A DNA stretch of 51,763 bases, from IMG/VR virus record IMGVR_UViG_3300018428_000030, positions 1-51,763 of that record, one strand, 5' to 3'. Both the position numbers and the translations under genes were made by a program. Below are positions 1 to 51,763 of the stretch, one piece after another. Positions within the stretch are counted from its first letter, which is position 1. The number at the start of each line of letters is the position of its first letter. The notes beneath the pieces are model-generated. The model saw nothing but the letters and a program-made list of their open reading frames with translations, did not search any database and was not told the DNA's origin. Source of the DNA: a virus.

Positions 1-426
1 AATCATCGTTGTTGGGCGAGTATAAATAATAAAAATGATGAACTTTGGAAAATAAGTAAAGAATTATTTGAAAGTGATTGTGTTTTATTTTTTACAAGTA
101 TAAGGTGGGGTCAAGCAAATGGATTTTATCAAAAGTTAATTGAAAGATTAACTTGGATAGAAAATAGATTTCGTAGTTTAAGAGAAGGAAATATTGTAAA
201 AAATATTGATGCTGGAGTTATAGCAGTCGGTCAAAACTGGAGAGGAAAACAAGTAGTTGATATTCAAAAAGAAGTGCTAGAATTTTATGGATTTAATACC
301 CCAAGTGTGTTATATTGGAATTGGCAATATACAAAAGATGAAAATGATGAAACGCTCAGGTCTTATAAAAAGGCAATAACAGTTTTTGATAAAACATTTA
401 AACCAAATACACATGATGAAATTTAA
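1..426 (+). CDS. Flavodoxin-like NAD(P)H:FMN reductase family protein, 5'-truncated
   Basis: This is the C-terminal 141 residues of a gene that begins before the window; the frame is open from base 1 to the TAA at 424-426. The segment VLFFTSIRWGQANGFYQKLI followed by an ER-x-TWIENR stretch resembles the flavodoxin-fold NADPH-dependent FMN reductase/WrbA family, where this loop and helix contact the flavin and the dimer partner. Further on, AGVIAVGQNWRGKQ and a late NTPSVLYWNWQY segment fit strand 4/5 of that fold. Family members reduce FMN or quinones in the cytosol; the substrate here is unknown. It overlaps the next gene by 14 bases. The fold is inferred from pattern only. Confidence 0.55.
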   Translation, partial: NHRCWASINNKNDELWKISKELFESDCVLFFTSIRWGQANGFYQKLIERLTWIENRFRSLREGNIVKNIDAGVIAVGQNWRGKQVVDIQKEVLEFYGFNTPSVLYWNWQYTKDENDETLRSYKKAITVFDKTFKPNTHDEI

Positions 427-1447
427 TCAAATAATAAATAATTTAATGGAAGGTGGAGTGGGTGGTCATATGGATCACCCATTTGATTTTGCATCTACAG
501 GTCGTGAATTAATTGACATTTTTAATAAAACTGTATTGTCGTTGGAAAAAAGTGATAGTGGGAGTGTAAAAATAGATGGTGTTAATTCTAGTATAAGATT
601 AGTTGATGGCAAATTTGTAATGGATAGAGGCAGTGCTAAACCTCTAGATATTAAAGGAATGCGACCCGAAGATCTTTCAAGTAGATTTGCGCCAGGCCAT
701 GGATTTATAAAAATTGGCTCTAAAGTTATTAATATTTTTGACGAAGCAATTCCATCAACTACATCAGAATTGAAACAATTAGGATTATTAGATAACCCAA
801 ATATACTTCTAAACATAGAATATGTGGAAGGACAAACTAATGTAGTTGGGTATGATAATATTGGAAACTTTTTAGCAATTCATGGACTGAAAGAGATTAA
901 ACCTAAAACATTTGGCAAAGATGGTCGAATAAGAAGTAGAACTTCTGTAGAAATTCCGTATGATAAAAATGTTATGCAGTCATACGTAAACAAATTAAAT
1001 GAAGTAGCTAAAAAACATGGATTTAAAGTTTTAGGGAGTGTTGATACTAAATTAAAAAGTAGGCCATCATTTAATAATGTGTTAAATCAAAAACTTACAT
1101 TTTATCCAAATGAAATGCCAGTAACTAAAACATTGGGTGAATGGTTAAATGATGTTACAATACAAACACCGCTTATTACAAGAAAACAATTTTTAGAAGT
1201 TTTAAAAAGTAAAAATTTATCAAACGATTTTGATGAAAAAGATATTGATAAATTAATCAATGATTCTGTAGTTTATATTGCTACAGTTAAGATTGGGGAC
1301 GAAATTTTAAAACAAGCAACGAGTGAAATAGGGGATTTATCGACTCATGAAGGAATAGTCATACGTGATACTAGTATTCATAATAATCCTTATAAAATTA
1401 CAGGCAATTTTCTGATACGTGGCATGGGAAGTGAATTTGGGAAATAA
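413..1447 (+). CDS. Ligase-like nucleotidyltransferase (DUF6267-type phage protein)
   Basis: A 344-residue protein from the ATG at 413; an in-frame upstream codon at 386 would lengthen the overlap with the preceding gene and is less likely. The N-terminus NLMEGGVGGHMDHPFD is a signature I recognise from a T4-like phage family. Residues 53-56 (KIDG) match the covalent-lysine motif I (KxDG) of ATP-dependent DNA/RNA ligases. LLNIEYVEG (about 132-140) matches motif III, HEGIVIR (312-318) matches motif IV, and K328 in YKITG could be the motif V lysine. Known ligases form a lysyl-AMP intermediate and seal nicks; that this protein ligates rather than nucleotidylates something else is inference. No OB-fold domain is obvious. 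It sits just before the packaging genes. Confidence 0.6.
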   Translation: MMKFNQIINNLMEGGVGGHMDHPFDFASTGRELIDIFNKTVLSLEKSDSGSVKIDGVNSSIRLVDGKFVMDRGSAKPLDIKGMRPEDLSSRFAPGHGFIKIGSKVINIFDEAIPSTTSELKQLGLLDNPNILLNIEYVEGQTNVVGYDNIGNFLAIHGLKEIKPKTFGKDGRIRSRTSVEIPYDKNVMQSYVNKLNEVAKKHGFKVLGSVDTKLKSRPSFNNVLNQKLTFYPNEMPVTKTLGEWLNDVTIQTPLITRKQFLEVLKSKNLSNDFDEKDIDKLINDSVVYIATVKIGDEILKQATSEIGDLSTHEGIVIRDTSIHNNPYKITGNFLIRGMGSEFGK

Positions 1448-1470
1448 AATAAATATCTATTAATAGTGTT

Positions 1471-2103
1471 ATGAAAAAAGGAAAAAATAATTTAGATATT
1501 CTACGTGATTATGTAGAAGGAAATCGGCCATTTGTTCAAGTAGGTTACGATGGAAGCAGTTCTTGGAAAGATAGAAAAGAAGGCGAAGAATGGGAAGATA
1601 GTAAGGGTGTCCGATGGAAAAAAGAAAAGGGTATTAGAAAGCGGATATCCAAAAAATCTGTAATTATTAATGAAAAAAGGTGTAAGCTTTGCAATTGTGA
1701 TGTTCGATGGGGAAATTATTTAGATGATAGAGTTTGGCCTAAAACACAATTATGTTATGATTGTTTCAATAAAGAAGAAACAAGAATGAAATTAGAAGGA
1801 ACATGGGAGGTTTTTAATAAAATTCGTGATTTGAAAAATGCAAAGTCCGCAATGCTAGATCACAAAAAAAAGTTTGAAGATGCGAAGAAATGGGCAGAAG
1901 AAAATAAAGGTAAACCTCTAGAATTTGTCAATGAAGATGGATCTATAGAAAAATGGGAAAATGATAACAGCGCGGAAAAGATTTTAGAAGACGTTCTTTC
2001 AGACTTAAAAATTTTGAATGATAGGTTATCGCAAGTAGACACTATGCTTAAAGATTTAGAAAAGGAATATGAGTCAAAATCTAAGAGAAATAATAAAGAG
2101 TGA
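1471..2103 (+). CDS. Zinc-motif coiled-coil protein upstream of terminase
   Basis: A 210-residue protein. The N-terminal third is basic and Trp-rich. A four-cysteine motif follows (CKLC near 71-74 and CYDC near 95-98), likely binding one zinc. The C-terminal 90 residues are charged and predicted to form long helices or a coiled coil. It overlaps the start of the large terminase gene by 35 bases, so the two are translationally linked. In T4 the small terminase gp16 occupies this position and is helical, so a small-terminase or packaging-partner role is possible, but there is no clear sequence match and T4 gp16 has no zinc motif. Function is therefore unassigned. Confidence 0.7.
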   Translation: MKKGKNNLDILRDYVEGNRPFVQVGYDGSSSWKDRKEGEEWEDSKGVRWKKEKGIRKRISKKSVIINEKRCKLCNCDVRWGNYLDDRVWPKTQLCYDCFNKEETRMKLEGTWEVFNKIRDLKNAKSAMLDHKKKFEDAKKWAEENKGKPLEFVNEDGSIEKWENDNSAEKILEDVLSDLKILNDRLSQVDTMLKDLEKEYESKSKRNNKE

Positions 2104-3658
2104 ATATAAAAAGTGTTTAGAAAATCCTATATACTTCATGAAGAAGTATGTCAAAATACAACATCCTATTAAGGGAACATGTAATTTTGACTTGTTTCCA
2201 TTTCAAGAAACAGCATTATCAAGTTTAGTTAATAATCCTTTAAATATTATTTTAAAAAGTCGTCAGATGGGTATATCCACTTTAACAGCTGCTTACAGCT
2301 TGTGGTTAATGACTTTTCATAATGATAAAAATATTCTTTGTATTAGTATTACGCAAGAAACTGCTAAAGAAATTGTTACAAAAGTTAGGTTTGCAAATGA
2401 TAATTTGCCATCATGGTTAAAAGTTCAATGTATTGAAGATAATAGATTGAGCCTTAGATTAAAAAATGGGTCTCAGATAAAAGCTGTGTCTTCTGCTGGC
2501 ACAGCTGGTCGTTCTGCTGCTCTATCTCTTCTTGTCATTGATGAAGCTGCTTTTATCGATGGTATTGAAGAAATATGGTTATCTGCTCAATATACCTTAT
2601 CTACTGGTGGTAGAGCCATTGTGTTAAGTACACCGAATGGGGTAGGTAATTTCTTTCATAAAACGTGGGTAGGGGCAGAATCTGGTGATAATGGATTCAA
2701 AACAATAAGACTTCCATGGCATTTGCATCCAGAACGAGATCAAGCATGGCGTGATAGACAAACAGAATTATCTGGTGTAAAAGGCGCGGCACAAGAGTGT
2801 GATTGTGATTTTTCAACTTCTGGTAATCAAGTAGTTTCAGTAGATTTATTGGAATTTTATAATTCTACATATATAACTGAGCCAATTGAAAAAAGAGGAG
2901 CTGGTGATGATTTTTGGATATGGGAGAGACCCGATTATAGTAAAAACTATATTATAAGTGCTGACTGTGCTCGTGGTGATAGTAGTGATTATAGTGCATT
3001 TCAAATATTTGATGTTGAGAGTATGACACAAGTTGCTGAATATAAAGGGCAGATTACTACAAAAGATTATGGTAACATGTTGGTAGGTGTCGCGACAGAA
3101 TATAATAATGCATTATTAGTTGTAGAAAATAACAACATAGGATGGGCTACTCTTCAACAAATTATTGATAGAGATTATAGAAATACTTTTTATAGCACAC
3201 CAGATTTAAATATAGTTGATGTTGAACACAGTTATACTAATAAACTTAATCGTCAAGATAAAAAGTTAATAGCTGGATTTACAACTACAAATAAAAATAG
3301 ACCTTTAATTATCAGTAATATGGAATCATGTTTTAGAGATAAATCTTTAATTATCAAATCTGTTCGACTGTATGAAGAATTAAATGTGTTTATTTGGAAT
3401 GGAGCTAAAGCAGAAGCAATGAGAGGGTATAATGATGACTTAGTAATGTCATTAAGTATAGGTTTGTGGGTTCGAGACACAGCACTTAAATTAAGAAGTG
3501 AACAAATGGCTTATACAAAAAATATGTTGAGTGGAATAAAAAAAATAACAAGCAATGATCCGAGGCCAGGTCCACAAAATAAAATATTATCATCTCCTGA
3601 AGAAAACTGGTCTATGGAAGTTGATGGTAAAAAAGAGGACTTAAACTGGTTACTATAA
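2069..3658 (+). CDS. Large terminase subunit (T4 gp17-like)
   Basis: The DNA-packaging motor of 529 residues; T4 gp17 has 610. The ATPase domain shows Walker A SRQMGIST (64-71), Walker B LLVIDEAAF with D158/E159, and a coupling-like LSTPNGVGNFF (187-197). The RNase H-like nuclease domain carries the three expected acids: D299 in ISADCARGD, E353 in LLVVENN and D456/D457 in GYNDDLVMSL. It would dock on the portal, pump DNA into the prohead using ATP and cut concatemers. The ATG at 2069 is preceded by AAAGGA at 2061-2066, a good ribosome site inside the end of the previous gene. All key residues are present, so it looks functional. Confidence 0.97.
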   Translation: MSQNLREIIKSEYKKCLENPIYFMKKYVKIQHPIKGTCNFDLFPFQETALSSLVNNPLNIILKSRQMGISTLTAAYSLWLMTFHNDKNILCISITQETAKEIVTKVRFANDNLPSWLKVQCIEDNRLSLRLKNGSQIKAVSSAGTAGRSAALSLLVIDEAAFIDGIEEIWLSAQYTLSTGGRAIVLSTPNGVGNFFHKTWVGAESGDNGFKTIRLPWHLHPERDQAWRDRQTELSGVKGAAQECDCDFSTSGNQVVSVDLLEFYNSTYITEPIEKRGAGDDFWIWERPDYSKNYIISADCARGDSSDYSAFQIFDVESMTQVAEYKGQITTKDYGNMLVGVATEYNNALLVVENNNIGWATLQQIIDRDYRNTFYSTPDLNIVDVEHSYTNKLNRQDKKLIAGFTTTNKNRPLIISNMESCFRDKSLIIKSVRLYEELNVFIWNGAKAEAMRGYNDDLVMSLSIGLWVRDTALKLRSEQMAYTKNMLSGIKKITSNDPRPGPQNKILSSPEENWSMEVDGKKEDLNWLL

Positions 3659-3682
3659 TACTTATATATAAGATAATACCGT

Positions 3683-5674
3683 ATGGACGATAAATCATTT
3701 CAAGAATTAAAAAACAGATCATTATATGCTAAATTAAAAAGATTATTTAGCAATGATGTAGTTGTTCGAAACGTTGGTGGCAAGAAGTTAAAAGTTATTG
3801 ACACCGATGAGATTTTTTATGCGACAGATCGTAATAGTTTAAGAGATAGATTTAATCGTCTAAGAACAACTTCTTACAATCAGTACACAAGAGATTATAA
3901 TCTATCATATCAAAGTTCTAGGGTAGAATTGTTTCGTGATTATGATACAATGGACATGGACCCAATTCTTGCTGCGGCATTAGACATATATGCAGATGAA
4001 TGTACTACAAGAAATGAGATGGGTGATGTGATAACTGTCAGAAGCACAAATGATGATATTAAATCTGTATTAAATAATTTGTTTTATGATATTTTAAATG
4101 TTGAATTTAATTTATGGTCATGGATTCGTAGTTTAGTTAAATATGGAGATTTCTATTTGAGACTTTATATAAGTCCAGAGTATGGGGTTTATATGGTTGA
4201 ACCACTAAGCACTTATTATGTAACCCGTGTAGAAAATGCTCATCTAACTAATAAAAATTTTGTAAAATTTCAAGTCAACATGCCTTATGGTAATAAAATC
4301 GAAGATCTCGAAAACTACCAAATGGCTCATTTCAGATTGTTAAGTGATAGCAATTTTCTTCCATATGGTAAAAGTATGTTAGAAGGTGCTAGACGAGTTT
4401 GGAAACAATTAAGTCTAATGGAAGATGCGATGTTAATTCATCGTATTATGAGAGCTCCAGAAAAAAGAATTTTTAAAGTTGACATTGGTAATATTCCACC
4501 AAATGAAGTAGATAATCACATGGAGAGAATCATTAGTCAAATGAAAAAAACTCCATACCTTGATCAAAATACTGGTGATTATAATCTTCGTTTTAATTTA
4601 CAAAATATGGTTGAAGACTTTTTCTTACCGGTTCGCGGTGGTGATAGTGGTACCTCTATAGATAATTTGCCAGGTTTAGAGTGGACAGGTACAGATGATA
4701 TTGAATATCTTCGTAATAAAATGATGGCTGCTCTTAAAATACCTAAAGCATTTTTAGGATATGATGAAACAGTAAGCGGTAAAGCAACATTAGCAGCAGA
4801 AGATATTAGATTTGCTAGAACAATTCAAAGACTCCAAAGAATCGTTGTTAGTGAATTAAATAAAATAGCAGTTGTACATTTATATAGTCAAGGATATCGT
4901 GATGATGCTTTAGTTGACTTCAGTTTGGAATTAACAAATCCTTCTACAATCTTCGAAAAAGAAAAACTTGATGTCTGGAAGAGTAAAGTTGAAGTTGGTC
5001 GTGACATGCAACAAGAAAAACTCTTTAGTAAAAAATGGATTTACGAGAATGTATTTGGTATGTCTGATCAAGATATGATTACCATGCAAAAACAATTAGT
5101 AGATGATGCTAAGGGTATGTATCGATTTAAACAAATCGAGGACGAAGGTGATGATCCAGCACTTTCATTTTTAAAATCTAAAGGTGAAGAAGGTGGCGAA
5201 GGCGGCGAAGGAAATGAGGGTGGAGGAGATGAAGGCGCATTAGACGCTTTAGCTGGAGGAGGCGAAGCTGGCGACGAAGCTGGGGGAGATGAAGCTGGTG
5301 GTGAAGGTGGGGAAGAAGGTGGGGGAGAAGAAACGCCGGAAACAGGTGGTGAAGAGCCAACTTTAACCGAAAAAACTAAGTTAACAGCTCATGAACGTGA
5401 GGCTGCTAGGAAGAAGGAAAGAGATAGAGATAGGGATCAAACAGGGAGGAAAAATGCACGTGATTATAGATTTGGTGAAGATCCGTTGGGTACATTAGAA
5501 TTAAATTCTGACGCTGATACTAGTGTGTCACACAAATATAAAGGTGGCTCTCCATTGTCTTTGGAGGGGTTATCAAATATGTTAAATGATCTTGAACAGC
5601 AAGAAAAAAACAAATCCGTATTGAATGAAGAAAAGTCAGGGTCTTACATGGATGAAATAAATATCAAAGAATAA
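3683..5674 (+). CDS. Portal vertex protein (T4 gp20-like)
   Basis: A 663-residue protein; T4 gp20 has 524. It forms the dodecameric ring at one capsid vertex through which DNA passes and onto which terminase and then the neck assemble. DYDTMDMDPILAAALDIYAD near residue 90 and the DETVSGKATLAAEDIRFART stretch near 360 are typical of T4-type portals. The extra length is a low-complexity tail of Gly/Glu/Asp (about 495-560) followed by a charged Arg/Lys/Asp segment. That acidic-glycine tail is unusual for a portal and may be disordered or slow to evolve by repeat slippage. It follows terminase by 24 bases, in packaging-gene order. Confidence 0.95.
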   Translation: MDDKSFQELKNRSLYAKLKRLFSNDVVVRNVGGKKLKVIDTDEIFYATDRNSLRDRFNRLRTTSYNQYTRDYNLSYQSSRVELFRDYDTMDMDPILAAALDIYADECTTRNEMGDVITVRSTNDDIKSVLNNLFYDILNVEFNLWSWIRSLVKYGDFYLRLYISPEYGVYMVEPLSTYYVTRVENAHLTNKNFVKFQVNMPYGNKIEDLENYQMAHFRLLSDSNFLPYGKSMLEGARRVWKQLSLMEDAMLIHRIMRAPEKRIFKVDIGNIPPNEVDNHMERIISQMKKTPYLDQNTGDYNLRFNLQNMVEDFFLPVRGGDSGTSIDNLPGLEWTGTDDIEYLRNKMMAALKIPKAFLGYDETVSGKATLAAEDIRFARTIQRLQRIVVSELNKIAVVHLYSQGYRDDALVDFSLELTNPSTIFEKEKLDVWKSKVEVGRDMQQEKLFSKKWIYENVFGMSDQDMITMQKQLVDDAKGMYRFKQIEDEGDDPALSFLKSKGEEGGEGGEGNEGGGDEGALDALAGGGEAGDEAGGDEAGGEGGEEGGGEETPETGGEEPTLTEKTKLTAHEREAARKKERDRDRDQTGRKNARDYRFGEDPLGTLELNSDADTSVSHKYKGGSPLSLEGLSNMLNDLEQQEKNKSVLNEEKSGSYMDEINIKE

Positions 5675-5729
5675 TCAAATACAGTGGATTTTTTATTTTT
5701 TTATTATATTTATAAATAATACAGTCGAT

Positions 5730-6605
5730 ATGCGAAAAAAAGCTAAACATTCGAAATTTAAAAACAGTGGGGTGCTGTTTGAGCTATTAACACGTCAAGT
5801 GACATCTGACATCTTGGCAGGTCGTGATGAATCTTTTACGAAAAATTTAATGTTCCGTTACTTTAATGAAAGCACCACATTAGGAAAAGAATTTCAACTT
5901 TACAATTTTATTGTAAATGAAACATCAAAAACACCAGATTCAGCGGATCGTATTTTAGATGTTGTACTACACACTCGTTCAAAATTAAATGAGCGAGATT
6001 TGGAAAAGCAAAAATATAATCTTATTAAAGAAATCAAAGAAAAATATAACATCGATGAATTTCTTAAAAATAAGATACCCAATTACAAACTTTACGCGTC
6101 AGTTTATAAATTATTTGAAGATCAATCTCAAGGTGATTCTAAATTTGATGTGAAAGAAGTAATTGAAGCTAAAGAGTGTGTTATTGAAAATTTAACCAAG
6201 GAAAGAAAGAATGATGATAAACCTATGGGAGTTTATAGTTCTCAACCGCCTGAAGTTAGATTGTTAGCATATAAATTTTTAATTGAAAATTTCAACAAAA
6301 AGTATTCTTCTTTATTAAAATCTCAGAAAGATTTATTGAAGCAATACATAACAAATGTTTCTAGTACTAGCAAATTCACCGAATACGTTAATAAAGAATA
6401 TAGACGTGTATCCGAAGAATTGAAAGAGACAACTTCGTTTATTGATAATGATGTGATAAAAATCAAATTAAATGAGACTGTTTCTCAACTTTCTGGAAAA
6501 ACTATTACAGGAATAGTTAAGGAAAACCAATTATCAGCACTTTTGAGTGCTTATGAATTAATTGAGGAAATCAACAGATTTAAAGATGAAAAGGTCTCTT
6601 CGTAA
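5730..6605 (+). CDS. Head-cluster protein of unknown function
   Basis: A 291-residue, mostly helical, basic protein with no motif that I can name. It begins MRKKAKHSKFKNSGVLFELL and contains many Lys/Glu-rich helices. Its place between portal and protease is where T4 carries the small prohead-core genes 67 and 68, but it is much larger than those and not recognisably related. A role in prohead assembly or as an internal head protein is inference from position only. The upstream region has TATTTATA at 5707-5714, the recurrent element described in the findings, and no Shine-Dalgarno site. It overlaps the next gene by 20 bases. Confidence 0.75.
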   Translation: MRKKAKHSKFKNSGVLFELLTRQVTSDILAGRDESFTKNLMFRYFNESTTLGKEFQLYNFIVNETSKTPDSADRILDVVLHTRSKLNERDLEKQKYNLIKEIKEKYNIDEFLKNKIPNYKLYASVYKLFEDQSQGDSKFDVKEVIEAKECVIENLTKERKNDDKPMGVYSSQPPEVRLLAYKFLIENFNKKYSSLLKSQKDLLKQYITNVSSTSKFTEYVNKEYRRVSEELKETTSFIDNDVIKIKLNETVSQLSGKTITGIVKENQLSALLSAYELIEEINRFKDEKVSS

Positions 6606-7725
6606 AGAATCTGTCGGTGAATTTAGAGATATTGTAAAAAAATATACTCAAAGTAACCATGACAGTGAATTGTCACGTGATGATAAAGAAAAATATCACA
6701 TGTGGTTAGACTCCAATGCTGCTGAACTTTCTAAATTATCTCCAGATTTGGTTGATAAAATTAAGAAATTACTTGGAGACAAGATAAAAGAAGCTTCTAC
6801 CAGTAGTGCTGCTGGAGCATATATGACTCCATTTGCTTTTTCCACAAGAGGACCTGGTAACGTTAGAGCAGCTACTCAATTAGGATTTAAACTTGCTAAA
6901 CCTGTGAAAAAAAGTACTAAATACGCTTTGGAAAATCAATATTACAGCGAACCCGCGTACCAAACACCAGCTCAAGACATTGGATTAGTATCTACTTGGG
7001 AAGATGAAGATGGATTAGTGCAACATGGAGACCCAGAAATGGATCCAGGTTTGGATGGATATAAACAATGTGAGCTGCCATTTACTGAAAATATAAAGAA
7101 GGTACAGAAAATTGTAGAAGGTCTTGGTATATCTAGATTTTTAAATAACGAAAGAGAGGAAGTTGAGATAGAGGATGAAGAAAAGATAAAAATAAAAGAA
7201 CCTGCTCAACAAACACCAACTCCTCCAATGAATGTTCAAACTTATGATGCTTTACCAGATTTTACTTCATTTGATGTAAAGCTTAAAAACAGTACTGAAA
7301 AATTAAAATTAGATCTGCAGAAAAAGATTCAGGATCAAATTTTAAATAAGAAGGTAGTGTTGCGTGGGTCAAAGGGATATAAACAGCCTGAAATGGATTA
7401 TACTGTCAATGTGACGGGTGTGGCAATTGATTATTACTATGATAGATATGTTATTATTGTAGTCGGTAGAGAAGAAAACAAACAAAAGGTTGCGAAATTC
7501 TTTTTAAAGCCTGGTTATAAGATGAAAATTTTAGGACCAGCTGATGTTAAGCCGAAGGATAAATATCAAATTGCTAAATCTCAAGCATTAGTATCGACGG
7601 ATAGTCCATCTACGGGTAATTCAAACGTTGTTACTTCAAATGAACCCGTATCTCAAAAACAACAACCGAATCCGCAACCCGATCAACAAACTGCGGATGA
7701 TAATGTGGATTTAAATCTTACTTAA
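6586..7725 (+). CDS. Head-cluster protein with Pro/Gln-rich tail, unknown function
   Basis: A protein of 379 residues from the ATG at 6586, which gives a 20-base overlap with the previous gene; a TTG eight codons earlier (6562) is in frame but less likely. A Ser/Ala-rich stretch, SSAAGAYMTPFAFSTRG (about 74-90), looks like a conserved phage motif. An acidic linker follows, then a compact domain (about 230-320), and a C-terminal disordered region of Ser, Pro, Gln and Asn (about 330-379). I do not recognise the family. Sitting immediately before the prohead protease, it may be a structural or core component of the prohead, but nothing in the sequence proves it. Confidence 0.72.
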   Translation: MKRSLRKESVGEFRDIVKKYTQSNHDSELSRDDKEKYHMWLDSNAAELSKLSPDLVDKIKKLLGDKIKEASTSSAAGAYMTPFAFSTRGPGNVRAATQLGFKLAKPVKKSTKYALENQYYSEPAYQTPAQDIGLVSTWEDEDGLVQHGDPEMDPGLDGYKQCELPFTENIKKVQKIVEGLGISRFLNNEREEVEIEDEEKIKIKEPAQQTPTPPMNVQTYDALPDFTSFDVKLKNSTEKLKLDLQKKIQDQILNKKVVLRGSKGYKQPEMDYTVNVTGVAIDYYYDRYVIIVVGREENKQKVAKFFLKPGYKMKILGPADVKPKDKYQIAKSQALVSTDSPSTGNSNVVTSNEPVSQKQQPNPQPDQQTADDNVDLNLT

Positions 7726-7736
7726 TATAAAAATAT

Positions 7737-8345
7737 ATGAAAACTGTACTTATTGATGTATTACCATTTGAATTTAAAAAAACTTCGCTTAATGAATCAT
7801 TGAGTGATGGAAAATTATTAGTGACCGGCGTATTACAACGTGCCGATCACAAAAATCAAAATGGTAGAGTGTATCCAGAGGACATCTTGAAAAGAGAGTC
7901 TGTAAAGTATATGGATAATTTTGTAAAACAACGACGAGCTATGGGTGAATTAGATCATCCAGAAAGTAGTGTAGTTAATCTTAAAAATGTCAGTCATAAC
8001 ATTATTGATATGGACTGGGACGGAAAAGATTTAGTTGGTACAGTTGAAATTTTACCTACACCAAGTGGTAACATTTTAAAAGATCTATTAAAAGCTGGAA
8101 TTTTATTGGGAATAAGTAGTAGAGGGTTAGGAAGCGTTAAGAAAGATATGCATGAAGGAGCCGATGTTGTACAAGACGATTTCGACTTAATTGCTTTTGA
8201 TTTTGTAAGTAATCCGTCTACACAAGGAGCATTTATGTATCCAGATGGAAAAATAAATGAAGGAATTGTTCCAGTTGCAAATAGTGTGATTAATCCATAT
8301 GCTAACGTTGAAAGAATAATTCACGATATTATATCAGAATTATAA
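7737..8345 (+). CDS. Prohead maturation protease (T4 gp21-like, serine)
   Basis: A 202-residue serine protease that would cleave scaffold and capsid N-termini inside the prohead after assembly, allowing expansion. The catalytic His is in GELDHPE (H74) and the serine in GISSRGLGS (S127 or S128), both typical of the herpes-assemblin-like phage protease family; DFDLIAFDFVSNPS provides the conserved strand after it. T4 gp21 is similar in length (212). It lies two genes upstream of scaffold and capsid, in classic T4 order apart from the inserted minus-strand genes. Substrate sites of the L-x-E type occur in the capsid protein of this window (LDE near residue 59), consistent with activity on it. 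Confidence 0.95.
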   Translation: MKTVLIDVLPFEFKKTSLNESLSDGKLLVTGVLQRADHKNQNGRVYPEDILKRESVKYMDNFVKQRRAMGELDHPESSVVNLKNVSHNIIDMDWDGKDLVGTVEILPTPSGNILKDLLKAGILLGISSRGLGSVKKDMHEGADVVQDDFDLIAFDFVSNPSTQGAFMYPDGKINEGIVPVANSVINPYANVERIIHDIISEL

Positions 8346-8376
8346 TATTTATTATTAACAATTAATTTAATGTAAT

Positions 8377-8829
8377 ATGATAAAGTTAAAGAAAATAGCT
8401 GAAAGTATGTCTCCAAAGGAAGCTTATAAACCTTTGGCTCAAGAAGAAAAGATTAGACTCCGTGAGACGGTAAAATCATACAATGAATACCGAAATGCTT
8501 TGAAAGCAGAAGCCATCTATGCTACAGCTGATAAAATTTCAGAAGCTATTAGTTTAGCAGAACGATATGCTTTACATGAATCTGGGGAATGGATGGAAGC
8601 AAAGATGGTAGAACGTGATATGAAGGAAATAAAGAAGCTTTCTGGAAAATTAGTTGAGGAAGCTAGTAAAATAAAAGATGTAGAACACCAAATGGAAATG
8701 TTATATGAAGAAATTGGTTTGAAATTGGAACGTTACTTTGAAATTGCAGATCCTGTTGAGGAAAATTCTGAATTGCCGGGTGCTAGACCCATTGTTCAGA
8801 CACACCAACAACCTCCATATCAAGATTAA
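8377..8829 (+). CDS. Small helical head-cluster protein
   Basis: A 150-residue protein that is nearly all charged helix (Lys/Glu/Ala-rich, about 10-125) with a short Pro/Gln tail. There is no recognisable domain. It sits just after the protease and before a strong terminator, so it ends the first head operon. T4 has the scaffold gene 22 here, but in this genome the scaffold-like protein is at 9969, so this may be a second core or assembly component. TATTTATT at 8346-8353 lies 23 bases upstream of the ATG, and there is no Shine-Dalgarno site. Function is unknown. Confidence 0.7.
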   Translation: MIKLKKIAESMSPKEAYKPLAQEEKIRLRETVKSYNEYRNALKAEAIYATADKISEAISLAERYALHESGEWMEAKMVERDMKEIKKLSGKLVEEASKIKDVEHQMEMLYEEIGLKLERYFEIADPVEENSELPGARPIVQTHQQPPYQD

Positions 8830-8851
8830 TATATAATTTTATGTGTGCAAG

Positions 8852-8880
8852 AAAAAACCCTTCATTCGAAGGGTTTTTTT
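8852..8880. terminator. Bidirectional intrinsic terminator between convergent genes
   Basis: A 12-bp perfect stem (AAAAAACCCTTC / GAAGGGTTTTTT) with a four-base loop ATTC, A-rich on the left and T-rich on the right. It would therefore terminate transcripts from both sides. It separates the + gene ending at 8829 from the minus gene ending at 8888. Confidence 0.92.
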
Positions 8881-8887
8881 ATTTAAG

Positions 8888-9232
8888 TTAAATTTTAATA
8901 GATGGTGAAGAATCAATATATTCTAATAGTTTTTCAAATGTTTCAAACACATAACGTCTATTAGTTTTTAAAACATATCCTTCATTTGTTTTATATGCTT
9001 TAACATTTACTTTTTTATTTTCTTCTTCTAGACTTTCTATTTCTACTTCGCATGTCATTTCATCGTCGCTATCTATTATAAAGCCCATGTCACCTAGAGT
9101 ATCAATTTCGTTAAATTTCCACCCTTTAGGATTTTCTATGTCAGTTAATCCGTATTTTGTTTCTTCTAGTTGATCATCTTCTGATCTGGCCAGAATAGTT
9201 TTAAATTTAATAGTATTTGGTTTATAGTCCAT
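8888..9232 (-). CDS. Small acidic protein, unknown function
   Basis: A 114-residue acidic protein (many Asp/Glu) with no motif that I recognise. It starts with MDYKPNTIKFKTILA and is rich in beta-prone segments. It overlaps the upstream minus-strand gene by 11 bases, so the two form a small operon reading against the head genes and ending at the shared terminator at 8852-8880. Orientation and separate promoter suggest accessory expression at a different time from the head proteins. Confidence 0.65.
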   Translation of the reverse strand: MDYKPNTIKFKTILARSEDDQLEETKYGLTDIENPKGWKFNEIDTLGDMGFIIDSDDEMTCEVEIESLEEENKKVNVKAYKTNEGYVLKTNRRYVFETFEKLLEYIDSSPSIKI

Positions 9233-9821
9233 ATGCGTTAATCCTATCTATAAAATCTGCTAATACTTTTATTTTTTGTTCATTTTTATTATCAAATATA
9301 CTGCTTAAGAAGTATATAACATTATCTTTTATCTTAGATTCTTCTTCATCAGCACCTTTAATACCTACAAAACAACCATAATTATATAGTCCTTCATTTT
9401 CATTATTTTTTAATTTTTTGAATACATAAGTTTTTGATGTTCCATCATTAAATACATTGGCAGATAATTCATTTGATGATCTTTTATGAACAAATTTAAC
9501 TTTGCCCATTCCTCCGAAACCATTTTGTTTATTTTGAAATGTTATTAATTCTTTTTTCTCAAAAGGAACTCCACCATTTTGACTTAGTACTTGATTGAGA
9601 CTCTGATTAGGAATTTCTTTCATTTTACTAATACTGTATTCCGATTCTTTTAAACTTTTAAGTATTTCTTTTAGTTTAGTAAAGTCTTTTACATCGCTTG
9701 GTTTTATATTCTTAGCCATTTTTTTAACTTTATTTGATACTTTATTGGATGGAATATCTCCAGTTTGTACTCCACGTACTAACCGAAATAGTCTTGCTTG
9801 TTTTTCGCTTTTTGCAGGCAT
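9222..9821 (-). CDS. Phage accessory protein with DUF3008-like N-terminus
   Basis: A 199-residue protein. The start MPAKSEKQARLFRLVRGVQTG resembles the short P-x-x-S-x-x-Q-x-R/x-F/M module seen at the N-terminus of many phage proteins (DUF3008-like), followed by basic helices. The middle and C-terminal parts (about 80-199) are not recognised. On the minus strand the sequence TATTTATT (9834-9827) lies five bases before the ATG, the same oriented element found before + strand genes. This makes the start and the direction convincing. It is the first gene of a two-gene minus operon inserted in the head cluster. Confidence 0.72.
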   Translation of the reverse strand: MPAKSEKQARLFRLVRGVQTGDIPSNKVSNKVKKMAKNIKPSDVKDFTKLKEILKSLKESEYSISKMKEIPNQSLNQVLSQNGGVPFEKKELITFQNKQNGFGGMGKVKFVHKRSSNELSANVFNDGTSKTYVFKKLKNNENEGLYNYGCFVGIKGADEEESKIKDNVIYFLSSIFDNKNEQKIKVLADFIDRINAYGL

Positions 9822-9826
9822 ATACC

Positions 9827-9834
9827 AATAAATA
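9827..9834 (-). promoter_or_regulatory. TATTTATT element, minus-strand copy
   Basis: Read on the minus strand this is TATTTATT, followed by GGTAT and the ATG of the 9222-9821 gene. It is direct evidence that the recurrent element is oriented with the gene rather than just an AT-rich string on the + strand. Confidence 0.5.
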
Positions 9835-9867
9835 TAATTATTTTATACATTTTTAGATTTTTAATTA

Positions 9868-9875
9868 TATTTATT
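9868..9875 (+). promoter_or_regulatory. TATTTATT element upstream of scaffold-capsid operon
   Basis: TATTTATT lies 93 bases upstream of the scaffold ATG. Unlike most copies it leaves room for a normal leader, and the downstream gene has a clear AAAGGA ribosome site at about 9956-9961. The spacing supports a promoter role. A short palindrome, TTGGAG-TT-CTCCAA, lies in the leader near 9919-9935. Confidence 0.45.
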
Positions 9876-9968
9876 TTAAAATACACTAATTGTTTGGTGT
9901 CTACTTAAATTTAACTTCATTTGGAGTTCTCCAATAACTTCACGATTAATTAAGAAAGGATAATATAA

Positions 9969-11117
9969 ATGAGCGATCTATTAAAAGAAAGCATCGCTGA
10001 TGCGAAAGCAGTGCGTGAGACTGCTATTGCAAACGCGAAAAACTTTCTTGAGGAAAATTTCGCAAAGAGCATGAAAGAAATGTTCGCGGAAAAACTCAAG
10101 GAAGAATCAGAGCAACAAGAAGAATCAGTTGAAGAAACTGTATCTGAAGAAGCTCAAGTCGCTGAAGAAACAGTAGAGGAAAACCTCTCTTCTTCAGATA
10201 TAGGTAAAGATGATAGCAATAGAGCTTCGGAACAAAAACCTGTTGAACCATCTGCTGCTGCTTGTAAAAACACAACAGATGCTGGTAAACAAGAATATGA
10301 CGTTTCTCTAGAAGAAGGTGAAGATGCATCTCTCGACGAAGGTGAAGAAATCACTAGTGAAGAGTTAGATGAAATCATTGCTGAATTAGAAGGTTCTGAA
10401 ACTGTTGTTGCTGAAGAAGCTCCAGTAGCTGAAGAAACTGTTGCTGAAGAAGCTCCAGTAGCTGAAAGTGAAGAAGTTGGCGAAGAGATTAACTTAGAAG
10501 CATTGATTGCTGAGTTAGAAGCTGAAACTAATGAAGGACACGGAGACGCACACGCTGTTGATGCCATTCGTGACGATGAAGATCAGATTTCTAAATTAGC
10601 TAAAGATGCTGGAGAAGATGCAGCTGACATTAGTAGTGAAGAAATTGCAGAAGACGTTGATTCGGAAGATGTAACTGCTGAAGAAATGGCTGAAGCACTT
10701 CTTGCTATTAATGAAGAAAATGAAAAGTTGAAAAAGTCATTAGCGGAACACGAAAGCACCGTCAAATATTTGAAAGGTGTATTAGAAGAAACTAATCTTT
10801 TGAATGCTAAATTGCTTTATACCAATAAATTATTTAAAGGTAAGAATTTAACTGAGAGTCAAAAGCTCAAAGTTATTAATACGTTTGATTTAACCAAAAC
10901 ATTGCGTGAGATTAAATTAGCGTATAGTGTTTTAGCCGAATCATTTAATGGCGGTGGATCGGTTGCCAAAAAGAAATCTAATGCAACTGTCTCAACTATC
11001 ACCGAAGGTTTGGCAAGCAAACCTGTATCAAGTACAAAGCCACAAGCTGACATTGTAGAGCCTGCGGCTGACGACATGACTTCACGATTCCAAAAACTCG
11101 CTGGAATTGTGAAATAA
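9969..11117 (+). CDS. Prohead core scaffolding protein (gp22-like)
   Basis: A 382-residue, highly acidic protein placed directly before the major capsid gene. The N-terminus (LLKESIADAKAVRETAIANAKNFLEENF) is an amphipathic helix typical of scaffold proteins in marine T4-like phages. A long Glu/Ala/Val region with imperfect repeats of E-E-A-P-V-A follows, then a helical coiled segment (about 225-310) and a C-terminal helix ending RFQKLAGIVK. It would form the internal core around which gp23 assembles, then be degraded by the 7737 protease. It has a strong Shine-Dalgarno site (AAAGGA) and therefore probably high expression, shared with capsid. Confidence 0.85.
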   Translation: MSDLLKESIADAKAVRETAIANAKNFLEENFAKSMKEMFAEKLKEESEQQEESVEETVSEEAQVAEETVEENLSSSDIGKDDSNRASEQKPVEPSAAACKNTTDAGKQEYDVSLEEGEDASLDEGEEITSEELDEIIAELEGSETVVAEEAPVAEETVAEEAPVAESEEVGEEINLEALIAELEAETNEGHGDAHAVDAIRDDEDQISKLAKDAGEDAADISSEEIAEDVDSEDVTAEEMAEALLAINEENEKLKKSLAEHESTVKYLKGVLEETNLLNAKLLYTNKLFKGKNLTESQKLKVINTFDLTKTLREIKLAYSVLAESFNGGGSVAKKKSNATVSTITEGLASKPVSSTKPQADIVEPAADDMTSRFQKLAGIVK

Positions 11118-11165
11118 GTAAGTTTGCGAGTAAAACCAATAATAGAAAGATAGGAGAAATAAATT

Positions 11166-12905
11166 ATGGACGTAAAAAGTCTACTTACAAATAATATGAA
11201 TCCACAGGCCAAATTGATGGAAGAAACGCGTGGATTACAAAACAAGTGGGATAAAACTGGTCTTCTTGAAGGTGTAGCGGGTGTTGAAAAAGCACACATG
11301 TCTATCCTTTTAGAAAATCAAGCTAAACAATTGTTGGACGAAGCTTCAACAACTGGCACATCCGCTAATAGTGAACAATGGGCTGGAGTTGCTCTTCCAT
11401 TGGTAAGACGTGTATTTGCTGAGATTGCAGCTAAGGAATTTGTATCGGTTCAACCGATGAATCTTCCTTCTGGTCTCATCTTTTACTTGGACTTCAAATA
11501 TGGAAACAACGGATTAGGTCATACAGCTGGTGATAGTTTATTCGGTGGTAACAATAAGAAATTAGGTTCCACAGATGAAGCTGTTAAAGGTCTCTATGGT
11601 CAAGGTAGTTTTGCTTACTCTGAAAGAAGTGCTAGTAGTAATGGTGGTGCTTCAAGTAATGGTATCTTCACAGTTGCCTCTGCTTCTTTGAGTGAAACTC
11701 AGTTCGAATTGTTAAATACTGGTTCTAATGGTCTTGTTAAAGGTGTATACAAATTGACCATTGACATTGATGAAAACACACAAGCTACAGCAGTTGCTGG
11801 TAATGGATATATGTACAACGTTGACTTAAACGCTGTACGTTCTTTCCAAGCTAACAACGCTGCTGGTGCTGCTTACACAATGTTGAATACTTACGCATAT
11901 GCTGATAACACAGGTAGTTTGGCTAACCCATACTACCGCGTACACTTATTCGTAAGTCAGTCATCTGCTGCAGCAACACCTGCCACTACCGGTAGTGTTA
12001 TTTACACAATTCAACCAACTGACGATACCCGTGGTGACTTTGAGGATGGTAAAACTGCTGGTGAAGGTTCTGGTGACTCCGCGTTCACTGAAACCCAAGC
12101 TATTGGTGCAGACATTAACATCCCAGAAGTTAACTTGGAACTCAAGAGTGAGCCAATCGTTGCTAAAACTCGTAAATTGAAAGCAGTCTGGACTCCAGAA
12201 CTTGCTCAAGATTTAAATGCTTATCATAGTATTGATGCAGAAGCAGAATTAACTGCTCTGTTATCTGAGTACGTATCGATGGAAATTGATCTTGAAATCC
12301 TTGACATGCTGAATGAATCAGTTCTTGGTAGTACAACCGAAGCTTGGTCCGCCCAAATCGGTACAGAATACACCAAGAGTGTAAATTCTACAACTGGAAG
12401 AGCTTCTTTCACAAGAAATATCGATGCTTCTCCAAATCGTACCGCTTATGTCAAACAAACTTGGTTCCAAACTCTTGGAAACAAGATTCAAAAGGTATCT
12501 AACAAGATTCACCAATTGACATTACGTGGTGGTGCTAACTTCTTGGTATGTTCACCAGACGTTGCAACAATCCTTGAGTCTATTCCAGGGTATGTTGTTA
12601 ACACTGATGGCGATCAAGCTAAGTTCGCAATGGGTGTAAGCCGTGTTGGTAGCTTCGCAAGTAGATTCCAAGTTTACAAGAACCCTTATATGACCGACAA
12701 TGCAATTCTTGTTGGTTTCCGTGGTTCTAACTTCTTGGAAACTGGTGCGGTATATGCTCCATACATTCCGCTTATCCAAACTCCATTAGTATACGATCCA
12801 ACAAACTTCACACCACGTAGAGGGGTAATGACTCGCTACGCTAAGAAGGTTGTTCGTCCTGAGTTCTACGGTAAGGTTCTTATCTCTGATCTCGACACTG
12901 TATAA
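11166..12905 (+). CDS. Major capsid protein (T4 gp23-like)
   Basis: A 579-residue HK97-fold capsid protein; T4 gp23 has 521. KAHMSILLENQAKQLLDEAS (43-61) followed by GVALPLVRRVFAEIAAKEFV is the hallmark of T4-type gp23. The sequence L-D-E (57-59) before Ala fits the L-x-E cleavage rule of the T4 prohead protease, so about 59 residues would be removed on maturation. A Ser/Thr/Gly/Asn-rich insertion (about 140-290) probably forms an exposed surface domain. The C-terminus, ending RPEFYGKVLISDLDTV, is typical. The gene has an AGGAG ribosome site and its own strong terminator, and uses more C-ending codons than its neighbours, consistent with very high expression. Confidence 0.98.
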   Translation: MDVKSLLTNNMNPQAKLMEETRGLQNKWDKTGLLEGVAGVEKAHMSILLENQAKQLLDEASTTGTSANSEQWAGVALPLVRRVFAEIAAKEFVSVQPMNLPSGLIFYLDFKYGNNGLGHTAGDSLFGGNNKKLGSTDEAVKGLYGQGSFAYSERSASSNGGASSNGIFTVASASLSETQFELLNTGSNGLVKGVYKLTIDIDENTQATAVAGNGYMYNVDLNAVRSFQANNAAGAAYTMLNTYAYADNTGSLANPYYRVHLFVSQSSAAATPATTGSVIYTIQPTDDTRGDFEDGKTAGEGSGDSAFTETQAIGADINIPEVNLELKSEPIVAKTRKLKAVWTPELAQDLNAYHSIDAEAELTALLSEYVSMEIDLEILDMLNESVLGSTTEAWSAQIGTEYTKSVNSTTGRASFTRNIDASPNRTAYVKQTWFQTLGNKIQKVSNKIHQLTLRGGANFLVCSPDVATILESIPGYVVNTDGDQAKFAMGVSRVGSFASRFQVYKNPYMTDNAILVGFRGSNFLETGAVYAPYIPLIQTPLVYDPTNFTPRRGVMTRYAKKVVRPEFYGKVLISDLDTV

Positions 12906-12930
12906 TCAATGGTGTAACGATAGTATTACA

Positions 12931-12963
12931 AGGCTCGGCTCAAAAGGCCGAGCCTTTTTTTAA
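12931..12963 (+). terminator. Intrinsic terminator after capsid gene
   Basis: A GC-rich 9-bp stem, AGGCTCGGC (12931-12939) with GCCGAGCCT (12947-12955), loop TCAAAAG, followed by a run of T residues. It ends the scaffold-capsid transcript. Confidence 0.95.
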
Positions 12964-13010
12964 TTAAGAATTATTCATCATGTCTTTTTTAACACACTAT
13001 ATATTTGTAT

Positions 13011-13340
13011 ATGTCAAATTTTACACAAACAATGTTACTTAGACACGCAGGTGGCATCACTGCTCAATGGGTAGATTATGAGTCAAATCAATCAGCAATG
13101 GCTATGTTTGTAGAATTTGAACGAAATAGATTTTTATTAAACATTGTTTCGGGACCAGAAGATTGGAAGATAAAGAATACTGATTTTAAGAAAGATGGAT
13201 ATGATCAAATATGTTGTGAAGCTGTAGATATATTATCATGTTTAAATTCTACAGAATTTGCAAGTAAAACTCAGAAGTCATTGGATATTATTAGATCTGT
13301 CTGGAATGCTCCAATTCATGGAATTGAAATTGATAATTAA
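13011..13340 (+). CDS. Small unknown phage protein
   Basis: A 109-residue protein from the ATG at 13011; a TTG two codons earlier is in frame but the ATG is preferred. It begins MSNFTQTMLLRHAGG and contains an EDWKIKNTDFKKDGYDQIC segment. It may be a small globular alpha/beta protein. No family is recognised. It lies alone between the capsid terminator and the convergent minus-strand gene at 13346, with only five bases between the two stop codons. Confidence 0.65.
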   Translation: MSNFTQTMLLRHAGGITAQWVDYESNQSAMAMFVEFERNRFLLNIVSGPEDWKIKNTDFKKDGYDQICCEAVDILSCLNSTEFASKTQKSLDIIRSVWNAPIHGIEIDN

Positions 13341-13345
13341 ATAAT

Positions 13346-14113
13346 TTAAACAAAAAATTTATTAGTTGATTCGACGAGTATCTCGCAAACTTCTTCCTTA
13401 AAAGAAGATTTTTTTGGATAAGGAAGAAGTTTGTGTTTCAAAGATTTTACAAGTTTTTTATTTTCTATTTTATTACTTATAAATTTTATATATCGGTGTT
13501 TGCCACTTTCACGTTTACGCCAAAATGTTTTTCCAATTCTGTCTTTAAGTTTATCTACATTGTGAGTTTTCCATCTTGCGTAGACACTTCTACTATGTAT
13601 CCAATTATAACTTGGTGGTCCTAATAGACTGACACTATAATTTGGCATAATCGCCACATCTACATAGTTGTCTCCTTGATATAAAAACCCAGTAGCTTGG
13701 TATATGACTCCGGTATGACCAGCTTCATTATCAGCATAACTTAGTATACATTTAATTTTGGGAAATTGTATGTTTAGTTGTTTAAAACTTTCTGCTATAC
13801 AAAAACTTTCAATATTTTTTCCGTATCCATCTTCAATCCACAATCGAGTTAATTCAAATACGTTTTCATTTTTTAAAATTGGACTGATACTATTACTTGC
13901 ACATCTACCAACTGCGTTTCCATAAACTATTACTCCAATTAATTTATGTATATCTTGGTCAAAAAAATATTTTTGTTTTACATTTTTATGATATATGCCA
14001 TATGCAACTGTACAGCTGCTCCATTTATGACTGTAATGATTTTTTTCTATTACATTTTTAGCTACAGCTTTATTTATTGGTTTCAAATAAATTGATTTAG
14101 TCTGACAGTACAT
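13346..14113 (-). CDS. Mom-like GNAT-fold protein, putative DNA base modification
   Basis: A 255-residue minus-strand protein. The order IEKNHYSHKW (23-32), IGVIVYGNAVGR (59-70), FELTRLWIEDGYGKN (about 86-100), KCILSYADNEAGHTGVIYQA (about 121-140) and TGFLYQG matches phage Mom-like proteins, which have a GNAT fold. In Mu the Mom protein converts adenine to N6-carbamoylmethyl-adenine and protects phage DNA from restriction. Whether this one modifies DNA, or acetylates another substrate, cannot be told from sequence. The C-terminal 80 residues are basic (possible DNA binding). Its 3' end holds a long inverted repeat (13386-13433). Opposite strand and isolated position suggest an independently acquired defence-evasion gene. 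Confidence 0.6.
   Translation of the reverse strand: MYCQTKSIYLKPINKAVAKNVIEKNHYSHKWSSCTVAYGIYHKNVKQKYFFDQDIHKLIGVIVYGNAVGRCASNSISPILKNENVFELTRLWIEDGYGKNIESFCIAESFKQLNIQFPKIKCILSYADNEAGHTGVIYQATGFLYQGDNYVDVAIMPNYSVSLLGPPSYNWIHSRSVYARWKTHNVDKLKDRIGKTFWRKRESGKHRYIKFISNKIENKKLVKSLKHKLLPYPKKSSFKEEVCEILVESTNKFFV
13386..13433. repeat. 15-bp perfect inverted repeat, possible terminator or processing hairpin
   Basis: Arms CAAACTTCTTCCTTA (13386-13400) and TAAGGAAGAAGTTTG (13419-13433) are exact reverse complements with an 18-base spacer containing a run of seven T residues. It lies inside the coding sequence of the Mom-like gene near its C-terminus and 46 bases past the end of the convergent + gene. 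It could fold in RNA from either strand. It may stop or stabilise the + transcript that has no other terminator here. Confidence 0.6.
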
Positions 14114-14120
14114 ATTTTAC

Positions 14121-14155
14121 ATTGAAAATCTAAAATTAGTAGTTAGGTTTTCAAT
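14121..14155. other. Hairpin in divergent intergenic region
   Basis: ATTGAAAATCTAA (14121-14133) pairs with TTAGGTTTTCAAT (14143-14155) over 13 positions with one G-T wobble and a nine-base loop. It sits in the 100-base gap between the minus-strand Mom-like gene and the + strand holin-like gene. Position suggests an operator or 5' leader hairpin of the minus gene; role is unproven. Confidence 0.4.
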
Positions 14156-14200
14156 ATACATTGGATTGGATATTTGTCAATTTATTATAAAACATTGAGA

Positions 14201-14208
14201 TATTTATA
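14201..14208 (+). promoter_or_regulatory. TATTTATA element before holin-like gene
   Basis: TATTTATA ends five bases before the ATG at 14214. No Shine-Dalgarno sequence is visible between the element and the start. It is one of the tightest copies of the recurrent element. Confidence 0.45.
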
Positions 14209-14213
14209 TATGT

Positions 14214-14651
14214 ATGATTCCAGTTGAGTTGATATCTATGGCTGCCGGAAGTTTAACCGGTTTTATCTTTAAGTTTTGGGCCCAACGTGCTAAGGAACGA
14301 CACGATAATTTTCAATTAGCTTTACAAGGTATAGAAGCTCTTGAGAAATCAAGAAATAATGCTGTTGAACGTGTTCCTGTTGATGCTGGCAAATGGGTTA
14401 GAAGACTTATTGTCGTTAGTACTTTATTTGGAGTAATTATTGCTCCATTTATTTTATCAATATTAGATGAGCCAATATATGTTCAAGTAGACTCAATGAC
14501 GACATCATTTTTATTTGGATTGTTTGGTGGTACTCCAGAGACTTATTTTGTTAGAATTGATGGATATCTTATGATTCCAGAAGTTAGGCAGACACTAACT
14601 GCGATTGTTGGATTTTATTTTGGTAGTTCAACAGTTTCATCAACACGGTAG
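14214..14651 (+). CDS. Holin-like three-segment membrane protein
   Basis: A 145-residue protein. A short N-terminal hydrophobic stretch (MIPVELISMAAGSLTGFIFK) is followed by a basic amphipathic helix (about 23-60). A clear membrane segment follows (VRRLIVVSTLFGVIIAPFIL, about 62-82) and then a second hydrophobic region ending TLTAIVGFYFGSSTVSSTR. Size, layout and the final GFYFGSS segment resemble three-TM phage holins, which oligomerise in the inner membrane and release the lytic enzyme. It is followed three bases later by a spanin-like lipoprotein, which strengthens the lysis assignment. Substrate-free evidence only: it could be another small phage membrane protein. Confidence 0.6.
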   Translation: MIPVELISMAAGSLTGFIFKFWAQRAKERHDNFQLALQGIEALEKSRNNAVERVPVDAGKWVRRLIVVSTLFGVIIAPFILSILDEPIYVQVDSMTTSFLFGLFGGTPETYFVRIDGYLMIPEVRQTLTAIVGFYFGSSTVSSTR

Positions 14652-14653
14652 AT

Positions 14654-15130
14654 ATGAAAAAAATTGTTATATTAACATTAATTTTTTTAAGTAGTTGTAG
14701 TTCTGCTGGTTTTGGCGAAAAACATTTAAATAAACGTGATTTGATTAAAGATCCTAGAAATCCTTATATTTTTTCATTACGCGGGGATGTTATTCGTGAT
14801 ATAGAAAGATATAATAAACAAACTAATAATGTGAAGGAAGAATTAGAAAAACCTATACCGATTAAACCAAAAGATTCAGCTATTGTATTTAGTCCTATTA
14901 ATAAATCTGTAATTTTGCCTATCAGGAGTAAAAAATCTGACAATTTATCGAATGCTTGGTTTGCGGGTAAATCTAAACGGGATGAACAACAATTTAATTC
15001 AGATTATTACGATGAAAATAATTTGGATAAACCTAAATCTTCTGGAAATTTTGCTGTTTTATGGCTATTGTGTGTAACACCCATATGTATTTTGATTTTT
15101 TCTTTGTTGAGAAAGAACAATAAAATTTAA
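14654..15130 (+). CDS. Lipoprotein with C-terminal TM, candidate u-spanin
   Basis: A 158-residue protein with an N-terminal signal (MKKIVILTLIFLSSC) ending in a lipobox-like LSSC with the modified cysteine at residue 15. The middle is hydrophilic and likely periplasmic. A single C-terminal transmembrane segment, FAVLWLLCVTPICILIFSLL, is followed by a basic RKNNKI. This one-chain topology (outer-membrane lipid anchor plus inner-membrane helix) is that of unimolecular spanins such as T1 gp11, which fuse the two membranes at the last step of lysis of Gram-negative hosts. The adjacent holin-like gene fits. No adjacent endolysin gene is recognised. The topology is seen in sequence; spanin function is inferred. 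Confidence 0.6.
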   Translation: MKKIVILTLIFLSSCSSAGFGEKHLNKRDLIKDPRNPYIFSLRGDVIRDIERYNKQTNNVKEELEKPIPIKPKDSAIVFSPINKSVILPIRSKKSDNLSNAWFAGKSKRDEQQFNSDYYDENNLDKPKSSGNFAVLWLLCVTPICILIFSLLRKNNKI

Positions 15131-15138
15131 TATTTATT
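15131..15138 (+). promoter_or_regulatory. TATTTATT element
   Basis: TATTTATT lies three bases before the ATG at 15142, directly after the stop of the spanin-like gene. The gene has no Shine-Dalgarno sequence. Confidence 0.4.
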
Positions 15139-15141
15139 ATT

Positions 15142-15921
15142 ATGAAATTTAAAGATCTATTTAAAGAAATATCAACTCCTCTTAACTACAAAGAAGGCGA
15201 CATTATATCTTATGATGGCGACGACTATAGAATTTTAAAATATTTAGACAATAACAAGGTATCGATATCACATATTATGACTGGAGCAGTTTTTGATGTT
15301 GACTTAGATTTTTTGAATAATTCAGAATTGGTTGATGCAATGTCAGTAAATGAAAATGAAATTTGTTCTATGTCTTTAAAAGAAAATGTGGAAGTTAGTC
15401 CGAATTTAAAATATCATTTAGCTAAAAAACTTCCATTAATTGATTCTATATTCAGAACATATAGTGAGTCTTATTTTGAGTTAATTGAAGAAGTTAGAAA
15501 TCTTTATTCTAAAAATTTAATAGAATTATGTAAGGTCGATGTGCAGTTAGTGGAAAGTGACTTAGGATCAAAAGCAATATTTGAAGGTCGTGAAGTTTAT
15601 TTAGACGCTCCAATCGAAGAGGAGGAAGATTTATTTATGGAAGCTGAGTATAAAGGAAAAAAAGTCAGTTTGAATAAACCTTTTAGGACAGCTGGGGGGC
15701 CGAAGAAATATGCTGTGTATGTTAGGAATAAAAATGGAAATGTTATTAAAGTATCGTTTGGGGATCCAAATTTAAAAGGAAATTGGAATGACAAAGCCGC
15801 ACAAAGAAGTTTTGTTGCTAGGCATAAATGTAGCCAGAAAAATGACAAAACAAAAGCTGGTTATTGGAGTTGTAGGATACATAAATTATTAGGTAACCGT
15901 GGGACTGGGAGATACTGGTAA
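15142..15921 (+). CDS. Phage protein with C-terminal DUF5872-like module
   Basis: A 259-residue protein with two parts. The N-terminal part (about 1-160) includes an SH3-like opening (YKEGDIISYDGDDYRIL) and a helical segment with YHLAKKLPLIDSIFRTYSES. The C-terminal part (about 168-259) has YKGKKVSLNKPFRTAGGPKK, KVSFGDPNLKG, SFVARHKCSQKNDKTKAGYW and CRIHKLLG. This is a module I recognise from many marine and T4-like phages (DUF5872-like). Two cysteines (KCSQ and SCRI) are conserved there. The module has no known activity. It often occurs fused to other phage domains, suggesting an interaction or virion-associated role, which is inference. Confidence 0.75.
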   Translation: MKFKDLFKEISTPLNYKEGDIISYDGDDYRILKYLDNNKVSISHIMTGAVFDVDLDFLNNSELVDAMSVNENEICSMSLKENVEVSPNLKYHLAKKLPLIDSIFRTYSESYFELIEEVRNLYSKNLIELCKVDVQLVESDLGSKAIFEGREVYLDAPIEEEEDLFMEAEYKGKKVSLNKPFRTAGGPKKYAVYVRNKNGNVIKVSFGDPNLKGNWNDKAAQRSFVARHKCSQKNDKTKAGYWSCRIHKLLGNRGTGRYW

Positions 15922-15925
15922 CTCT

Positions 15926-16237
15926 ATGGCAAAGCCTTATAAGGAAACTGATTTAGGCAGTAATCGATTTTTAAGAGAGTTTTCATCGGATATATCATCC
16001 AATGAATTAGAATGGCACTTAGATCAACATGATAGACTAGTTAAAGTGATTAAGAATGACGGAGAGTGGCAGTTTCAAATGGATAATTGTTTACCCGCTT
16101 TACTAGAAAAGAATATATTTATACCCAAAGAAACGTATCACAGAGTTATTAAAGGAAAAGGTACGTTAATATTAGAAATACAAAATTTATATGGACCAGA
16201 AAACCAGAACTACGTTAGAAAAAATCAAGAAAGCTAA
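15926..16237 (+). CDS. Cupin-like small protein
   Basis: A 103-residue protein from the ATG at 15926, just after the preceding stop; a GTG nine codons upstream (15899) would overlap it. ELEWHLDQHDRLVKVI, WQFQMDNCLPALL, IFIPKETYHRVIKGKGTLIL match a small phage protein family with a cupin-like pattern: His and acidic residues on the first strand, then IPKxxYHR on the last. Known cupins bind metals or small ligands in a beta-barrel; no function is known for the phage form. A small gene begins within its 3' end (16191). Confidence 0.65.
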   Translation: MAKPYKETDLGSNRFLREFSSDISSNELEWHLDQHDRLVKVIKNDGEWQFQMDNCLPALLEKNIFIPKETYHRVIKGKGTLILEIQNLYGPENQNYVRKNQES

Positions 16238-16328
16238 AGAGATAAAAGAAAGAAAAATCAAAGAAGAATCAAAATCTAACCAACCACCTGACTCGGATTA
16301 TAGAAAATTAGCTCAATCATTTCTATAG
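16191..16328 (+). CDS. Small charged protein (45 aa) overlapping the cupin-like gene
   Basis: A 45-residue reading frame in a different frame from the cupin-like gene, overlapping its last 47 bases. It is Lys/Glu-rich, starting MDQKTRTTLEKIKKAKEIKE and ending PDSDYRKLAQSFL. The rest of the interval up to 16365 has no other gene, so this fills it neatly. The short C-terminal DSDYRKLAQSF looks conserved and protein-like, but the frame is short and the assignment needs comparative support. Confidence 0.5.
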   Translation: MDQKTRTTLEKIKKAKEIKERKIKEESKSNQPPDSDYRKLAQSFL

Positions 16329-16365
16329 TTGGGTATTTTTAATCAAATATAATAAGTAAATATTC

Positions 16366-16373
16366 TATTTATA
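16366..16373 (+). promoter_or_regulatory. TATTTATA element before tail-fibre-like gene
   Basis: TATTTATA ends nine bases before the ATG at 16383, with no Shine-Dalgarno sequence between. Confidence 0.4.
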
Positions 16374-16382
16374 TTATGATAT

Positions 16383-17774
16383 ATGAGCTTTCTTGATAAA
16401 GATTTACTATTTACAAAATTTAGTGGGAGTGCCTTTGTTGAATCAAAAGTAACTCCTGTATCTGGCTCTGTATTGTTTTTTGATTCTAATCGGGATCTCA
16501 CAACTGTTTTAACTTCATCTATATCAGTTAATTCTTCTTCTTACGCATTATCCGCATCATACGCGTCAGAGGGTGGAACAAATTTTAATGTAAGCACAGT
16601 TATAGCATCTGAAGATATTGTAAAGGGCGAAGTTGTTGAAACTAAGTCTGCGTTATCTGGCGATCTAATTGTACATAAAGCTATTGCTAAATCTCCAGAT
16701 CCAGTATCTGGTTCTTTAAGTAAAGTTATTGGTATTGCTTCGGAGAATATTAACTCTGGTTCTTCTGGTGATATTATAACACACGGTTATTTAAGTGGGA
16801 TAAACACATCTACAGGTTTTTCTGAAGGAGAAAGTTTATTTGTAAGTTCAACTATTTCTGGGTCCATAACTACAATTAGACCGTTAGCTCCAAAAGATAA
16901 AATAAAAGTAGGATATGTTGCAGAGGTCAATGCTGTGACAGGCCGAATATTTGTTGAACTAGACCATCCTACTGCTTTTGGGGATTTAAGCAATTTTGAA
17001 GTTTCTGGTTCGTTGTTGGATGGAGCATTTCTGGTATATGATGCTTCAACAGGAAACTGGACACCACGGTCTGAAGGATTAGTTTTAAGTGGAAGTTTAA
17101 GTGCTAGTAATGCTGATATAGATAGTTTGATATCGAATACAGTTTTAGTTAATGACACATTATCTACTTTAAATGCTACAGTTCAAAATAATTTAATAGT
17201 CGAAAATGATTTAACTGTCGCTAGGGATGTTGTAGTTGAAAGAACATTAATTGCTAGTGGTTCAGCAACACCATTTAGAGTCGCTAGTCTAACCAATGAA
17301 CTTCCTGTATTATATGTAACTGGTAGTAGAGTTGGCATTAATAGGACAGACCCTCAGTTTAATTTACACGTCAGTGGGTCTTTTGCTGCTACAACTAAAT
17401 CATTTGTTATTGACCATGCTGCTGAGCCTGGAAAAGCTTTAGTACATGCTACATTGGAAGGTCCAGAACACGCAGTTTTTGTGCGTGGTAGAGCTGATAG
17501 TTTAGTTATTAATTTACCTGAGTACTGGTCGTGGCTTATTGATGAAAGTACTATTTCTGTTAATGTTACAGCTGCTGACAATCCAGCAATTTACCACGTT
17601 AAAGAGATTAAAGACAATAAAGTGTATATGGGAGCTACTAGAAATGAAAAGTGGTACCATAAATTAAAAAATAAATTACCATGGTTTTCTGGAAAACTAG
17701 ACGATTTTTATTATCTTATACATGCTGAACGTAAAGATGTAGATAGATTAAAAACTGTAATCAAAAGAAAATAA
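16383..17774 (+). CDS. Tail-fibre or whisker-like structural protein
   Basis: A 463-residue Ser/Thr/Val-rich, beta-repetitive protein. The N-terminal half has short repeats with Gly-Ser and Ile/Val alternation (SGSLSKVIGIASENINSGSS and similar). The middle (about 225-300) looks like a trimeric shaft with V-x-N-D-L-T patterns. The region near 335-375 (KSFVIDHAAEPGKALVHATL, then EGPEHAVFVRGR) matches a module seen in T4-like marine phage fibres and whiskers. The C-terminal 80 residues form a separate basic domain, perhaps an attachment or chaperone domain. A host-recognition or virion-fibre role is inferred from composition and this module; the exact virion position is unknown. Confidence 0.72.
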   Translation: MSFLDKDLLFTKFSGSAFVESKVTPVSGSVLFFDSNRDLTTVLTSSISVNSSSYALSASYASEGGTNFNVSTVIASEDIVKGEVVETKSALSGDLIVHKAIAKSPDPVSGSLSKVIGIASENINSGSSGDIITHGYLSGINTSTGFSEGESLFVSSTISGSITTIRPLAPKDKIKVGYVAEVNAVTGRIFVELDHPTAFGDLSNFEVSGSLLDGAFLVYDASTGNWTPRSEGLVLSGSLSASNADIDSLISNTVLVNDTLSTLNATVQNNLIVENDLTVARDVVVERTLIASGSATPFRVASLTNELPVLYVTGSRVGINRTDPQFNLHVSGSFAATTKSFVIDHAAEPGKALVHATLEGPEHAVFVRGRADSLVINLPEYWSWLIDESTISVNVTAADNPAIYHVKEIKDNKVYMGATRNEKWYHKLKNKLPWFSGKLDDFYYLIHAERKDVDRLKTVIKRK

Positions 17775-17817
17775 TAAATAAAGTTTATACTTATTGTAAA
17801 ATACTATATATTGTTGT

Positions 17818-18108
17818 ATGTCTGAAGAAAATGTTATAAAATTTAATGAGGAAGAAATGCAGTTAATTGCTGAACTTCAATCTAAATATCAGCAAAAAAT
17901 ATTTGAATTAGGTCAAAATGAACTAGCATATCTTGATACTAAACAACAACTCGAAGAAATTGAAGGTATCAAAAAACAAATACTGGATGCTTGGGGTGAA
18001 GTTCAACAAGAAGAAGCTAAACTTTTAGAATCACTAAGTGAAAAATATGGAGATGGTATTTTGAATATTAAAGATGGAACTTTTAAACCGTCTACTCAAT
18101 CAACTTAA
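17818..18108 (+). CDS. Small coiled-coil protein
   Basis: A 96-residue protein, almost entirely charged helix (Glu/Gln/Lys-rich, residues 8-75) with a short non-helical tail. It resembles the small coiled-coil proteins common in T4-like genomes, but I cannot assign it. It starts at an ATG after a TACTTATT-like variant of the recurrent element near 17789. Confidence 0.65.
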   Translation: MSEENVIKFNEEEMQLIAELQSKYQQKIFELGQNELAYLDTKQQLEEIEGIKKQILDAWGEVQQEEAKLLESLSEKYGDGILNIKDGTFKPSTQST

Positions 18109-18116
18109 TATTTATA
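18109..18116 (+). promoter_or_regulatory. TATTTATA element before GTG-start gene
   Basis: TATTTATA followed by TAT and the GTG at 18120, with no Shine-Dalgarno site. The element starts at the first base after the preceding TAA. The same arrangement recurs at 21033-21046. Confidence 0.4.
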
Positions 18117-18119
18117 TAT

Positions 18120-18326
18120 GTGAAGACTAAATCCAGCGTAAGGTTTGAGCCTTATAACGATAATGTATTATATGATTCATTGTTGGATTCAAATGAAGCA
18201 AAATGCGATCCAACAGGCGAAGATACTTTTCTAGATATATTCCAACGTCGGTATCAGTCAAGCAAAATAAAGTTAGATATTTCAGTAGGAATTGATAAAA
18301 AATTTCTTGACATTCTAAATATATAA
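18120..18326 (+). CDS. Small acidic protein, GTG start
   Basis: A 68-residue protein, acidic (Asp-rich), of unknown family. The GTG start is chosen because no in-frame ATG occurs nearby and because the upstream sequence TATTTATATATGTG is identical to that before the GTG at 21044. It contains FLDIFQRRYQSSKIKLDISV. It may be a regulator or small interaction protein; no motif settles this. Confidence 0.6.
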   Translation: MKTKSSVRFEPYNDNVLYDSLLDSNEAKCDPTGEDTFLDIFQRRYQSSKIKLDISVGIDKKFLDILNI

Positions 18327-18365
18327 AGTATAAGCAAAGCTCTGCTTACTTAGTGCTTTTTATTT
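18326..18365 (+). terminator. Weak hairpin after 18120 gene
   Basis: TAAGCA (18331-18336) pairs with TGCTTA (18343-18348), extended by an AAG/CTT pair across a two-base bulge, followed after a gap by CTTTTT. It is a weak terminator candidate only. Confidence 0.3.
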
Positions 18366-18382
18366 AATATTTTATTTTATTT

Positions 18383-18742
18383 ATGAGTATTGATAAAAAA
18401 AATATAAGCCCAAAGCTTAAAGCTAAGAAAGCTAAAGCTGGTAATACTTTATATAAAAAAAGTAAATTTACTAAACAAAAAGAATTGTGTGTTGAAACAC
18501 ATCTTAATCAATTAATTCCTATAATTTTCAAAACTATGTACACAGCGGATGGACTATGTTTTGATCCAGAAAGCGATGAAGCTAAAATCTACATCAGAAA
18601 ACAGCTTCAAAATAAAAGAAAACTTAATGTTTTGATAGAAGAAATAACTCATGCTTTTTTCTGGGAAATGCCTGAGTATAGAGTTAGAAAATTCAGTGCT
18701 CAATTAGGTAAAATTATATATCATCTTTTTGTAAAAAAGTAA
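18383..18742 (+). CDS. Small phage protein resembling a degenerate zincin fold
   Basis: A 119-residue protein with a basic N-terminus (about 1-30) and a globular core: TMYTADGLCFDPESDEAKIY, then LIEEITHAFFWEMPEYRV and LGKIIYHLF. Phage families I know have a similar layout with an HExxHxxxW motif at this place. Here the motif reads E-E-I-T-H, so the first His is replaced by Glu while the second His is kept. If related, it would not bind zinc in the usual way. Relation is inferred from layout only. Confidence 0.55.
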   Translation: MSIDKKNISPKLKAKKAKAGNTLYKKSKFTKQKELCVETHLNQLIPIIFKTMYTADGLCFDPESDEAKIYIRKQLQNKRKLNVLIEEITHAFFWEMPEYRVRKFSAQLGKIIYHLFVKK

Positions 18743-18761
18743 AAAACACTTACTTTTATAA

Positions 18762-18769
18762 TATTTATT
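18762..18769 (+). promoter_or_regulatory. TATTTATT element
   Basis: TATTTATT ends four bases before the ATG at 18774. No Shine-Dalgarno site is present. Confidence 0.4.
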
Positions 18770-18773
18770 ATAG

Positions 18774-19937
18774 ATGATAGACACCAAGTATAAAATATAC
18801 CTAGATATGGATGGAGTGATCGCTGATTGGAACGGTCAGTTCAGAAAAAAGTTTGGGTACCCAGTTGAGGTGTTTGATCAAAAATATGGCACTGAAAAAA
18901 GAAATAATCTTCTTCAACAAAATAGTCCTTCTTTTTATGAAACAATGCCATGGACAAAAGATGGTAAAATTCTAGTAAATTTCTTAAAACAGTTTCCTTC
19001 AGAAATACTTAGCCATGCTGCTGATGAAGAAACCAAGACTGGAAAGCAGAATTGGTTAAGTAATAAAAATATTAATTTAACGCAACATTTGGTAGACCAA
19101 CGACAAGAAAAAGCAAAATATGCTGATAAAAATTGTATACTGATTGATGATAGGGAAGATAATATTTCAGAGTTTAAAAATGCTGGTGGTATTGGTATAT
19201 TACACAAAAGTTCGACAGATACAATAAACCAACTTAAAGAAGTTTTAGGTATTAAACAATCACACAGAATATATAATAGTATTTTAAATCCAGAGTTATT
19301 TAATAATGATATCTTAAAACCAGAAGTAGTTGAACAACTTCATAGAGTCGCTAAAGAATTTTATGAAGAAACTGAATTAGAAGCTCCTATTGAAGACATC
19401 ATACTATTAGGGAGTTCAGCTGGTTATAATTGGACACCAACTAGTGATTTAGATTTGCATTTACTAGTTGATTTTGAAAAAATAGATGAAAATAAAGAAT
19501 TAGTAAAAAAACTAGTAGATGGATATAAAAATAAATGGAATAATTCCCATGATATATACATTAACGAACATCCAGTTGAAGTATATATTCAAGACATTGA
19601 TGAAGTTAATAAAAGCCAAGCAGTCTATAGTATAGGTAAAAATGAGTGGATCACTAAACCAAAGTATGAATCGCCAAATATAGATAAAATAGCAATTAAA
19701 AGAAAGTATAAAGAACTTACTACTTTGATTGATAATTCTGTTCAACAATCTGATATTGAAAATTTAAAGAATTTGGTTCGAAGACTTTATAACATGCGTG
19801 AATCGGGCTTAAGTTCAGGTGGTGAATACAGTACTGAGAATTTAGTATTTAAACTTTTAAGAAAAAATGGTTATATTGATAAAGTACGTGATACAATAAT
19901 AAGTTTAATGGATGATGAACTTTCATTGAGAACATAA
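18774..19937 (+). CDS. HAD phosphatase fused to nucleotidyltransferase
   Basis: A 387-residue two-domain protein. The N-terminal domain has the HAD nucleophile motif DMDGVIADW (D11, D13) and the distal acidic motif LIDDRED (D125, D126). It resembles 5'(3')-deoxynucleotidase-like phosphatases. After a linker, residues 213-234 (GSSAGYNWTPTSDLDLHLLV, with D225 and D227) match the GS-x-x-x-x-S-D-x-D metal-binding motif of the nucleotidyltransferase superfamily (MNT/pol-beta type). A third acid is probable in VEVYIQD (about 266). Each domain is known separately in phages; the phosphatase-plus-transferase architecture recalls end-processing enzymes that trim 3' phosphates before adding nucleotides. 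The substrate is unknown. Confidence 0.8.
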   Translation: MIDTKYKIYLDMDGVIADWNGQFRKKFGYPVEVFDQKYGTEKRNNLLQQNSPSFYETMPWTKDGKILVNFLKQFPSEILSHAADEETKTGKQNWLSNKNINLTQHLVDQRQEKAKYADKNCILIDDREDNISEFKNAGGIGILHKSSTDTINQLKEVLGIKQSHRIYNSILNPELFNNDILKPEVVEQLHRVAKEFYEETELEAPIEDIILLGSSAGYNWTPTSDLDLHLLVDFEKIDENKELVKKLVDGYKNKWNNSHDIYINEHPVEVYIQDIDEVNKSQAVYSIGKNEWITKPKYESPNIDKIAIKRKYKELTTLIDNSVQQSDIENLKNLVRRLYNMRESGLSSGGEYSTENLVFKLLRKNGYIDKVRDTIISLMDDELSLRT

Positions 19938-19986
19938 TAATTTAACCATTATATATAAAAAATCATTGATTATTTAAATTTAATGA

Positions 19987-19994
19987 TATTTATA
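19987..19994 (+). promoter_or_regulatory. TATTTATA element upstream of tail tube gene
   Basis: TATTTATA lies 29 bases before the ATG at 20024, leaving space for a leader with a clear ribosome site (AAAGGAA at about 20011-20017). This spacing is what a promoter would give. Confidence 0.45.
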
Positions 19995-20023
19995 TTCATA
20001 AGACATAATTAAAGGAATAACTT

Positions 20024-20515
20024 ATGGCAGAATTACTAAATCCAACAGAAATTTTTTACACAGCGTTTGAACCTAAAGTTCAAAACAGACACATCTTATA
20101 TTGTGACGGTGTACCTTCATTTATTATCAAAAAGGTAGCCAGACCAAATATTCAGCAAGCAGCCAAAGAACTGGACCACATCAATATCAAAACTTTTTAT
20201 AAAGGAAAAAGTGTATGGCAACCAGTAGCAATGGAACTTTATGACCCAATTGTTCCATCTGGGGCTCAAGCAGTGATGGAATGGGTCCGTCTACACCATG
20301 AATCCGTAACTGGCCGTGATGGTTATCAAGATTTCTATAAAAAAGATTTAACCGTTAATGTATTAGGTCCAGTTGGTGATAAAGTTGAAGAATGGACTCT
20401 CAAAGGAGCATTTATTACTGATGCTAATTTTGGTGAACTGGATTGGAGCAATGACGGTGATGCTTTAATGATTAATTTGACAGTACAACCAGATTATTGT
20501 ATACTACAATACTAG
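20024..20515 (+). CDS. Tail tube protein (T4 gp19-like)
   Basis: A 163-residue protein identical in length to T4 gp19. It starts MAELLNPTEIFYTAFEPKVQNR and contains FIIKKVARPNI, KSVWQPVAMELYDPI and DANFGELDWSND, all fitting T4-type tail tubes. Hexamers stack to form the inner tube that is driven through the envelope. The tail sheath (gp18), normally upstream in T4-like phages, is not in this window. It has a good Shine-Dalgarno site and its own terminator, consistent with high expression. Confidence 0.93.
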   Translation: MAELLNPTEIFYTAFEPKVQNRHILYCDGVPSFIIKKVARPNIQQAAKELDHINIKTFYKGKSVWQPVAMELYDPIVPSGAQAVMEWVRLHHESVTGRDGYQDFYKKDLTVNVLGPVGDKVEEWTLKGAFITDANFGELDWSNDGDALMINLTVQPDYCILQY

Positions 20516-20539
20516 TTTATATAACTTTAATTATGTTAG

Positions 20540-20570
20540 AAAAAGCTCATCTAGTTCGGTGAGCTTTTTT
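20540..20570 (+). terminator. Intrinsic terminator after tail tube
   Basis: AAAAAGCTCA (20540-20549) pairs with TGAGCTTTTT (20560-20569), loop TCTAGTTCGG, followed by T residues. It immediately precedes the ATG of the next gene. Confidence 0.88.
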
Positions 20571-20571
20571 T

Positions 20572-21030
20572 ATGAATATGACAAATATAAAACCAGACGA
20601 CAAAATAGTAATGGCAAAACAAACAATTTCGCCTTTAAAATTTCCAGTACCTCAATATAATAAAGGGCCAAAACCTAGAGGTTTATGGTATGCTATTGGC
20701 ACTAGTTGGATTGACTGGGTTAGAAATGAAATGCCTGATTGGGAAGGTAATCATATTTATAATTTACAAGTAAACGCCAATAGAATATTAATAATAAAAA
20801 CTTACGAAGAATTACTTGAGTTTTCAAATAGATATACCGAAAAAGGTGATTCTTATGATGTTTTTTGGTCAGAAGTTTCTAAATCATATGATGGCATTGA
20901 AATAAATCCATATCAGCTGGATGCCAGATTTAATAATGAAACTACTTGGTATTACGGATGGGATATAGCATCTGGGTGTATCTGGAATGAAAATGCTTTA
21001 AATACAATTAATAGAATTGTTAAAAAGTAA
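20572..21030 (+). CDS. Conserved phage protein of unknown function
   Basis: A 152-residue protein with a conserved pattern: PKPRGLWYAIGTSWIDWVR, then a central strand (ANRILIIKTYEELLEF), SYDGIEINPYQLDA, and TTWYYGWDIASGCIWN near the end. I recognise this arrangement from proteins in unrelated phages, where it is annotated only as hypothetical. The W-x-x-G opening and the YDGI segment faintly recall ADP-ribosyltransferase folds, but I cannot confirm a catalytic triad. Two ATGs (20572 and 20578) are possible starts. The terminator stem of the tube gene is directly upstream. Confidence 0.65.
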   Translation: MNMTNIKPDDKIVMAKQTISPLKFPVPQYNKGPKPRGLWYAIGTSWIDWVRNEMPDWEGNHIYNLQVNANRILIIKTYEELLEFSNRYTEKGDSYDVFWSEVSKSYDGIEINPYQLDARFNNETTWYYGWDIASGCIWNENALNTINRIVKK

Positions 21031-21032
21031 TA

Positions 21033-21040
21033 TATTTATA
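21033..21040 (+). promoter_or_regulatory. TATTTATA element before GTG-start gene
   Basis: TATTTATA followed by TAT and the GTG at 21044. This repeats the exact arrangement at 18109-18122. Confidence 0.4.
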
Positions 21041-21043
21041 TAT

Positions 21044-21250
21044 GTGGACAATCATGACCATAACAACGATTTTGTTAAAAACTTGGAGTTGTACAAATGG
21101 TTGACTCAAGAAATGGAAGAAATATTAAAATATAAATGGATTGAATCTGAAAAAGCTGGTTATGATATAGGGTATGATAAAGCAGTTTTTGACTGGAAAG
21201 TTAAACATAGATCAGATTGGTTAAAAAGCAAAAAGTCAGATGGAAAATAA
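21044..21250 (+). CDS. Small phage protein, GTG start
   Basis: A 68-residue protein from the GTG at 21044; an in-frame TTG at 21017 lies inside the end of the previous gene and is disfavoured. It starts MDNHDHNNDFVKNLELYKWL and ends with the basic VKHRSDWLKSKKSDGK. The W-K-x-K-H-R-x-x-W-L segment looks like a conserved small phage protein, of unknown function. It overlaps the next gene by 11 bases. Confidence 0.6.
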   Translation: MDNHDHNNDFVKNLELYKWLTQEMEEILKYKWIESEKAGYDIGYDKAVFDWKVKHRSDWLKSKKSDGK

Positions 21251-22037
21251 TGTTAATAATATAACAGTTCTTTTACCAGGCGGATTCAAACCTCCACATG
21301 GCGGTCATTTAGAATTGGCAAATAAGTTTGCTTCTAGAGGAGACGTAGATAAAGTAATTGTTATGGTTGGACCCACTGAAAGGGATGGTATTAATAGAAA
21401 ACAAAGTTTGTCTATTTGGAATTCTTTACCTAAACATCCAAATGTACATGTATTACCAGTTTTAGAAGATAATCCTATGACAGCTGCTTTTAAATATGTT
21501 TTTAGGTTGCCAGAAGATAGTGATGAAACAGTTGCTTTAGGTGCTAGTTCAAAAAATACTGATGATGCTAAAAGATCGAAATTATTTAAATTAGCATTAG
21601 AAAAATATAAAACTACTTCCACTAAAAATGGTGAGAGAACACCAGAAAATGTAAATGCTACGGATATAACAGATGATGTTTATTCGGTATATAAGGATAG
21701 AAGTGATAATTTAAATGGTAATAGTATAAGTGCTAGTGTACTTAGAAACGATTTAAAAAATAATGATTTTGTTAATTTTAAAACTAATTATCCAAATATA
21801 GATGAAAATACAATAAAACGAATTTTTCACATTTTAAAAGGAACAACAATGAATGAGTTAAAAAAGAAAAAATACATGGGTATTGTTAAAGAAATGATAA
21901 ATGAAGAAGAAGGATTTATAGATGCACTGTTAGGTTCTGATGATGCTTATAAATCTATTTTGGATAAAATCAACAAGCGTGCTTCCGAATTAACAAAAGC
22001 TGCTCAAGATGCTAAAGATGATGCTATGGGCAAATAA
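21240..22037 (+). CDS. HxGH nucleotidylyltransferase (NMN/cytidylyltransferase-like)
   Basis: A 265-residue protein. LLPGGFKPPHGGHLELA (11-27) contains the HxGH signature (H20-H23) of the cytidylyltransferase/adenylyltransferase superfamily, and GNSISASVLRNDL (about 160-172) matches the second nucleotide-binding motif (ISxSxxR). Such enzymes transfer AMP or CMP from NTP to a small molecule: NMN adenylyltransferase makes NAD+, others make FAD or CDP-alcohols. The substrate cannot be told here. The C-terminal 60 residues form a separate charged helical region starting with a second internal Met. Phages that carry such enzymes may rebuild NAD+ after host depletion defences; that is inference. 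Confidence 0.75.
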   Translation: MENNVNNITVLLPGGFKPPHGGHLELANKFASRGDVDKVIVMVGPTERDGINRKQSLSIWNSLPKHPNVHVLPVLEDNPMTAAFKYVFRLPEDSDETVALGASSKNTDDAKRSKLFKLALEKYKTTSTKNGERTPENVNATDITDDVYSVYKDRSDNLNGNSISASVLRNDLKNNDFVNFKTNYPNIDENTIKRIFHILKGTTMNELKKKKYMGIVKEMINEEEGFIDALLGSDDAYKSILDKINKRASELTKAAQDAKDDAMGK

Positions 22038-22087
22038 GTGAGAATTAAAATAAATTAAAATTGTTATAACTATTCTATATATTATAT

Positions 22088-22900
22088 ATGAGTGAAGAAA
22101 TTGTTTTAAAAAGATCCACAGATACACCTCAACAAACTACAACGTCATATCCAAGTGAAAGAATAGATTTGCCAAGCAAAGGGCATTTCTATAACAGTAG
22201 CAGTCCATTAAGTAGTGGCACCGTTGAATTGAAAATGATGACTGCTAAAGAGGAAGATATCTTAACTAGTCAAAATCTCATCAAAAAAGGAATCGTATTA
22301 GATAAACTATTAGAAAGTTTAATAGTTACTCCTGGTGTATCTGTATCAGATTTACTTATATGTGATAAAAATGCTTTATTTGTAGCAGCTAGACGACTTG
22401 CGTACGGAGATAATTACGGTCCACTACAAATAAAATGTACACAGTGTGGAGAAGAATCTAAAGAAACTATTAATTTAGGATTATTAACCGAAAAAGAACT
22501 AGATTTTTCAGGGTTAGAAAAATCTCAAAATATTTTTGAGTTTGAGTTACCATTTTCTAAAAAAATAGTACATTTTAAATTGTTAACATCAAAAGATGAA
22601 GACGAGATTGACACTGAAATAAAATCCGTATCTAAGTTTCTAAAGTCTGGTGGAAGTGCAGAAGTAACAACGAGATTAAAAAAACTAATTGTTAGTCTTG
22701 ATGGAGATGAAGATAGGTCTAAAATCAACAAATTTGTGGATACAGAGCTGCTTTCTAGAGATAGTTCGGCATTACGTTCATTTGTAAGAAAAATAACGCC
22801 TGAGCTAGATTTGATGTTTAATTTCACATGTCCTAGCTGTTCACATGAAGAAAGGATGGATGTACCTATGACGGTACAGTTTTTTTGGCCTGAGTCTTGA
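22088..22900 (+). CDS. Baseplate hub protein (T4 gp26-like)
   Basis: A 270-residue protein; T4 gp26 has 208. RIDLPSKGHFYNSSSPLSSG, then VELKMMTAKEEDILTSQNLI and AARRLAYGDNYGP are typical of the T4 baseplate hub family (PF12322-like). A CTQC pair (about 118-121) and CPSC pair (about 256-259) would form a zinc ribbon. The gene ends QFFWPES, a usual end for this family, but a seven-T run (22880-22886) sits four codons before the stop, and an open frame continues in the +1 frame. See the frameshift entry that follows. Confidence 0.85.
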   Translation: MSEEIVLKRSTDTPQQTTTSYPSERIDLPSKGHFYNSSSPLSSGTVELKMMTAKEEDILTSQNLIKKGIVLDKLLESLIVTPGVSVSDLLICDKNALFVAARRLAYGDNYGPLQIKCTQCGEESKETINLGLLTEKELDFSGLEKSQNIFEFELPFSKKIVHFKLLTSKDEDEIDTEIKSVSKFLKSGGSAEVTTRLKKLIVSLDGDEDRSKINKFVDTELLSRDSSALRSFVRKITPELDLMFNFTCPSCSHEERMDVPMTVQFFWPES

Positions 22901-23117
22901 TTACAAATTAGTACTCCACAAACAAATATTTGAATTGTGTTATTTCTCTAACGGAGCTTTAAATGTAGACATTGCTTATAACTTACCCATATATCTTCGT
23001 AATTTCTATTATAGAAGTTTAGTAGAACTTAAAGAAAAAGAAGCTAAATCGTACGAAGAATCTTCAAAGAAATCTCCAAAAAATACTGGTAAAGCAACGG
23101 TAGATAAACCGTTTTAA
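22881..23117 (+). CDS. Probable +1 frameshift extension of the gp26-like gene
   Basis: This frame is open from 22872 to the TAA at 23115-23117 and has no ATG start; the only alternative starts are a CTG at 22890 and a TTG at 22935 without a ribosome site. Shifting +1 on the T7 run (22880-22886) reads TTT-TTT-(T)-GGC and continues as FFGLSLDYKLVLHKQIFELC, then YNLPIYLRNFYYRSLVELKE. This part looks like the small protein that follows the gp26-type gene in T4-like phages (a short F-x-L-x-Y...YNLP...R-x-F/W-Y pattern). It would add about 76 residues. Frameshifting is inferred from the lack of a start and the slippery run; a lone product from TTG at 22935 (60 aa) is the alternative. Confidence 0.6.
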   Translation, partial: FFGLSLDYKLVLHKQIFELCYFSNGALNVDIAYNLPIYLRNFYYRSLVELKEKEAKSYEESSKKSPKNTGKATVDKPF

Positions 23118-23132
23118 AACAGTATAGCTGTA

Positions 23133-23144
23133 TATTTATAAATA
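23133..23144 (+). promoter_or_regulatory. TATTTATAAATA element before tape measure gene
   Basis: A palindromic version, TATTTATAAATA, ending 12 bases before the ATG at 23157. It contains both the element found at other genes and, on the same strand, the T4-type late consensus TATAAATA. A similar palindromic copy is at 5707-5718. Confidence 0.4.
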
Positions 23145-23156
23145 TAACTATAAATT

Positions 23157-25592
23157 ATGGCAGATACTATTAAACAATCAGATTTAGATAGACTTAAACA
23201 ATCAGTTAAAGATATAACCGATTTGTCTAAAGATTTGCGTAAAACTTTCTCTGATATTACTTCGGCAACTGACGTTTTATCTGATGATTTCAAAAAAATT
23301 GTACAAGACGCTCAAGCTAATAACAATACAGCTGAAAAATATTTAATAAATCAACAATTAGCTAAAAAAATACAATCGCAAATAAATGAATTTAAAAGTA
23401 AATCTGGTTATTTAGATAAAACTCAATTAGGATTTAAAAGAAGTGAATTTGAATTAAGTAAAAAAATTGCTATGAGTCAAATTCGATCACTAAAAAATTC
23501 GAATTTAGATGCTGACGCCAAAAGAAAATCAATTGATGCTGTTAAGACAAAAATACGACTTGAACAAGCAGAATTAAAAGTATTAGAATCTCAAGTTGAT
23601 GATCAAAATGACATTGTAAAAGCAATGCAAGAACAACTTGATATTGCTAATCAAACTAATAATGCTACTGTTAAAGCACCAAATTTAATCGACCAAGCTA
23701 AAAATAAATTAGAAGAGTATTATCAAAAATATAAAGATATAGATATTGCTCAACAAGGAATAATATTAGCTTTCACAGCATTCACAGCTATAATCAAAAA
23801 AGGATTTGATAATTTTCTAAAATTTGATGCAGCTGCCGCAAATGTTAGACAAACACTTGGATTTTTTCCGGGTGAAATGGATTTATTTAGGAGTAACATT
23901 AGAACTGTTACTATTGATCTTATGGATATGGGAGCAACATTTGAGGATGTTGCTAAAACCGTAAACGATATATCTGGAGAAATAAATGGTATTGTTGCTC
24001 AAGATAAAGAATTACTAACAACTGTAACAGCTTTGTCTAAAAACTTTGGAATAACAGCCTCTACTTCCGCAAAATTCTTAAAAACTATGGCTGGTGTTAG
24101 TGGTCAATCTGTTAAGTCTCAAACATCAATGTTAGGATTTAGTAAAGAGTTAGCAAAAGCTTCAGGTGTTCCAATTGATCAGTTAATGCAAGATGTTGCG
24201 GAGGCTGGTGATAATGCTAGAATATATGCAGGTCGCACCGCAGTTGAATTAGTTAAAGCAGCGGCTGGTGCTAGAATGTTGGGAACTAATTTAGAATCAG
24301 CTGCAAGAACGGCTGATCAGTTATTAAATTTTGAATCAAGTATTAATTCTGAATTAAGAGCAAGTGCTATATTAGGTCGTAATATAAATCTTGATCGTGC
24401 TCGTCAACTAGCATTTAACAAAGATACTTTAGGCCTGAGTAAAGAAATTTTACGTATAACAAAAGGTATTAAATTTAATGAGTTGAATCCAATACAACAA
24501 AAAGCATATGCTGAAGCCACAGGTAAAACTGTTGCCGAATTACAAGATATGCTTCAACAAGAAAAAAATATTAATCAACTGAGAAGATCTGGTACTGCTG
24601 AACAACGTGATTTACTCAATCAATATGATGAGTTGATGAGAATAAACCAAGAACGAGCAAAAAGTGAGGGAGAAATTGCTGAAGAACAAATCAGACAGAG
24701 AATAAATCAAGAGCGAATGGCTCAACTTCAAAATAAATTTAATCAACTTATTTCAGAATTATCTGGGCCAGTTATGGATATTCTTGAACCAATGTTGGAT
24801 ATAGCCATTAAAGCTTTACCCGCAATTGTTAAAGGAATAGTCCCAATTACAGGAATGTTTTTTGGACTTATCAAAACCGTTGGGTTTTTATCTGAATCAT
24901 TTGCTAAAGTTGGAACAATGGTTGCAACACTAACAAAACCATTTACTTATTTAGCTGGAGTTTTTCCAAAAATTGCGGGATTTGCAAAATTATTTTTTGG
25001 AACGTTTGGAAAAGCGCTTGGACCAATTGGATTAGTAATAACTGCGTTTCAATTTATAGGGTCTTTATTTAGGAATTTTTCCGATTTTGTTAAAGAAGAT
25101 GGTCTTCTTATAGGAGGATTTAAAGCTGTAGGAGTAGCTATATATGATTCTATATTGAGTCCATTTGTGAGCGCATATAACTGGATAGCTGATTGGTTTG
25201 GTGGCAAGTCTCCATCTAAATTAGGGTTATCAATACTAAAAGGTATTCAATCAGTCAGTGGTCTTATACTAGATGCTTTAACGTTACCATTTAGACTATT
25301 TTGGAATAACACAATTGCTAGAATACCAGGTGTACCTGAGTTAGGTGCTCCAAGTGAATCACTAGGTATGGGTGGAGTAGGTGGTGGATCAGCGCAACAA
25401 TCAATTGGTGGAAACGATAAACTAACAGAAGTTATATCTACTGGCAATCAACAAATAGTAGCTAAGATTGATGAATTAATATCAGCGTTGTCCAATGGCG
25501 GTATTGCTGTTAATTTAGATGGTGTTAAAGTTAATTATGCTTTACAGACATCTGATATGAATAGAGGTACTTACGGTCAAGCAACATTTTAA
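23157..25592 (+). CDS. Tail tape measure protein
   Basis: An 811-residue protein with long helical coiled coils (about 1-190), a hydrophobic membrane-like segment near 200 (QQGIILAFTAFTAIIKKGF), and a helical core (about 210-430) with LNQLxR-type repeats. A strongly hydrophobic region near 560-660 (VKGIVPITGMFFGLIKTVGF and FGKALGPIGLVITAFQFIGS) could insert into the host membrane. The Gly-rich C-terminus ends MNRGTYGQATF. Length and composition fit tape measure proteins, whose length sets tail length and which are released at infection. It is longer than T4 gp29 (590), implying a longer tail if the relation holds. Confidence 0.85.
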   Translation: MADTIKQSDLDRLKQSVKDITDLSKDLRKTFSDITSATDVLSDDFKKIVQDAQANNNTAEKYLINQQLAKKIQSQINEFKSKSGYLDKTQLGFKRSEFELSKKIAMSQIRSLKNSNLDADAKRKSIDAVKTKIRLEQAELKVLESQVDDQNDIVKAMQEQLDIANQTNNATVKAPNLIDQAKNKLEEYYQKYKDIDIAQQGIILAFTAFTAIIKKGFDNFLKFDAAAANVRQTLGFFPGEMDLFRSNIRTVTIDLMDMGATFEDVAKTVNDISGEINGIVAQDKELLTTVTALSKNFGITASTSAKFLKTMAGVSGQSVKSQTSMLGFSKELAKASGVPIDQLMQDVAEAGDNARIYAGRTAVELVKAAAGARMLGTNLESAARTADQLLNFESSINSELRASAILGRNINLDRARQLAFNKDTLGLSKEILRITKGIKFNELNPIQQKAYAEATGKTVAELQDMLQQEKNINQLRRSGTAEQRDLLNQYDELMRINQERAKSEGEIAEEQIRQRINQERMAQLQNKFNQLISELSGPVMDILEPMLDIAIKALPAIVKGIVPITGMFFGLIKTVGFLSESFAKVGTMVATLTKPFTYLAGVFPKIAGFAKLFFGTFGKALGPIGLVITAFQFIGSLFRNFSDFVKEDGLLIGGFKAVGVAIYDSILSPFVSAYNWIADWFGGKSPSKLGLSILKGIQSVSGLILDALTLPFRLFWNNTIARIPGVPELGAPSESLGMGGVGGGSAQQSIGGNDKLTEVISTGNQQIVAKIDELISALSNGGIAVNLDGVKVNYALQTSDMNRGTYGQATF

Positions 25593-25604
25593 TAATTATA
25601 TATA

Positions 25605-28379
25605 ATGGCAAATAGTCAAACATTTATAGACGGATATACTGGAGGCGGAGGACAAATTACTACACTCGCTCAAGTACAAGGTCAAGGATTGACAATACCC
25701 GGTGATAATTTTATTAATATAAGATCGCCGGGTAAACTTCGTGCATTATTCGAAAGTAATGGAAATGCTGAACAACTTTATTCTGTAAATAAACCCGAAG
25801 ATGTAGGACTATCAGACGCCTTAAGGAATAGGTTTCAATATGAAAATCCGAACCAAGGTCAACGTGGGAGAAAAATTACAAATATAACTCGCGCAGCTGC
25901 TCAAGATGCTAATTTAGTTAGAAGCTTCTTACGTTCTAAAAATGGTACTAAATTTCTAACTCAACAATTATTATTACAAGGTTTTCAAGCATTTGACGAA
26001 ACTAAATTATATAATCCACTATCACCGTATATTGCTGCTTTAAAACCAGCATCATTTGGTTTAGTAGATAATCCAACTAGGCATGTTGATACATCAAACG
26101 CACTTGGCGGTATTGTAAACGGATTAGGAATCGGAAAAATAACTAGTGCAGTTGGTGGATTATTTGGTCGTGGCGAATCTCAACCAGCACCACCTCGTTC
26201 TTCTGTCGCTAGTGAAGCTAGTGGTGGATTTGGATTAGCTACATTTACTAGTTTCTTAGGTGGAGGTGATAGAACAAGTGAAGTTGTAGCACCCATTGCT
26301 CGAGATGATGTAAAAGGATTATTGAGAGGTGGGACGGCTACTGGCGCTTACAATGCTCCTAGATATACTAAATTAGTTGGTCAAGGAAATGGTGGTGGGT
26401 TTTTCAAAAAGCTTTTATCTGGTGTAGGCAGATTTATACAAAACAACACAGCTATTGGAGGATTACTTCCACCAAAACAACCATGGGCAGCAAAATATCG
26501 TGCTGATGAAGAAACGTATGATTTATATTTAAATGCTGGTCGATTATTCAATGCTGAAGACACAGGTGTTGCTGGAGGGGGTATATTAAGCGGTATACTT
26601 AACGCAATTGGATTTGGAAAACCAGCAAATTATTCTTTAGCTGTTAAACAAAGATTTCATGCTACGTCTAAACAAATACCAGATTATAATAGATTGATTA
26701 TAACTAAAAATGTTGGACGTAAATCATTACCAAATACAACATTTACGTATACAAATAATTTAGGAACGTTCGCTGGGCCTGGTAAGTTAACTGCTAATGA
26801 TATTCAAGAAGTACCTGTATCCACCGCGTTTGATGCTGATAAATCTAGATTACGTTATGGTGAAGCAGTTGGATCACGTGTAACAGGTCAGTCTACCGAA
26901 TCGGTAGAACAAAGTGATCAATTATTAAACTATAAAGCACTTGTAAATAACACAGTTGATTTTGAAAGAACTTTTACAAAGACTGACGATGTTGTTGTAG
27001 AGAATTTATTAGAAAATTTTAATAGTGTTCTTCAAGACATTGCTGGTGCTGATGGCAATTCAAAATATTCCATTACCAATTTCACCAAACGAGATATGTA
27101 TCCACTTCAGTTTGCTAAATTTCAATCTGGAAATAAAATTGGAATGGATTTTGTAAATCAAATTGATTCTACACCTAAAAATGATGCTACAAAAAATAAT
27201 AAAACTTATCAAGGAAAGATTAGATATACACCATCTAAAGGCAACAAGATTCCAACCAGATTAGGTGAACTGTCAGATCAAGATAGATACATTAGACCAA
27301 CTAACAATGTAGATTATGTTAACGCATTGGAAGTAATGAATGAATCTGATTTCAAAAAATATTATTCAGAAACAGAATCGTTTGGGATATATGGACCTGA
27401 TATAATTAAATTCTTTTTTTATGATATAGTCAATCAAAAATACATTCCATTTAATGCTACTGTTAAAGGAATCTCTGATTCTAATTCAGCTGAGTGGGAT
27501 ACTATATCTTATATGGGACGTGCTGATAAACTTTATTATTATAAAGGATTTACCCGATCAATTTCATTCAATTTTAAAACATTGGCTCATAGTATTAAAG
27601 AACTTAGACCAATGTGGCAACGTATAAACTATCTTACTGGCTTAACTAAACCAGCAAATTACAGTTTGGGAAATCTTGGCGGATATATGATTGCACCAAT
27701 GGTACAATTAACACTGGGTGATTTTTTTAAAAATCATAATGTAGTTATAGAAAGTGTTAATGTTACAGTCCCAGATGATGCTGCGTGGGAAGTAATACCA
27801 GAAGATGTTGAATCACATAAAGGATGGTATTATGGAATCAATGAATCTATTAAATGGAACAGTGTAAAATCTTTGTTAAATAGTTCAATTGATACTAGAA
27901 AAGGTAGTTCAACAGCAAGAACAGCTCAGTTTCCAAGAGAAGCTGATATTTCTGTTCAAATGAAAGTACTTGAAAAAGATTTACCAAAAACTGGTAGATC
28001 AATGTGGGGTGATTCTCCAATACAAAGAGTTACTTTATCTGAATACGAAGCTTTTTATGCTGATGATGCGAAAAATAAAGATTCTATAAACACTGCGTTG
28101 GGTCAGATTAATAATAATTCGATGGTAACGATGGTAGATGTTTATTCAGAGGTAGCGCAACAAGAATTTGTCGTTGCAGATGGTGGCGTACAACAAACAG
28201 AACCTAATTTGTCAAATTTAAATAGATTTTCCACTTACGTAAGGTATGACACTGACTCTAATAATATTGAAGATACAAAACAAAAAAGAGATCCATCGAA
28301 AAAACAAACAAATCCAGCTCCACCAAAAATTAACACTGAAGGAAGATCAGCCCAAGACATTCTTGGCTCAGCATCTTAA
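25605..28379 (+). CDS. Large baseplate/tail-tube junction protein
   Basis: A 924-residue protein. The N-terminal 350 residues are Gly/Ala/Ser-rich with low-complexity stretches, probably flexible. The C-terminal part (about 570-830) has SISFNFKTLAHSIKELRPMW, then LTGLTKPANYSLGNLGGYMI and TLGDFFKNHNVVIESVNVTV. This is a pattern of beta-rich baseplate-tube adaptor proteins (gp48/gp54-type in T4), but the protein is more than twice as long as those. Its place between tape measure and a gp53-like LysM protein supports a baseplate role. The exact T4 equivalent is uncertain. Confidence 0.6.
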   Translation: MANSQTFIDGYTGGGGQITTLAQVQGQGLTIPGDNFINIRSPGKLRALFESNGNAEQLYSVNKPEDVGLSDALRNRFQYENPNQGQRGRKITNITRAAAQDANLVRSFLRSKNGTKFLTQQLLLQGFQAFDETKLYNPLSPYIAALKPASFGLVDNPTRHVDTSNALGGIVNGLGIGKITSAVGGLFGRGESQPAPPRSSVASEASGGFGLATFTSFLGGGDRTSEVVAPIARDDVKGLLRGGTATGAYNAPRYTKLVGQGNGGGFFKKLLSGVGRFIQNNTAIGGLLPPKQPWAAKYRADEETYDLYLNAGRLFNAEDTGVAGGGILSGILNAIGFGKPANYSLAVKQRFHATSKQIPDYNRLIITKNVGRKSLPNTTFTYTNNLGTFAGPGKLTANDIQEVPVSTAFDADKSRLRYGEAVGSRVTGQSTESVEQSDQLLNYKALVNNTVDFERTFTKTDDVVVENLLENFNSVLQDIAGADGNSKYSITNFTKRDMYPLQFAKFQSGNKIGMDFVNQIDSTPKNDATKNNKTYQGKIRYTPSKGNKIPTRLGELSDQDRYIRPTNNVDYVNALEVMNESDFKKYYSETESFGIYGPDIIKFFFYDIVNQKYIPFNATVKGISDSNSAEWDTISYMGRADKLYYYKGFTRSISFNFKTLAHSIKELRPMWQRINYLTGLTKPANYSLGNLGGYMIAPMVQLTLGDFFKNHNVVIESVNVTVPDDAAWEVIPEDVESHKGWYYGINESIKWNSVKSLLNSSIDTRKGSSTARTAQFPREADISVQMKVLEKDLPKTGRSMWGDSPIQRVTLSEYEAFYADDAKNKDSINTALGQINNNSMVTMVDVYSEVAQQEFVVADGGVQQTEPNLSNLNRFSTYVRYDTDSNNIEDTKQKRDPSKKQTNPAPPKINTEGRSAQDILGSAS

Positions 28380-28387
28380 AATAATTT

Positions 28388-28678
28388 ATGAGATACCAAT
28401 TTACACCAATTGAAAAAAGGTTTGATGGGAGTAAAGTTTATAAAACTACTTATTATCCGGTAATACCACCAGATCCTACTGATTTGTATATCATAGCAGA
28501 CACTGAACAATTTTTAGATAGTTTAGCTAAAAAGTATTATGGCGATGAATCTTACTGGTGGGTTATAGCAAATGCTAATGGAATAGGTAATGGAAAACTA
28601 TCTATCCCAGTTGGTAAACAAATTAGAATTCCAGGCAACTTATCAGATGTATTAGAAAATTTAAAACGTGTTAATTAA
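28388..28678 (+). CDS. LysM-domain baseplate protein (gp53-like)
   Basis: A 96-residue protein. Residues about 32-84 form a LysM-like domain: LYIIADTEQFLDSLAKKYYG, then WWVIANANGIGNGKLSIPVG and RIP. In T4, gp53 is a baseplate wedge protein with a LysM domain in its C-terminal part, and many myoviruses have such a short LysM protein near the tube genes. The domain usually binds peptidoglycan, but in baseplates it serves structure. It is much shorter than T4 gp53 (196 residues). Confidence 0.72.
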   Translation: MRYQFTPIEKRFDGSKVYKTTYYPVIPPDPTDLYIIADTEQFLDSLAKKYYGDESYWWVIANANGIGNGKLSIPVGKQIRIPGNLSDVLENLKRVN

Positions 28679-28683
28679 GTTTT

Positions 28684-31600
28684 ATGTCAACCGATAAACG
28701 TAAAAAACAATTAGATGCATTAAATAAAAATAATAATTCTAATGCTCAAAATATAATTGAAGAACCCAGATGGTGGGAAGCTCAAAATCTTCCATGGCAG
28801 CTTGTACAAGAATTAAGGCGTCGTAGAAACGATGTTAATATAGGACAGTCGTATCCAACAAATGTAAATTTTGATTTTTTCAATAAACACAGAGACTATA
28901 AAGGACCACTAACTCCATGGGTAAGAGCATTTTCTAACAGTACGGGTCAAATCGGAAATAATTCAGTTCCGGCTAGTAAATATTTGAATAAAAATAATGA
29001 GTCAAAAGTATATAATGGTTTTCTTTTAGAAGGAGGACATGGATTCAACAATGCGTATGGGTATAAAAGAAATGGTAGTGGTTTACAAAGAGATAAAGCA
29101 ATTATAGGATTTGAAGCTGACGGAACGCCACATTATATAGATGAAAAGTATAGAAATTTGTATAACTACAATGTTGGTCTAGATGAAAACTATACTCAAA
29201 GGTCAGAAGTGCCTAATGTTTTACCTCCACCTGGAATTAAGTCTATAGAAGTAAAAACTGCAAAAGACATGTTGTCTTTCGCAACAATTAATTGGGAGTG
29301 TTATTCGTTGGCACAATTAGAATACATGACTCCATTTTGGTTATCTCCAAAAATAAATGTGTTTTTAGAATTTGGATGGAATTTATTTAATATCAATTCA
29401 TTAATTGATTTAAATGATTTAACGGAGTGTTATAAGCTTGTAACAAATCCACATACAGCAATAGATAGATGGTATGATTCATATGGTAATTATGGATTAA
29501 TAACAGGCGTAATAACAAAATATAATTTTAATACTTCAAATGGAGTACTTTATAATTGCTCTACTGAAATAACTTCTAGACAAGCATTATATTCTGGGTT
29601 TAGGATTGATAATCCAACAACTACATATTTTATAGATAAATCTACAAATAAAGTTAACACTATTGAACATCTTACTCTTAAAAAATTCTTAAAAGAACAT
29701 TTATCAGCTGCGACAGCAAAAAAAGTATTAGAAGATGAAGAAAATTATATTCAATACTTATTGAGTAAAAATGTTAATTTTGGATTTGAAGCACAACAAC
29801 CAGTTAATCTTCCTAATATGTTAAATACTGATGGTTCTATGAATTTGGCAAAATATAAAGAATATGAACCTACCATACCAAAATATAAAAAGTTTTATAA
29901 TGGTGCGCCTGAAGATAGAATATTTACGGCTAGAGTAAAAGAAATATATAAGAAATCTGCTAATTTTAAACCAAAGACAGTACGTTCTACCGCACCACAA
30001 AGCAGTTATGGTGCCGCATTTTCAAATACTAATACATTTGTCGATGTTCCAAAAGAAGAATCAATTAATTATGGTTTTGTACCTGAACGTGCTGGTGGCG
30101 GTGCTTTTGAACAAATTCCAAGAAGTCTTCCTGTTATATCAGATTTAGATAAAGATACAGATTTTGACCGTTTTAGTACAAACGCATTTGATAAAGTTTG
30201 GTACCAATTAGATTTTGTTTTTGAAATATTTAATTTGTTTTGTGAAGAAAATTATAGTGGAATTAATAAAATTGATATAAGCAATACTATTATAGCTGCA
30301 CATCCTAATTTAATTTCATGCGATGAAAATGTTTTGATTCCTAACCCTGTGTCACCTAAAATTAATTTGGGAAGAAAACCTAGTGCTAATGGTAAAGCAG
30401 AAGGGTATTTAGATTCAAATGATGCGAAGGTCGAGACGAATCCATTTATAAACCAATGGAGTTTTGATAATTGGTATAAAAAAGATGAAAATGATCCTTT
30501 ATATAATGCTGCTCAGGCTCAACTTAATACATTTAAAACTTTTCGAATTCCAAGAGATAATTTAGATATTATTATTAATAGAATATTTTATGATAGACGA
30601 AGAGCGGCTTCTGCTGTTAAAAAGGTCGATAGGTGGGATGCTTCTTTTCCTTTCAAATCTGATGTAACAGTAAAACATGCTGATGGGGGAGAACGTGTAT
30701 ATCCAAAATATTATAATGGTTATTTAAAGCACATTTATATCAGTAGTAAAATACTAAAAAACTTAGGAGAAGCTTCGGATATAAATACATTACAAGATTT
30801 AGTCAGAAGTATATTATCAACAATAAATCAATCAGTGGATAATTTTTGGAACTTAGATGTTGTACAAAGTGATGATGGTGGTTTATCTATAGTGGATAAA
30901 AATTTAGGATTTAATAGTCAAAATCAACTGTATATGTTTGATTTAGGTAATAGTAATAGTTTTGTTAAATCATATGACTTACAAGTCAATATGACAAATG
31001 AACAAACAGTTCAAACTATTTATGGATCTGGTCAAAATGCTGATTTCACAGTAAATGATATTAAATCTCGTATAAGTGAAATACAAGATAGTAATGAATC
31101 TAAACAAATAAAAATAGAAAAAATTTCACAGTTAAAAACTGGTTTACCTGCAATTGTTTATAACGATAGATTTGAACAACTAGATTTACAAGAAACTTTT
31201 AATCGTGCTATAAATGAAATTCCAGAAGACGATGTAAATTTTCAAGAAAGAAAACAAGATGGAAATCCAAGTAATGGAAAGTCTTCACCCAAAGGACCAT
31301 TTAAGAATCAAAACGATGATATAAGAAAATTACAAATTAAAAATGACTCTTCATCTGATCCACAAGGACCACTAATAATGAGACTTAGAAGAATTGATTC
31401 AAGTCAATCTTTCAATGAACGTGGTGAATTAATTGATTCTTCTGGGAAAGTTGATTTGTCTAACGAATTTTATTTAAACTGGGTATATTTAAATCTTCCT
31501 TCATATATGAAAGATAAATTAAGAGAAATGTTAGATGATGGTGATTTGAAAAATAATATAGCTAAATATGGTGGTCCTGCTGATAATTTTACACTGAATT

Positions 31601-31800
31601 TAACATTAGACGGAATATTTGGACTTAGAATGTTTCAACATTTTGCTGTAACAAATTTGCCCAAACCTTATGTGCCTGGTAATGTAATATTCCAAATAAG
31701 TGAAGTTAATCATTCATTAAATGCTGGAAAATGGGAAACTAATATAACAGCTTTACTTAGATGTACAGGCAATAAACAATATAATTATATTATGATATAA
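28684..31800 (+). CDS. Very large baseplate structural protein
   Basis: A 1038-residue protein, the largest in the window. A Trp/Pro-rich N-terminus (EEPRWWEAQNLPWQLVQELR) is followed by a central region PPGIKSIEVKTAKDMLSFAT and TPFWLSPKINVFLEFGWNLF. The last 150 residues (LNLTLDGIFGLRMFQHFAVT, then GNVIFQISEVNHSLNAGKWE) look like a beta-rich hub or wedge domain. I cannot name the T4 equivalent. It overlaps the next gene by a single base (TAATG), implying coupled translation, and lies in the baseplate operon. Confidence 0.6.
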   Translation: MSTDKRKKQLDALNKNNNSNAQNIIEEPRWWEAQNLPWQLVQELRRRRNDVNIGQSYPTNVNFDFFNKHRDYKGPLTPWVRAFSNSTGQIGNNSVPASKYLNKNNESKVYNGFLLEGGHGFNNAYGYKRNGSGLQRDKAIIGFEADGTPHYIDEKYRNLYNYNVGLDENYTQRSEVPNVLPPPGIKSIEVKTAKDMLSFATINWECYSLAQLEYMTPFWLSPKINVFLEFGWNLFNINSLIDLNDLTECYKLVTNPHTAIDRWYDSYGNYGLITGVITKYNFNTSNGVLYNCSTEITSRQALYSGFRIDNPTTTYFIDKSTNKVNTIEHLTLKKFLKEHLSAATAKKVLEDEENYIQYLLSKNVNFGFEAQQPVNLPNMLNTDGSMNLAKYKEYEPTIPKYKKFYNGAPEDRIFTARVKEIYKKSANFKPKTVRSTAPQSSYGAAFSNTNTFVDVPKEESINYGFVPERAGGGAFEQIPRSLPVISDLDKDTDFDRFSTNAFDKVWYQLDFVFEIFNLFCEENYSGINKIDISNTIIAAHPNLISCDENVLIPNPVSPKINLGRKPSANGKAEGYLDSNDAKVETNPFINQWSFDNWYKKDENDPLYNAAQAQLNTFKTFRIPRDNLDIIINRIFYDRRRAASAVKKVDRWDASFPFKSDVTVKHADGGERVYPKYYNGYLKHIYISSKILKNLGEASDINTLQDLVRSILSTINQSVDNFWNLDVVQSDDGGLSIVDKNLGFNSQNQLYMFDLGNSNSFVKSYDLQVNMTNEQTVQTIYGSGQNADFTVNDIKSRISEIQDSNESKQIKIEKISQLKTGLPAIVYNDRFEQLDLQETFNRAINEIPEDDVNFQERKQDGNPSNGKSSPKGPFKNQNDDIRKLQIKNDSSSDPQGPLIMRLRRIDSSQSFNERGELIDSSGKVDLSNEFYLNWVYLNLPSYMKDKLREMLDDGDLKNNIAKYGGPADNFTLNLTLDGIFGLRMFQHFAVTNLPKPYVPGNVIFQISEVNHSLNAGKWETNITALLRCTGNKQYNYIMI

Positions 31801-32183
31801 TGGAAAATACTAGCGGACAATTGAAAGACAAATTAAACTACGCATCGTACGATGTTTGGTTTCCTGCTTCTTATATACCAATTATAAGAGAACAAGATTA
31901 TAAGTCTGGATATATAAGACGATATTTTATTAGTAAAGCAAACTGTGTAGAAAATATAGAAATAAACATTAGAGATTATAATGCTGTAGATGCTTCGTTT
32001 TTTAACCGTGGATCATTACTTTGGAAAATAACAGGTCCAAAACACAGTACTTTTCAAAATAATATTTTACAACAGACAGGTGTTGTTGAGTATAACTCAT
32101 ATCAAATAGTAAATTTACAGGCTAAGATGCCTGGGTTAAATCAAATTTTACAAAATACTACACAATTTTGGCGTGGATATTAA
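31800..32183 (+). CDS. Small baseplate-associated protein
   Basis: A 127-residue protein whose ATG overlaps the preceding stop (TAATG at 31798-31802). It is beta-rich with YDVWFPASYIPIIREQDYKS and ending NTTQFWRGY. Translational coupling to the very large protein suggests they assemble together. The family is not recognised. Confidence 0.65.
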   Translation: MENTSGQLKDKLNYASYDVWFPASYIPIIREQDYKSGYIRRYFISKANCVENIEINIRDYNAVDASFFNRGSLLWKITGPKHSTFQNNILQQTGVVEYNSYQIVNLQAKMPGLNQILQNTTQFWRGY

Positions 32184-32185
32184 TC

Positions 32186-32214
32186 TTGACGTGTATCTTT
32201 ACATCGCATATCCT
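32186..32214 (+). promoter_or_regulatory. Candidate sigma70-type promoter before the polymerase-like gene
   Basis: TTGACG (32186-32191), 17-base spacer, TATCCT (32209-32214). The -35 is one mismatch from consensus, the -10 two. Transcription would start at or next to the GTG at 32221, giving a leaderless message. It would uncouple the polymerase-like gene from the late tail operon. Confidence 0.35.
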
Positions 32215-32220
32215 AGTTAA

Positions 32221-33516
32221 GTGGTAAAATCATCTAAAGTATATTTAAAAATAATTTGTCGTGATGGGAATATACACCCATTTTATGATGAACCTATTGC
32301 AGCATTTATATACAATTATGATACAAATAAAATATCATATTACAATTTTTCCCACACCGATTTACAACCAGATTGTACTTTCTTGGAATTCAAGAAACAA
32401 TTGAATGCTAATAAAATTTATGTCAATAACAAAAAGCGCTATAAGTATTATTTAGATGACGTGAATTTATATGATGTTAATTTATTTTCATTTATTGATA
32501 CGGGTGATATAATTGAGTATAAATCTTCTCCTTCTACCAACCATTTAAGAATGAAACATAATGGAATAAATCAATTTAATTTGATTGTTCCTTATGTTAT
32601 CCATCAGAGTGAATTTCATGGTGAAGTAGATTTAGTTCATAATATTGATGACAAAAATTCAGATTCATATTGTTTTAAATTTTTCAACAATATAGCGTCG
32701 GATACTTTATTTGAAATTGAAAAAAATGGTTTATCTGTTGATACTTCTATATTCAAAAAATATTTTGATGCTAAGGTAATTAATGATTCGGTTCGCACAG
32801 AATACAACATTTATAATCCTACAGGTCGACCAAGTAATAAATTTGATAATGTTAACTATGTTGCTCTTAATAAAGAAAATGGTTGTAGATCGAGTTTTAA
32901 ATCTAGATATGATAATGGTCAATTGTTAATGGTAGATTTCACCGGTTTTCATCCATATCTAGTATCACAACTAATACAGTATAAAGTACCTGATAATGAA
33001 ACAATCTATGAACACTTAGCAAAACAATATTATAACATTGAATCAGTAGACAAAAAAACCATGGCTAGATCTAAAAAATTAACAATGGTTAATTTGTATG
33101 GACAAATAAATAAAAAATATCTTAAAATTCCTTATTTTGAAAAAGTAGAAGAATTGAAAGAAAACTACTGGGTTGATTTTACTAAAAATGGTTATGTTTC
33201 TACACCAATATATAAAAGAAAAATTAATAAAAACCATATAACAGATCCAAATAAAAACAAATTATTTGCTTATATAATTCAAGCAACAGAAACTGAATAT
33301 GGATTGAATGCATTAAATAATGTTATTAAATATGTTGTTGGTAAAGATATTATACCCATTCTGTATGTGTATGATTGTATTGTTTTTGATATAAAAAATT
33401 GTGACATACATAATTCTAATATACGAGATGTAATTAATATTATCCAAAGCAATAGGTTTAAAGTAAAAGTTTATATGGGAAATAATTACAATGAATTGAA
33501 ATTAGTTGATTTATAG
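32221..33516 (+). CDS. Divergent family-A DNA polymerase-like protein
   Basis: A 431-residue protein (GTG start). The last 240 residues follow the order of family-A polymerase motifs: TGRPSN (201-206, like TGRLSS), motif A LLMVDFTGFHPYLVSQLI (D239), O-helix ARSKKLTMVNLYGQ (K285 and Y293 at the E. coli K758 and Y766 positions), GYVSTPIYKRK (324-334, like GYVETLFGRRR), and motif C LYVYDCIVFD (D385). Both metal-binding aspartates are kept. Differences: the steric-gate Glu of motif A is replaced (DFTGFH, His), HDE in motif C is YDC, and the O-helix Phe is Met. There is no 3'-5' or 5' exonuclease domain; the N-terminal 190 residues are unrecognised. It could be an active specialised polymerase or a repurposed one. 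Confidence 0.7.
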   Translation: MVKSSKVYLKIICRDGNIHPFYDEPIAAFIYNYDTNKISYYNFSHTDLQPDCTFLEFKKQLNANKIYVNNKKRYKYYLDDVNLYDVNLFSFIDTGDIIEYKSSPSTNHLRMKHNGINQFNLIVPYVIHQSEFHGEVDLVHNIDDKNSDSYCFKFFNNIASDTLFEIEKNGLSVDTSIFKKYFDAKVINDSVRTEYNIYNPTGRPSNKFDNVNYVALNKENGCRSSFKSRYDNGQLLMVDFTGFHPYLVSQLIQYKVPDNETIYEHLAKQYYNIESVDKKTMARSKKLTMVNLYGQINKKYLKIPYFEKVEELKENYWVDFTKNGYVSTPIYKRKINKNHITDPNKNKLFAYIIQATETEYGLNALNNVIKYVVGKDIIPILYVYDCIVFDIKNCDIHNSNIRDVINIIQSNRFKVKVYMGNNYNELKLVDL

Positions 33517-33519
33517 TAC

Positions 33520-33527
33520 TATTTATA
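33520..33527 (+). promoter_or_regulatory. TATTTATA element
   Basis: TATTTATA ends four bases before the ATG at 33532; there is no Shine-Dalgarno site. Confidence 0.4.
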
Positions 33528-33531
33528 ATAG

Positions 33532-35415
33532 ATGAACTTTACTTCAATTATAAATGATGTTTGTTGTGATAGTAGAATTAAGGATGGCATAGTCAAACTT
33601 GATGATGCTAATCACGTATTTGTGTTACAAGAATATTTAGAAAAAGCTGGTTATGATATTAATGAAATTGTAGAAAAAACATCTACTTTATTTGAAGCTG
33701 GTAGATTTCCAGAACGACAGGCTTATAATAAAGATGGAATATTAGTTACATTTCCTACAAAAGAATATCGTGATAAAGCTGTAAATAAAGGAACACATTT
33801 TGCTGAAAATCCTAAAAAGAATACTGGAACATTATATGCTCCTGGTACAACTGGGGATTTATCAACTGCTGATATTGAAATGGACGATTCTCAATCTGTA
33901 GAAGATGATGAAATTGAAATTAAAGATAAAGAAGATGTAGATGTAAAAGATGATGAAGAGGATAATGAAGAAGACAGTGTATCACTAGATCAAGAATTAG
34001 ATAAAAAAGTTACTGGTGATGATAATGTAGATAATAGAACACGCAAAGAAAAATTTCAAGATTCAGAAGCAGTAGATTACATTTTAACAAATGATCCACT
34101 TCAAAATTATTCAGTAAATGAAGACGTAGTTTTTTATACAATTGATGAAGCTAAAGAATTGGGATATACCAACATGGGTTTATTATGGTTTGATGAAACC
34201 AATAAATTAGTTGGAGAACAATTATATTCTGAACAATATGGCGAACCATTAATTTACATGACTGAAGCACCGGGTTGTAATGCTCAAAAAATGGAAATAT
34301 TTATAGATCAAGAATTAAATAATATAAATTCAAATGATCAAACAGCAAAAATTATAGCTGACACATTAAGAAAAAAAGATAAAATATCAAAAAGTCAAGA
34401 ATTAGGAAGTAAAACATGTCCTATATCAAATGTGTATTTTTCTCAATTAAATAAAACTTCAAAAACAGATTTGGTTTTCAATAATGATAAACGAGTCAGT
34501 ATGAAGTATGAAATTGCACAATTGTGTAGCGCTCAAAATTTAGAAATGAATTCTGTAATTTCAGCAGTACTAACTGAAAATAAAACAGAATCGAAAGTTT
34601 TAAAAGACATAAGTTCGTTTATTATGGATGGACTTAAAAAAGATTTTTATATTGGCCTGAAAAAAGAATTAAAAGATAATTTACATAAATCTTTAACTAA
34701 CGCAATTAAATCGGGAGACGAATCGGAATTAGTATCTATTACATCTAATATAGAAAATGTTCTCACGAAAAATAAAAAATATTTAGAAGACGGTGTTTTA
34801 CCTATAAATGTAAATACTGTACTTGCTAAATTAAATAATATATTTACAAACCCACAACTTAGACACCAATTAATAGAAGAATTAGCAACTGGGAAAAGAC
34901 GATTCCAACAAGGAAAGGCAGATTTTTCAGCTATTTGTATAGCAGATTATATGATGACTTGGAATTGTACGGGACAGTACAAACTTTATACTGTAGATCA
35001 GTTTATTGATCAAAATCAAAATAATATTAATTTTAGATTTTCGAATAGAGGTGGCGTTCGTGGAATATCACTAAGAGGAGATATTAAAACTAGATTAGAG
35101 GAAACAAATCTAGATGAGATATCTTTATCTTCAATTAAAGATAGTTTATCTTCTTTATTGTCATCTGATATATTAGAATTGATAAAAACTTTATCAGAAA
35201 AAGGAAAACAGTATTTTAATAAAATGTGGCAAAAAATTAAAAGCATGTTTAGTGAAATATTAGAATATATTTCTAAAATTGGTAGAATAATTGCTGCTTA
35301 CATTGAAGAAGGATACTTGCAAGTTATGGAATTCTTAGGATTTGAGTCACAAGGGTTTGGTAAATGGAAATGGCAGTCTCCTATTGGTGGAGATAGTGAA
35401 ATGACTGAAAACTAA
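33532..35415 (+). CDS. Large phage protein, possibly virion-internal, unknown function
   Basis: A 627-residue protein. After about 80 residues comes a strongly acidic region (about 118-165, Asp/Glu-rich). Later, LRHQLIEELATGKRRFQQGK followed by ADFSAICIADYMMTWNCTG and NINFRFSNRGGVRGISLRGD resembles a segment seen in large virion-associated proteins of myoviruses. The last 100 residues are helical and Ser/Lys-rich (DSLSSLLSSDILELIKTLSE). No enzyme motif is recognised. It lies directly after the polymerase-like gene and one base before the next gene, so the three may form a module. Confidence 0.55.
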   Translation: MNFTSIINDVCCDSRIKDGIVKLDDANHVFVLQEYLEKAGYDINEIVEKTSTLFEAGRFPERQAYNKDGILVTFPTKEYRDKAVNKGTHFAENPKKNTGTLYAPGTTGDLSTADIEMDDSQSVEDDEIEIKDKEDVDVKDDEEDNEEDSVSLDQELDKKVTGDDNVDNRTRKEKFQDSEAVDYILTNDPLQNYSVNEDVVFYTIDEAKELGYTNMGLLWFDETNKLVGEQLYSEQYGEPLIYMTEAPGCNAQKMEIFIDQELNNINSNDQTAKIIADTLRKKDKISKSQELGSKTCPISNVYFSQLNKTSKTDLVFNNDKRVSMKYEIAQLCSAQNLEMNSVISAVLTENKTESKVLKDISSFIMDGLKKDFYIGLKKELKDNLHKSLTNAIKSGDESELVSITSNIENVLTKNKKYLEDGVLPINVNTVLAKLNNIFTNPQLRHQLIEELATGKRRFQQGKADFSAICIADYMMTWNCTGQYKLYTVDQFIDQNQNNINFRFSNRGGVRGISLRGDIKTRLEETNLDEISLSSIKDSLSSLLSSDILELIKTLSEKGKQYFNKMWQKIKSMFSEILEYISKIGRIIAAYIEEGYLQVMEFLGFESQGFGKWKWQSPIGGDSEMTEN

Positions 35416-35416
35416 T

Positions 35417-35815
35417 ATGATGATACAGAAACAATTACTTTGCACATTCACGGATAGTAGTAAATATCAAGATGTCATAGAGAAAATTACAAATGTCTAC
35501 GAGTTGATTGATAATAGATTATTTGTATTTGCTAATGAAAAAAATTTACGAGAATTGTATTTAACTTTTAACATTGAAAAAAAATCTAACAATAAAGTTA
35601 AATATCCAAACACTATCAGTGTACATAGAAAAAAACAAACAAATACATTGTATACGTTAAATGCAATGAATAGATTGATTGAAGACGAAAACGAAGGTGT
35701 TTTTGATAAAACTTATCAATTAAACTGGGAACTTTACAAAAATTCAATTATTTTGATAAATGATATTGGAGTAAAAATTGTTCCATTAAAATTGTTTTCT
35801 ATCATAAATCTATGA
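35417..35815 (+). CDS. Small conserved-looking phage protein
   Basis: A 132-residue basic protein, one base after the previous stop. Sequence features: QKQLLCTFTDSSKYQDVIEK, DNRLFVFANEKNLRELYLTF, SVHRKKQTNTLYTLNAMNRL and TYQLNWELYKNSIILINDIG. The HRKKxTNTLYTxNAxN pattern is one I recognise from other large phages, without known function. It ends the module before the SSB leader. Confidence 0.65.
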   Translation: MMIQKQLLCTFTDSSKYQDVIEKITNVYELIDNRLFVFANEKNLRELYLTFNIEKKSNNKVKYPNTISVHRKKQTNTLYTLNAMNRLIEDENEGVFDKTYQLNWELYKNSIILINDIGVKIVPLKLFSIINL

Positions 35816-35823
35816 TATTTATT
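35816..35823 (+). promoter_or_regulatory. TATTTATT element upstream of SSB leader
   Basis: TATTTATT lies at the start of the 138-base gap, just before two hairpins and 130 bases before the SSB ATG. It is the longest leader of any copy and fits a promoter whose transcript contains the hairpins. Confidence 0.4.
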
Positions 35824-35826
35824 TTA

Positions 35827-35868
35827 ACCTTGACTCAAAGCAAATATACTGTATATTGAGTTCAAGGT
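35827..35868 (+). promoter_or_regulatory. Long leader hairpin before SSB gene
   Basis: ACCTTGACTCAA (35827-35838) pairs with TTGAGTTCAAGGT (35856-35868) with a single bulged T. An inner palindrome, TATAC-T-GTATA (35845-35855), extends the fold. There is no T-run, so it is unlikely to be a simple terminator. In T4 the gp32 message has a structured leader used for translational autoregulation by the protein; an analogous operator is inferred. Confidence 0.5.
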
Positions 35869-35885
35869 AAAAAATTGTTATATCG

Positions 35886-35905
35886 CTTGATTTGAGTGAA
35901 TCAAG
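35886..35905 (+). promoter_or_regulatory. Second leader hairpin before SSB gene
   Basis: CTTGATT (35886-35892) pairs with AATCAAG (35899-35905), loop TGAGTG. The loop and both arms echo segments of the first hairpin (CTTGA, TTGAGT), so alternative pairings between the two are possible. Confidence 0.45.
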
Positions 35906-35953
35906 TTTATTTAACTAATTAACCAATTAAACACTTAAAATAATTAAAGAATT

Positions 35954-36811
35954 ATGGCATTAAATATATCTCAATTAAAAAATCGTTTGAGTGCTCTCTC
36001 AAACCAAGGCGGCGATAAGAAATCAAATCTTATTTGGAAACCAAAACCTGGAAAACAAGTTGTACGAATAGTACCTTATAAGTTTAACCCAGAAAACCCT
36101 TTCATCGAACTCAAGTTCCATTATAATCTAAATGGTAAGACTTACCTCTCACCTGATAGTTTTGGACGTCCTGACCCCATTGTGGAGTTCTCTAACCGTC
36201 TTAAAAAGACTGGTTCAAAAGAAGATTGGCAAATGGGTCGAAAAATGGAACCAAAGCTTAGGACATTTGCTCCAGTACTAGTACGTGGCGAAGAATCCGA
36301 AGGTGTTAAGTTTTGGGGATTTGGAAAGACTGTTTATCAAGAACTTATTGATGTATGTTTGGATCCAGAATATGGAGACATTACTGATCCAGCACAAGGT
36401 CGTGATATTACAGTGGAATTCAAAACAGCAGAAGAAGTTGGAAAAAGTTTCCCTGAAACAACTGTTCGTGTTAAGCCAAATACTAGTCCGGCAGTTGATC
36501 CAAAAAATAAAGATTCCATGGAACTTCTTAAAAATCAATCCAATATTCTTGATATGTTCCCAGAACTTTCATATGAAGAACTCAATGAAGTGATGGATGC
36601 ATGGTTGAATCCAGATGATGCTGATGAAGAAAGTATTGAATCAGTTGAAACGGAGACTTCCGAAGAAGTTGTTGAAACTCCGGCTGAAGAACCAAAAGTT
36701 ACTAGAAAGTCTAAAAAATCCGTTGTGGCATCACCTAGTGCTGCTGCTTCTAAGAAATCTTCAATGACCGATGATGTTTCAAAGGCCTTTGACGATTTAT
36801 TTAACTCTTAA
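35954..36811 (+). CDS. Single-stranded DNA-binding protein (T4 gp32-like)
   Basis: A 285-residue protein; T4 gp32 has 301. LKNRLSALSNQGGDKKSNLI opens with a basic N-terminal region like the gp32 cooperativity domain. The core (about 25-190) has WKPKPGKQVVRIVPYKFNP, ELKFHYNLNGKTYLSPDSFG and MEPKLRTFAPVLVRGE. The C-terminus has an acidic stretch, a Ser/Ala/Lys linker and an acidic end, SKAFDDLFNS, like the protein-interaction tail of SSBs. It coats single-stranded DNA in replication and recombination. The zinc ligands of T4 gp32 (H-C-C-C) are not seen in the corresponding YLSPDSFGRPDP region, so it is probably a zinc-free type. It has a structured leader. Confidence 0.93.
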   Translation: MALNISQLKNRLSALSNQGGDKKSNLIWKPKPGKQVVRIVPYKFNPENPFIELKFHYNLNGKTYLSPDSFGRPDPIVEFSNRLKKTGSKEDWQMGRKMEPKLRTFAPVLVRGEESEGVKFWGFGKTVYQELIDVCLDPEYGDITDPAQGRDITVEFKTAEEVGKSFPETTVRVKPNTSPAVDPKNKDSMELLKNQSNILDMFPELSYEELNEVMDAWLNPDDADEESIESVETETSEEVVETPAEEPKVTRKSKKSVVASPSAAASKKSSMTDDVSKAFDDLFNS

Positions 36812-36820
36812 AAATAAATA

Positions 36821-36857
36821 AAGCCGCTGAGGGCACAATGCCCTTAGTGGCTTTTTA
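36821..36857 (+). terminator. Intrinsic terminator after SSB gene
   Basis: AAGCCGCTGAGGGC (36821-36834) pairs with GCCCTTAGTGGCTT (36840-36853), with wobble pairs, followed by T residues. It separates the SSB message from uvsX. Confidence 0.92.
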
Positions 36858-36870
36858 GTTATAAAAATAT

Positions 36871-38013
36871 ATGCCTAAAAAATCAAATAGTAAAACTAAG
36901 TCTTCTAATAGAGATGAACTTTTAGATTTACTTCAATCCGAGTTAAATAAAGCTAATAAGGGAGGAGGTAAAATTGCTTATACGTTAAATGAAGAAGATA
37001 ACCCTACTGATGTAAGTGAGTGGATCAGTACAGGTTCATCTATACTCGATTTAGCTATTAGTAACAGACCACATGGTGGATTGCCAGTGGGAAGAATGGT
37101 AGAGTTCAACGGATTAGAAGGTACTGGAAAAAGTCTTATATCTGCACATGTTGTTGCAGAAACACAAAAGAAAGGTGGAGTAGCAGTTTTAATTGATACT
37201 GAAAATGCTGGTTCCCCAGACTTTTGGAAAAGTTTAGGAGTAGATCTTGAAAAAATGTTGTATGTTCAATGTGAAACAGTTGAAGACATTTTTGAACAAA
37301 TGGAAAAAATCATTACAATTGTTAGAAAATCTAATAAAGATAGAATTTTAACAATTATTGTTGATTCCGTTGCGGCTGCTTCTACAAAGATTGAATTGGA
37401 GAGTGATCATGGTAAAGATGGATTTGCTACTGGTAAATCTATTATTATTTCAAAAGCTATGAGAAAAATCACCAATATGATCGGTAAACAAAAAGTATTA
37501 ACAATTTTCACCAATCAATTACGTCAGAATCTAAATGCTATGGCATTTGGAGATAAGTACGTTGTTAGTGGTGGAAAAGCACTTGCTTATCATTGTAGTG
37601 TACGTGTTCGACTTAATAATAGTGGAAAGCTCAAGAAAGGTACTGATGTTATTGGAAATGAGTGTAAAGCTGTAGTTGTTAAAAATCGAATGGGTCCACC
37701 ACAAAGAACAGCTAATTTTGAAATTTATTTCGATAGTGGTATTGCCGACTATAGTAGTTGGATCAAGGTTATGAAAACAAATAACATCGTTAAACAAGGC
37801 GGTGCTTATTACACTTATACAAAAAATGATGGATCGGATTGGAAGTTTCAATCTAAAACATTTATAAGTGAACTACAAAAAGATGCAAGTCTTAAAGAAG
37901 AAATTTATACTAAGATTTGTGATGCTGTTATAATGAAATATAAAGATCCAAATAGTAAAATAGTTGAAGATGCTGAAGTTTCAACTGACGAAGAAGAAGA
38001 TACTGCTACGTAA
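36871..38013 (+). CDS. uvsX: UvsX-type RecA recombinase
   Basis: A 380-residue protein; T4 UvsX has 391. Walker A GLEGTGKS (81-88), Walker B TIIVDSVAA (about 154-162), a KQKVLTIFTNQLRQNLNAMA loop region and VVSGGKALAYHCSVRVRL are all present. It forms filaments on ssDNA and exchanges strands for recombination-dependent replication and repair. It is followed within five bases by RNase H, so the two are co-transcribed after the SSB terminator. The C-terminus is acidic (EDAEVSTDEEEDTAT), as in T4 UvsX. Confidence 0.95.
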   Translation: MPKKSNSKTKSSNRDELLDLLQSELNKANKGGGKIAYTLNEEDNPTDVSEWISTGSSILDLAISNRPHGGLPVGRMVEFNGLEGTGKSLISAHVVAETQKKGGVAVLIDTENAGSPDFWKSLGVDLEKMLYVQCETVEDIFEQMEKIITIVRKSNKDRILTIIVDSVAAASTKIELESDHGKDGFATGKSIIISKAMRKITNMIGKQKVLTIFTNQLRQNLNAMAFGDKYVVSGGKALAYHCSVRVRLNNSGKLKKGTDVIGNECKAVVVKNRMGPPQRTANFEIYFDSGIADYSSWIKVMKTNNIVKQGGAYYTYTKNDGSDWKFQSKTFISELQKDASLKEEIYTKICDAVIMKYKDPNSKIVEDAEVSTDEEEDTAT

Positions 38014-38017
38014 TAAA

Positions 38018-39085
38018 ATGAGTGCGTTTACTTCCAACGAAAAGAAAAGACTGTTTTCTCTTTTTGAAAACGTCAAAGAGGAAGACAGAGTTAGCGGTCT
38101 TAATGTTACCGCTGACTCTGGTATCCTCATTGTTGATGGATTGAATACATTTATTCGATCCTTCATGGCTGTTCCATCTATGAATGATGATGGAATGCAT
38201 ACTGGTGGCATTGCTGGATTCTTAAAAAGCGTAGGATACGCTATCAAATTATTGAAACCAACTAAAGTCATTGTAGTATTTGATGGCCATGGTGGTAGTC
38301 AGAAACGTAGAAAAATTTATCCAGATTATAAACGAGGTAGAAAAACTAAGATTAGATTTAATAGAACTTATCAAGAAATTTCTAGTACAGATATTGAAGA
38401 TAAAAATTTAAGAATAGAATTGTTAAGATTAATAAATTATTTAGAAGTTCTGCCAGTAACATCAGTGTCAGTTGATAACATAGAAGCAGATGATACAATT
38501 GCTTATCTATGTAGAGATACGTTTAAAGACAAACACGTCACTATCATGTCATCTGATAAAGACTTTCTACAATTAGCAAGTGATAAAGTTAATATTTGGA
38601 GTCCCACAAAGAAAAAAATATTTGGATGTAAAGAAATTTTAGACGAGTATGGCATTACATGTAATAACTTTATTTATTACAGAATTATGGAGGGAGATAC
38701 TAGTGATAATATCCCAGGCATAAAAGGTGCTGGATTAAAAACTATTTTAAAAGCATTTCCATTTTTAGCTGAAGAAAAAGAAGTTTCTTTACAAGAATTG
38801 TATAACTATTCTGAAAACAATAAATCTAAGTATAGAATTTACGAACGTGTTTTAGATGAAAAGTTAACAATGGAAAGAAACTTTGATTTGATGCAGTTAA
38901 AAGACACCCAGATTCAAAGCTTTACTCAATTACGAATCGAAGAAATCCTACAAAAACCTATTCCACAACTTAATAAGTTAGCATTTAGCAAACTTATTAA
39001 TGAAGATAAAATGTGGAATAACCTGCCTAACTATATTGTATGGCTCAACGAAACTTGGGCACGTGTAAATAGTTTTGTAATGTAA
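38018..39085 (+). CDS. RNase H / FEN-type 5' nuclease (T4 rnh-like)
   Basis: A 355-residue protein from the ATG at 38018; earlier in-frame ATGs lie inside uvsX. Acidic residues of the FEN/T4 RNase H family are seen in ILIVDGLNTFIR, VIVVFDGHGGSQKRRKIYPD, NIEADDTIAYL and MSSDKDFLQL. The helix-hairpin region EGDTSDNIPGIKGAGLKTI is also typical. T4 RNase H has 305 residues. It removes RNA primers and 5' flaps on the lagging strand, working with gp32. It follows uvsX closely. Confidence 0.92.
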   Translation: MSAFTSNEKKRLFSLFENVKEEDRVSGLNVTADSGILIVDGLNTFIRSFMAVPSMNDDGMHTGGIAGFLKSVGYAIKLLKPTKVIVVFDGHGGSQKRRKIYPDYKRGRKTKIRFNRTYQEISSTDIEDKNLRIELLRLINYLEVLPVTSVSVDNIEADDTIAYLCRDTFKDKHVTIMSSDKDFLQLASDKVNIWSPTKKKIFGCKEILDEYGITCNNFIYYRIMEGDTSDNIPGIKGAGLKTILKAFPFLAEEKEVSLQELYNYSENNKSKYRIYERVLDEKLTMERNFDLMQLKDTQIQSFTQLRIEEILQKPIPQLNKLAFSKLINEDKMWNNLPNYIVWLNETWARVNSFVM

Positions 39086-39115
39086 ATTTTCAAAACCTAA
39101 AAAAAAGAGTTGATT

Positions 39116-39138
39116 ATGCTACGCATGAAGTGTAGCAT
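39116..39138 (+). promoter_or_regulatory. Leader hairpin upstream of helicase gene
   Basis: ATGCTACGC (39116-39124) pairs with GTGTAGCAT (39130-39138), nine pairs with one G-T wobble, loop ATGAA. It lies before the preferred ATG at 39161 and inside any extended reading frame, supporting the shorter protein. It may hide or regulate the ribosome site or stop transcription of the upstream gene; no T-run follows. Confidence 0.45.
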
Positions 39139-39160
39139 GTCGCTTATAAATTACAAACAT

Positions 39161-40549
39161 ATGGAAGATAAAATTATTATAGACAATTTGAAGAAATTTG
39201 GAAATGAATTCCAAATTAAGTGTATTTCTGGATTAGTATCAGACAGACCATTTATTGAAAGATTATCTGATATTCTAGAACCTGAATTTTTTGAAAGTGA
39301 TGCTCACAAGTGGATTGTTAAAAATAGTATTAAATACTTTAATGAATATAGAGATTTACCATCATTAAATGTTTTTAAAGTAAGATTAGAAAGTGTCACA
39401 AATGAAGCACTGAAAGTCAGTATTGTTAATAATTTAAAAGTTATCTATCAAAAGATGAATGATGGAGATTTAACTTTTATCAAAGAGCAATTTCTTGAAT
39501 TCTGTAAAAATCAAAAGTTAAAGAATGCTATCAATGAGAGTGTTGATTTATTAGTTACTGGACAATATGAAAAAATTAAAAGTAAAGTTGATGAAGCACT
39601 AAAAGCTGGAATGGAAAGAAATATTGGTCATGATTATGAGTTGGATGTAGATAAACGAATGACAGTCATGGCAAGGGATTCTATCAAAACAAATTGGGAA
39701 GTTATTGATTCCATTATGGATGGTGGACTCGCACCAGGTGAATTGGGGATTGTAACTGCTTGTGCTGGTTCTGGTAAAAGTTGGGTATTAGCAAAATTAG
39801 GTGCTGAAGCTATGAAACAAGGAAAAAATGTTTTACATTTTACTCTAGAGTTAAATGAAAATTATGTGGGTTTGAGATATGACAGTTGTTTTACCGGAAT
39901 TGATTTTCAAAATATTCGTAATAACATAGATGTTGTAAAACAGAAAATTGAATCAGTATCTGGAAAATTAAAGATCAAATATTTTCCAATTAAAACAGTA
40001 TCCGCTCATAGTCTTAAAGCTCATTGTGAAAGAATTCATACATTAGGTACTAAAATTGATTTGATTATTGTAGATTATGCTGATATTCTAAGGCCAATTC
40101 ATAGTGAAAGAAACAGTAACAGTTATAGTGAAGCTGGTGGCATTTATGAAGAGTTGAGAAGTATCGCGGGAGAACTTCAAGTTCCTATTTGGAGTGCGTC
40201 TCAAAGTAATAGGGCTGCTATGGACGCTGACATTATTGAAGCTAATAATATTGCTGATAGTTATCGTAAAATTATGACGGCTGATTATGTCATGAGTCTT
40301 AGTAGAAAAGTTACTGATAAAGTAAATAACACTGCTAGATTTCATATTATTAAAAATAGATTTGGTCCTGATGGTTTGACGTTCCCAAGTAAGATGAATG
40401 CTGGGTGTGGACAGATTGAAATTTACAGTGATTCATCACGTGAAGGAATGGCACTTCAAAACGAAATGATGGATGGCGAAAATCAAGTTAAAAAGGTATT
40501 AAAAAATAAATGGAACGCACACAATACTGACGATGAATTTGAGGATTAA
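39161..40549 (+). CDS. Replicative DNA helicase (DnaB family, T4 gp41-like)
   Basis: A 462-residue protein from the ATG at 39161 (MEDKIIIDNLKKFGNEFQIK); an in-frame TTG at 39110 would add 17 residues that cross a hairpin, so it is less likely. Walker A is ACAGSGKS, Walker B IDLIIVDYADI, and the arginine-finger region is KNRFGPDG. The layout (N-terminal helical domain about 1-140, RecA-like domain after DSIMDGGLAPGELGIV) and the length match T4 gp41 (475). It unwinds the replication fork as a hexamer. The primase is not in this window. Confidence 0.92.
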   Translation: MEDKIIIDNLKKFGNEFQIKCISGLVSDRPFIERLSDILEPEFFESDAHKWIVKNSIKYFNEYRDLPSLNVFKVRLESVTNEALKVSIVNNLKVIYQKMNDGDLTFIKEQFLEFCKNQKLKNAINESVDLLVTGQYEKIKSKVDEALKAGMERNIGHDYELDVDKRMTVMARDSIKTNWEVIDSIMDGGLAPGELGIVTACAGSGKSWVLAKLGAEAMKQGKNVLHFTLELNENYVGLRYDSCFTGIDFQNIRNNIDVVKQKIESVSGKLKIKYFPIKTVSAHSLKAHCERIHTLGTKIDLIIVDYADILRPIHSERNSNSYSEAGGIYEELRSIAGELQVPIWSASQSNRAAMDADIIEANNIADSYRKIMTADYVMSLSRKVTDKVNNTARFHIIKNRFGPDGLTFPSKMNAGCGQIEIYSDSSREGMALQNEMMDGENQVKKVLKNKWNAHNTDDEFED

Positions 40550-40666
40550 TGTGTATTTTTGATAACAATAAAACAGCTAATAAAAAAGTTAAAAAATTTC
40601 ACTAAATGAGGTAAGATACATTTTTTTGAGTCATAGTTATTAACTACCGACTAGTGATTTTGGTAT

Positions 40667-42844
40667 ATGAAAAAAGATATTTTTATTAAAAAAAGAAGCG
40701 GATCTGTTGAGAAGTTTAGTGCAGACAAAATTAATAGAGTGCTACAGTGGGCTACTGATGGTATAAAGGGCGTTAGTTTTGAAGAAGTTGCTATGAATGC
40801 TCATCTTAATTTCTTTGATGGCATGACATCAAAAGACATTCATTCAATGTTGATTGAAGCGGCTTCGAATTTGATTACAGAGGATAAATCAAATTATCAG
40901 TTTGTTGCTTCACGATTATTGAATTATCAGTTAAGAAAAGAAGTTTGGGGTGGTAAAAACCCGCCAAAATTGTATGATATCGTCAAAGAAAACACTAAAT
41001 TGTTGATATACGACGAAGATATTCTAGAATGGTATTCAAAACAAGAATTTGATAAATTAGATGAATACTTAAAACACGATAGAGATTTTCTATTTTCATA
41101 TGCTGGAATTAAACAATTATGTGACAAATATTTAGTTCAAAATAGATCAATAAAAAAAATATATGAAACGCCACAGTTTGCTTATATGTTAATTGCTATG
41201 ACGTTTTTTAAAGATTATAAAGAACGTAGAATAGAATTAGTCAAAAAAGCATACACCTATTTCAGTAAACATAAAATCAATTTACCTACTCCAATTATGG
41301 CTGGTGTTAGAACTCCTATGAAGAGTTATGCTAGTTGTTCGCTATTTACTGTCGATGATACACTGAAAAGTATTTTTAGTAATAATAGTGCTGTTGGTTT
41401 TGCTACAGCTAGTAGATATGGTATTGGACTAAATTTATCTAGATTGAGAGCTACGAATTCTCCTATTAGAAATGGAGAAGTTATTCACACCGGTCCAATC
41501 CCATTTGCCAAAACATTTGAAAGTACTGTGAAAAGTTGTCATCAAAATGGTATTCGTGGCGGAAGTGCAACTGTAAACTTTTCATGGTTTCATTATGATA
41601 TATTGGATATTTTAGTTCTTAAAAACAATGCTGGTACAGACGATAATCGTGTTCGTAAATTAGATTACTGTATTGGTATGGATAAAGTTTTGTTTGAAAG
41701 ATTTTTAAAGAATCAAGAAATTACTTTATTTAGTTATCACGAATGTCCAGAGTTATGGGATAACTTCGGTCTTGAAAATTTTAAAGAGCTATATGAACAA
41801 GCAGAAAATAATAAGAATATAAAATTTAAAAAGAAAATTAGTGCTAGAGAATTAATGATGATGTTGTCTAAAGAACGTCTAGAGACTGGGCGTATTTATA
41901 CAATGTTTATAGATCATGCAAATTCTCATGGAAGTTGGATAGAACAAGTAGATACAAGTAATTTATGTTTAGAAGTAAATCATCCACTTATTCCAATTAA
42001 CGATGTTAATGATCCAGATGGAGAAATTGGTGTTTGTATTCTTGCTGCTGTTAATTGGTTAGAAATTAAAGATGATACTGAGATGAAAAATGTTTGTGAA
42101 GTAATTGTTAGAATGTTAGATTCTTTAATTGAACATCAAGATTATTTTGTACCTGCTGCTGAAAATTTTGCTAAGAAACGTAGAAGTCTTGGAGTAGGGG
42201 TTAGTAATTTGGCCGCACTATTAGCGAAAGAAGGTGTAAAATATTATGACGATGAAGCTCCAAATATTGCTGCTAGGTGGATGGAAAAACAAAGTTACTA
42301 TCTAATCAAAGCGTCAGTTAAAATGGCAAAAGAAATGGGTGTATGTGAGAAGTTTGAAAAATCCAAATTTAGTAAAGCCATTTTGCCAATTGATACATAC
42401 AAACCTGACATAAATGAATTTATTACAGAACCATTAAATATGGATTGGGAATCTCTCAGAGAAGAAATAAAAAAACATGGAATGAGACACTCCACACTAA
42501 CCGCATGTATGCCGGTTGAATCTAGTAGTGTTATTCAAAGTTCTACTAATGGTATTGAACCACCACGTAGTTTAATCAGTTTTAAGGGAAGTAAAAGTAA
42601 TATTTTACCTGTTGTAGTTCCTGGTATAGAAAAATTTAAACAAAATTATACATTTGCTTTTGATATGCCAGACAATGATGGTTATTTAAAAGTAGCAGCT
42701 GCTATACAAAAGTTTACAGACATGAGTATTAGCACTAACACTTATTATGTACCATCTCGTTATCAAAATAATAAAGTTCCAGTTCAAGAAGTTATAAAAG
42801 ATATGTTATTGGAAAACAAGAATGGTATAAAAATTTTGTATTAG
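40667..42844 (+). CDS. nrdA: Ribonucleotide reductase class Ia large subunit, interrupted by in-frame TAG
   Basis: This 725-codon frame carries the ATP-cone (KKDIFIKKRSGSVEKF), MAGVRTPMKSYASCSL (active-site Cys equivalent to E. coli C225), SNLCLEV (N, C439 and E441 equivalents) and IGVCILAAVNW (C462 equivalent). It would reduce ribonucleotides to deoxyribonucleotides with NrdB. It ends at a TAG (42842-42844) after NGIKILY. In E. coli the matching sequence is VKTLYYQ, so the TAG falls on the Tyr731 codon, part of the radical-transfer path; the following frame encodes the missing C-terminal tail. As written the protein would lack Tyr731 and the redox cysteines. Start: ATG at 40667, no clear ribosome site. 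Confidence 0.95.
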   Translation: MKKDIFIKKRSGSVEKFSADKINRVLQWATDGIKGVSFEEVAMNAHLNFFDGMTSKDIHSMLIEAASNLITEDKSNYQFVASRLLNYQLRKEVWGGKNPPKLYDIVKENTKLLIYDEDILEWYSKQEFDKLDEYLKHDRDFLFSYAGIKQLCDKYLVQNRSIKKIYETPQFAYMLIAMTFFKDYKERRIELVKKAYTYFSKHKINLPTPIMAGVRTPMKSYASCSLFTVDDTLKSIFSNNSAVGFATASRYGIGLNLSRLRATNSPIRNGEVIHTGPIPFAKTFESTVKSCHQNGIRGGSATVNFSWFHYDILDILVLKNNAGTDDNRVRKLDYCIGMDKVLFERFLKNQEITLFSYHECPELWDNFGLENFKELYEQAENNKNIKFKKKISARELMMMLSKERLETGRIYTMFIDHANSHGSWIEQVDTSNLCLEVNHPLIPINDVNDPDGEIGVCILAAVNWLEIKDDTEMKNVCEVIVRMLDSLIEHQDYFVPAAENFAKKRRSLGVGVSNLAALLAKEGVKYYDDEAPNIAARWMEKQSYYLIKASVKMAKEMGVCEKFEKSKFSKAILPIDTYKPDINEFITEPLNMDWESLREEIKKHGMRHSTLTACMPVESSSVIQSSTNGIEPPRSLISFKGSKSNILPVVVPGIEKFKQNYTFAFDMPDNDGYLKVAAAIQKFTDMSISTNTYYVPSRYQNNKVPVQEVIKDMLLENKNGIKILY

Positions 42845-42955
42845 GCAAATCCCGCCGAGGGAGAAAAACAAACTGTAATGAACGCAGGTGATGCTAGCAT
42901 TGAAAATCAAATTATAGAAGAATCGGGATGTGCTGGTGGTGCTTGTGCCTTATAA
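42845..42955 (+). other. In-frame nrdA C-terminal tail after the TAG
   Basis: Directly after the TAG the same frame stays open for 36 codons to a TAA at 42953-42955. It reads ANPAEGEKQTV, then MNAGDASIENQII and ends EESGCAGGACAL. The last part matches the C-terminal redox motif of NrdA (E. coli ends CESGACKI: Cys-x-x-x-x-Cys). With one residue for the TAG the total is 762, against 761 for E. coli NrdA. The tail cysteines re-reduce the active site. Separate translation from the ATG at 42878 would give only a 25-residue peptide without a ribosome site. Confidence 0.85.
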
Positions 42956-42965
42956 CAATTAATAT

Positions 42966-44024
42966 ATGAAAACTGTGCTAAATAAATCGAATATTGACCA
43001 ACTGAAGAATCCGATGTTTTTCGGAGATGATTTATCTTTACAAAGATATGACCTAATTAAGTATCCAAAATTTTATGATCTTTATGATCAACAACTTAAT
43101 TTCTTTTGGAGACCACAAGAAGTTAGTCTGGTAAAAGATATTAGTGACTATAAATCATTATCAAATGAAGAAAGATTTGTATTTGATAGTAATTTAAAAT
43201 TTCAAACTATGACTGATAGTATGCTTAGTCGCAGTATTCATGAGTTGATGAAACATGTCACAAATTCTGAGTTAGAAATTTGTATGAATACGTGGAGCTT
43301 TTTTGAAACGATTCACAGTAATTCTTATACGTATATTCTTCAAAATGTATACCCAGATGCTACAAAGTTTTTCAATAGTATTTTAGAGGATGATCAAATT
43401 GTAAAAAGAGCTAAAGCCATTAGTAAAAAATATGATCAATTATTAAACAGTAAAGGAGATGAAAAGCAACAAATGTTTGATGCTATATTAGCAACACAAA
43501 TAACTGAGGGTCTTATCTTTTATGTGTCATTTGCTTGTAGTTTTTATTTTGGATATCGTGGAAAAATGGAAGGTAACGCTAAAATAATTAAATTTATTTC
43601 GAGAGATGAGAATCTCCACGTTGCTATTACTCAAAACATTATGAAAAATTGGGCTAATAATTCATCCGAAGGGTTTCAAGATATTGTTAAAAAGAGTGAG
43701 GATAAAGTATATGCTGCTTATGAAATGGCTGTTGAAGCTGAAAAAGATTGGGCAGACTATTTGTTTAGTAAAGGTAGTCTTATAGGACTGACTGCTGAGA
43801 GTTTAAAACATTACATTGAATGGTTAGCAAATAATAGATTAACAAGTCTTGGATATAAGAAACTTTACCCACAAACAAAAGTAAATCCATTATCTGGCTG
43901 GTTGGATAGTTATTATGACAGTAAAAAACTACAGGTTGCTCCACAAGAAACAGAGCTGAGTAGTTATGTTAAAGGTGTTGATAACACAATAAATGAGGAA
44001 GAATTTGCTGATTTTAAATTATAA
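42966..44024 (+). CDS. nrdB: Ribonucleotide reductase class Ia small subunit
   Basis: A 352-residue protein; E. coli NrdB has 376. Diiron and radical residues are visible: LKFQTMTDSM (Asp ligand), ETIHSNSY (Glu and His ligands, then the radical Tyr like E. coli Y122), EGLIFYVSFACSF (Glu ligand) and RDENLHVAITQ (Glu and His ligands). The C-terminus TELSSYVKGVDNTINEEEFADFKL includes a Tyr in the place of E. coli Y356. The protein therefore looks fully functional, in contrast to the interrupted nrdA. It starts 10 bases after the NrdA tail stop. Confidence 0.95.
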   Translation: MKTVLNKSNIDQLKNPMFFGDDLSLQRYDLIKYPKFYDLYDQQLNFFWRPQEVSLVKDISDYKSLSNEERFVFDSNLKFQTMTDSMLSRSIHELMKHVTNSELEICMNTWSFFETIHSNSYTYILQNVYPDATKFFNSILEDDQIVKRAKAISKKYDQLLNSKGDEKQQMFDAILATQITEGLIFYVSFACSFYFGYRGKMEGNAKIIKFISRDENLHVAITQNIMKNWANNSSEGFQDIVKKSEDKVYAAYEMAVEAEKDWADYLFSKGSLIGLTAESLKHYIEWLANNRLTSLGYKKLYPQTKVNPLSGWLDSYYDSKKLQVAPQETELSSYVKGVDNTINEEEFADFKL

Positions 44025-44052
44025 ATAATATTAATTTTTCTTATTCATATTC

Positions 44053-44060
44053 TATTTATA
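44053..44060 (+). promoter_or_regulatory. TATTTATA element
   Basis: TATTTATA lies 12 bases before the ATG at 44073, in the 48-base gap after nrdB. A weak purine-rich AGAAAGA lies between the element and the ATG. Confidence 0.4.
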
Positions 44061-44072
44061 TGTAGAAAGATT

Positions 44073-44714
44073 ATGAACAATAGAGTTAAATTAAAAAAAG
44101 CTATTAAAAAACTCGTACAAGAAGTAATTCAGGAGAAGACCACTGCTGTTGATAGAACGTGGGATTCTATGATGGAAACACTTTCTAAAGAGATTAAAAA
44201 GCCTATAATGTTAGATGATGCTGGTAATTACAATATTTGTGAATGTGAACCACATCATATTAGTTTAAGACCTATTGTGCATGACGTATTTGATCTTCTT
44301 TATATAAAAGACGGTGTTCAAAGACAAAAAGTTTTATTCGTACCCTTCGAAGACGTACAGAAGTATGTAAATGAATGGTTAAAATCGAAAGATCTTAATT
44401 ATGTTGATAATTCATACGAAAGATGTGTAGACAACAGTAAAGATAAAGAAGGTGGAAGTAAAGCGAATAAACAATCCGATGATTTAACAGTTGATCCTGA
44501 GAAAGATTATGCTCCTGTTAAAAACATAAAAGCGGAGGATGAGAATCCTAAAGAAGATGATCCTACAGAACCAATGAGAGATGTAGGTGAGTTTGAAAAA
44601 CAAATTGATTATAAATCCAAAAAGCCTAGTTATGAACCACCCAAACTACCAAAAAGCTTGAATAAATTAGTTGTAAAGTATTCTAAAGTAAATGGCAAAC
44701 CGAGAAAAAGGTAG
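44073..44714 (+). CDS. Charged protein, unknown function
   Basis: A 213-residue protein. The N-terminal helix (NNRVKLKKAIKKLVQEVIQE) resembles basic amphipathic starts common in T4-like phage proteins, some of which are capsid-targeting sequences. Residues about 40-110 form a compact part with CECEPHHISLRPIVHDVFDL; the remainder (about 115-213) is disordered, rich in Lys, Asp, Glu and Pro. A virion-internal role is possible but unsupported. It ends in TAG, close to the next gene. Confidence 0.6.
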   Translation: MNNRVKLKKAIKKLVQEVIQEKTTAVDRTWDSMMETLSKEIKKPIMLDDAGNYNICECEPHHISLRPIVHDVFDLLYIKDGVQRQKVLFVPFEDVQKYVNEWLKSKDLNYVDNSYERCVDNSKDKEGGSKANKQSDDLTVDPEKDYAPVKNIKAEDENPKEDDPTEPMRDVGEFEKQIDYKSKKPSYEPPKLPKSLNKLVVKYSKVNGKPRKR

Positions 44715-44728
44715 ATGTAGTTTGTGTT

Positions 44729-45010
44729 ATGTCGAACGAGGAATTCAACCCAAATAGTTACGACGCAGTTTTAGGAGGAATCAAAAGTGAACTTCAAAAT
44801 ATAAACACGTCTTTAACTCATTTAGAAGATAACCAAGGGGAGTTACATGAAAGAATTAGTGGCTTAGATGATAAAGTCACAAAAAATGTTACGAATGTTA
44901 ATAATAAAGTTATTGCATTGGAATATTTTAAAAATTATCTTATGGGAGCAGTCGCAGTATTTAGTAGCGTTGCTTCCTATTTTTTTGTAAAGTTCTTTGG
45001 CGAAAAATAA
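44729..45010 (+). CDS. Small coiled-coil membrane protein (XhlA/holin-like)
   Basis: A 93-residue protein: a coiled-coil helix (about 15-60, heptad-like LQNINTSLTHLEDNQGELHE) followed by a single hydrophobic segment, YLMGAVAVFSSVASYFFVKFF, and a basic end. This layout is that of XhlA-type phage membrane proteins that assist holins, or of simple membrane anchors. It is the first of three co-oriented genes (with the thermonuclease and the secreted repeat protein), suggesting an envelope-related module. Confidence 0.6.
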   Translation: MSNEEFNPNSYDAVLGGIKSELQNINTSLTHLEDNQGELHERISGLDDKVTKNVTNVNNKVIALEYFKNYLMGAVAVFSSVASYFFVKFFGEK

Positions 45011-45016
45011 TAACTT

Positions 45017-45400
45017 ATGTATGAATACAATTGTAAGTTGTTAAAAATAGTAGATGGTGATACTATTGATGTATTAATTGATTTAGGATTTCATATATAT
45101 ATAAAAGAACGTGTTAGGTTATATGGCATAAATGCGCCTGAGTGTAGAACAAGAAATTTAGAAGAAAAAAAACGAGGTATTGCTTCAAAAAATCGCTTGA
45201 GAGAAATTATAAGATCATTTGGTAAAAACTTCATTATAAAAACAATATTTGACAAAAAAGGTAAATATGGTAGAATATTAGGTGAAGTATATGATGTAGA
45301 TAAAAAAAATTGTGCGAATAAAATACTTTTAAATGAAGGTCACGCAGTAGAATACTTTGTTACCCCCAAAAAATTAACTAAAAGAAAGGTACACAAATGA
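45017..45400 (+). CDS. Thermonuclease-like (SNase family) nuclease
   Basis: A 127-residue protein. CKLLKIVDGDTIDVLIDLGF, then ERVRLYGINAPECRTR and KYGRILGEVY follow the staphylococcal nuclease fold. The catalytic Asp of VDGDT, the Arg of RVRLYG, the Glu of APE and the Arg of YGRILGEV are all present. SNases cut DNA and RNA with Ca2+. No signal peptide is seen, so it probably acts in the cytoplasm, perhaps in host DNA degradation. The ATG of the next gene overlaps its stop (ATGA at 45397-45400). Confidence 0.9.
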   Translation: MYEYNCKLLKIVDGDTIDVLIDLGFHIYIKERVRLYGINAPECRTRNLEEKKRGIASKNRLREIIRSFGKNFIIKTIFDKKGKYGRILGEVYDVDKKNCANKILLNEGHAVEYFVTPKKLTKRKVHK

Positions 45401-45834
45401 AAAAACTAATTATTGGTGTTATTTTAACATCTTTGTTAATCACACAGCCTGTAGCAAATGCAGGTGATAAAGAATGGGCAGTTGCTGGAAAAATTCTAAC
45501 CGGGTTATTTGTTTTAGATAAAATTGTAACACCTCAACCTACAGTAGTATATACACAACAACCAGTAGTAGTGCAACAACAACCAGTAGTGGTGCAACAA
45601 CAACCAGTGGTGGTGCAACAACAACCAGTGGTGGTGCAACAACAACCAGTGGTGGTGCAACAACCTCCAGTTATAATACAACAACCTCCGGTGGTTTATC
45701 AACAAATTGTTCCATCATATTATAGTCAATTTGCTCCATCTTGTTCAGTTGGCCGAAGATCTTCTTCAATTATTTTTCATTTTGGAAGTAGAGCTTCTTA
45801 TAATAGGGAATGCACTCCAAGAAAACGACGATAA
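45397..45834 (+). CDS. Secreted protein with tandem VVVQQQP repeats
   Basis: A 145-residue protein translationally coupled to the nuclease by an ATGA overlap. It begins with a clear Sec signal peptide, MKKLIIGVILTSLLITQPVANA, with likely cleavage after ANA. The mature part contains five near-identical 7-residue units (VVVQQQP), two degenerate units (VIIQQPP, VVYQQ), and a C-terminal Ser/Arg/Tyr/Cys-rich part. A hydrophobic segment, VAGKILTGLFVLDKIV, precedes the repeats. A phage-encoded exported protein suggests an action on the host envelope (periplasm or surface); its role is unknown. Confidence 0.85.
   Translation: MKKLIIGVILTSLLITQPVANAGDKEWAVAGKILTGLFVLDKIVTPQPTVVYTQQPVVVQQQPVVVQQQPVVVQQQPVVVQQQPVVVQQPPVIIQQPPVVYQQIVPSYYSQFAPSCSVGRRSSSIIFHFGSRASYNRECTPRKRR
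45559..45663 (+). repeat. Five 21-nt tandem repeats in the secreted protein gene
   Basis: Five 21-base units, each CAACCAGT(A/G)GT(A/G)GTGCAACAA, encode VVVQQQP. The last three are identical, the first two differ by one or two third-position changes, indicating recent expansion. Two degenerate units follow to about 45705. Copy number probably varies between relatives. Confidence 0.93.
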
Positions 45835-45853
45835 GTCAATATTTTCTTTAACT

Positions 45854-45889
45854 AAAAGAATCTGTCTAAACGGACAGATTCTTTTTTTA
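45854..45889 (+). terminator. Intrinsic terminator after secreted protein gene
   Basis: A 13-bp perfect stem, AAAAGAATCTGTC (45854-45866) with GACAGATTCTTTT (45873-45885), loop TAAACG, followed by T residues. It ends the 44073-45834 operon. Confidence 0.95.
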
Positions 45890-45896
45890 TTTGCCA

Positions 45897-45924
45897 TTGA
45901 CATTTTTTTAAAATCGCATAATAT
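45897..45924 (+). promoter_or_regulatory. Candidate sigma70-type promoter before AAA+ gene
   Basis: TTGACA (45897-45902) is a perfect -35 box. The -10 is poorer: TAATAT (45919-45924) with a 16-base spacer, or CATAAT (45917-45922) with 14. It lies directly after a terminator and immediately before the ATG at 45931, so the message would have a very short leader or none. It marks an independent transcription unit for the AAA+/VWA module. Confidence 0.45.
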
Positions 45925-45930
45925 GCTTTT

Positions 45931-46911
45931 ATGGTTAAAAAGAAATCTTCCGATACGTCAAAAAATATAACTAAATCTAAGAATTTTAATATGAAAAAAT
46001 ACTTGGATGAATGTATTGATCTAAGACCATCATCTCTTATTATGGATGATATCAAATGGAAATATCTAGTACGGTCTGCTTTACGTGGAAAGAATATTCT
46101 CATGCTTGGACCTACTGGATGTGGTAAAACACTTGCTGCTCAAACAATTGCTAATGTTTTAGGAAAAGACTCTAATTTCTTTTATTTTAATTTGGGTGCT
46201 ACACAAGACGCCCGTGCTTCATTGATTGGAAATACTCATTTTGATAAAACCACAGGTACATTTTTTAAAGAATCTAGTTTTGTTAAAGCAATTCGGACAC
46301 CAAATGCAATCATTCTGTTAGATGAAATTAGTCGTTGTCATCATGATGGGGTAAACATTTTAATGACAGTATTAGATGATCTTCAAAGGTATTTACGTCT
46401 TGATGAAAAAGAAGATAGTGAAATTGTAAATGTTGCTGAAGGAGTTACATTTATTGCCACGGCTAATGTTGGGAATGAATATACTGCTACTAGAGTTATG
46501 GATCGGGCTCTTTTAAGTAGATTTCCAGTAAAAATTGAAATGGATCCTCTCAAAAAGGATAAAGAATTTTCTCTCTTAAAAGAACGTTTTAACATTACTG
46601 ATGAAGAAAAATTAGAAACACTTGAAAATATATGTGACATTGCGGAACATACACGCAGTCAAGTGAAATTAGAAGAAAGTAAGATTACAAATTTTATTCC
46701 AACTCGTACTACAGTTGAAATTGCTGAACTTATTGTAGATGGATTTTCATTGATAGAAATTGCTGAAACCACTATATATCCAAATTTCAGTGATGATGGT
46801 GGTGTTGATAGTGAACGAACATACATGAAACAGTTGATTCAAAAATATATTAAAACAACTGATGAAGAGTTGTATTCAGATCCTACAAATGAAACTAATG
46901 TTCCTTTTTGA
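45931..46911 (+). CDS. CobS/MoxR-type AAA+ ATPase
   Basis: A 326-residue AAA+ protein. Walker A GPTGCGKT (60-67), Walker B AIILLDEISR (D131, E132), sensor-1 TFIATANVG, and DRALLSRFP (arginine finger region) are all present. It resembles the CobS/MoxR branch, whose members form hexamers that act on a VWA-domain partner. In cobaltochelatase CobS works with CobT to insert cobalt; MoxR proteins activate or remodel metalloproteins. T4-like cyanophages carry a CobS-like gene. Here the VWA partner is the next gene, with overlapping stop and start regions, so a two-component system is likely. The substrate is unknown. Confidence 0.85.
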   Translation: MVKKKSSDTSKNITKSKNFNMKKYLDECIDLRPSSLIMDDIKWKYLVRSALRGKNILMLGPTGCGKTLAAQTIANVLGKDSNFFYFNLGATQDARASLIGNTHFDKTTGTFFKESSFVKAIRTPNAIILLDEISRCHHDGVNILMTVLDDLQRYLRLDEKEDSEIVNVAEGVTFIATANVGNEYTATRVMDRALLSRFPVKIEMDPLKKDKEFSLLKERFNITDEEKLETLENICDIAEHTRSQVKLEESKITNFIPTRTTVEIAELIVDGFSLIEIAETTIYPNFSDDGGVDSERTYMKQLIQKYIKTTDEELYSDPTNETNVPF

Positions 46912-46916
46912 GAAAA

Positions 46917-49043
46917 ATGAATAACTCCACTTCACATAGTGATTTTTGGTTGGAAGATCACAGTATAGATTGGGATTTTGATGATAGTATTGATACATCT
47001 CAATCTCAGTGTGATGAAACAGCTAAAATGATTCGATTGTCTGCTGCTAGAAGAGCTATATCGAATTATGTATCAATTTTAACCAATAAAAACATACCTG
47101 TGTTATTTAACAACAATAATAACAGTATGACAGATGGAAAAACTGTATATATTGGTGCTGATGCTAATGATAAAAAACAATTTGACGTTTCTGTTGGATT
47201 GGCATTACATGAAGCAAGTCATATACGTTATTCTGATTTTGAATTATTTAAACAGATTTGGCAATTAGTTCCACGTGAAATTACTAAACTGGGGAAAGCT
47301 GTTAATGTTTCCAGAGAAGAAGTAATGGATTTACTTAAAACAATTACCAACATTGTTGAAGACAGATACATTGATCATACTGTTTATTATAGTGCTCCAG
47401 GCTACAGAGGATACTATCAATCATTATATGATAAATACTTTAATGCTAAAGTTGTCGATGATGGATTGAAAAGTGAAATGTATCGAGTACCTAGTGTTGA
47501 TTCATATTTGTTTAGAATCATCAATATTACAAATCATTGTACTGATTTAACAGCATTGCCTGGGTTATTTCAAATTGCTAAGATTTTAAATTTGTCAAAT
47601 ATAGATAGATTAAAAACTCCTAAACGTCGATTTGAAGTGGCATGTGAGATAGTAAAAGTTATATTAAAAAATATAGATGAATATCTTTCTAAGGATAAAA
47701 TTGATAATTTAGAATCAGATAATGGAAATAAATCTACTGGTGAAAAAGATGATTCGAAAATGGAATCAGAGACTTTTTCAATTTTTGAAGATATTAAGAA
47801 TAATTCTGATGATATTGACGATATCTTAGGAGGAGATTCAACCAATGTGAATTCCTCAGAAGATAAAGATCCAATTTCAGATATTGGAGATGACGAAAAG
47901 TTGTCTAATAATAAAAAGACTAAACTATCAAAAGCATTTAGTAAACAAAAAGATTTTTTAGATGGTAAAGTAAAACGAAAAAAAGTTTCAAAAAGAGAAA
48001 ATGATTTATTAGATATTTTAGAAAAAAGTAAGATTGATTTAGTAGACGTTGGACAAACATATATAGCAGACCAGTATTCAATACCAAATGGTTCTGTTGA
48101 ATGTATTTTGGTTAAGAATATGACAAAAGATTTAATTATGTCTGAAGATTTTCCATTGAGTTCACGAATATACAAATATTCAAATTATCAAGTTAATGAT
48201 AGAATTAACACAAGAATGGTATCTGTTGTAAACTCTGGTATTTCGATGGGTATTAAGCTTGGAAAACGTCTTCAATTTAGAAATGAAGTTAATGTTGAAA
48301 AATTTTCAAGACGAGATACTGGCAAAATTGATAAACGATTGATTAATGAATTGGGATATGATATTGAAAATATTTTTTACAATAATACCGTAAGTAAATA
48401 TAAGAAAATGCACTTTCATATTTCTATAGATGCTAGTAGTAGTATGACAGGTGGTAAGTGGGAAAAAACAATAAAACTATCTACTGCTATTGCTAAAGCT
48501 GCTAGTATGTTGGAAAATATAAGAGTTAGTATTAGTTTAAGAGCTACATATAATAAAAGTTGTTATGTTGTGATAGCGTATGATTCTAAAAAAGATAAAT
48601 TTATTAAGATTAAAAATTTATTTCCATTTTTAAATCCAATAGCTACTACACCAGAAGGTTTGGCATTTGAGGCAATACTAAAAGTTTTACCTATAGAGTC
48701 AAGTAATTCTGAAAATTACTTTATTAATATTAGTGATGGAGAACCAAATTTTACTTTTAATGATAATAAAACTAAAAATCAATTAACATATGGAGGTATG
48801 CAAGCTGCTAAACATACAAAGATGCAGTGTAATAAAATAAGAAAAATGGGTTATAATATAATTTCTTATTTTGTTTCTGAAAGAGATGGTGATTGGAGTA
48901 ATGTACGTTGTTACGGCGGATATTCATCAAGGGAGTTATTCAAACAAATGTATGGAAATGATGCTATTTTCACTAATGTTGATAGTTTAAATCAAATTGT
49001 AAAAACATTAAATAAAAAGTTAATCGAAAGTATTGACATATAA
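46917..49043 (+). CDS. CobT-like protein: zincin domain plus VWA domain
   Basis: A 708-residue protein from the ATG at 46917; a TTG three codons earlier overlaps the AAA+ gene. Near the N-terminus, LALHEASHIRYSDFELF holds an HExxH motif (H98, E99, H102), and NIVEDRYID (about 146-153) offers an acidic third ligand, as in metallopeptidase-like domains of VWA proteins. A long acidic linker (about 265-335, Asp/Glu/Ser-rich) follows. The C-terminal VWA domain has the MIDAS motif FHISIDASSSMTGG, with a Thr (ATTPEG) and Asp (NISDGEP) completing it. Together with the AAA+ gene this resembles MoxR-VWA/CobS-CobT pairs. Confidence 0.85.
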   Translation: MNNSTSHSDFWLEDHSIDWDFDDSIDTSQSQCDETAKMIRLSAARRAISNYVSILTNKNIPVLFNNNNNSMTDGKTVYIGADANDKKQFDVSVGLALHEASHIRYSDFELFKQIWQLVPREITKLGKAVNVSREEVMDLLKTITNIVEDRYIDHTVYYSAPGYRGYYQSLYDKYFNAKVVDDGLKSEMYRVPSVDSYLFRIINITNHCTDLTALPGLFQIAKILNLSNIDRLKTPKRRFEVACEIVKVILKNIDEYLSKDKIDNLESDNGNKSTGEKDDSKMESETFSIFEDIKNNSDDIDDILGGDSTNVNSSEDKDPISDIGDDEKLSNNKKTKLSKAFSKQKDFLDGKVKRKKVSKRENDLLDILEKSKIDLVDVGQTYIADQYSIPNGSVECILVKNMTKDLIMSEDFPLSSRIYKYSNYQVNDRINTRMVSVVNSGISMGIKLGKRLQFRNEVNVEKFSRRDTGKIDKRLINELGYDIENIFYNNTVSKYKKMHFHISIDASSSMTGGKWEKTIKLSTAIAKAASMLENIRVSISLRATYNKSCYVVIAYDSKKDKFIKIKNLFPFLNPIATTPEGLAFEAILKVLPIESSNSENYFINISDGEPNFTFNDNKTKNQLTYGGMQAAKHTKMQCNKIRKMGYNIISYFVSERDGDWSNVRCYGGYSSRELFKQMYGNDAIFTNVDSLNQIVKTLNKKLIESIDI

Positions 49044-49061
49044 TATATTTTATGTTATATT
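49033..49061 (+). promoter_or_regulatory. Strong sigma70-type promoter before 49091 gene
   Basis: TTGACA (49033-49038), a 17-base spacer, and TATATT (49056-49061) preceded by TGT (extended -10). Its -35 overlaps the end of the VWA gene. A leader of about 20 bases with AAAGAAAGG follows before the ATG at 49091. It is the best host-type promoter in the window. Confidence 0.65.
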
Positions 49062-49090
49062 TTTTAAAAGTGTATTAAAGAAAGGTAAAT

Positions 49091-49456
49091 ATGAATATAA
49101 AAAAAACTGATAGAAAAAATAAAACTAATTTAACTGTTTCTTGGCCTGATAAAATTTTTACCATTGAAGAGTTAAATAATCATAATAAAGAGTTTATTAA
49201 TATCACTCTTAGAGTTAGATTGAAAAATGCTATTTCTAATAATGAAGTATCGGAAGTAGGATATTTGCACAATGGTAAGGGTCGTCCACGACTGGTACTT
49301 GCTTATGGAAATATTACTCAAGAACACATTGCTCAGGCTAAAGATCGAGGTGTAATTCTAAAAAGTGATCTTAGTATTAATGTTATGTCTTCTTCTACAT
49401 TAACTGAAAAAGTAACTACTGTGTTCAATGAAGTTAATCATGTGGTAACAAATTAA
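49091..49456 (+). CDS. Small basic protein downstream of the VWA gene
   Basis: A 121-residue protein with a good ribosome site (GAAAGG). Its N-terminus is basic (NIKKTDRKNKTNLTVSWPDK) and it contains HNGKGRPRLVLAYGN, where GRPR resembles an AT-hook core. The rest is Ile/Thr/Val-rich. A small DNA-binding or adaptor protein is possible. It has its own strong promoter and a terminator, so it may be expressed early and at high level, independent of the AAA+/VWA pair. Confidence 0.7.
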   Translation: MNIKKTDRKNKTNLTVSWPDKIFTIEELNNHNKEFINITLRVRLKNAISNNEVSEVGYLHNGKGRPRLVLAYGNITQEHIAQAKDRGVILKSDLSINVMSSSTLTEKVTTVFNEVNHVVTN

Positions 49457-49458
49457 TA

Positions 49459-49698
49459 TCATATATTATGAGACCAAAGTGGACTTAATTTCAAAGGTCC
49501 ACTTTTTTCTTTTGCATAAAAATAAATGGATGCTTTCGGCATATGTTTTTTGATATTTCTAATAATACCCTCACACATATTCCAACTCCCAGTATATAAC
49601 GGAAAATCAAAATTACTATCAAATATTGAAAAAGAAATAGTTGATGTTTCTATTACATAGAAATTTTTTTCTTTTGGGTTGATTTTTTTAAACTTCAT
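49459..49698 (-). CDS. Small minus-strand protein, unknown function
   Basis: A 79-residue protein. KFKKINPKEKNFYVIETSTI, then a central FPLYTGSWNMCEGIIRNIKK, and an end AKEKSGPLKLSPLWSHNI. No motif is recognised. On the minus strand TATTTATA (49723-49716) lies 17 bases before the ATG, which supports it as a real gene in this direction. Its 3' part contains the terminator hairpin of the preceding + gene. Confidence 0.6.
   Translation of the reverse strand: MKFKKINPKEKNFYVIETSTISFSIFDSNFDFPLYTGSWNMCEGIIRNIKKHMPKASIYFYAKEKSGPLKLSPLWSHNI
49476..49508 (+). terminator. Intrinsic terminator after 49091 gene
   Basis: AAAGTGGAC (49476-49484) pairs with GTCCACTTT (49497-49505), loop of 12, followed by T residues. 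It lies inside the 3' end of the convergent minus-strand gene, so the hairpin is also coding there. Confidence 0.85.
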
Positions 49699-49704
49699 GG
49701 TAAA

Positions 49705-50910
49705 ATGCTATTAAATATAAATATGGACACGTTACAAGAATTTTTTGGAATTGAGAAACAAGATTTCGATTATGATGAAAATAAAAGAAAACTAGTAGAC
49801 AACCTAGATTTCTTGAAATCAATGTCTGTAGAAGAACAAACTTTCTATAAAAAGTGGGTGGAAGTTCAATCTTTAGATAAATATATGGATAAATCTATTA
49901 TTGCTAAAAATAAAATATGGACTCCTACCGATTTAAATGATGAAAAACGAACCATAAAAGAAATAGAAGAAATTAATCCAACGGTTGTCTATGTTAAAAA
50001 TAAAACTAATTTAGATACTGATTGGATTATGATGAGAACATTTGTTCACACAATGGCGTATGATCAAACTCCAGGTAGATTTATTAAATTATTAGTTACA
50101 GATGGTAATAAAAGTAACCCACGTTATTTAGGAGCAATTAGTATGTCTAGTGATGTAATTACTATTACTGATAGGGATAAATACATAGGATGGACATCAG
50201 ATCAAAAATTAAAAGATAAAAAACTTAATAACAGCGCTATTGGAAGTTGTATTATGGCTACACAACCATTTGGATACAATTTTCTTGGTGGAAAATTAGT
50301 AGCTGCTTTAGTTACTGGAGAAACTGTAAGAAACCTTTGGAAAGAATTATATGGTCAAGTATTAGCTGGAATCACTACAACTAGTCTATATGGAAGTTAT
50401 AGTATGTATAACAGTTTAAAGTGGTGGCATAAATGTGGTACCAGTGCTGGTAAAATGTCTATTAAACCAGACGACGATGTATATAAGATATGGCATGACT
50501 GGATCAAAGAAAATAAAAGTGAGAAATATACTCAAGTATTAACTCAAAAAGAAGGTGTATCTGGTCCAGTAACTGGAGCTAAAAATCGAGTATTAAATAT
50601 GATTTTTTCACAGTGTGGTATAAAATCTTCAAATTATGTACATGGATTTGAACGGGGTACTTATTATGCTTGTCCATACACCAATAGCAAAGAATTTTTA
50701 AGAAATGAAATAGATGAAGAAAAATTAGTGTTAAATCCAAAATACACTGAAAATTCTATTGTTAGTTGGTGGAAAAATAAAGCTATTTCTAGATATAAAA
50801 ATCTCAAAGATTCTAATAGATTAAAGCCCAATATTCTTTATTATAATAAAATGATGGGTATTTCATATGAAGAATGCAAAAATATGTATTTTGGTGAGGT
50901 AGGACGTTGA
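49705..50910 (+). CDS. DruA/DUF4338-like protein
   Basis: A 401-residue protein; ATG at 49705, or at 49723 giving 395 residues. After an N-terminal helical part (about 1-130), NPRYLGAISMSSDVITITDR, KYIGWTSDQK, AIGSCIMATQPFGYNFLGGK and GITTTSLYGSYSMYN follow the pattern of DUF4338 proteins, the family that includes the Druantia defence protein DruA. Phage relatives of this family exist without a Druantia operon. Its activity is unknown; a link to defence or counter-defence is inference. It is transcribed after a minus-strand gene and just before the repeat protein. Confidence 0.55.
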   Translation: MLLNINMDTLQEFFGIEKQDFDYDENKRKLVDNLDFLKSMSVEEQTFYKKWVEVQSLDKYMDKSIIAKNKIWTPTDLNDEKRTIKEIEEINPTVVYVKNKTNLDTDWIMMRTFVHTMAYDQTPGRFIKLLVTDGNKSNPRYLGAISMSSDVITITDRDKYIGWTSDQKLKDKKLNNSAIGSCIMATQPFGYNFLGGKLVAALVTGETVRNLWKELYGQVLAGITTTSLYGSYSMYNSLKWWHKCGTSAGKMSIKPDDDVYKIWHDWIKENKSEKYTQVLTQKEGVSGPVTGAKNRVLNMIFSQCGIKSSNYVHGFERGTYYACPYTNSKEFLRNEIDEEKLVLNPKYTENSIVSWWKNKAISRYKNLKDSNRLKPNILYYNKMMGISYEECKNMYFGEVGR

Positions 50911-50919
50911 TGTTTTTAC

Positions 50920-50927
50920 TATTTATT
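50920..50927 (+). promoter_or_regulatory. TATTTATT element
   Basis: TATTTATT ends 11 bases before the ATG at 50939, in the 28-base gap after the DruA-like gene. Confidence 0.4.
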
Positions 50928-50938
50928 ATGGTAAGAAC

Positions 50939-51763
50939 ATGGGAAAAGTTAAAAATCCATATATAGATTATACGTTTGCGGATAGATATCAAAGATTTGT
51001 ATCTAATTTACTTTTATTTGCTTCATCAAACAAACTACCTGATGCTATAGATAATAGTCCCAATGATATATTTACAGGTAATCAAGGAGACTTAATAACT
51101 AAATTTGGTAACCAAATTTTTTACAGAAAAACATCAGATGCCGATTTTGTTTCTTTATCAGAAAACTTTCCTTCGCTAACAGAAGAAACCGCTTACCTTT
51201 TAAATCAAGGGTTAAATAAATATGCTACTTGGGTAAAAACATCTGACTCTGAAAAATCTTGGAAATTAATAGGATACAGTTGTGCAATTGCTGGATTAAA
51301 TTGTTGTTTTGTTAAAGTAAGTGCAACTCCAAGTGTAAGTGTTAGTTCAACGCCAAGTATAAGCATTACACCATCTATAACACCAACTATTAGTATTACA
51401 TCTAGTACTACACCATCTATAAGTGTAACTCCAAGTGAAAGTGTAACACCAAGTGTAAGTGCTACACCAAGTATAAGTGTGAGTAACACACCAAGTGTTA
51501 GTGTCACACCAAGTATTAGTGTTACACCAAGCGAAAGTGCTACACCGAGTGTTAGTGCTACACCAAGTGCTAGTACACCTAATGGAACTGTAACACCAAC
51601 TATCAGTGTAACTCCAAGTGAAAGTGTTACACCAAGTCCTAGTGCTACACCAAGTAGGAGTGTAACACCAAGTAGGAGTGTAACACCAAGTAGGAGTGTA
51701 ACACCAAGTAGGAGTGTAACACCAAGTAGGAGTGTAACACCGAGTGTTAGTACTACACCTACT
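50939..51763 (+). CDS. Ser/Thr/Pro repeat protein, partial (runs off window)
   Basis: The frame is open from the ATG at 50939 to the last base (275 codons shown). The first about 125 residues form a globular part, beginning MGKVKNPYIDYTFADRYQRF, with NDIFTGNQGDLITKFGNQIF and a Trp-rich stretch ending CAIAGLNCCFVK. From about residue 127 the protein is built of hexapeptide-like units of the type S-x-T-P-S-x (SVTPSE, SVSATPS, TPSRSV). The last part has five identical 18-base units coding TPSRSV. Such stalks of Ser/Thr/Pro appear in phage fibres and surface proteins. The open frame and codon pattern support the + strand; a minus-strand frame at 51205-51507 is a shadow of the repeats. Confidence 0.8.
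   Translation, partial: MGKVKNPYIDYTFADRYQRFVSNLLLFASSNKLPDAIDNSPNDIFTGNQGDLITKFGNQIFYRKTSDADFVSLSENFPSLTEETAYLLNQGLNKYATWVKTSDSEKSWKLIGYSCAIAGLNCCFVKVSATPSVSVSSTPSISITPSITPTISITSSTTPSISVTPSESVTPSVSATPSISVSNTPSVSVTPSISVTPSESATPSVSATPSASTPNGTVTPTISVTPSESVTPSPSATPSRSVTPSRSVTPSRSVTPSRSVTPSRSVTPSVSTTPT
51647..51736 (+). repeat. Five identical 18-nt tandem repeats
   Basis: Five exact copies of ACACCAAGTAGGAGTGTA (TPSRSV in the reading frame), then a diverging unit. Flanking units back to about 51320 are older, degenerate copies of the same theme. Exact repetition suggests recent expansion, and it could also be an assembly-sensitive region. Confidence 0.93.

Follow-up and report, generated by a model that had tools for sequence, protein, structure and literature searches.

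The amber codon that interrupts nrdA in this 51.8-kb fragment of a T4-like phage (the whole stretch of DNA analysed, called the window below) very probably belongs to a local lesion seen in one record only, in an otherwise ordinary phage nrdA, and is not a recoding signal. Within 54 nt, about ten substitutions that each alter an amino acid would have created the TAG and damaged the conserved codons beside it. Natural recoding would gain a striking example if a stop codon were translated at the tyrosine through which ribonucleotide reductase relays its radical, and showing that the lesion belongs to a single record keeps the window nrdA from passing as such a case. Counting neighbouring departures from invariant residues is a useful check before recoding is proposed at an unexpected in-frame stop.

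An amber codon at the Tyr731 position of NrdA

The in-frame nrdA span (40667-42952) starts with an ATG at 40667 and meets the TAG directly after ...GIKILY. The frame then stays open for 36 codons, up to a TAA at 42953-42955, with ...ESGCAGGACAL as its C-terminal end. The earlier note was thus right that an intact GCAGGACAL tail lies in frame past the TAG and that the protein has 762 residues when the TAG is counted as one. Three Pfam domains were found above cut-off (PF03477, PF00317, and PF02867, i.e., ATP cone, all-alpha, and barrel), as expected of a class Ia NrdA. In a sequence search of solved structures, the read-through protein aligned over its full length with E. coli R1 (PDB 2r1r; E = 7.5e-225) and shows the same catalytic and redox-tail layout. 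The alignment is gap-free near the TAG, whose codon, residue 726, pairs with E. coli Tyr731, exactly as had been proposed from the sequence.

Tyr731 of the E. coli enzyme is the relay through which the radical passes between Y356 of the beta subunit and Y730 of the alpha subunit (PMC9248007). The class Ia radical-relay Tyr pair is incomplete in the window, where Y730 is kept and the Y731 codon is TAG, and the C-terminal redox Cys pair is encoded in frame but past the TAG, so that it falls outside the translated protein. From what is established for this enzyme, a 725-residue NrdA lacking both the interfacial radical-relay Tyr731 and the redox cysteines should be inactive. The earlier note had also stated that NrdB keeps its own radical residues, and this is confirmed by the radical-Tyr motif E-x-I-H-S-x-S-Y, read from the window sequence, in a protein that matches its family at all but one of 259 invariant columns.

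Table 1. Positions of nrdA, its altered patch, nrdB, and the other genes ending in TAG in the window.
Feature	Position	Strand	Basis
nrdA as written, class Ia ribonucleotide reductase large subunit, 725 codons + TAG	40667..42844	+	Pfam and E. coli R1 alignment
Patch, codons 716-733, nine departures including the TAG	42812..42865	+	Comparison with residues invariant in 65/65 relatives
In-frame TAG, codon of E. coli Tyr731	42842..42844	+	Sequence, relatives, and E. coli R1 alignment
Open frame past the TAG, redox Cys tail GCAGGACAL, TAA stop	42845..42955	+	13/14 conserved tail sites kept
nrdB, intact small subunit	42966..44024	+	PF00268; 96% identical to L001
Other TAG-ended gene	14214-14651		Closest relative's gene end
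Other TAG-ended gene	20024-20515		Closest relative's gene end
Other TAG-ended gene	32221-33516		Closest relative's gene end
Other TAG-ended gene	44073-44714		Closest relative's gene end

A cluster of departures found in one record

Scanning IMG/VR yielded 80 related loci, among which near-identical strains may not be present. The Tyr731 codon is covered by 65 of them, and it is TAT or TAC in all 65, so that the stop lacks the conservation among relatives that would be expected of programmed readthrough. The earlier note had itself named such an outcome, Tyr in all relatives and TAG only here, as one that would refute its reading. These T4-like relatives have synteny, nrdA-nrdB order, and the tail in common with the window, but all 65 carry LYYANTDDGDK or LYYANTDDGDR where the window NrdA reads LY*ANPAEGEK. 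A pattern built on the conserved downstream half matched 97 times in the fetched loci, some of them on contigs shared with the 80-locus set, and Tyr-Tyr stands before all 97 matches. Narrow and broad pattern scans for the TAG form revealed no second NrdA with a stop at this codon; the matches that they gave elsewhere were in unrelated sequence, not NrdA, and were rejected. No closer relative was found through the unusual tail sequence, and we found no relevant paper on premature stops in phage nrdA.

The TAG had been presented as a lone change; it is really in the sequence, but eight more departures from invariant residues surround it. Departures were defined as changes at columns at least 97% invariant among relatives, with 570 conserved columns in the calculation. 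The full-length window NrdA has 34 of them, nine of which fall in codons 716-733: four before the TAG (A716E, Y717N, Y719N, and N723I), the TAG itself (Y726stop), and four after it (T729P, D730A, D731E, and D733E), each set against 65 of 65 relatives. The probability of finding 9 of 34 departures within 18 of 570 conserved columns by chance is 1e-7 (hypergeometric). The maximum in any 20-residue stretch of NrdA is nine in the window versus three or fewer in 75 other records, and the other testable genes of the window also show at most three per 20-residue stretch. E. coli NrdA likewise differs here, having A721, Y722, F724, T728, and Tyr731 where the window NrdA has E, N, N, I, and the stop.

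When the window was compared with its closest relative (L001, NrdA 92% identical), pN was five-fold higher in the patch than elsewhere in nrdA (0.207 vs. 0.043), whereas pS was normal (0.571 vs. 0.567). A raised pN with a normal pS makes the patch unlike foreign, more divergent DNA, and like native sequence bearing extra coding substitutions. Searches for a donor of the patch were negative in IMG/VR viral contigs and in the cellular genome collection, and the window and the fetched relatives gave short chance matches only. The patch contains no indel. Transversions make up 9 of 10 substitutions in its changed codons, compared with 47 of 82 elsewhere, a difference that is suggestive at most (Fisher p = 0.08), and contig ends lie within about 150 nt of the patch in 6 of 69 relatives, a slight enrichment too weak to rely on.

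Outside the patch, the rest of NrdA and NrdB is still constrained and shows little decay, as expected of a recent null allele. The retention of 13 of 14 conserved tail sites beyond the patch points to a lesion that is either recent or spurious. Continued expression of the tail would also keep it constrained, but a lesion too recent for decay seems the simpler reading, since residues flanking the TAG have changed as well and would stay changed whatever amino acid was inserted at it. As to its origin, the patch may well be an assembly or base-call artefact. Assemblers normally require agreeing reads, so that random errors packed this closely should seldom persist, which counts against such an artefact. 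Only slightly less probable is a genuine recent clustered mutation that produced a null allele. Each relative checked has one RNR large-subunit gene, with no second gene that would make nrdA redundant; with a null nrdA, the phage would therefore have to rely on its host, which counts against a null allele.

Possible decoding of the TAG and other proposed roles for the patch

The earlier note had left a choice between readthrough and an error or recent null mutation. The latter is supported by our data, whereas the unique TAG, the damaged patch, and the tRNA searches lend no support to the former. ARAGORN and the Rfam tRNA model detected no tRNA gene in the window, which is a fragment; the Rfam model also detected none in ten related records, nor did ARAGORN in the two fetched whole, one of which is 172 kb long. 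The search for a phage suppressor tRNA (CUA) suggested by the earlier note thus gave none in this fragment or in the ten related records. Several other genes had been said to use TAG as a stop, and four indeed do so (Table 1), each stopping where the closest relative's gene ends or no more than one residue away. The use of TAG as a sense codon throughout the genome was rejected, as TAG is a working stop in these four genes and internal in nrdA only. The TAG-recoded phage phAss-1 also has a TAG inside a conserved gene; in that phage, TAG is reported to lie in many genes (41 ORFs; PMC10607447), whereas in the window this concerns nrdA alone, TAG serves as a stop in other genes, and no tRNA was found.

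It is very unlikely that the TAG is functionally decoded in the host to yield some full-length NrdA, whether as Tyr or as some other residue, and whether through a near-cognate tRNA or through a suppressor tRNA of the host or, unseen, of the phage. Decoding would account for the intact frame, length, and redox tail past the TAG, with 13 of its 14 conserved sites kept, and it also predicts the intact NrdB that is seen. However, besides a stop unique against 65 relatives, the failure to find a tRNA, and the four working TAG stops, the RNA downstream of and around the TAG folds no better than shuffled sequences (z-scores of -0.26 to -0.83 for the window stretches), and decoding the TAG would leave the eight other changed invariant residues unrepaired. 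A variant in which both the patch and the TAG are genuine and fixed, the host translates the TAG, and the changed residues make up a remodelled NrdA-NrdB interface, possibly with a different relay residue, is highly improbable.

A split enzyme, in which a separate tail peptide, translated from the conserved codon 738 ATG with GAGGGAG as ribosome-binding site, would complement truncated NrdA, is the least credible of the readings considered. The tail is conserved, the patch created GAGGGAG about 14 nt upstream of this in-frame ATG, and the split phage NrdA of Aeh1 is functional (PMC2988022), but a 14-nt spacing is long for a ribosome-binding site, none of the relatives has the same arrangement, and Tyr731 would still be absent and the neighbouring interface residues changed. 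The coding sequence of nrdA is interrupted in Aeh1 as it is in the window; in Aeh1, however, this is due to the mobE insertion (PMC2988022), whereas the window nrdA has substitutions only and matches the length of its relatives up to a variable linker. The occurrence of the patch-made GAGGGAG before the codon 738 ATG (window 42857-42880) is probably due to chance.

The patch might also be an escape mutation or a scar, selected or left when this conserved 50-bp stretch was targeted by a homing endonuclease or some other system acting on DNA, with NrdA function sacrificed, although this is unlikely. Conserved gene positions are the usual targets of homing endonucleases (PMC2988022), the patch has the size of a recognition site, and nrdA of several relatives carries mobile elements (L079, L067, L068, and L070). 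Nevertheless, these insertions lie at about residues 436 and 611-636, away from residues 716-733, and none of the relatives carries one at the patch site; moreover, few changes suffice for escape, and the loss of Tyr731 would be unnecessary.

Genome context and mobile elements in related phages

Besides nrdA and nrdB, the window encodes a terminase, a portal, a head protease, a major head protein, a tail tube, a UvsX-like recombinase, a ssDNA-binding protein, an exonuclease, and a DnaB-like helicase. The window is collinear with its closest relative, an IMG/VR record of 100 kb (G001/L001). The terminase and portal genes of G001 are interrupted by about 0.4 kb and 1.0 kb of inserted sequence (L087:10462-10860 and L087:12029-13059), neither insert having an Rfam match above the gathering score, where the window genes are continuous. 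A Staphylococcal-nuclease-like gene (PF00565; window 45017-45400) is missing from G001 and has its best IMG/VR relatives at 55-59% identity, whereas a Druantia DruA-domain protein (PF14236, E = 4e-23; window 49705-50910) is 88% identical in G001.

In L079 (11200-12700), nrdA is interrupted just past the SNLC codons (catalytic Cys) by an apparent split intein with an endonuclease gene embedded in it, as judged by eye. An N-terminal intein half is followed by a separate GIY-YIG-like ORF (11678-12439) and by a C-terminal intein half fused to the remainder of nrdA. Inserts at the same place and of the same size are found in nrdA of L067, L068, and L070, and L067 carries a second nrdA insertion of about 1.5 kb (L067:13133-14614) near residues 611-636.

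Follow-up and report, generated by a model that had tools for sequence, protein, structure and literature searches.

A phage AAA+ ATPase and HExxH-VWA protein: a likely MoxR/VWA remodeling machine with a metallopeptidase-like domain

Gene layout and transcription signals

The window considered here is the whole stretch of DNA that was analyzed, all 51,763 nucleotides of IMG/VR virus record IMGVR_UViG_3300018428_000030, and its source is a large T4-like phage. Two intrinsic terminators (positions 45854 to 45885 and 49476 to 49505, both on the plus strand) bracket three plus-strand genes. The AAA+ gene (45931 to 46911) encodes a MoxR/CbbQ-NorQ-CobS-like AAA+ ATPase of 326 aa. The VWA gene (46917 to 49043) encodes a 708-aa protein with an N-terminal HExxH zincin-like domain, an acidic linker, a finger region, and a C-terminal VWA/MIDAS adaptor, and the p3 gene (49091 to 49456) encodes a 121-aa predicted winged-helix protein. 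An earlier, sequence-only reading had the AAA+ and VWA genes overlapping, which requires the VWA protein to start at TTG 46908; with the ATG at 46917 as the start, 5 nt separate the two genes, and gaps of 1 to 51 nt are found in nearly all relatives. Gene overlap as a form of translational coupling was therefore discarded.

The first terminator (14-pair stem plus T-run) ends the upstream operon, and the second ends the three-gene unit. In a permissive hairpin scan without a shuffle control, a terminator-like hairpin lay upstream of the genes in 46 of 51 distinct loci (the window among them) and downstream of them in 50. The proposed separation of the unit from the preceding operon by a terminator and a sigma70-type promoter was upheld for the terminator but less so for the promoter (45897 to 45924, +; TTGACA-16-TAATAT, 10/12), which is weak; its counterparts in relatives are mostly TTGACT-16-TAAGAT and mostly score 9/12, a value that was also the best score in ~44% of shuffles, so by score they do not rise above shuffled sequence. 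In relatives, TTGAC[A/T] is nevertheless seen again at about this position 5' of the AAA+ gene. The separate promoter claimed for p3 is present exactly as described (TTGACA-17-TATATT, 49033 to 49061, +), with its -35 box within the last VWA codons, and it is conserved, reaching at least 11/12 in 27 of 41 distinct loci compared with ~1% of shuffles. The T4-type late promoter motif TATAAATA was dropped as evidence of timing, since too many chance matches are expected in this AT-rich sequence.

The AAA+ ATPase and the HExxH-VWA protein

The AAA+ open reading frame has intact Walker A (GPTGCGKT) and Walker B (LLDE) motifs, as first read, and these occur with sensor 1 and the arginine residues of a MoxR-type protein in an AAA_5/MoxR-like domain (PF07728, 5.1e-18, over the family cut-off; phrog_249, "porphyrin biosynthesis," 1.5e-24). 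Residues K66, D131-E132, and R192/R197 are invariant in 55/55 distinct homologues, among which variation at key residues is limited to L/M at position 130 and one substitution each at G65 and R188. In PADLOC, the ATPase matched only through its AAA+ domain, and neither the VWA protein nor p3 gave a match.

The VWA protein carries both features attributed to it from sequence: the HEASH motif (residues 98 to 102; 47208 to 47222, +), a predicted zinc site, and a complete MIDAS (D505-S507-S509, T578, D607). An invariant N145-xx-E148-D149-R150-xx-D153 motif (47349 to 47375, +) would supply the third metal ligand, and in the AF2 model the invariant E148 lies on the helix following the HExxH helix. 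In other phage families, too, HExxH is followed by an ED motif of this type. Loss of HExxH or MIDAS residues in relatives had been named as an observation that would count against the module; in 63/63 distinct full-length VWA homologues, many of them only 35 to 40% identical overall, there is no such loss, and HExSH (and with it the HExxH of zincin/gluzincin metallopeptidases), NxxEDR, all MIDAS residues, and the finger residues are invariant.

The VWA assignment comes from the DxSxS...T...D residues together with the fold, the Pfam VWA_2 match by sequence alone reaching only E 0.17. The VWA region of the AF2 model matched the NorD VWA domain (VIA Z 20.1, rmsd 7.2 over 263 residues) and the Rea1/Midasin MIDAS domain (Z about 17), and BFVD matches across most of the protein's length were phage CobT-like/VWFA proteins. 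Zincin families were absent from the fold search of the VWA protein, an absence that says nothing about the N-terminal domain because matches to the VWA domain fill that search. A profile of the VWA protein gave only chance matches to the sequences of solved structures, and its hhalign probabilities against single CobT, NorD, and S-CREM1 sequences were low, so homology to these proteins rests on motifs, order, and fold.

The AAA+-VWA pair is conserved in many phages. Of 24 distant loci, 20 have an AAA+ gene at most about 0.8 kb from the VWA gene, with either gene coming first and with varied surroundings; the remaining four are contig fragments on which no AAA+ gene was found. Lack of co-occurrence, the other observation named as adverse, is thus not what distant phages show, and this linkage, together with the invariant motifs, supports the original description of a phage MoxR/CobS-CobT-like module. 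This kind of system is already known: in group 2.2 jumbo phages, Iyer, Anantharaman et al. (2021, PMC7824862) described a MoxR AAA+ gene adjoining a gene whose vWA product begins with a metallopeptidase domain, and the window has the same arrangement, with a MoxR gene beside a vWA gene that encodes an N-terminal HExxH domain. The likeness to their examples (ASV44728 and ASV44729) is one of published description. A p3-like neighbor, present here, goes unmentioned in their account of the pair.

The predicted winged-helix neighbor p3

The product of p3 had been described as a small basic protein with a GRPR AT-hook-like core. It is small, but its basic character is slight (net charge +5 over 121 residues; the relatives counted range from 0 to +11), and GRPR falls within GKGRP, a loop in the predicted wing of a winged helix, where K-G-R-P is invariant and the next R is not. 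The AT-hook reading was replaced by a predicted winged helix on the strength of the AF2 model (pLDDT about 81 to 91 for residues 11 to 90) and the fold search, in which most top Foldseek/VIA matches were winged helices (Z at most 6.6; Foldseek E 0.007 or worse). No Pfam family matched p3, and PHROG matches were marginal and without function. An operator dyad recognized by p3 was also considered and rejected: the predicted 5' end bears short hairpins in a minority of relatives and none in the window.

The gene follows the VWA gene directly in 63/63 contigs, all from one clade, and shares the terminator-bounded unit. Such adjacency would fit a machine of three proteins, with the winged helix of p3 recruiting the ATPase/peptidase to targets bound to DNA. 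However, an unrelated upstream gene at 44073 is linked just as strictly (55/55 where room exists), and searches of 12 records from the distant AAA+-VWA group, a set without a positive control, detected no p3. Alleles of p3 have also been exchanged independently of the pair, with p3 only 50% identical where AAA+ and VWA are 98 to 99% identical, and p3 kept at 100% identity where VWA falls to 78%. We consider a three-protein machine unlikely, and p3 was rejected as an obligate subunit because its linkage is no stronger than that of the unrelated neighbor and its alleles are swapped. Of the proposed trio with a DNA-binding partner, the adjacency stands, while the partnership is weakened by the equally linked upstream gene, the separate promoter, the lack of a p3 match in the distant records, and the swapped alleles. 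The gene is probably a winged-helix neighbor expressed from its own host-type promoter, and its product probably binds DNA under separate control.

Remodeling, proteolysis, or cobalt chelation

On balance, the pair is likely to be a MoxR/VWA remodeling machine with a metallopeptidase-like domain and not a cobalt chelatase. The two genes would encode a MoxR-type machine whose ring, finger-in-pore contact, and MIDAS grip can be modeled by analogy on NorQ and NorD, a solved finger-in-pore pair (PMC13036017, PMC9976466). NorQ-NorD and CbbQ-CbbO resemble the phage pair in having a MoxR AAA+ protein, a VWA/MIDAS adaptor, and a pre-VWA region that is the counterpart of the pore finger; they differ in that the compared NorD lacks HExxH and in their targets, which are respiratory or carbon-fixation enzymes. 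Judging from its gluzincin-like signature (HExSH...NxxED), the N-terminal domain of the phage adaptor most likely binds zinc, and most likely cuts, or at least holds, a strained target.

Whether HExxH marks catalysis bears on a plainer reading, in which the N-terminal domain is a noncatalytic scaffold, HExxH has only a structural or metal-binding role, and the pair is purely a remodeling chaperone. The five genuine CobT proteins compared (a further comparator, from Methylobacterium, was excluded because it had been read in a wrong frame) and the one NorD all lack HExxH, as do the Thermus TSP4 and Acinetobacter plasmid comparators; HExxH is absent from these last two and is therefore not essential to the wider system. 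Against a pure chaperone, H, E, H, N, E, and D are strictly invariant in the 63 homologues, and of 10 further "CobT-like" proteins from phages or plasmids, 8 keep HExxH. Together with the ED motif, it is kept in S-CREM1 (a cyanophage), DLP_6, Mae-Yong1326-1, BS162P1, HCTV-2, and Mel-JY01 and in plasmid copies from E. coli, Klebsiella, and Methylomonas. The pure chaperone is a credible but minority possibility. It is also conceivable, with somewhat less confidence, that the pair forms an undescribed design of AAA+ protease, in which case bacterial cobaltochelatase CobT would be a decayed relative of such peptidase adaptors that has lost HExxH; here the peptidase would sit in the MIDAS adaptor without a chamber, and the AAA+ ring would pull the adaptor's finger while the adaptor cuts the gripped target.

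The favored mechanism could also be directed at virion assembly, with the pair acting late in infection to fold and trim structural proteins; this reading specifies the target and leaves the mechanism unchanged. Iyer et al. proposed such a role for group 2.2 jumbo phages, and there is a precedent in ATV (PMC7824862). The window, however, already encodes a gp21-type head maturation protease (7737 to 8345; phrog_207, 5.9e-52), and the pair lies next to ribonucleotide reductase (RNR) and replication genes, and in S-CREM1 between gp46/47 and clamp genes, rather than in a structural cluster. This role nevertheless keeps a modest probability.

Viral cobST genes in general have been proposed to act in cobaltochelatase (PMC8651126), with CobS/CobT-like subunits and host CobN raising the cobalamin supply for phage DNA synthesis. 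The clusters described there, including cyanophage CobS with a "peptidase," share the two-gene organization and VWA/MIDAS architecture. Further likenesses to CobS-CobT are the AAA+ homology (hhalign E 1.3e-8 to genuine CobS, with an about equally good match to NorQ), the similar finger and VWA regions, and an N-terminal domain alignable near the metal motifs. That study called the peptidase annotation of the cyanophage CobS partner a mistake, whereas HExxH/ED is intact in most phage copies examined here and absent from genuine CobT. CobT also works with CobN, which was found in none of 16 large records, although a host could supply it. The window's VWA protein has no match to PF11775 (the CobT-type large subunit). 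B12-dependent RNR (NrdJ) exceeded the cut-off in only one of the 16 records (LR756508), and the window's own RNR is a class Ia enzyme, which does not depend on B12. Cobalt chelation by the pair is thus poorly supported, because CobT lacks HExxH, no CobN was found, and the window's RNR is class Ia; we consider it very improbable. The earlier preference for remodeling or proteolysis over cobalt chelation is supported by the two checks above on conservation and linkage and by the lack of HExxH in genuine CobT, with proteolysis predicted from motifs only.

Some observations run against the remodeling machine with a metallopeptidase-like domain. NorD, the best structural relative, is a cofactor-insertion chaperone without HExxH. 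Pfam CobT_C matches occur in 7 of 24 VWA members, all weak (best E 0.0014), and host CobN is possible.

Annotations of phage "CobS/CobT" genes are widespread, and such genes are usually taken as vitamin B12 genes. Considering that the metallopeptidase signature is present in most phage copies examined and in none of the genuine CobT proteins, it can be argued, in a form open to testing, that many of these annotations mislead. The conserved, allele-swapped, predicted winged-helix protein p3 is a candidate regulator within its clade, and the poorly understood N-terminal domain of CobT may be a degenerate zincin.

A conserved AAA+-VWA gene pair

The record (51,763 bases) derives from a T4-like phage and encodes a terminase, portal, gp21-type head protease, and major head protein, along with a UvsX-like recombinase, a DnaB-like helicase, and class Ia NrdA/NrdB. 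Intrinsic terminators (45854 to 45885 and 49476 to 49505) flank a set of three genes: a MoxR/CobS-like AAA+ ATPase gene (45931 to 46911), a VWA gene (46917 to 49043; alternative start TTG at 46908), and p3 (49091 to 49456), encoding a small protein. Upstream on the plus strand lie a 213-aa gene (44073 to 44714) and a gene for a short protein that begins with a signal-like segment and repeats the unit PVVVQQQ (45397 to 45834), the latter variable or missing among relatives. A DruA/DUF4338-like gene (49705 to 50910, plus strand; PF14236, 4e-23; PADLOC DruA, 1.5e-15), a single Druantia-type component on a phage, is located just after the three genes in 55 of the 61 relatives that have room for it.

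IMG/VR contained 30 relatives of the VWA protein by direct search and 63 of p3. Named phage records matching the VWA protein were limited to uncultured 484-kb phage LR756508 and Microcystis phage Mel-JY01; three MAG contigs, possibly binned virus, also matched. In one relative (L063), the VWA gene is split into two overlapping ORFs by a frameshift or assembly error. Residues H98, E99, H102, N145, E148, D149, and R150, MIDAS residues D505, S507, S509, T578, and D607, and finger residues R465, G469, and R474 were invariant in 63 distinct full-length VWA homologues (family mean column identity, 52%). AAA+ adjoins VWA at all 55 p3 loci with room. Of 24 more distant loci, 20 also have the two genes together, usually in the opposite order and in unrelated surroundings; no AAA+ gene was found in the other four, which are contig fragments. 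Neither loss of HExxH or MIDAS residues in relatives nor a lack of co-occurrence was found, and the sequence-only reading of an AAA+-VWA pair was right. Its description was otherwise largely accurate, but its claims of gene overlap, an AT-hook, and promoters needed correction.

The pair is of an already known kind, since Iyer et al. (PMC7824862) describe, for group 2.2 jumbo phages, a MoxR-vWA pair with an N-terminal metallopeptidase. The role proposed there is virion assembly, which could extend to the window pair, similarly composed of MoxR beside vWA with a predicted N-terminal metallopeptidase domain. However, a gp21-type protease is encoded in the window itself, the pair there sits beside nucleotide-metabolism genes, and in S-CREM1 the pair is surrounded by replication genes; these points argue weakly against head maturation requiring the pair. 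S-CREM1 ORF197 (L099, 2480 to 4621), annotated "RNA binding protein," has HEVGH, NVLEDVRVE, and a VWA motif of the DxSxS type and adjoins the MoxR gene. In total, 3816 plasmid records, many resembling phage-plasmids, carry genes related in sequence to the CobS-like gene of phage DLP_6; in the examples examined (e.g., L111, L126, and L127), the neighboring VWA gene is annotated hypothetical or CobT.

p3 as an exchangeable neighbor

The AF2 model of p3 (121 aa) has a compact winged-helix core, with mostly winged helices, at modest scores, as structural neighbors; GKGRP, previously taken for an AT-hook, would instead be the wing of this predicted fold. VWA lies directly 5' of p3 in 63/63 contigs. 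This linkage may reflect only conserved synteny, because the gene at 44073, although unrelated, shows just as tight a linkage, being strictly syntenic in 55/55 relatives with room. The p3 promoter (TTGACA-17-TATATT, with its -35 box within the final VWA codons) is well conserved, 27 of 41 distinct loci matching at 11/12 or better versus ~1% of shuffles. Short hairpins at the predicted 5' end of p3 mRNA occur in a minority of relatives (e.g., L070, L005, and L036), differ in sequence (GGTTGAAGTTCAACC, TGGTATAGTATACCA, and ATAGGAACCTTCCTAT), and are absent from the window.

In some phage pairs AAA+ and VWA are 98 to 99% identical, yet p3 is only 50% identical, diverging from shortly 3' of its start codon through several hundred downstream bases; in other pairs p3 is identical with VWA at 78%. 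The predicted DNA-reading helix falls inside the exchanged part. Cassette-like replacement of p3 and these downstream bases was seen between contigs L061 and L084, L047 and L082, and L048 and L075, with AAA+ and VWA remaining 90 to 99% identical; a minus-strand ORF (49459 to 49698) is often lost with the replaced region. A search without a positive control did not detect p3 in 12 distant-group records. Given the equal linkage of the 44073 gene and the exchange of alleles, p3 as a third partner of AAA+-VWA is not established; we read it as a predicted, independently controlled, exchangeable DNA-binding protein rather than as a proven subunit.

Cobalt chelation and a possible NorQD-like mechanism

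Viral cobST has been read as helping host CobN, with cobT "mistakenly annotated as a peptidase" (PMC8651126). HExxH was not found in a NorD or in five genuine CobTs (Cereibacter, Sinorhizobium, Sphingomonas, Rhizobium, and Pandoraea, all encoded close to cobS). Ten further lineages from phages or plasmids were compared: eight (an E. coli plasmid, a Klebsiella plasmid, S-CREM1, DLP_6, Mae-Yong1326-1, BS162P1, HCTV-2, and a Methylomonas plasmid) kept HExxH followed by an ED motif, and two (an Acinetobacter plasmid and Thermus TSP4) did not. Mel-JY01, a direct relative of the window protein, kept it as well. In a distant, only suggestive alignment, CobT differs at both metal motifs, with stretches such as RYHDDA versus HExxH and ExARxE versus EDxRxE. 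Among 16 large records searched, CobN was not found in any and an NrdJ-type B12-dependent reductase scored above its cut-off in one (LR756508); the window reductase is class Ia. Cobalt chelation by the pair is poorly supported, although the host could supply CobN. The earlier preference for a function other than chelation holds given the lack of HExxH in genuine CobT, the CobN result, and the class Ia reductase, whereas proteolysis is a possible but not an established function.

The VWA protein as modeled by AF2 (mean pLDDT, 71.8) best matched the NorD VWA domain (VIA Z, 20.1; rmsd, 7.2; 263 aligned residues), followed by Rea1/Midasin MIDAS domains; in the viral library it aligned, at low TM-scores, with the greater part of phage CobT-like/VWFA proteins. 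In NorQD, a finger that precedes the VWA core inserts into the AAA+ pore and the C-terminus touches the ring; mutating MIDAS prevents maturation of the target but leaves NorQ binding intact (PMC13036017, PMC9976466). Conserved residues 441 to 480 of the window VWA protein sit where the NorD finger is expected. By analogy, the phage pair may couple finger, pore, and MIDAS as NorQD does, and its predicted N-terminal zincin-like domain could cut a target gripped and strained by the pair.
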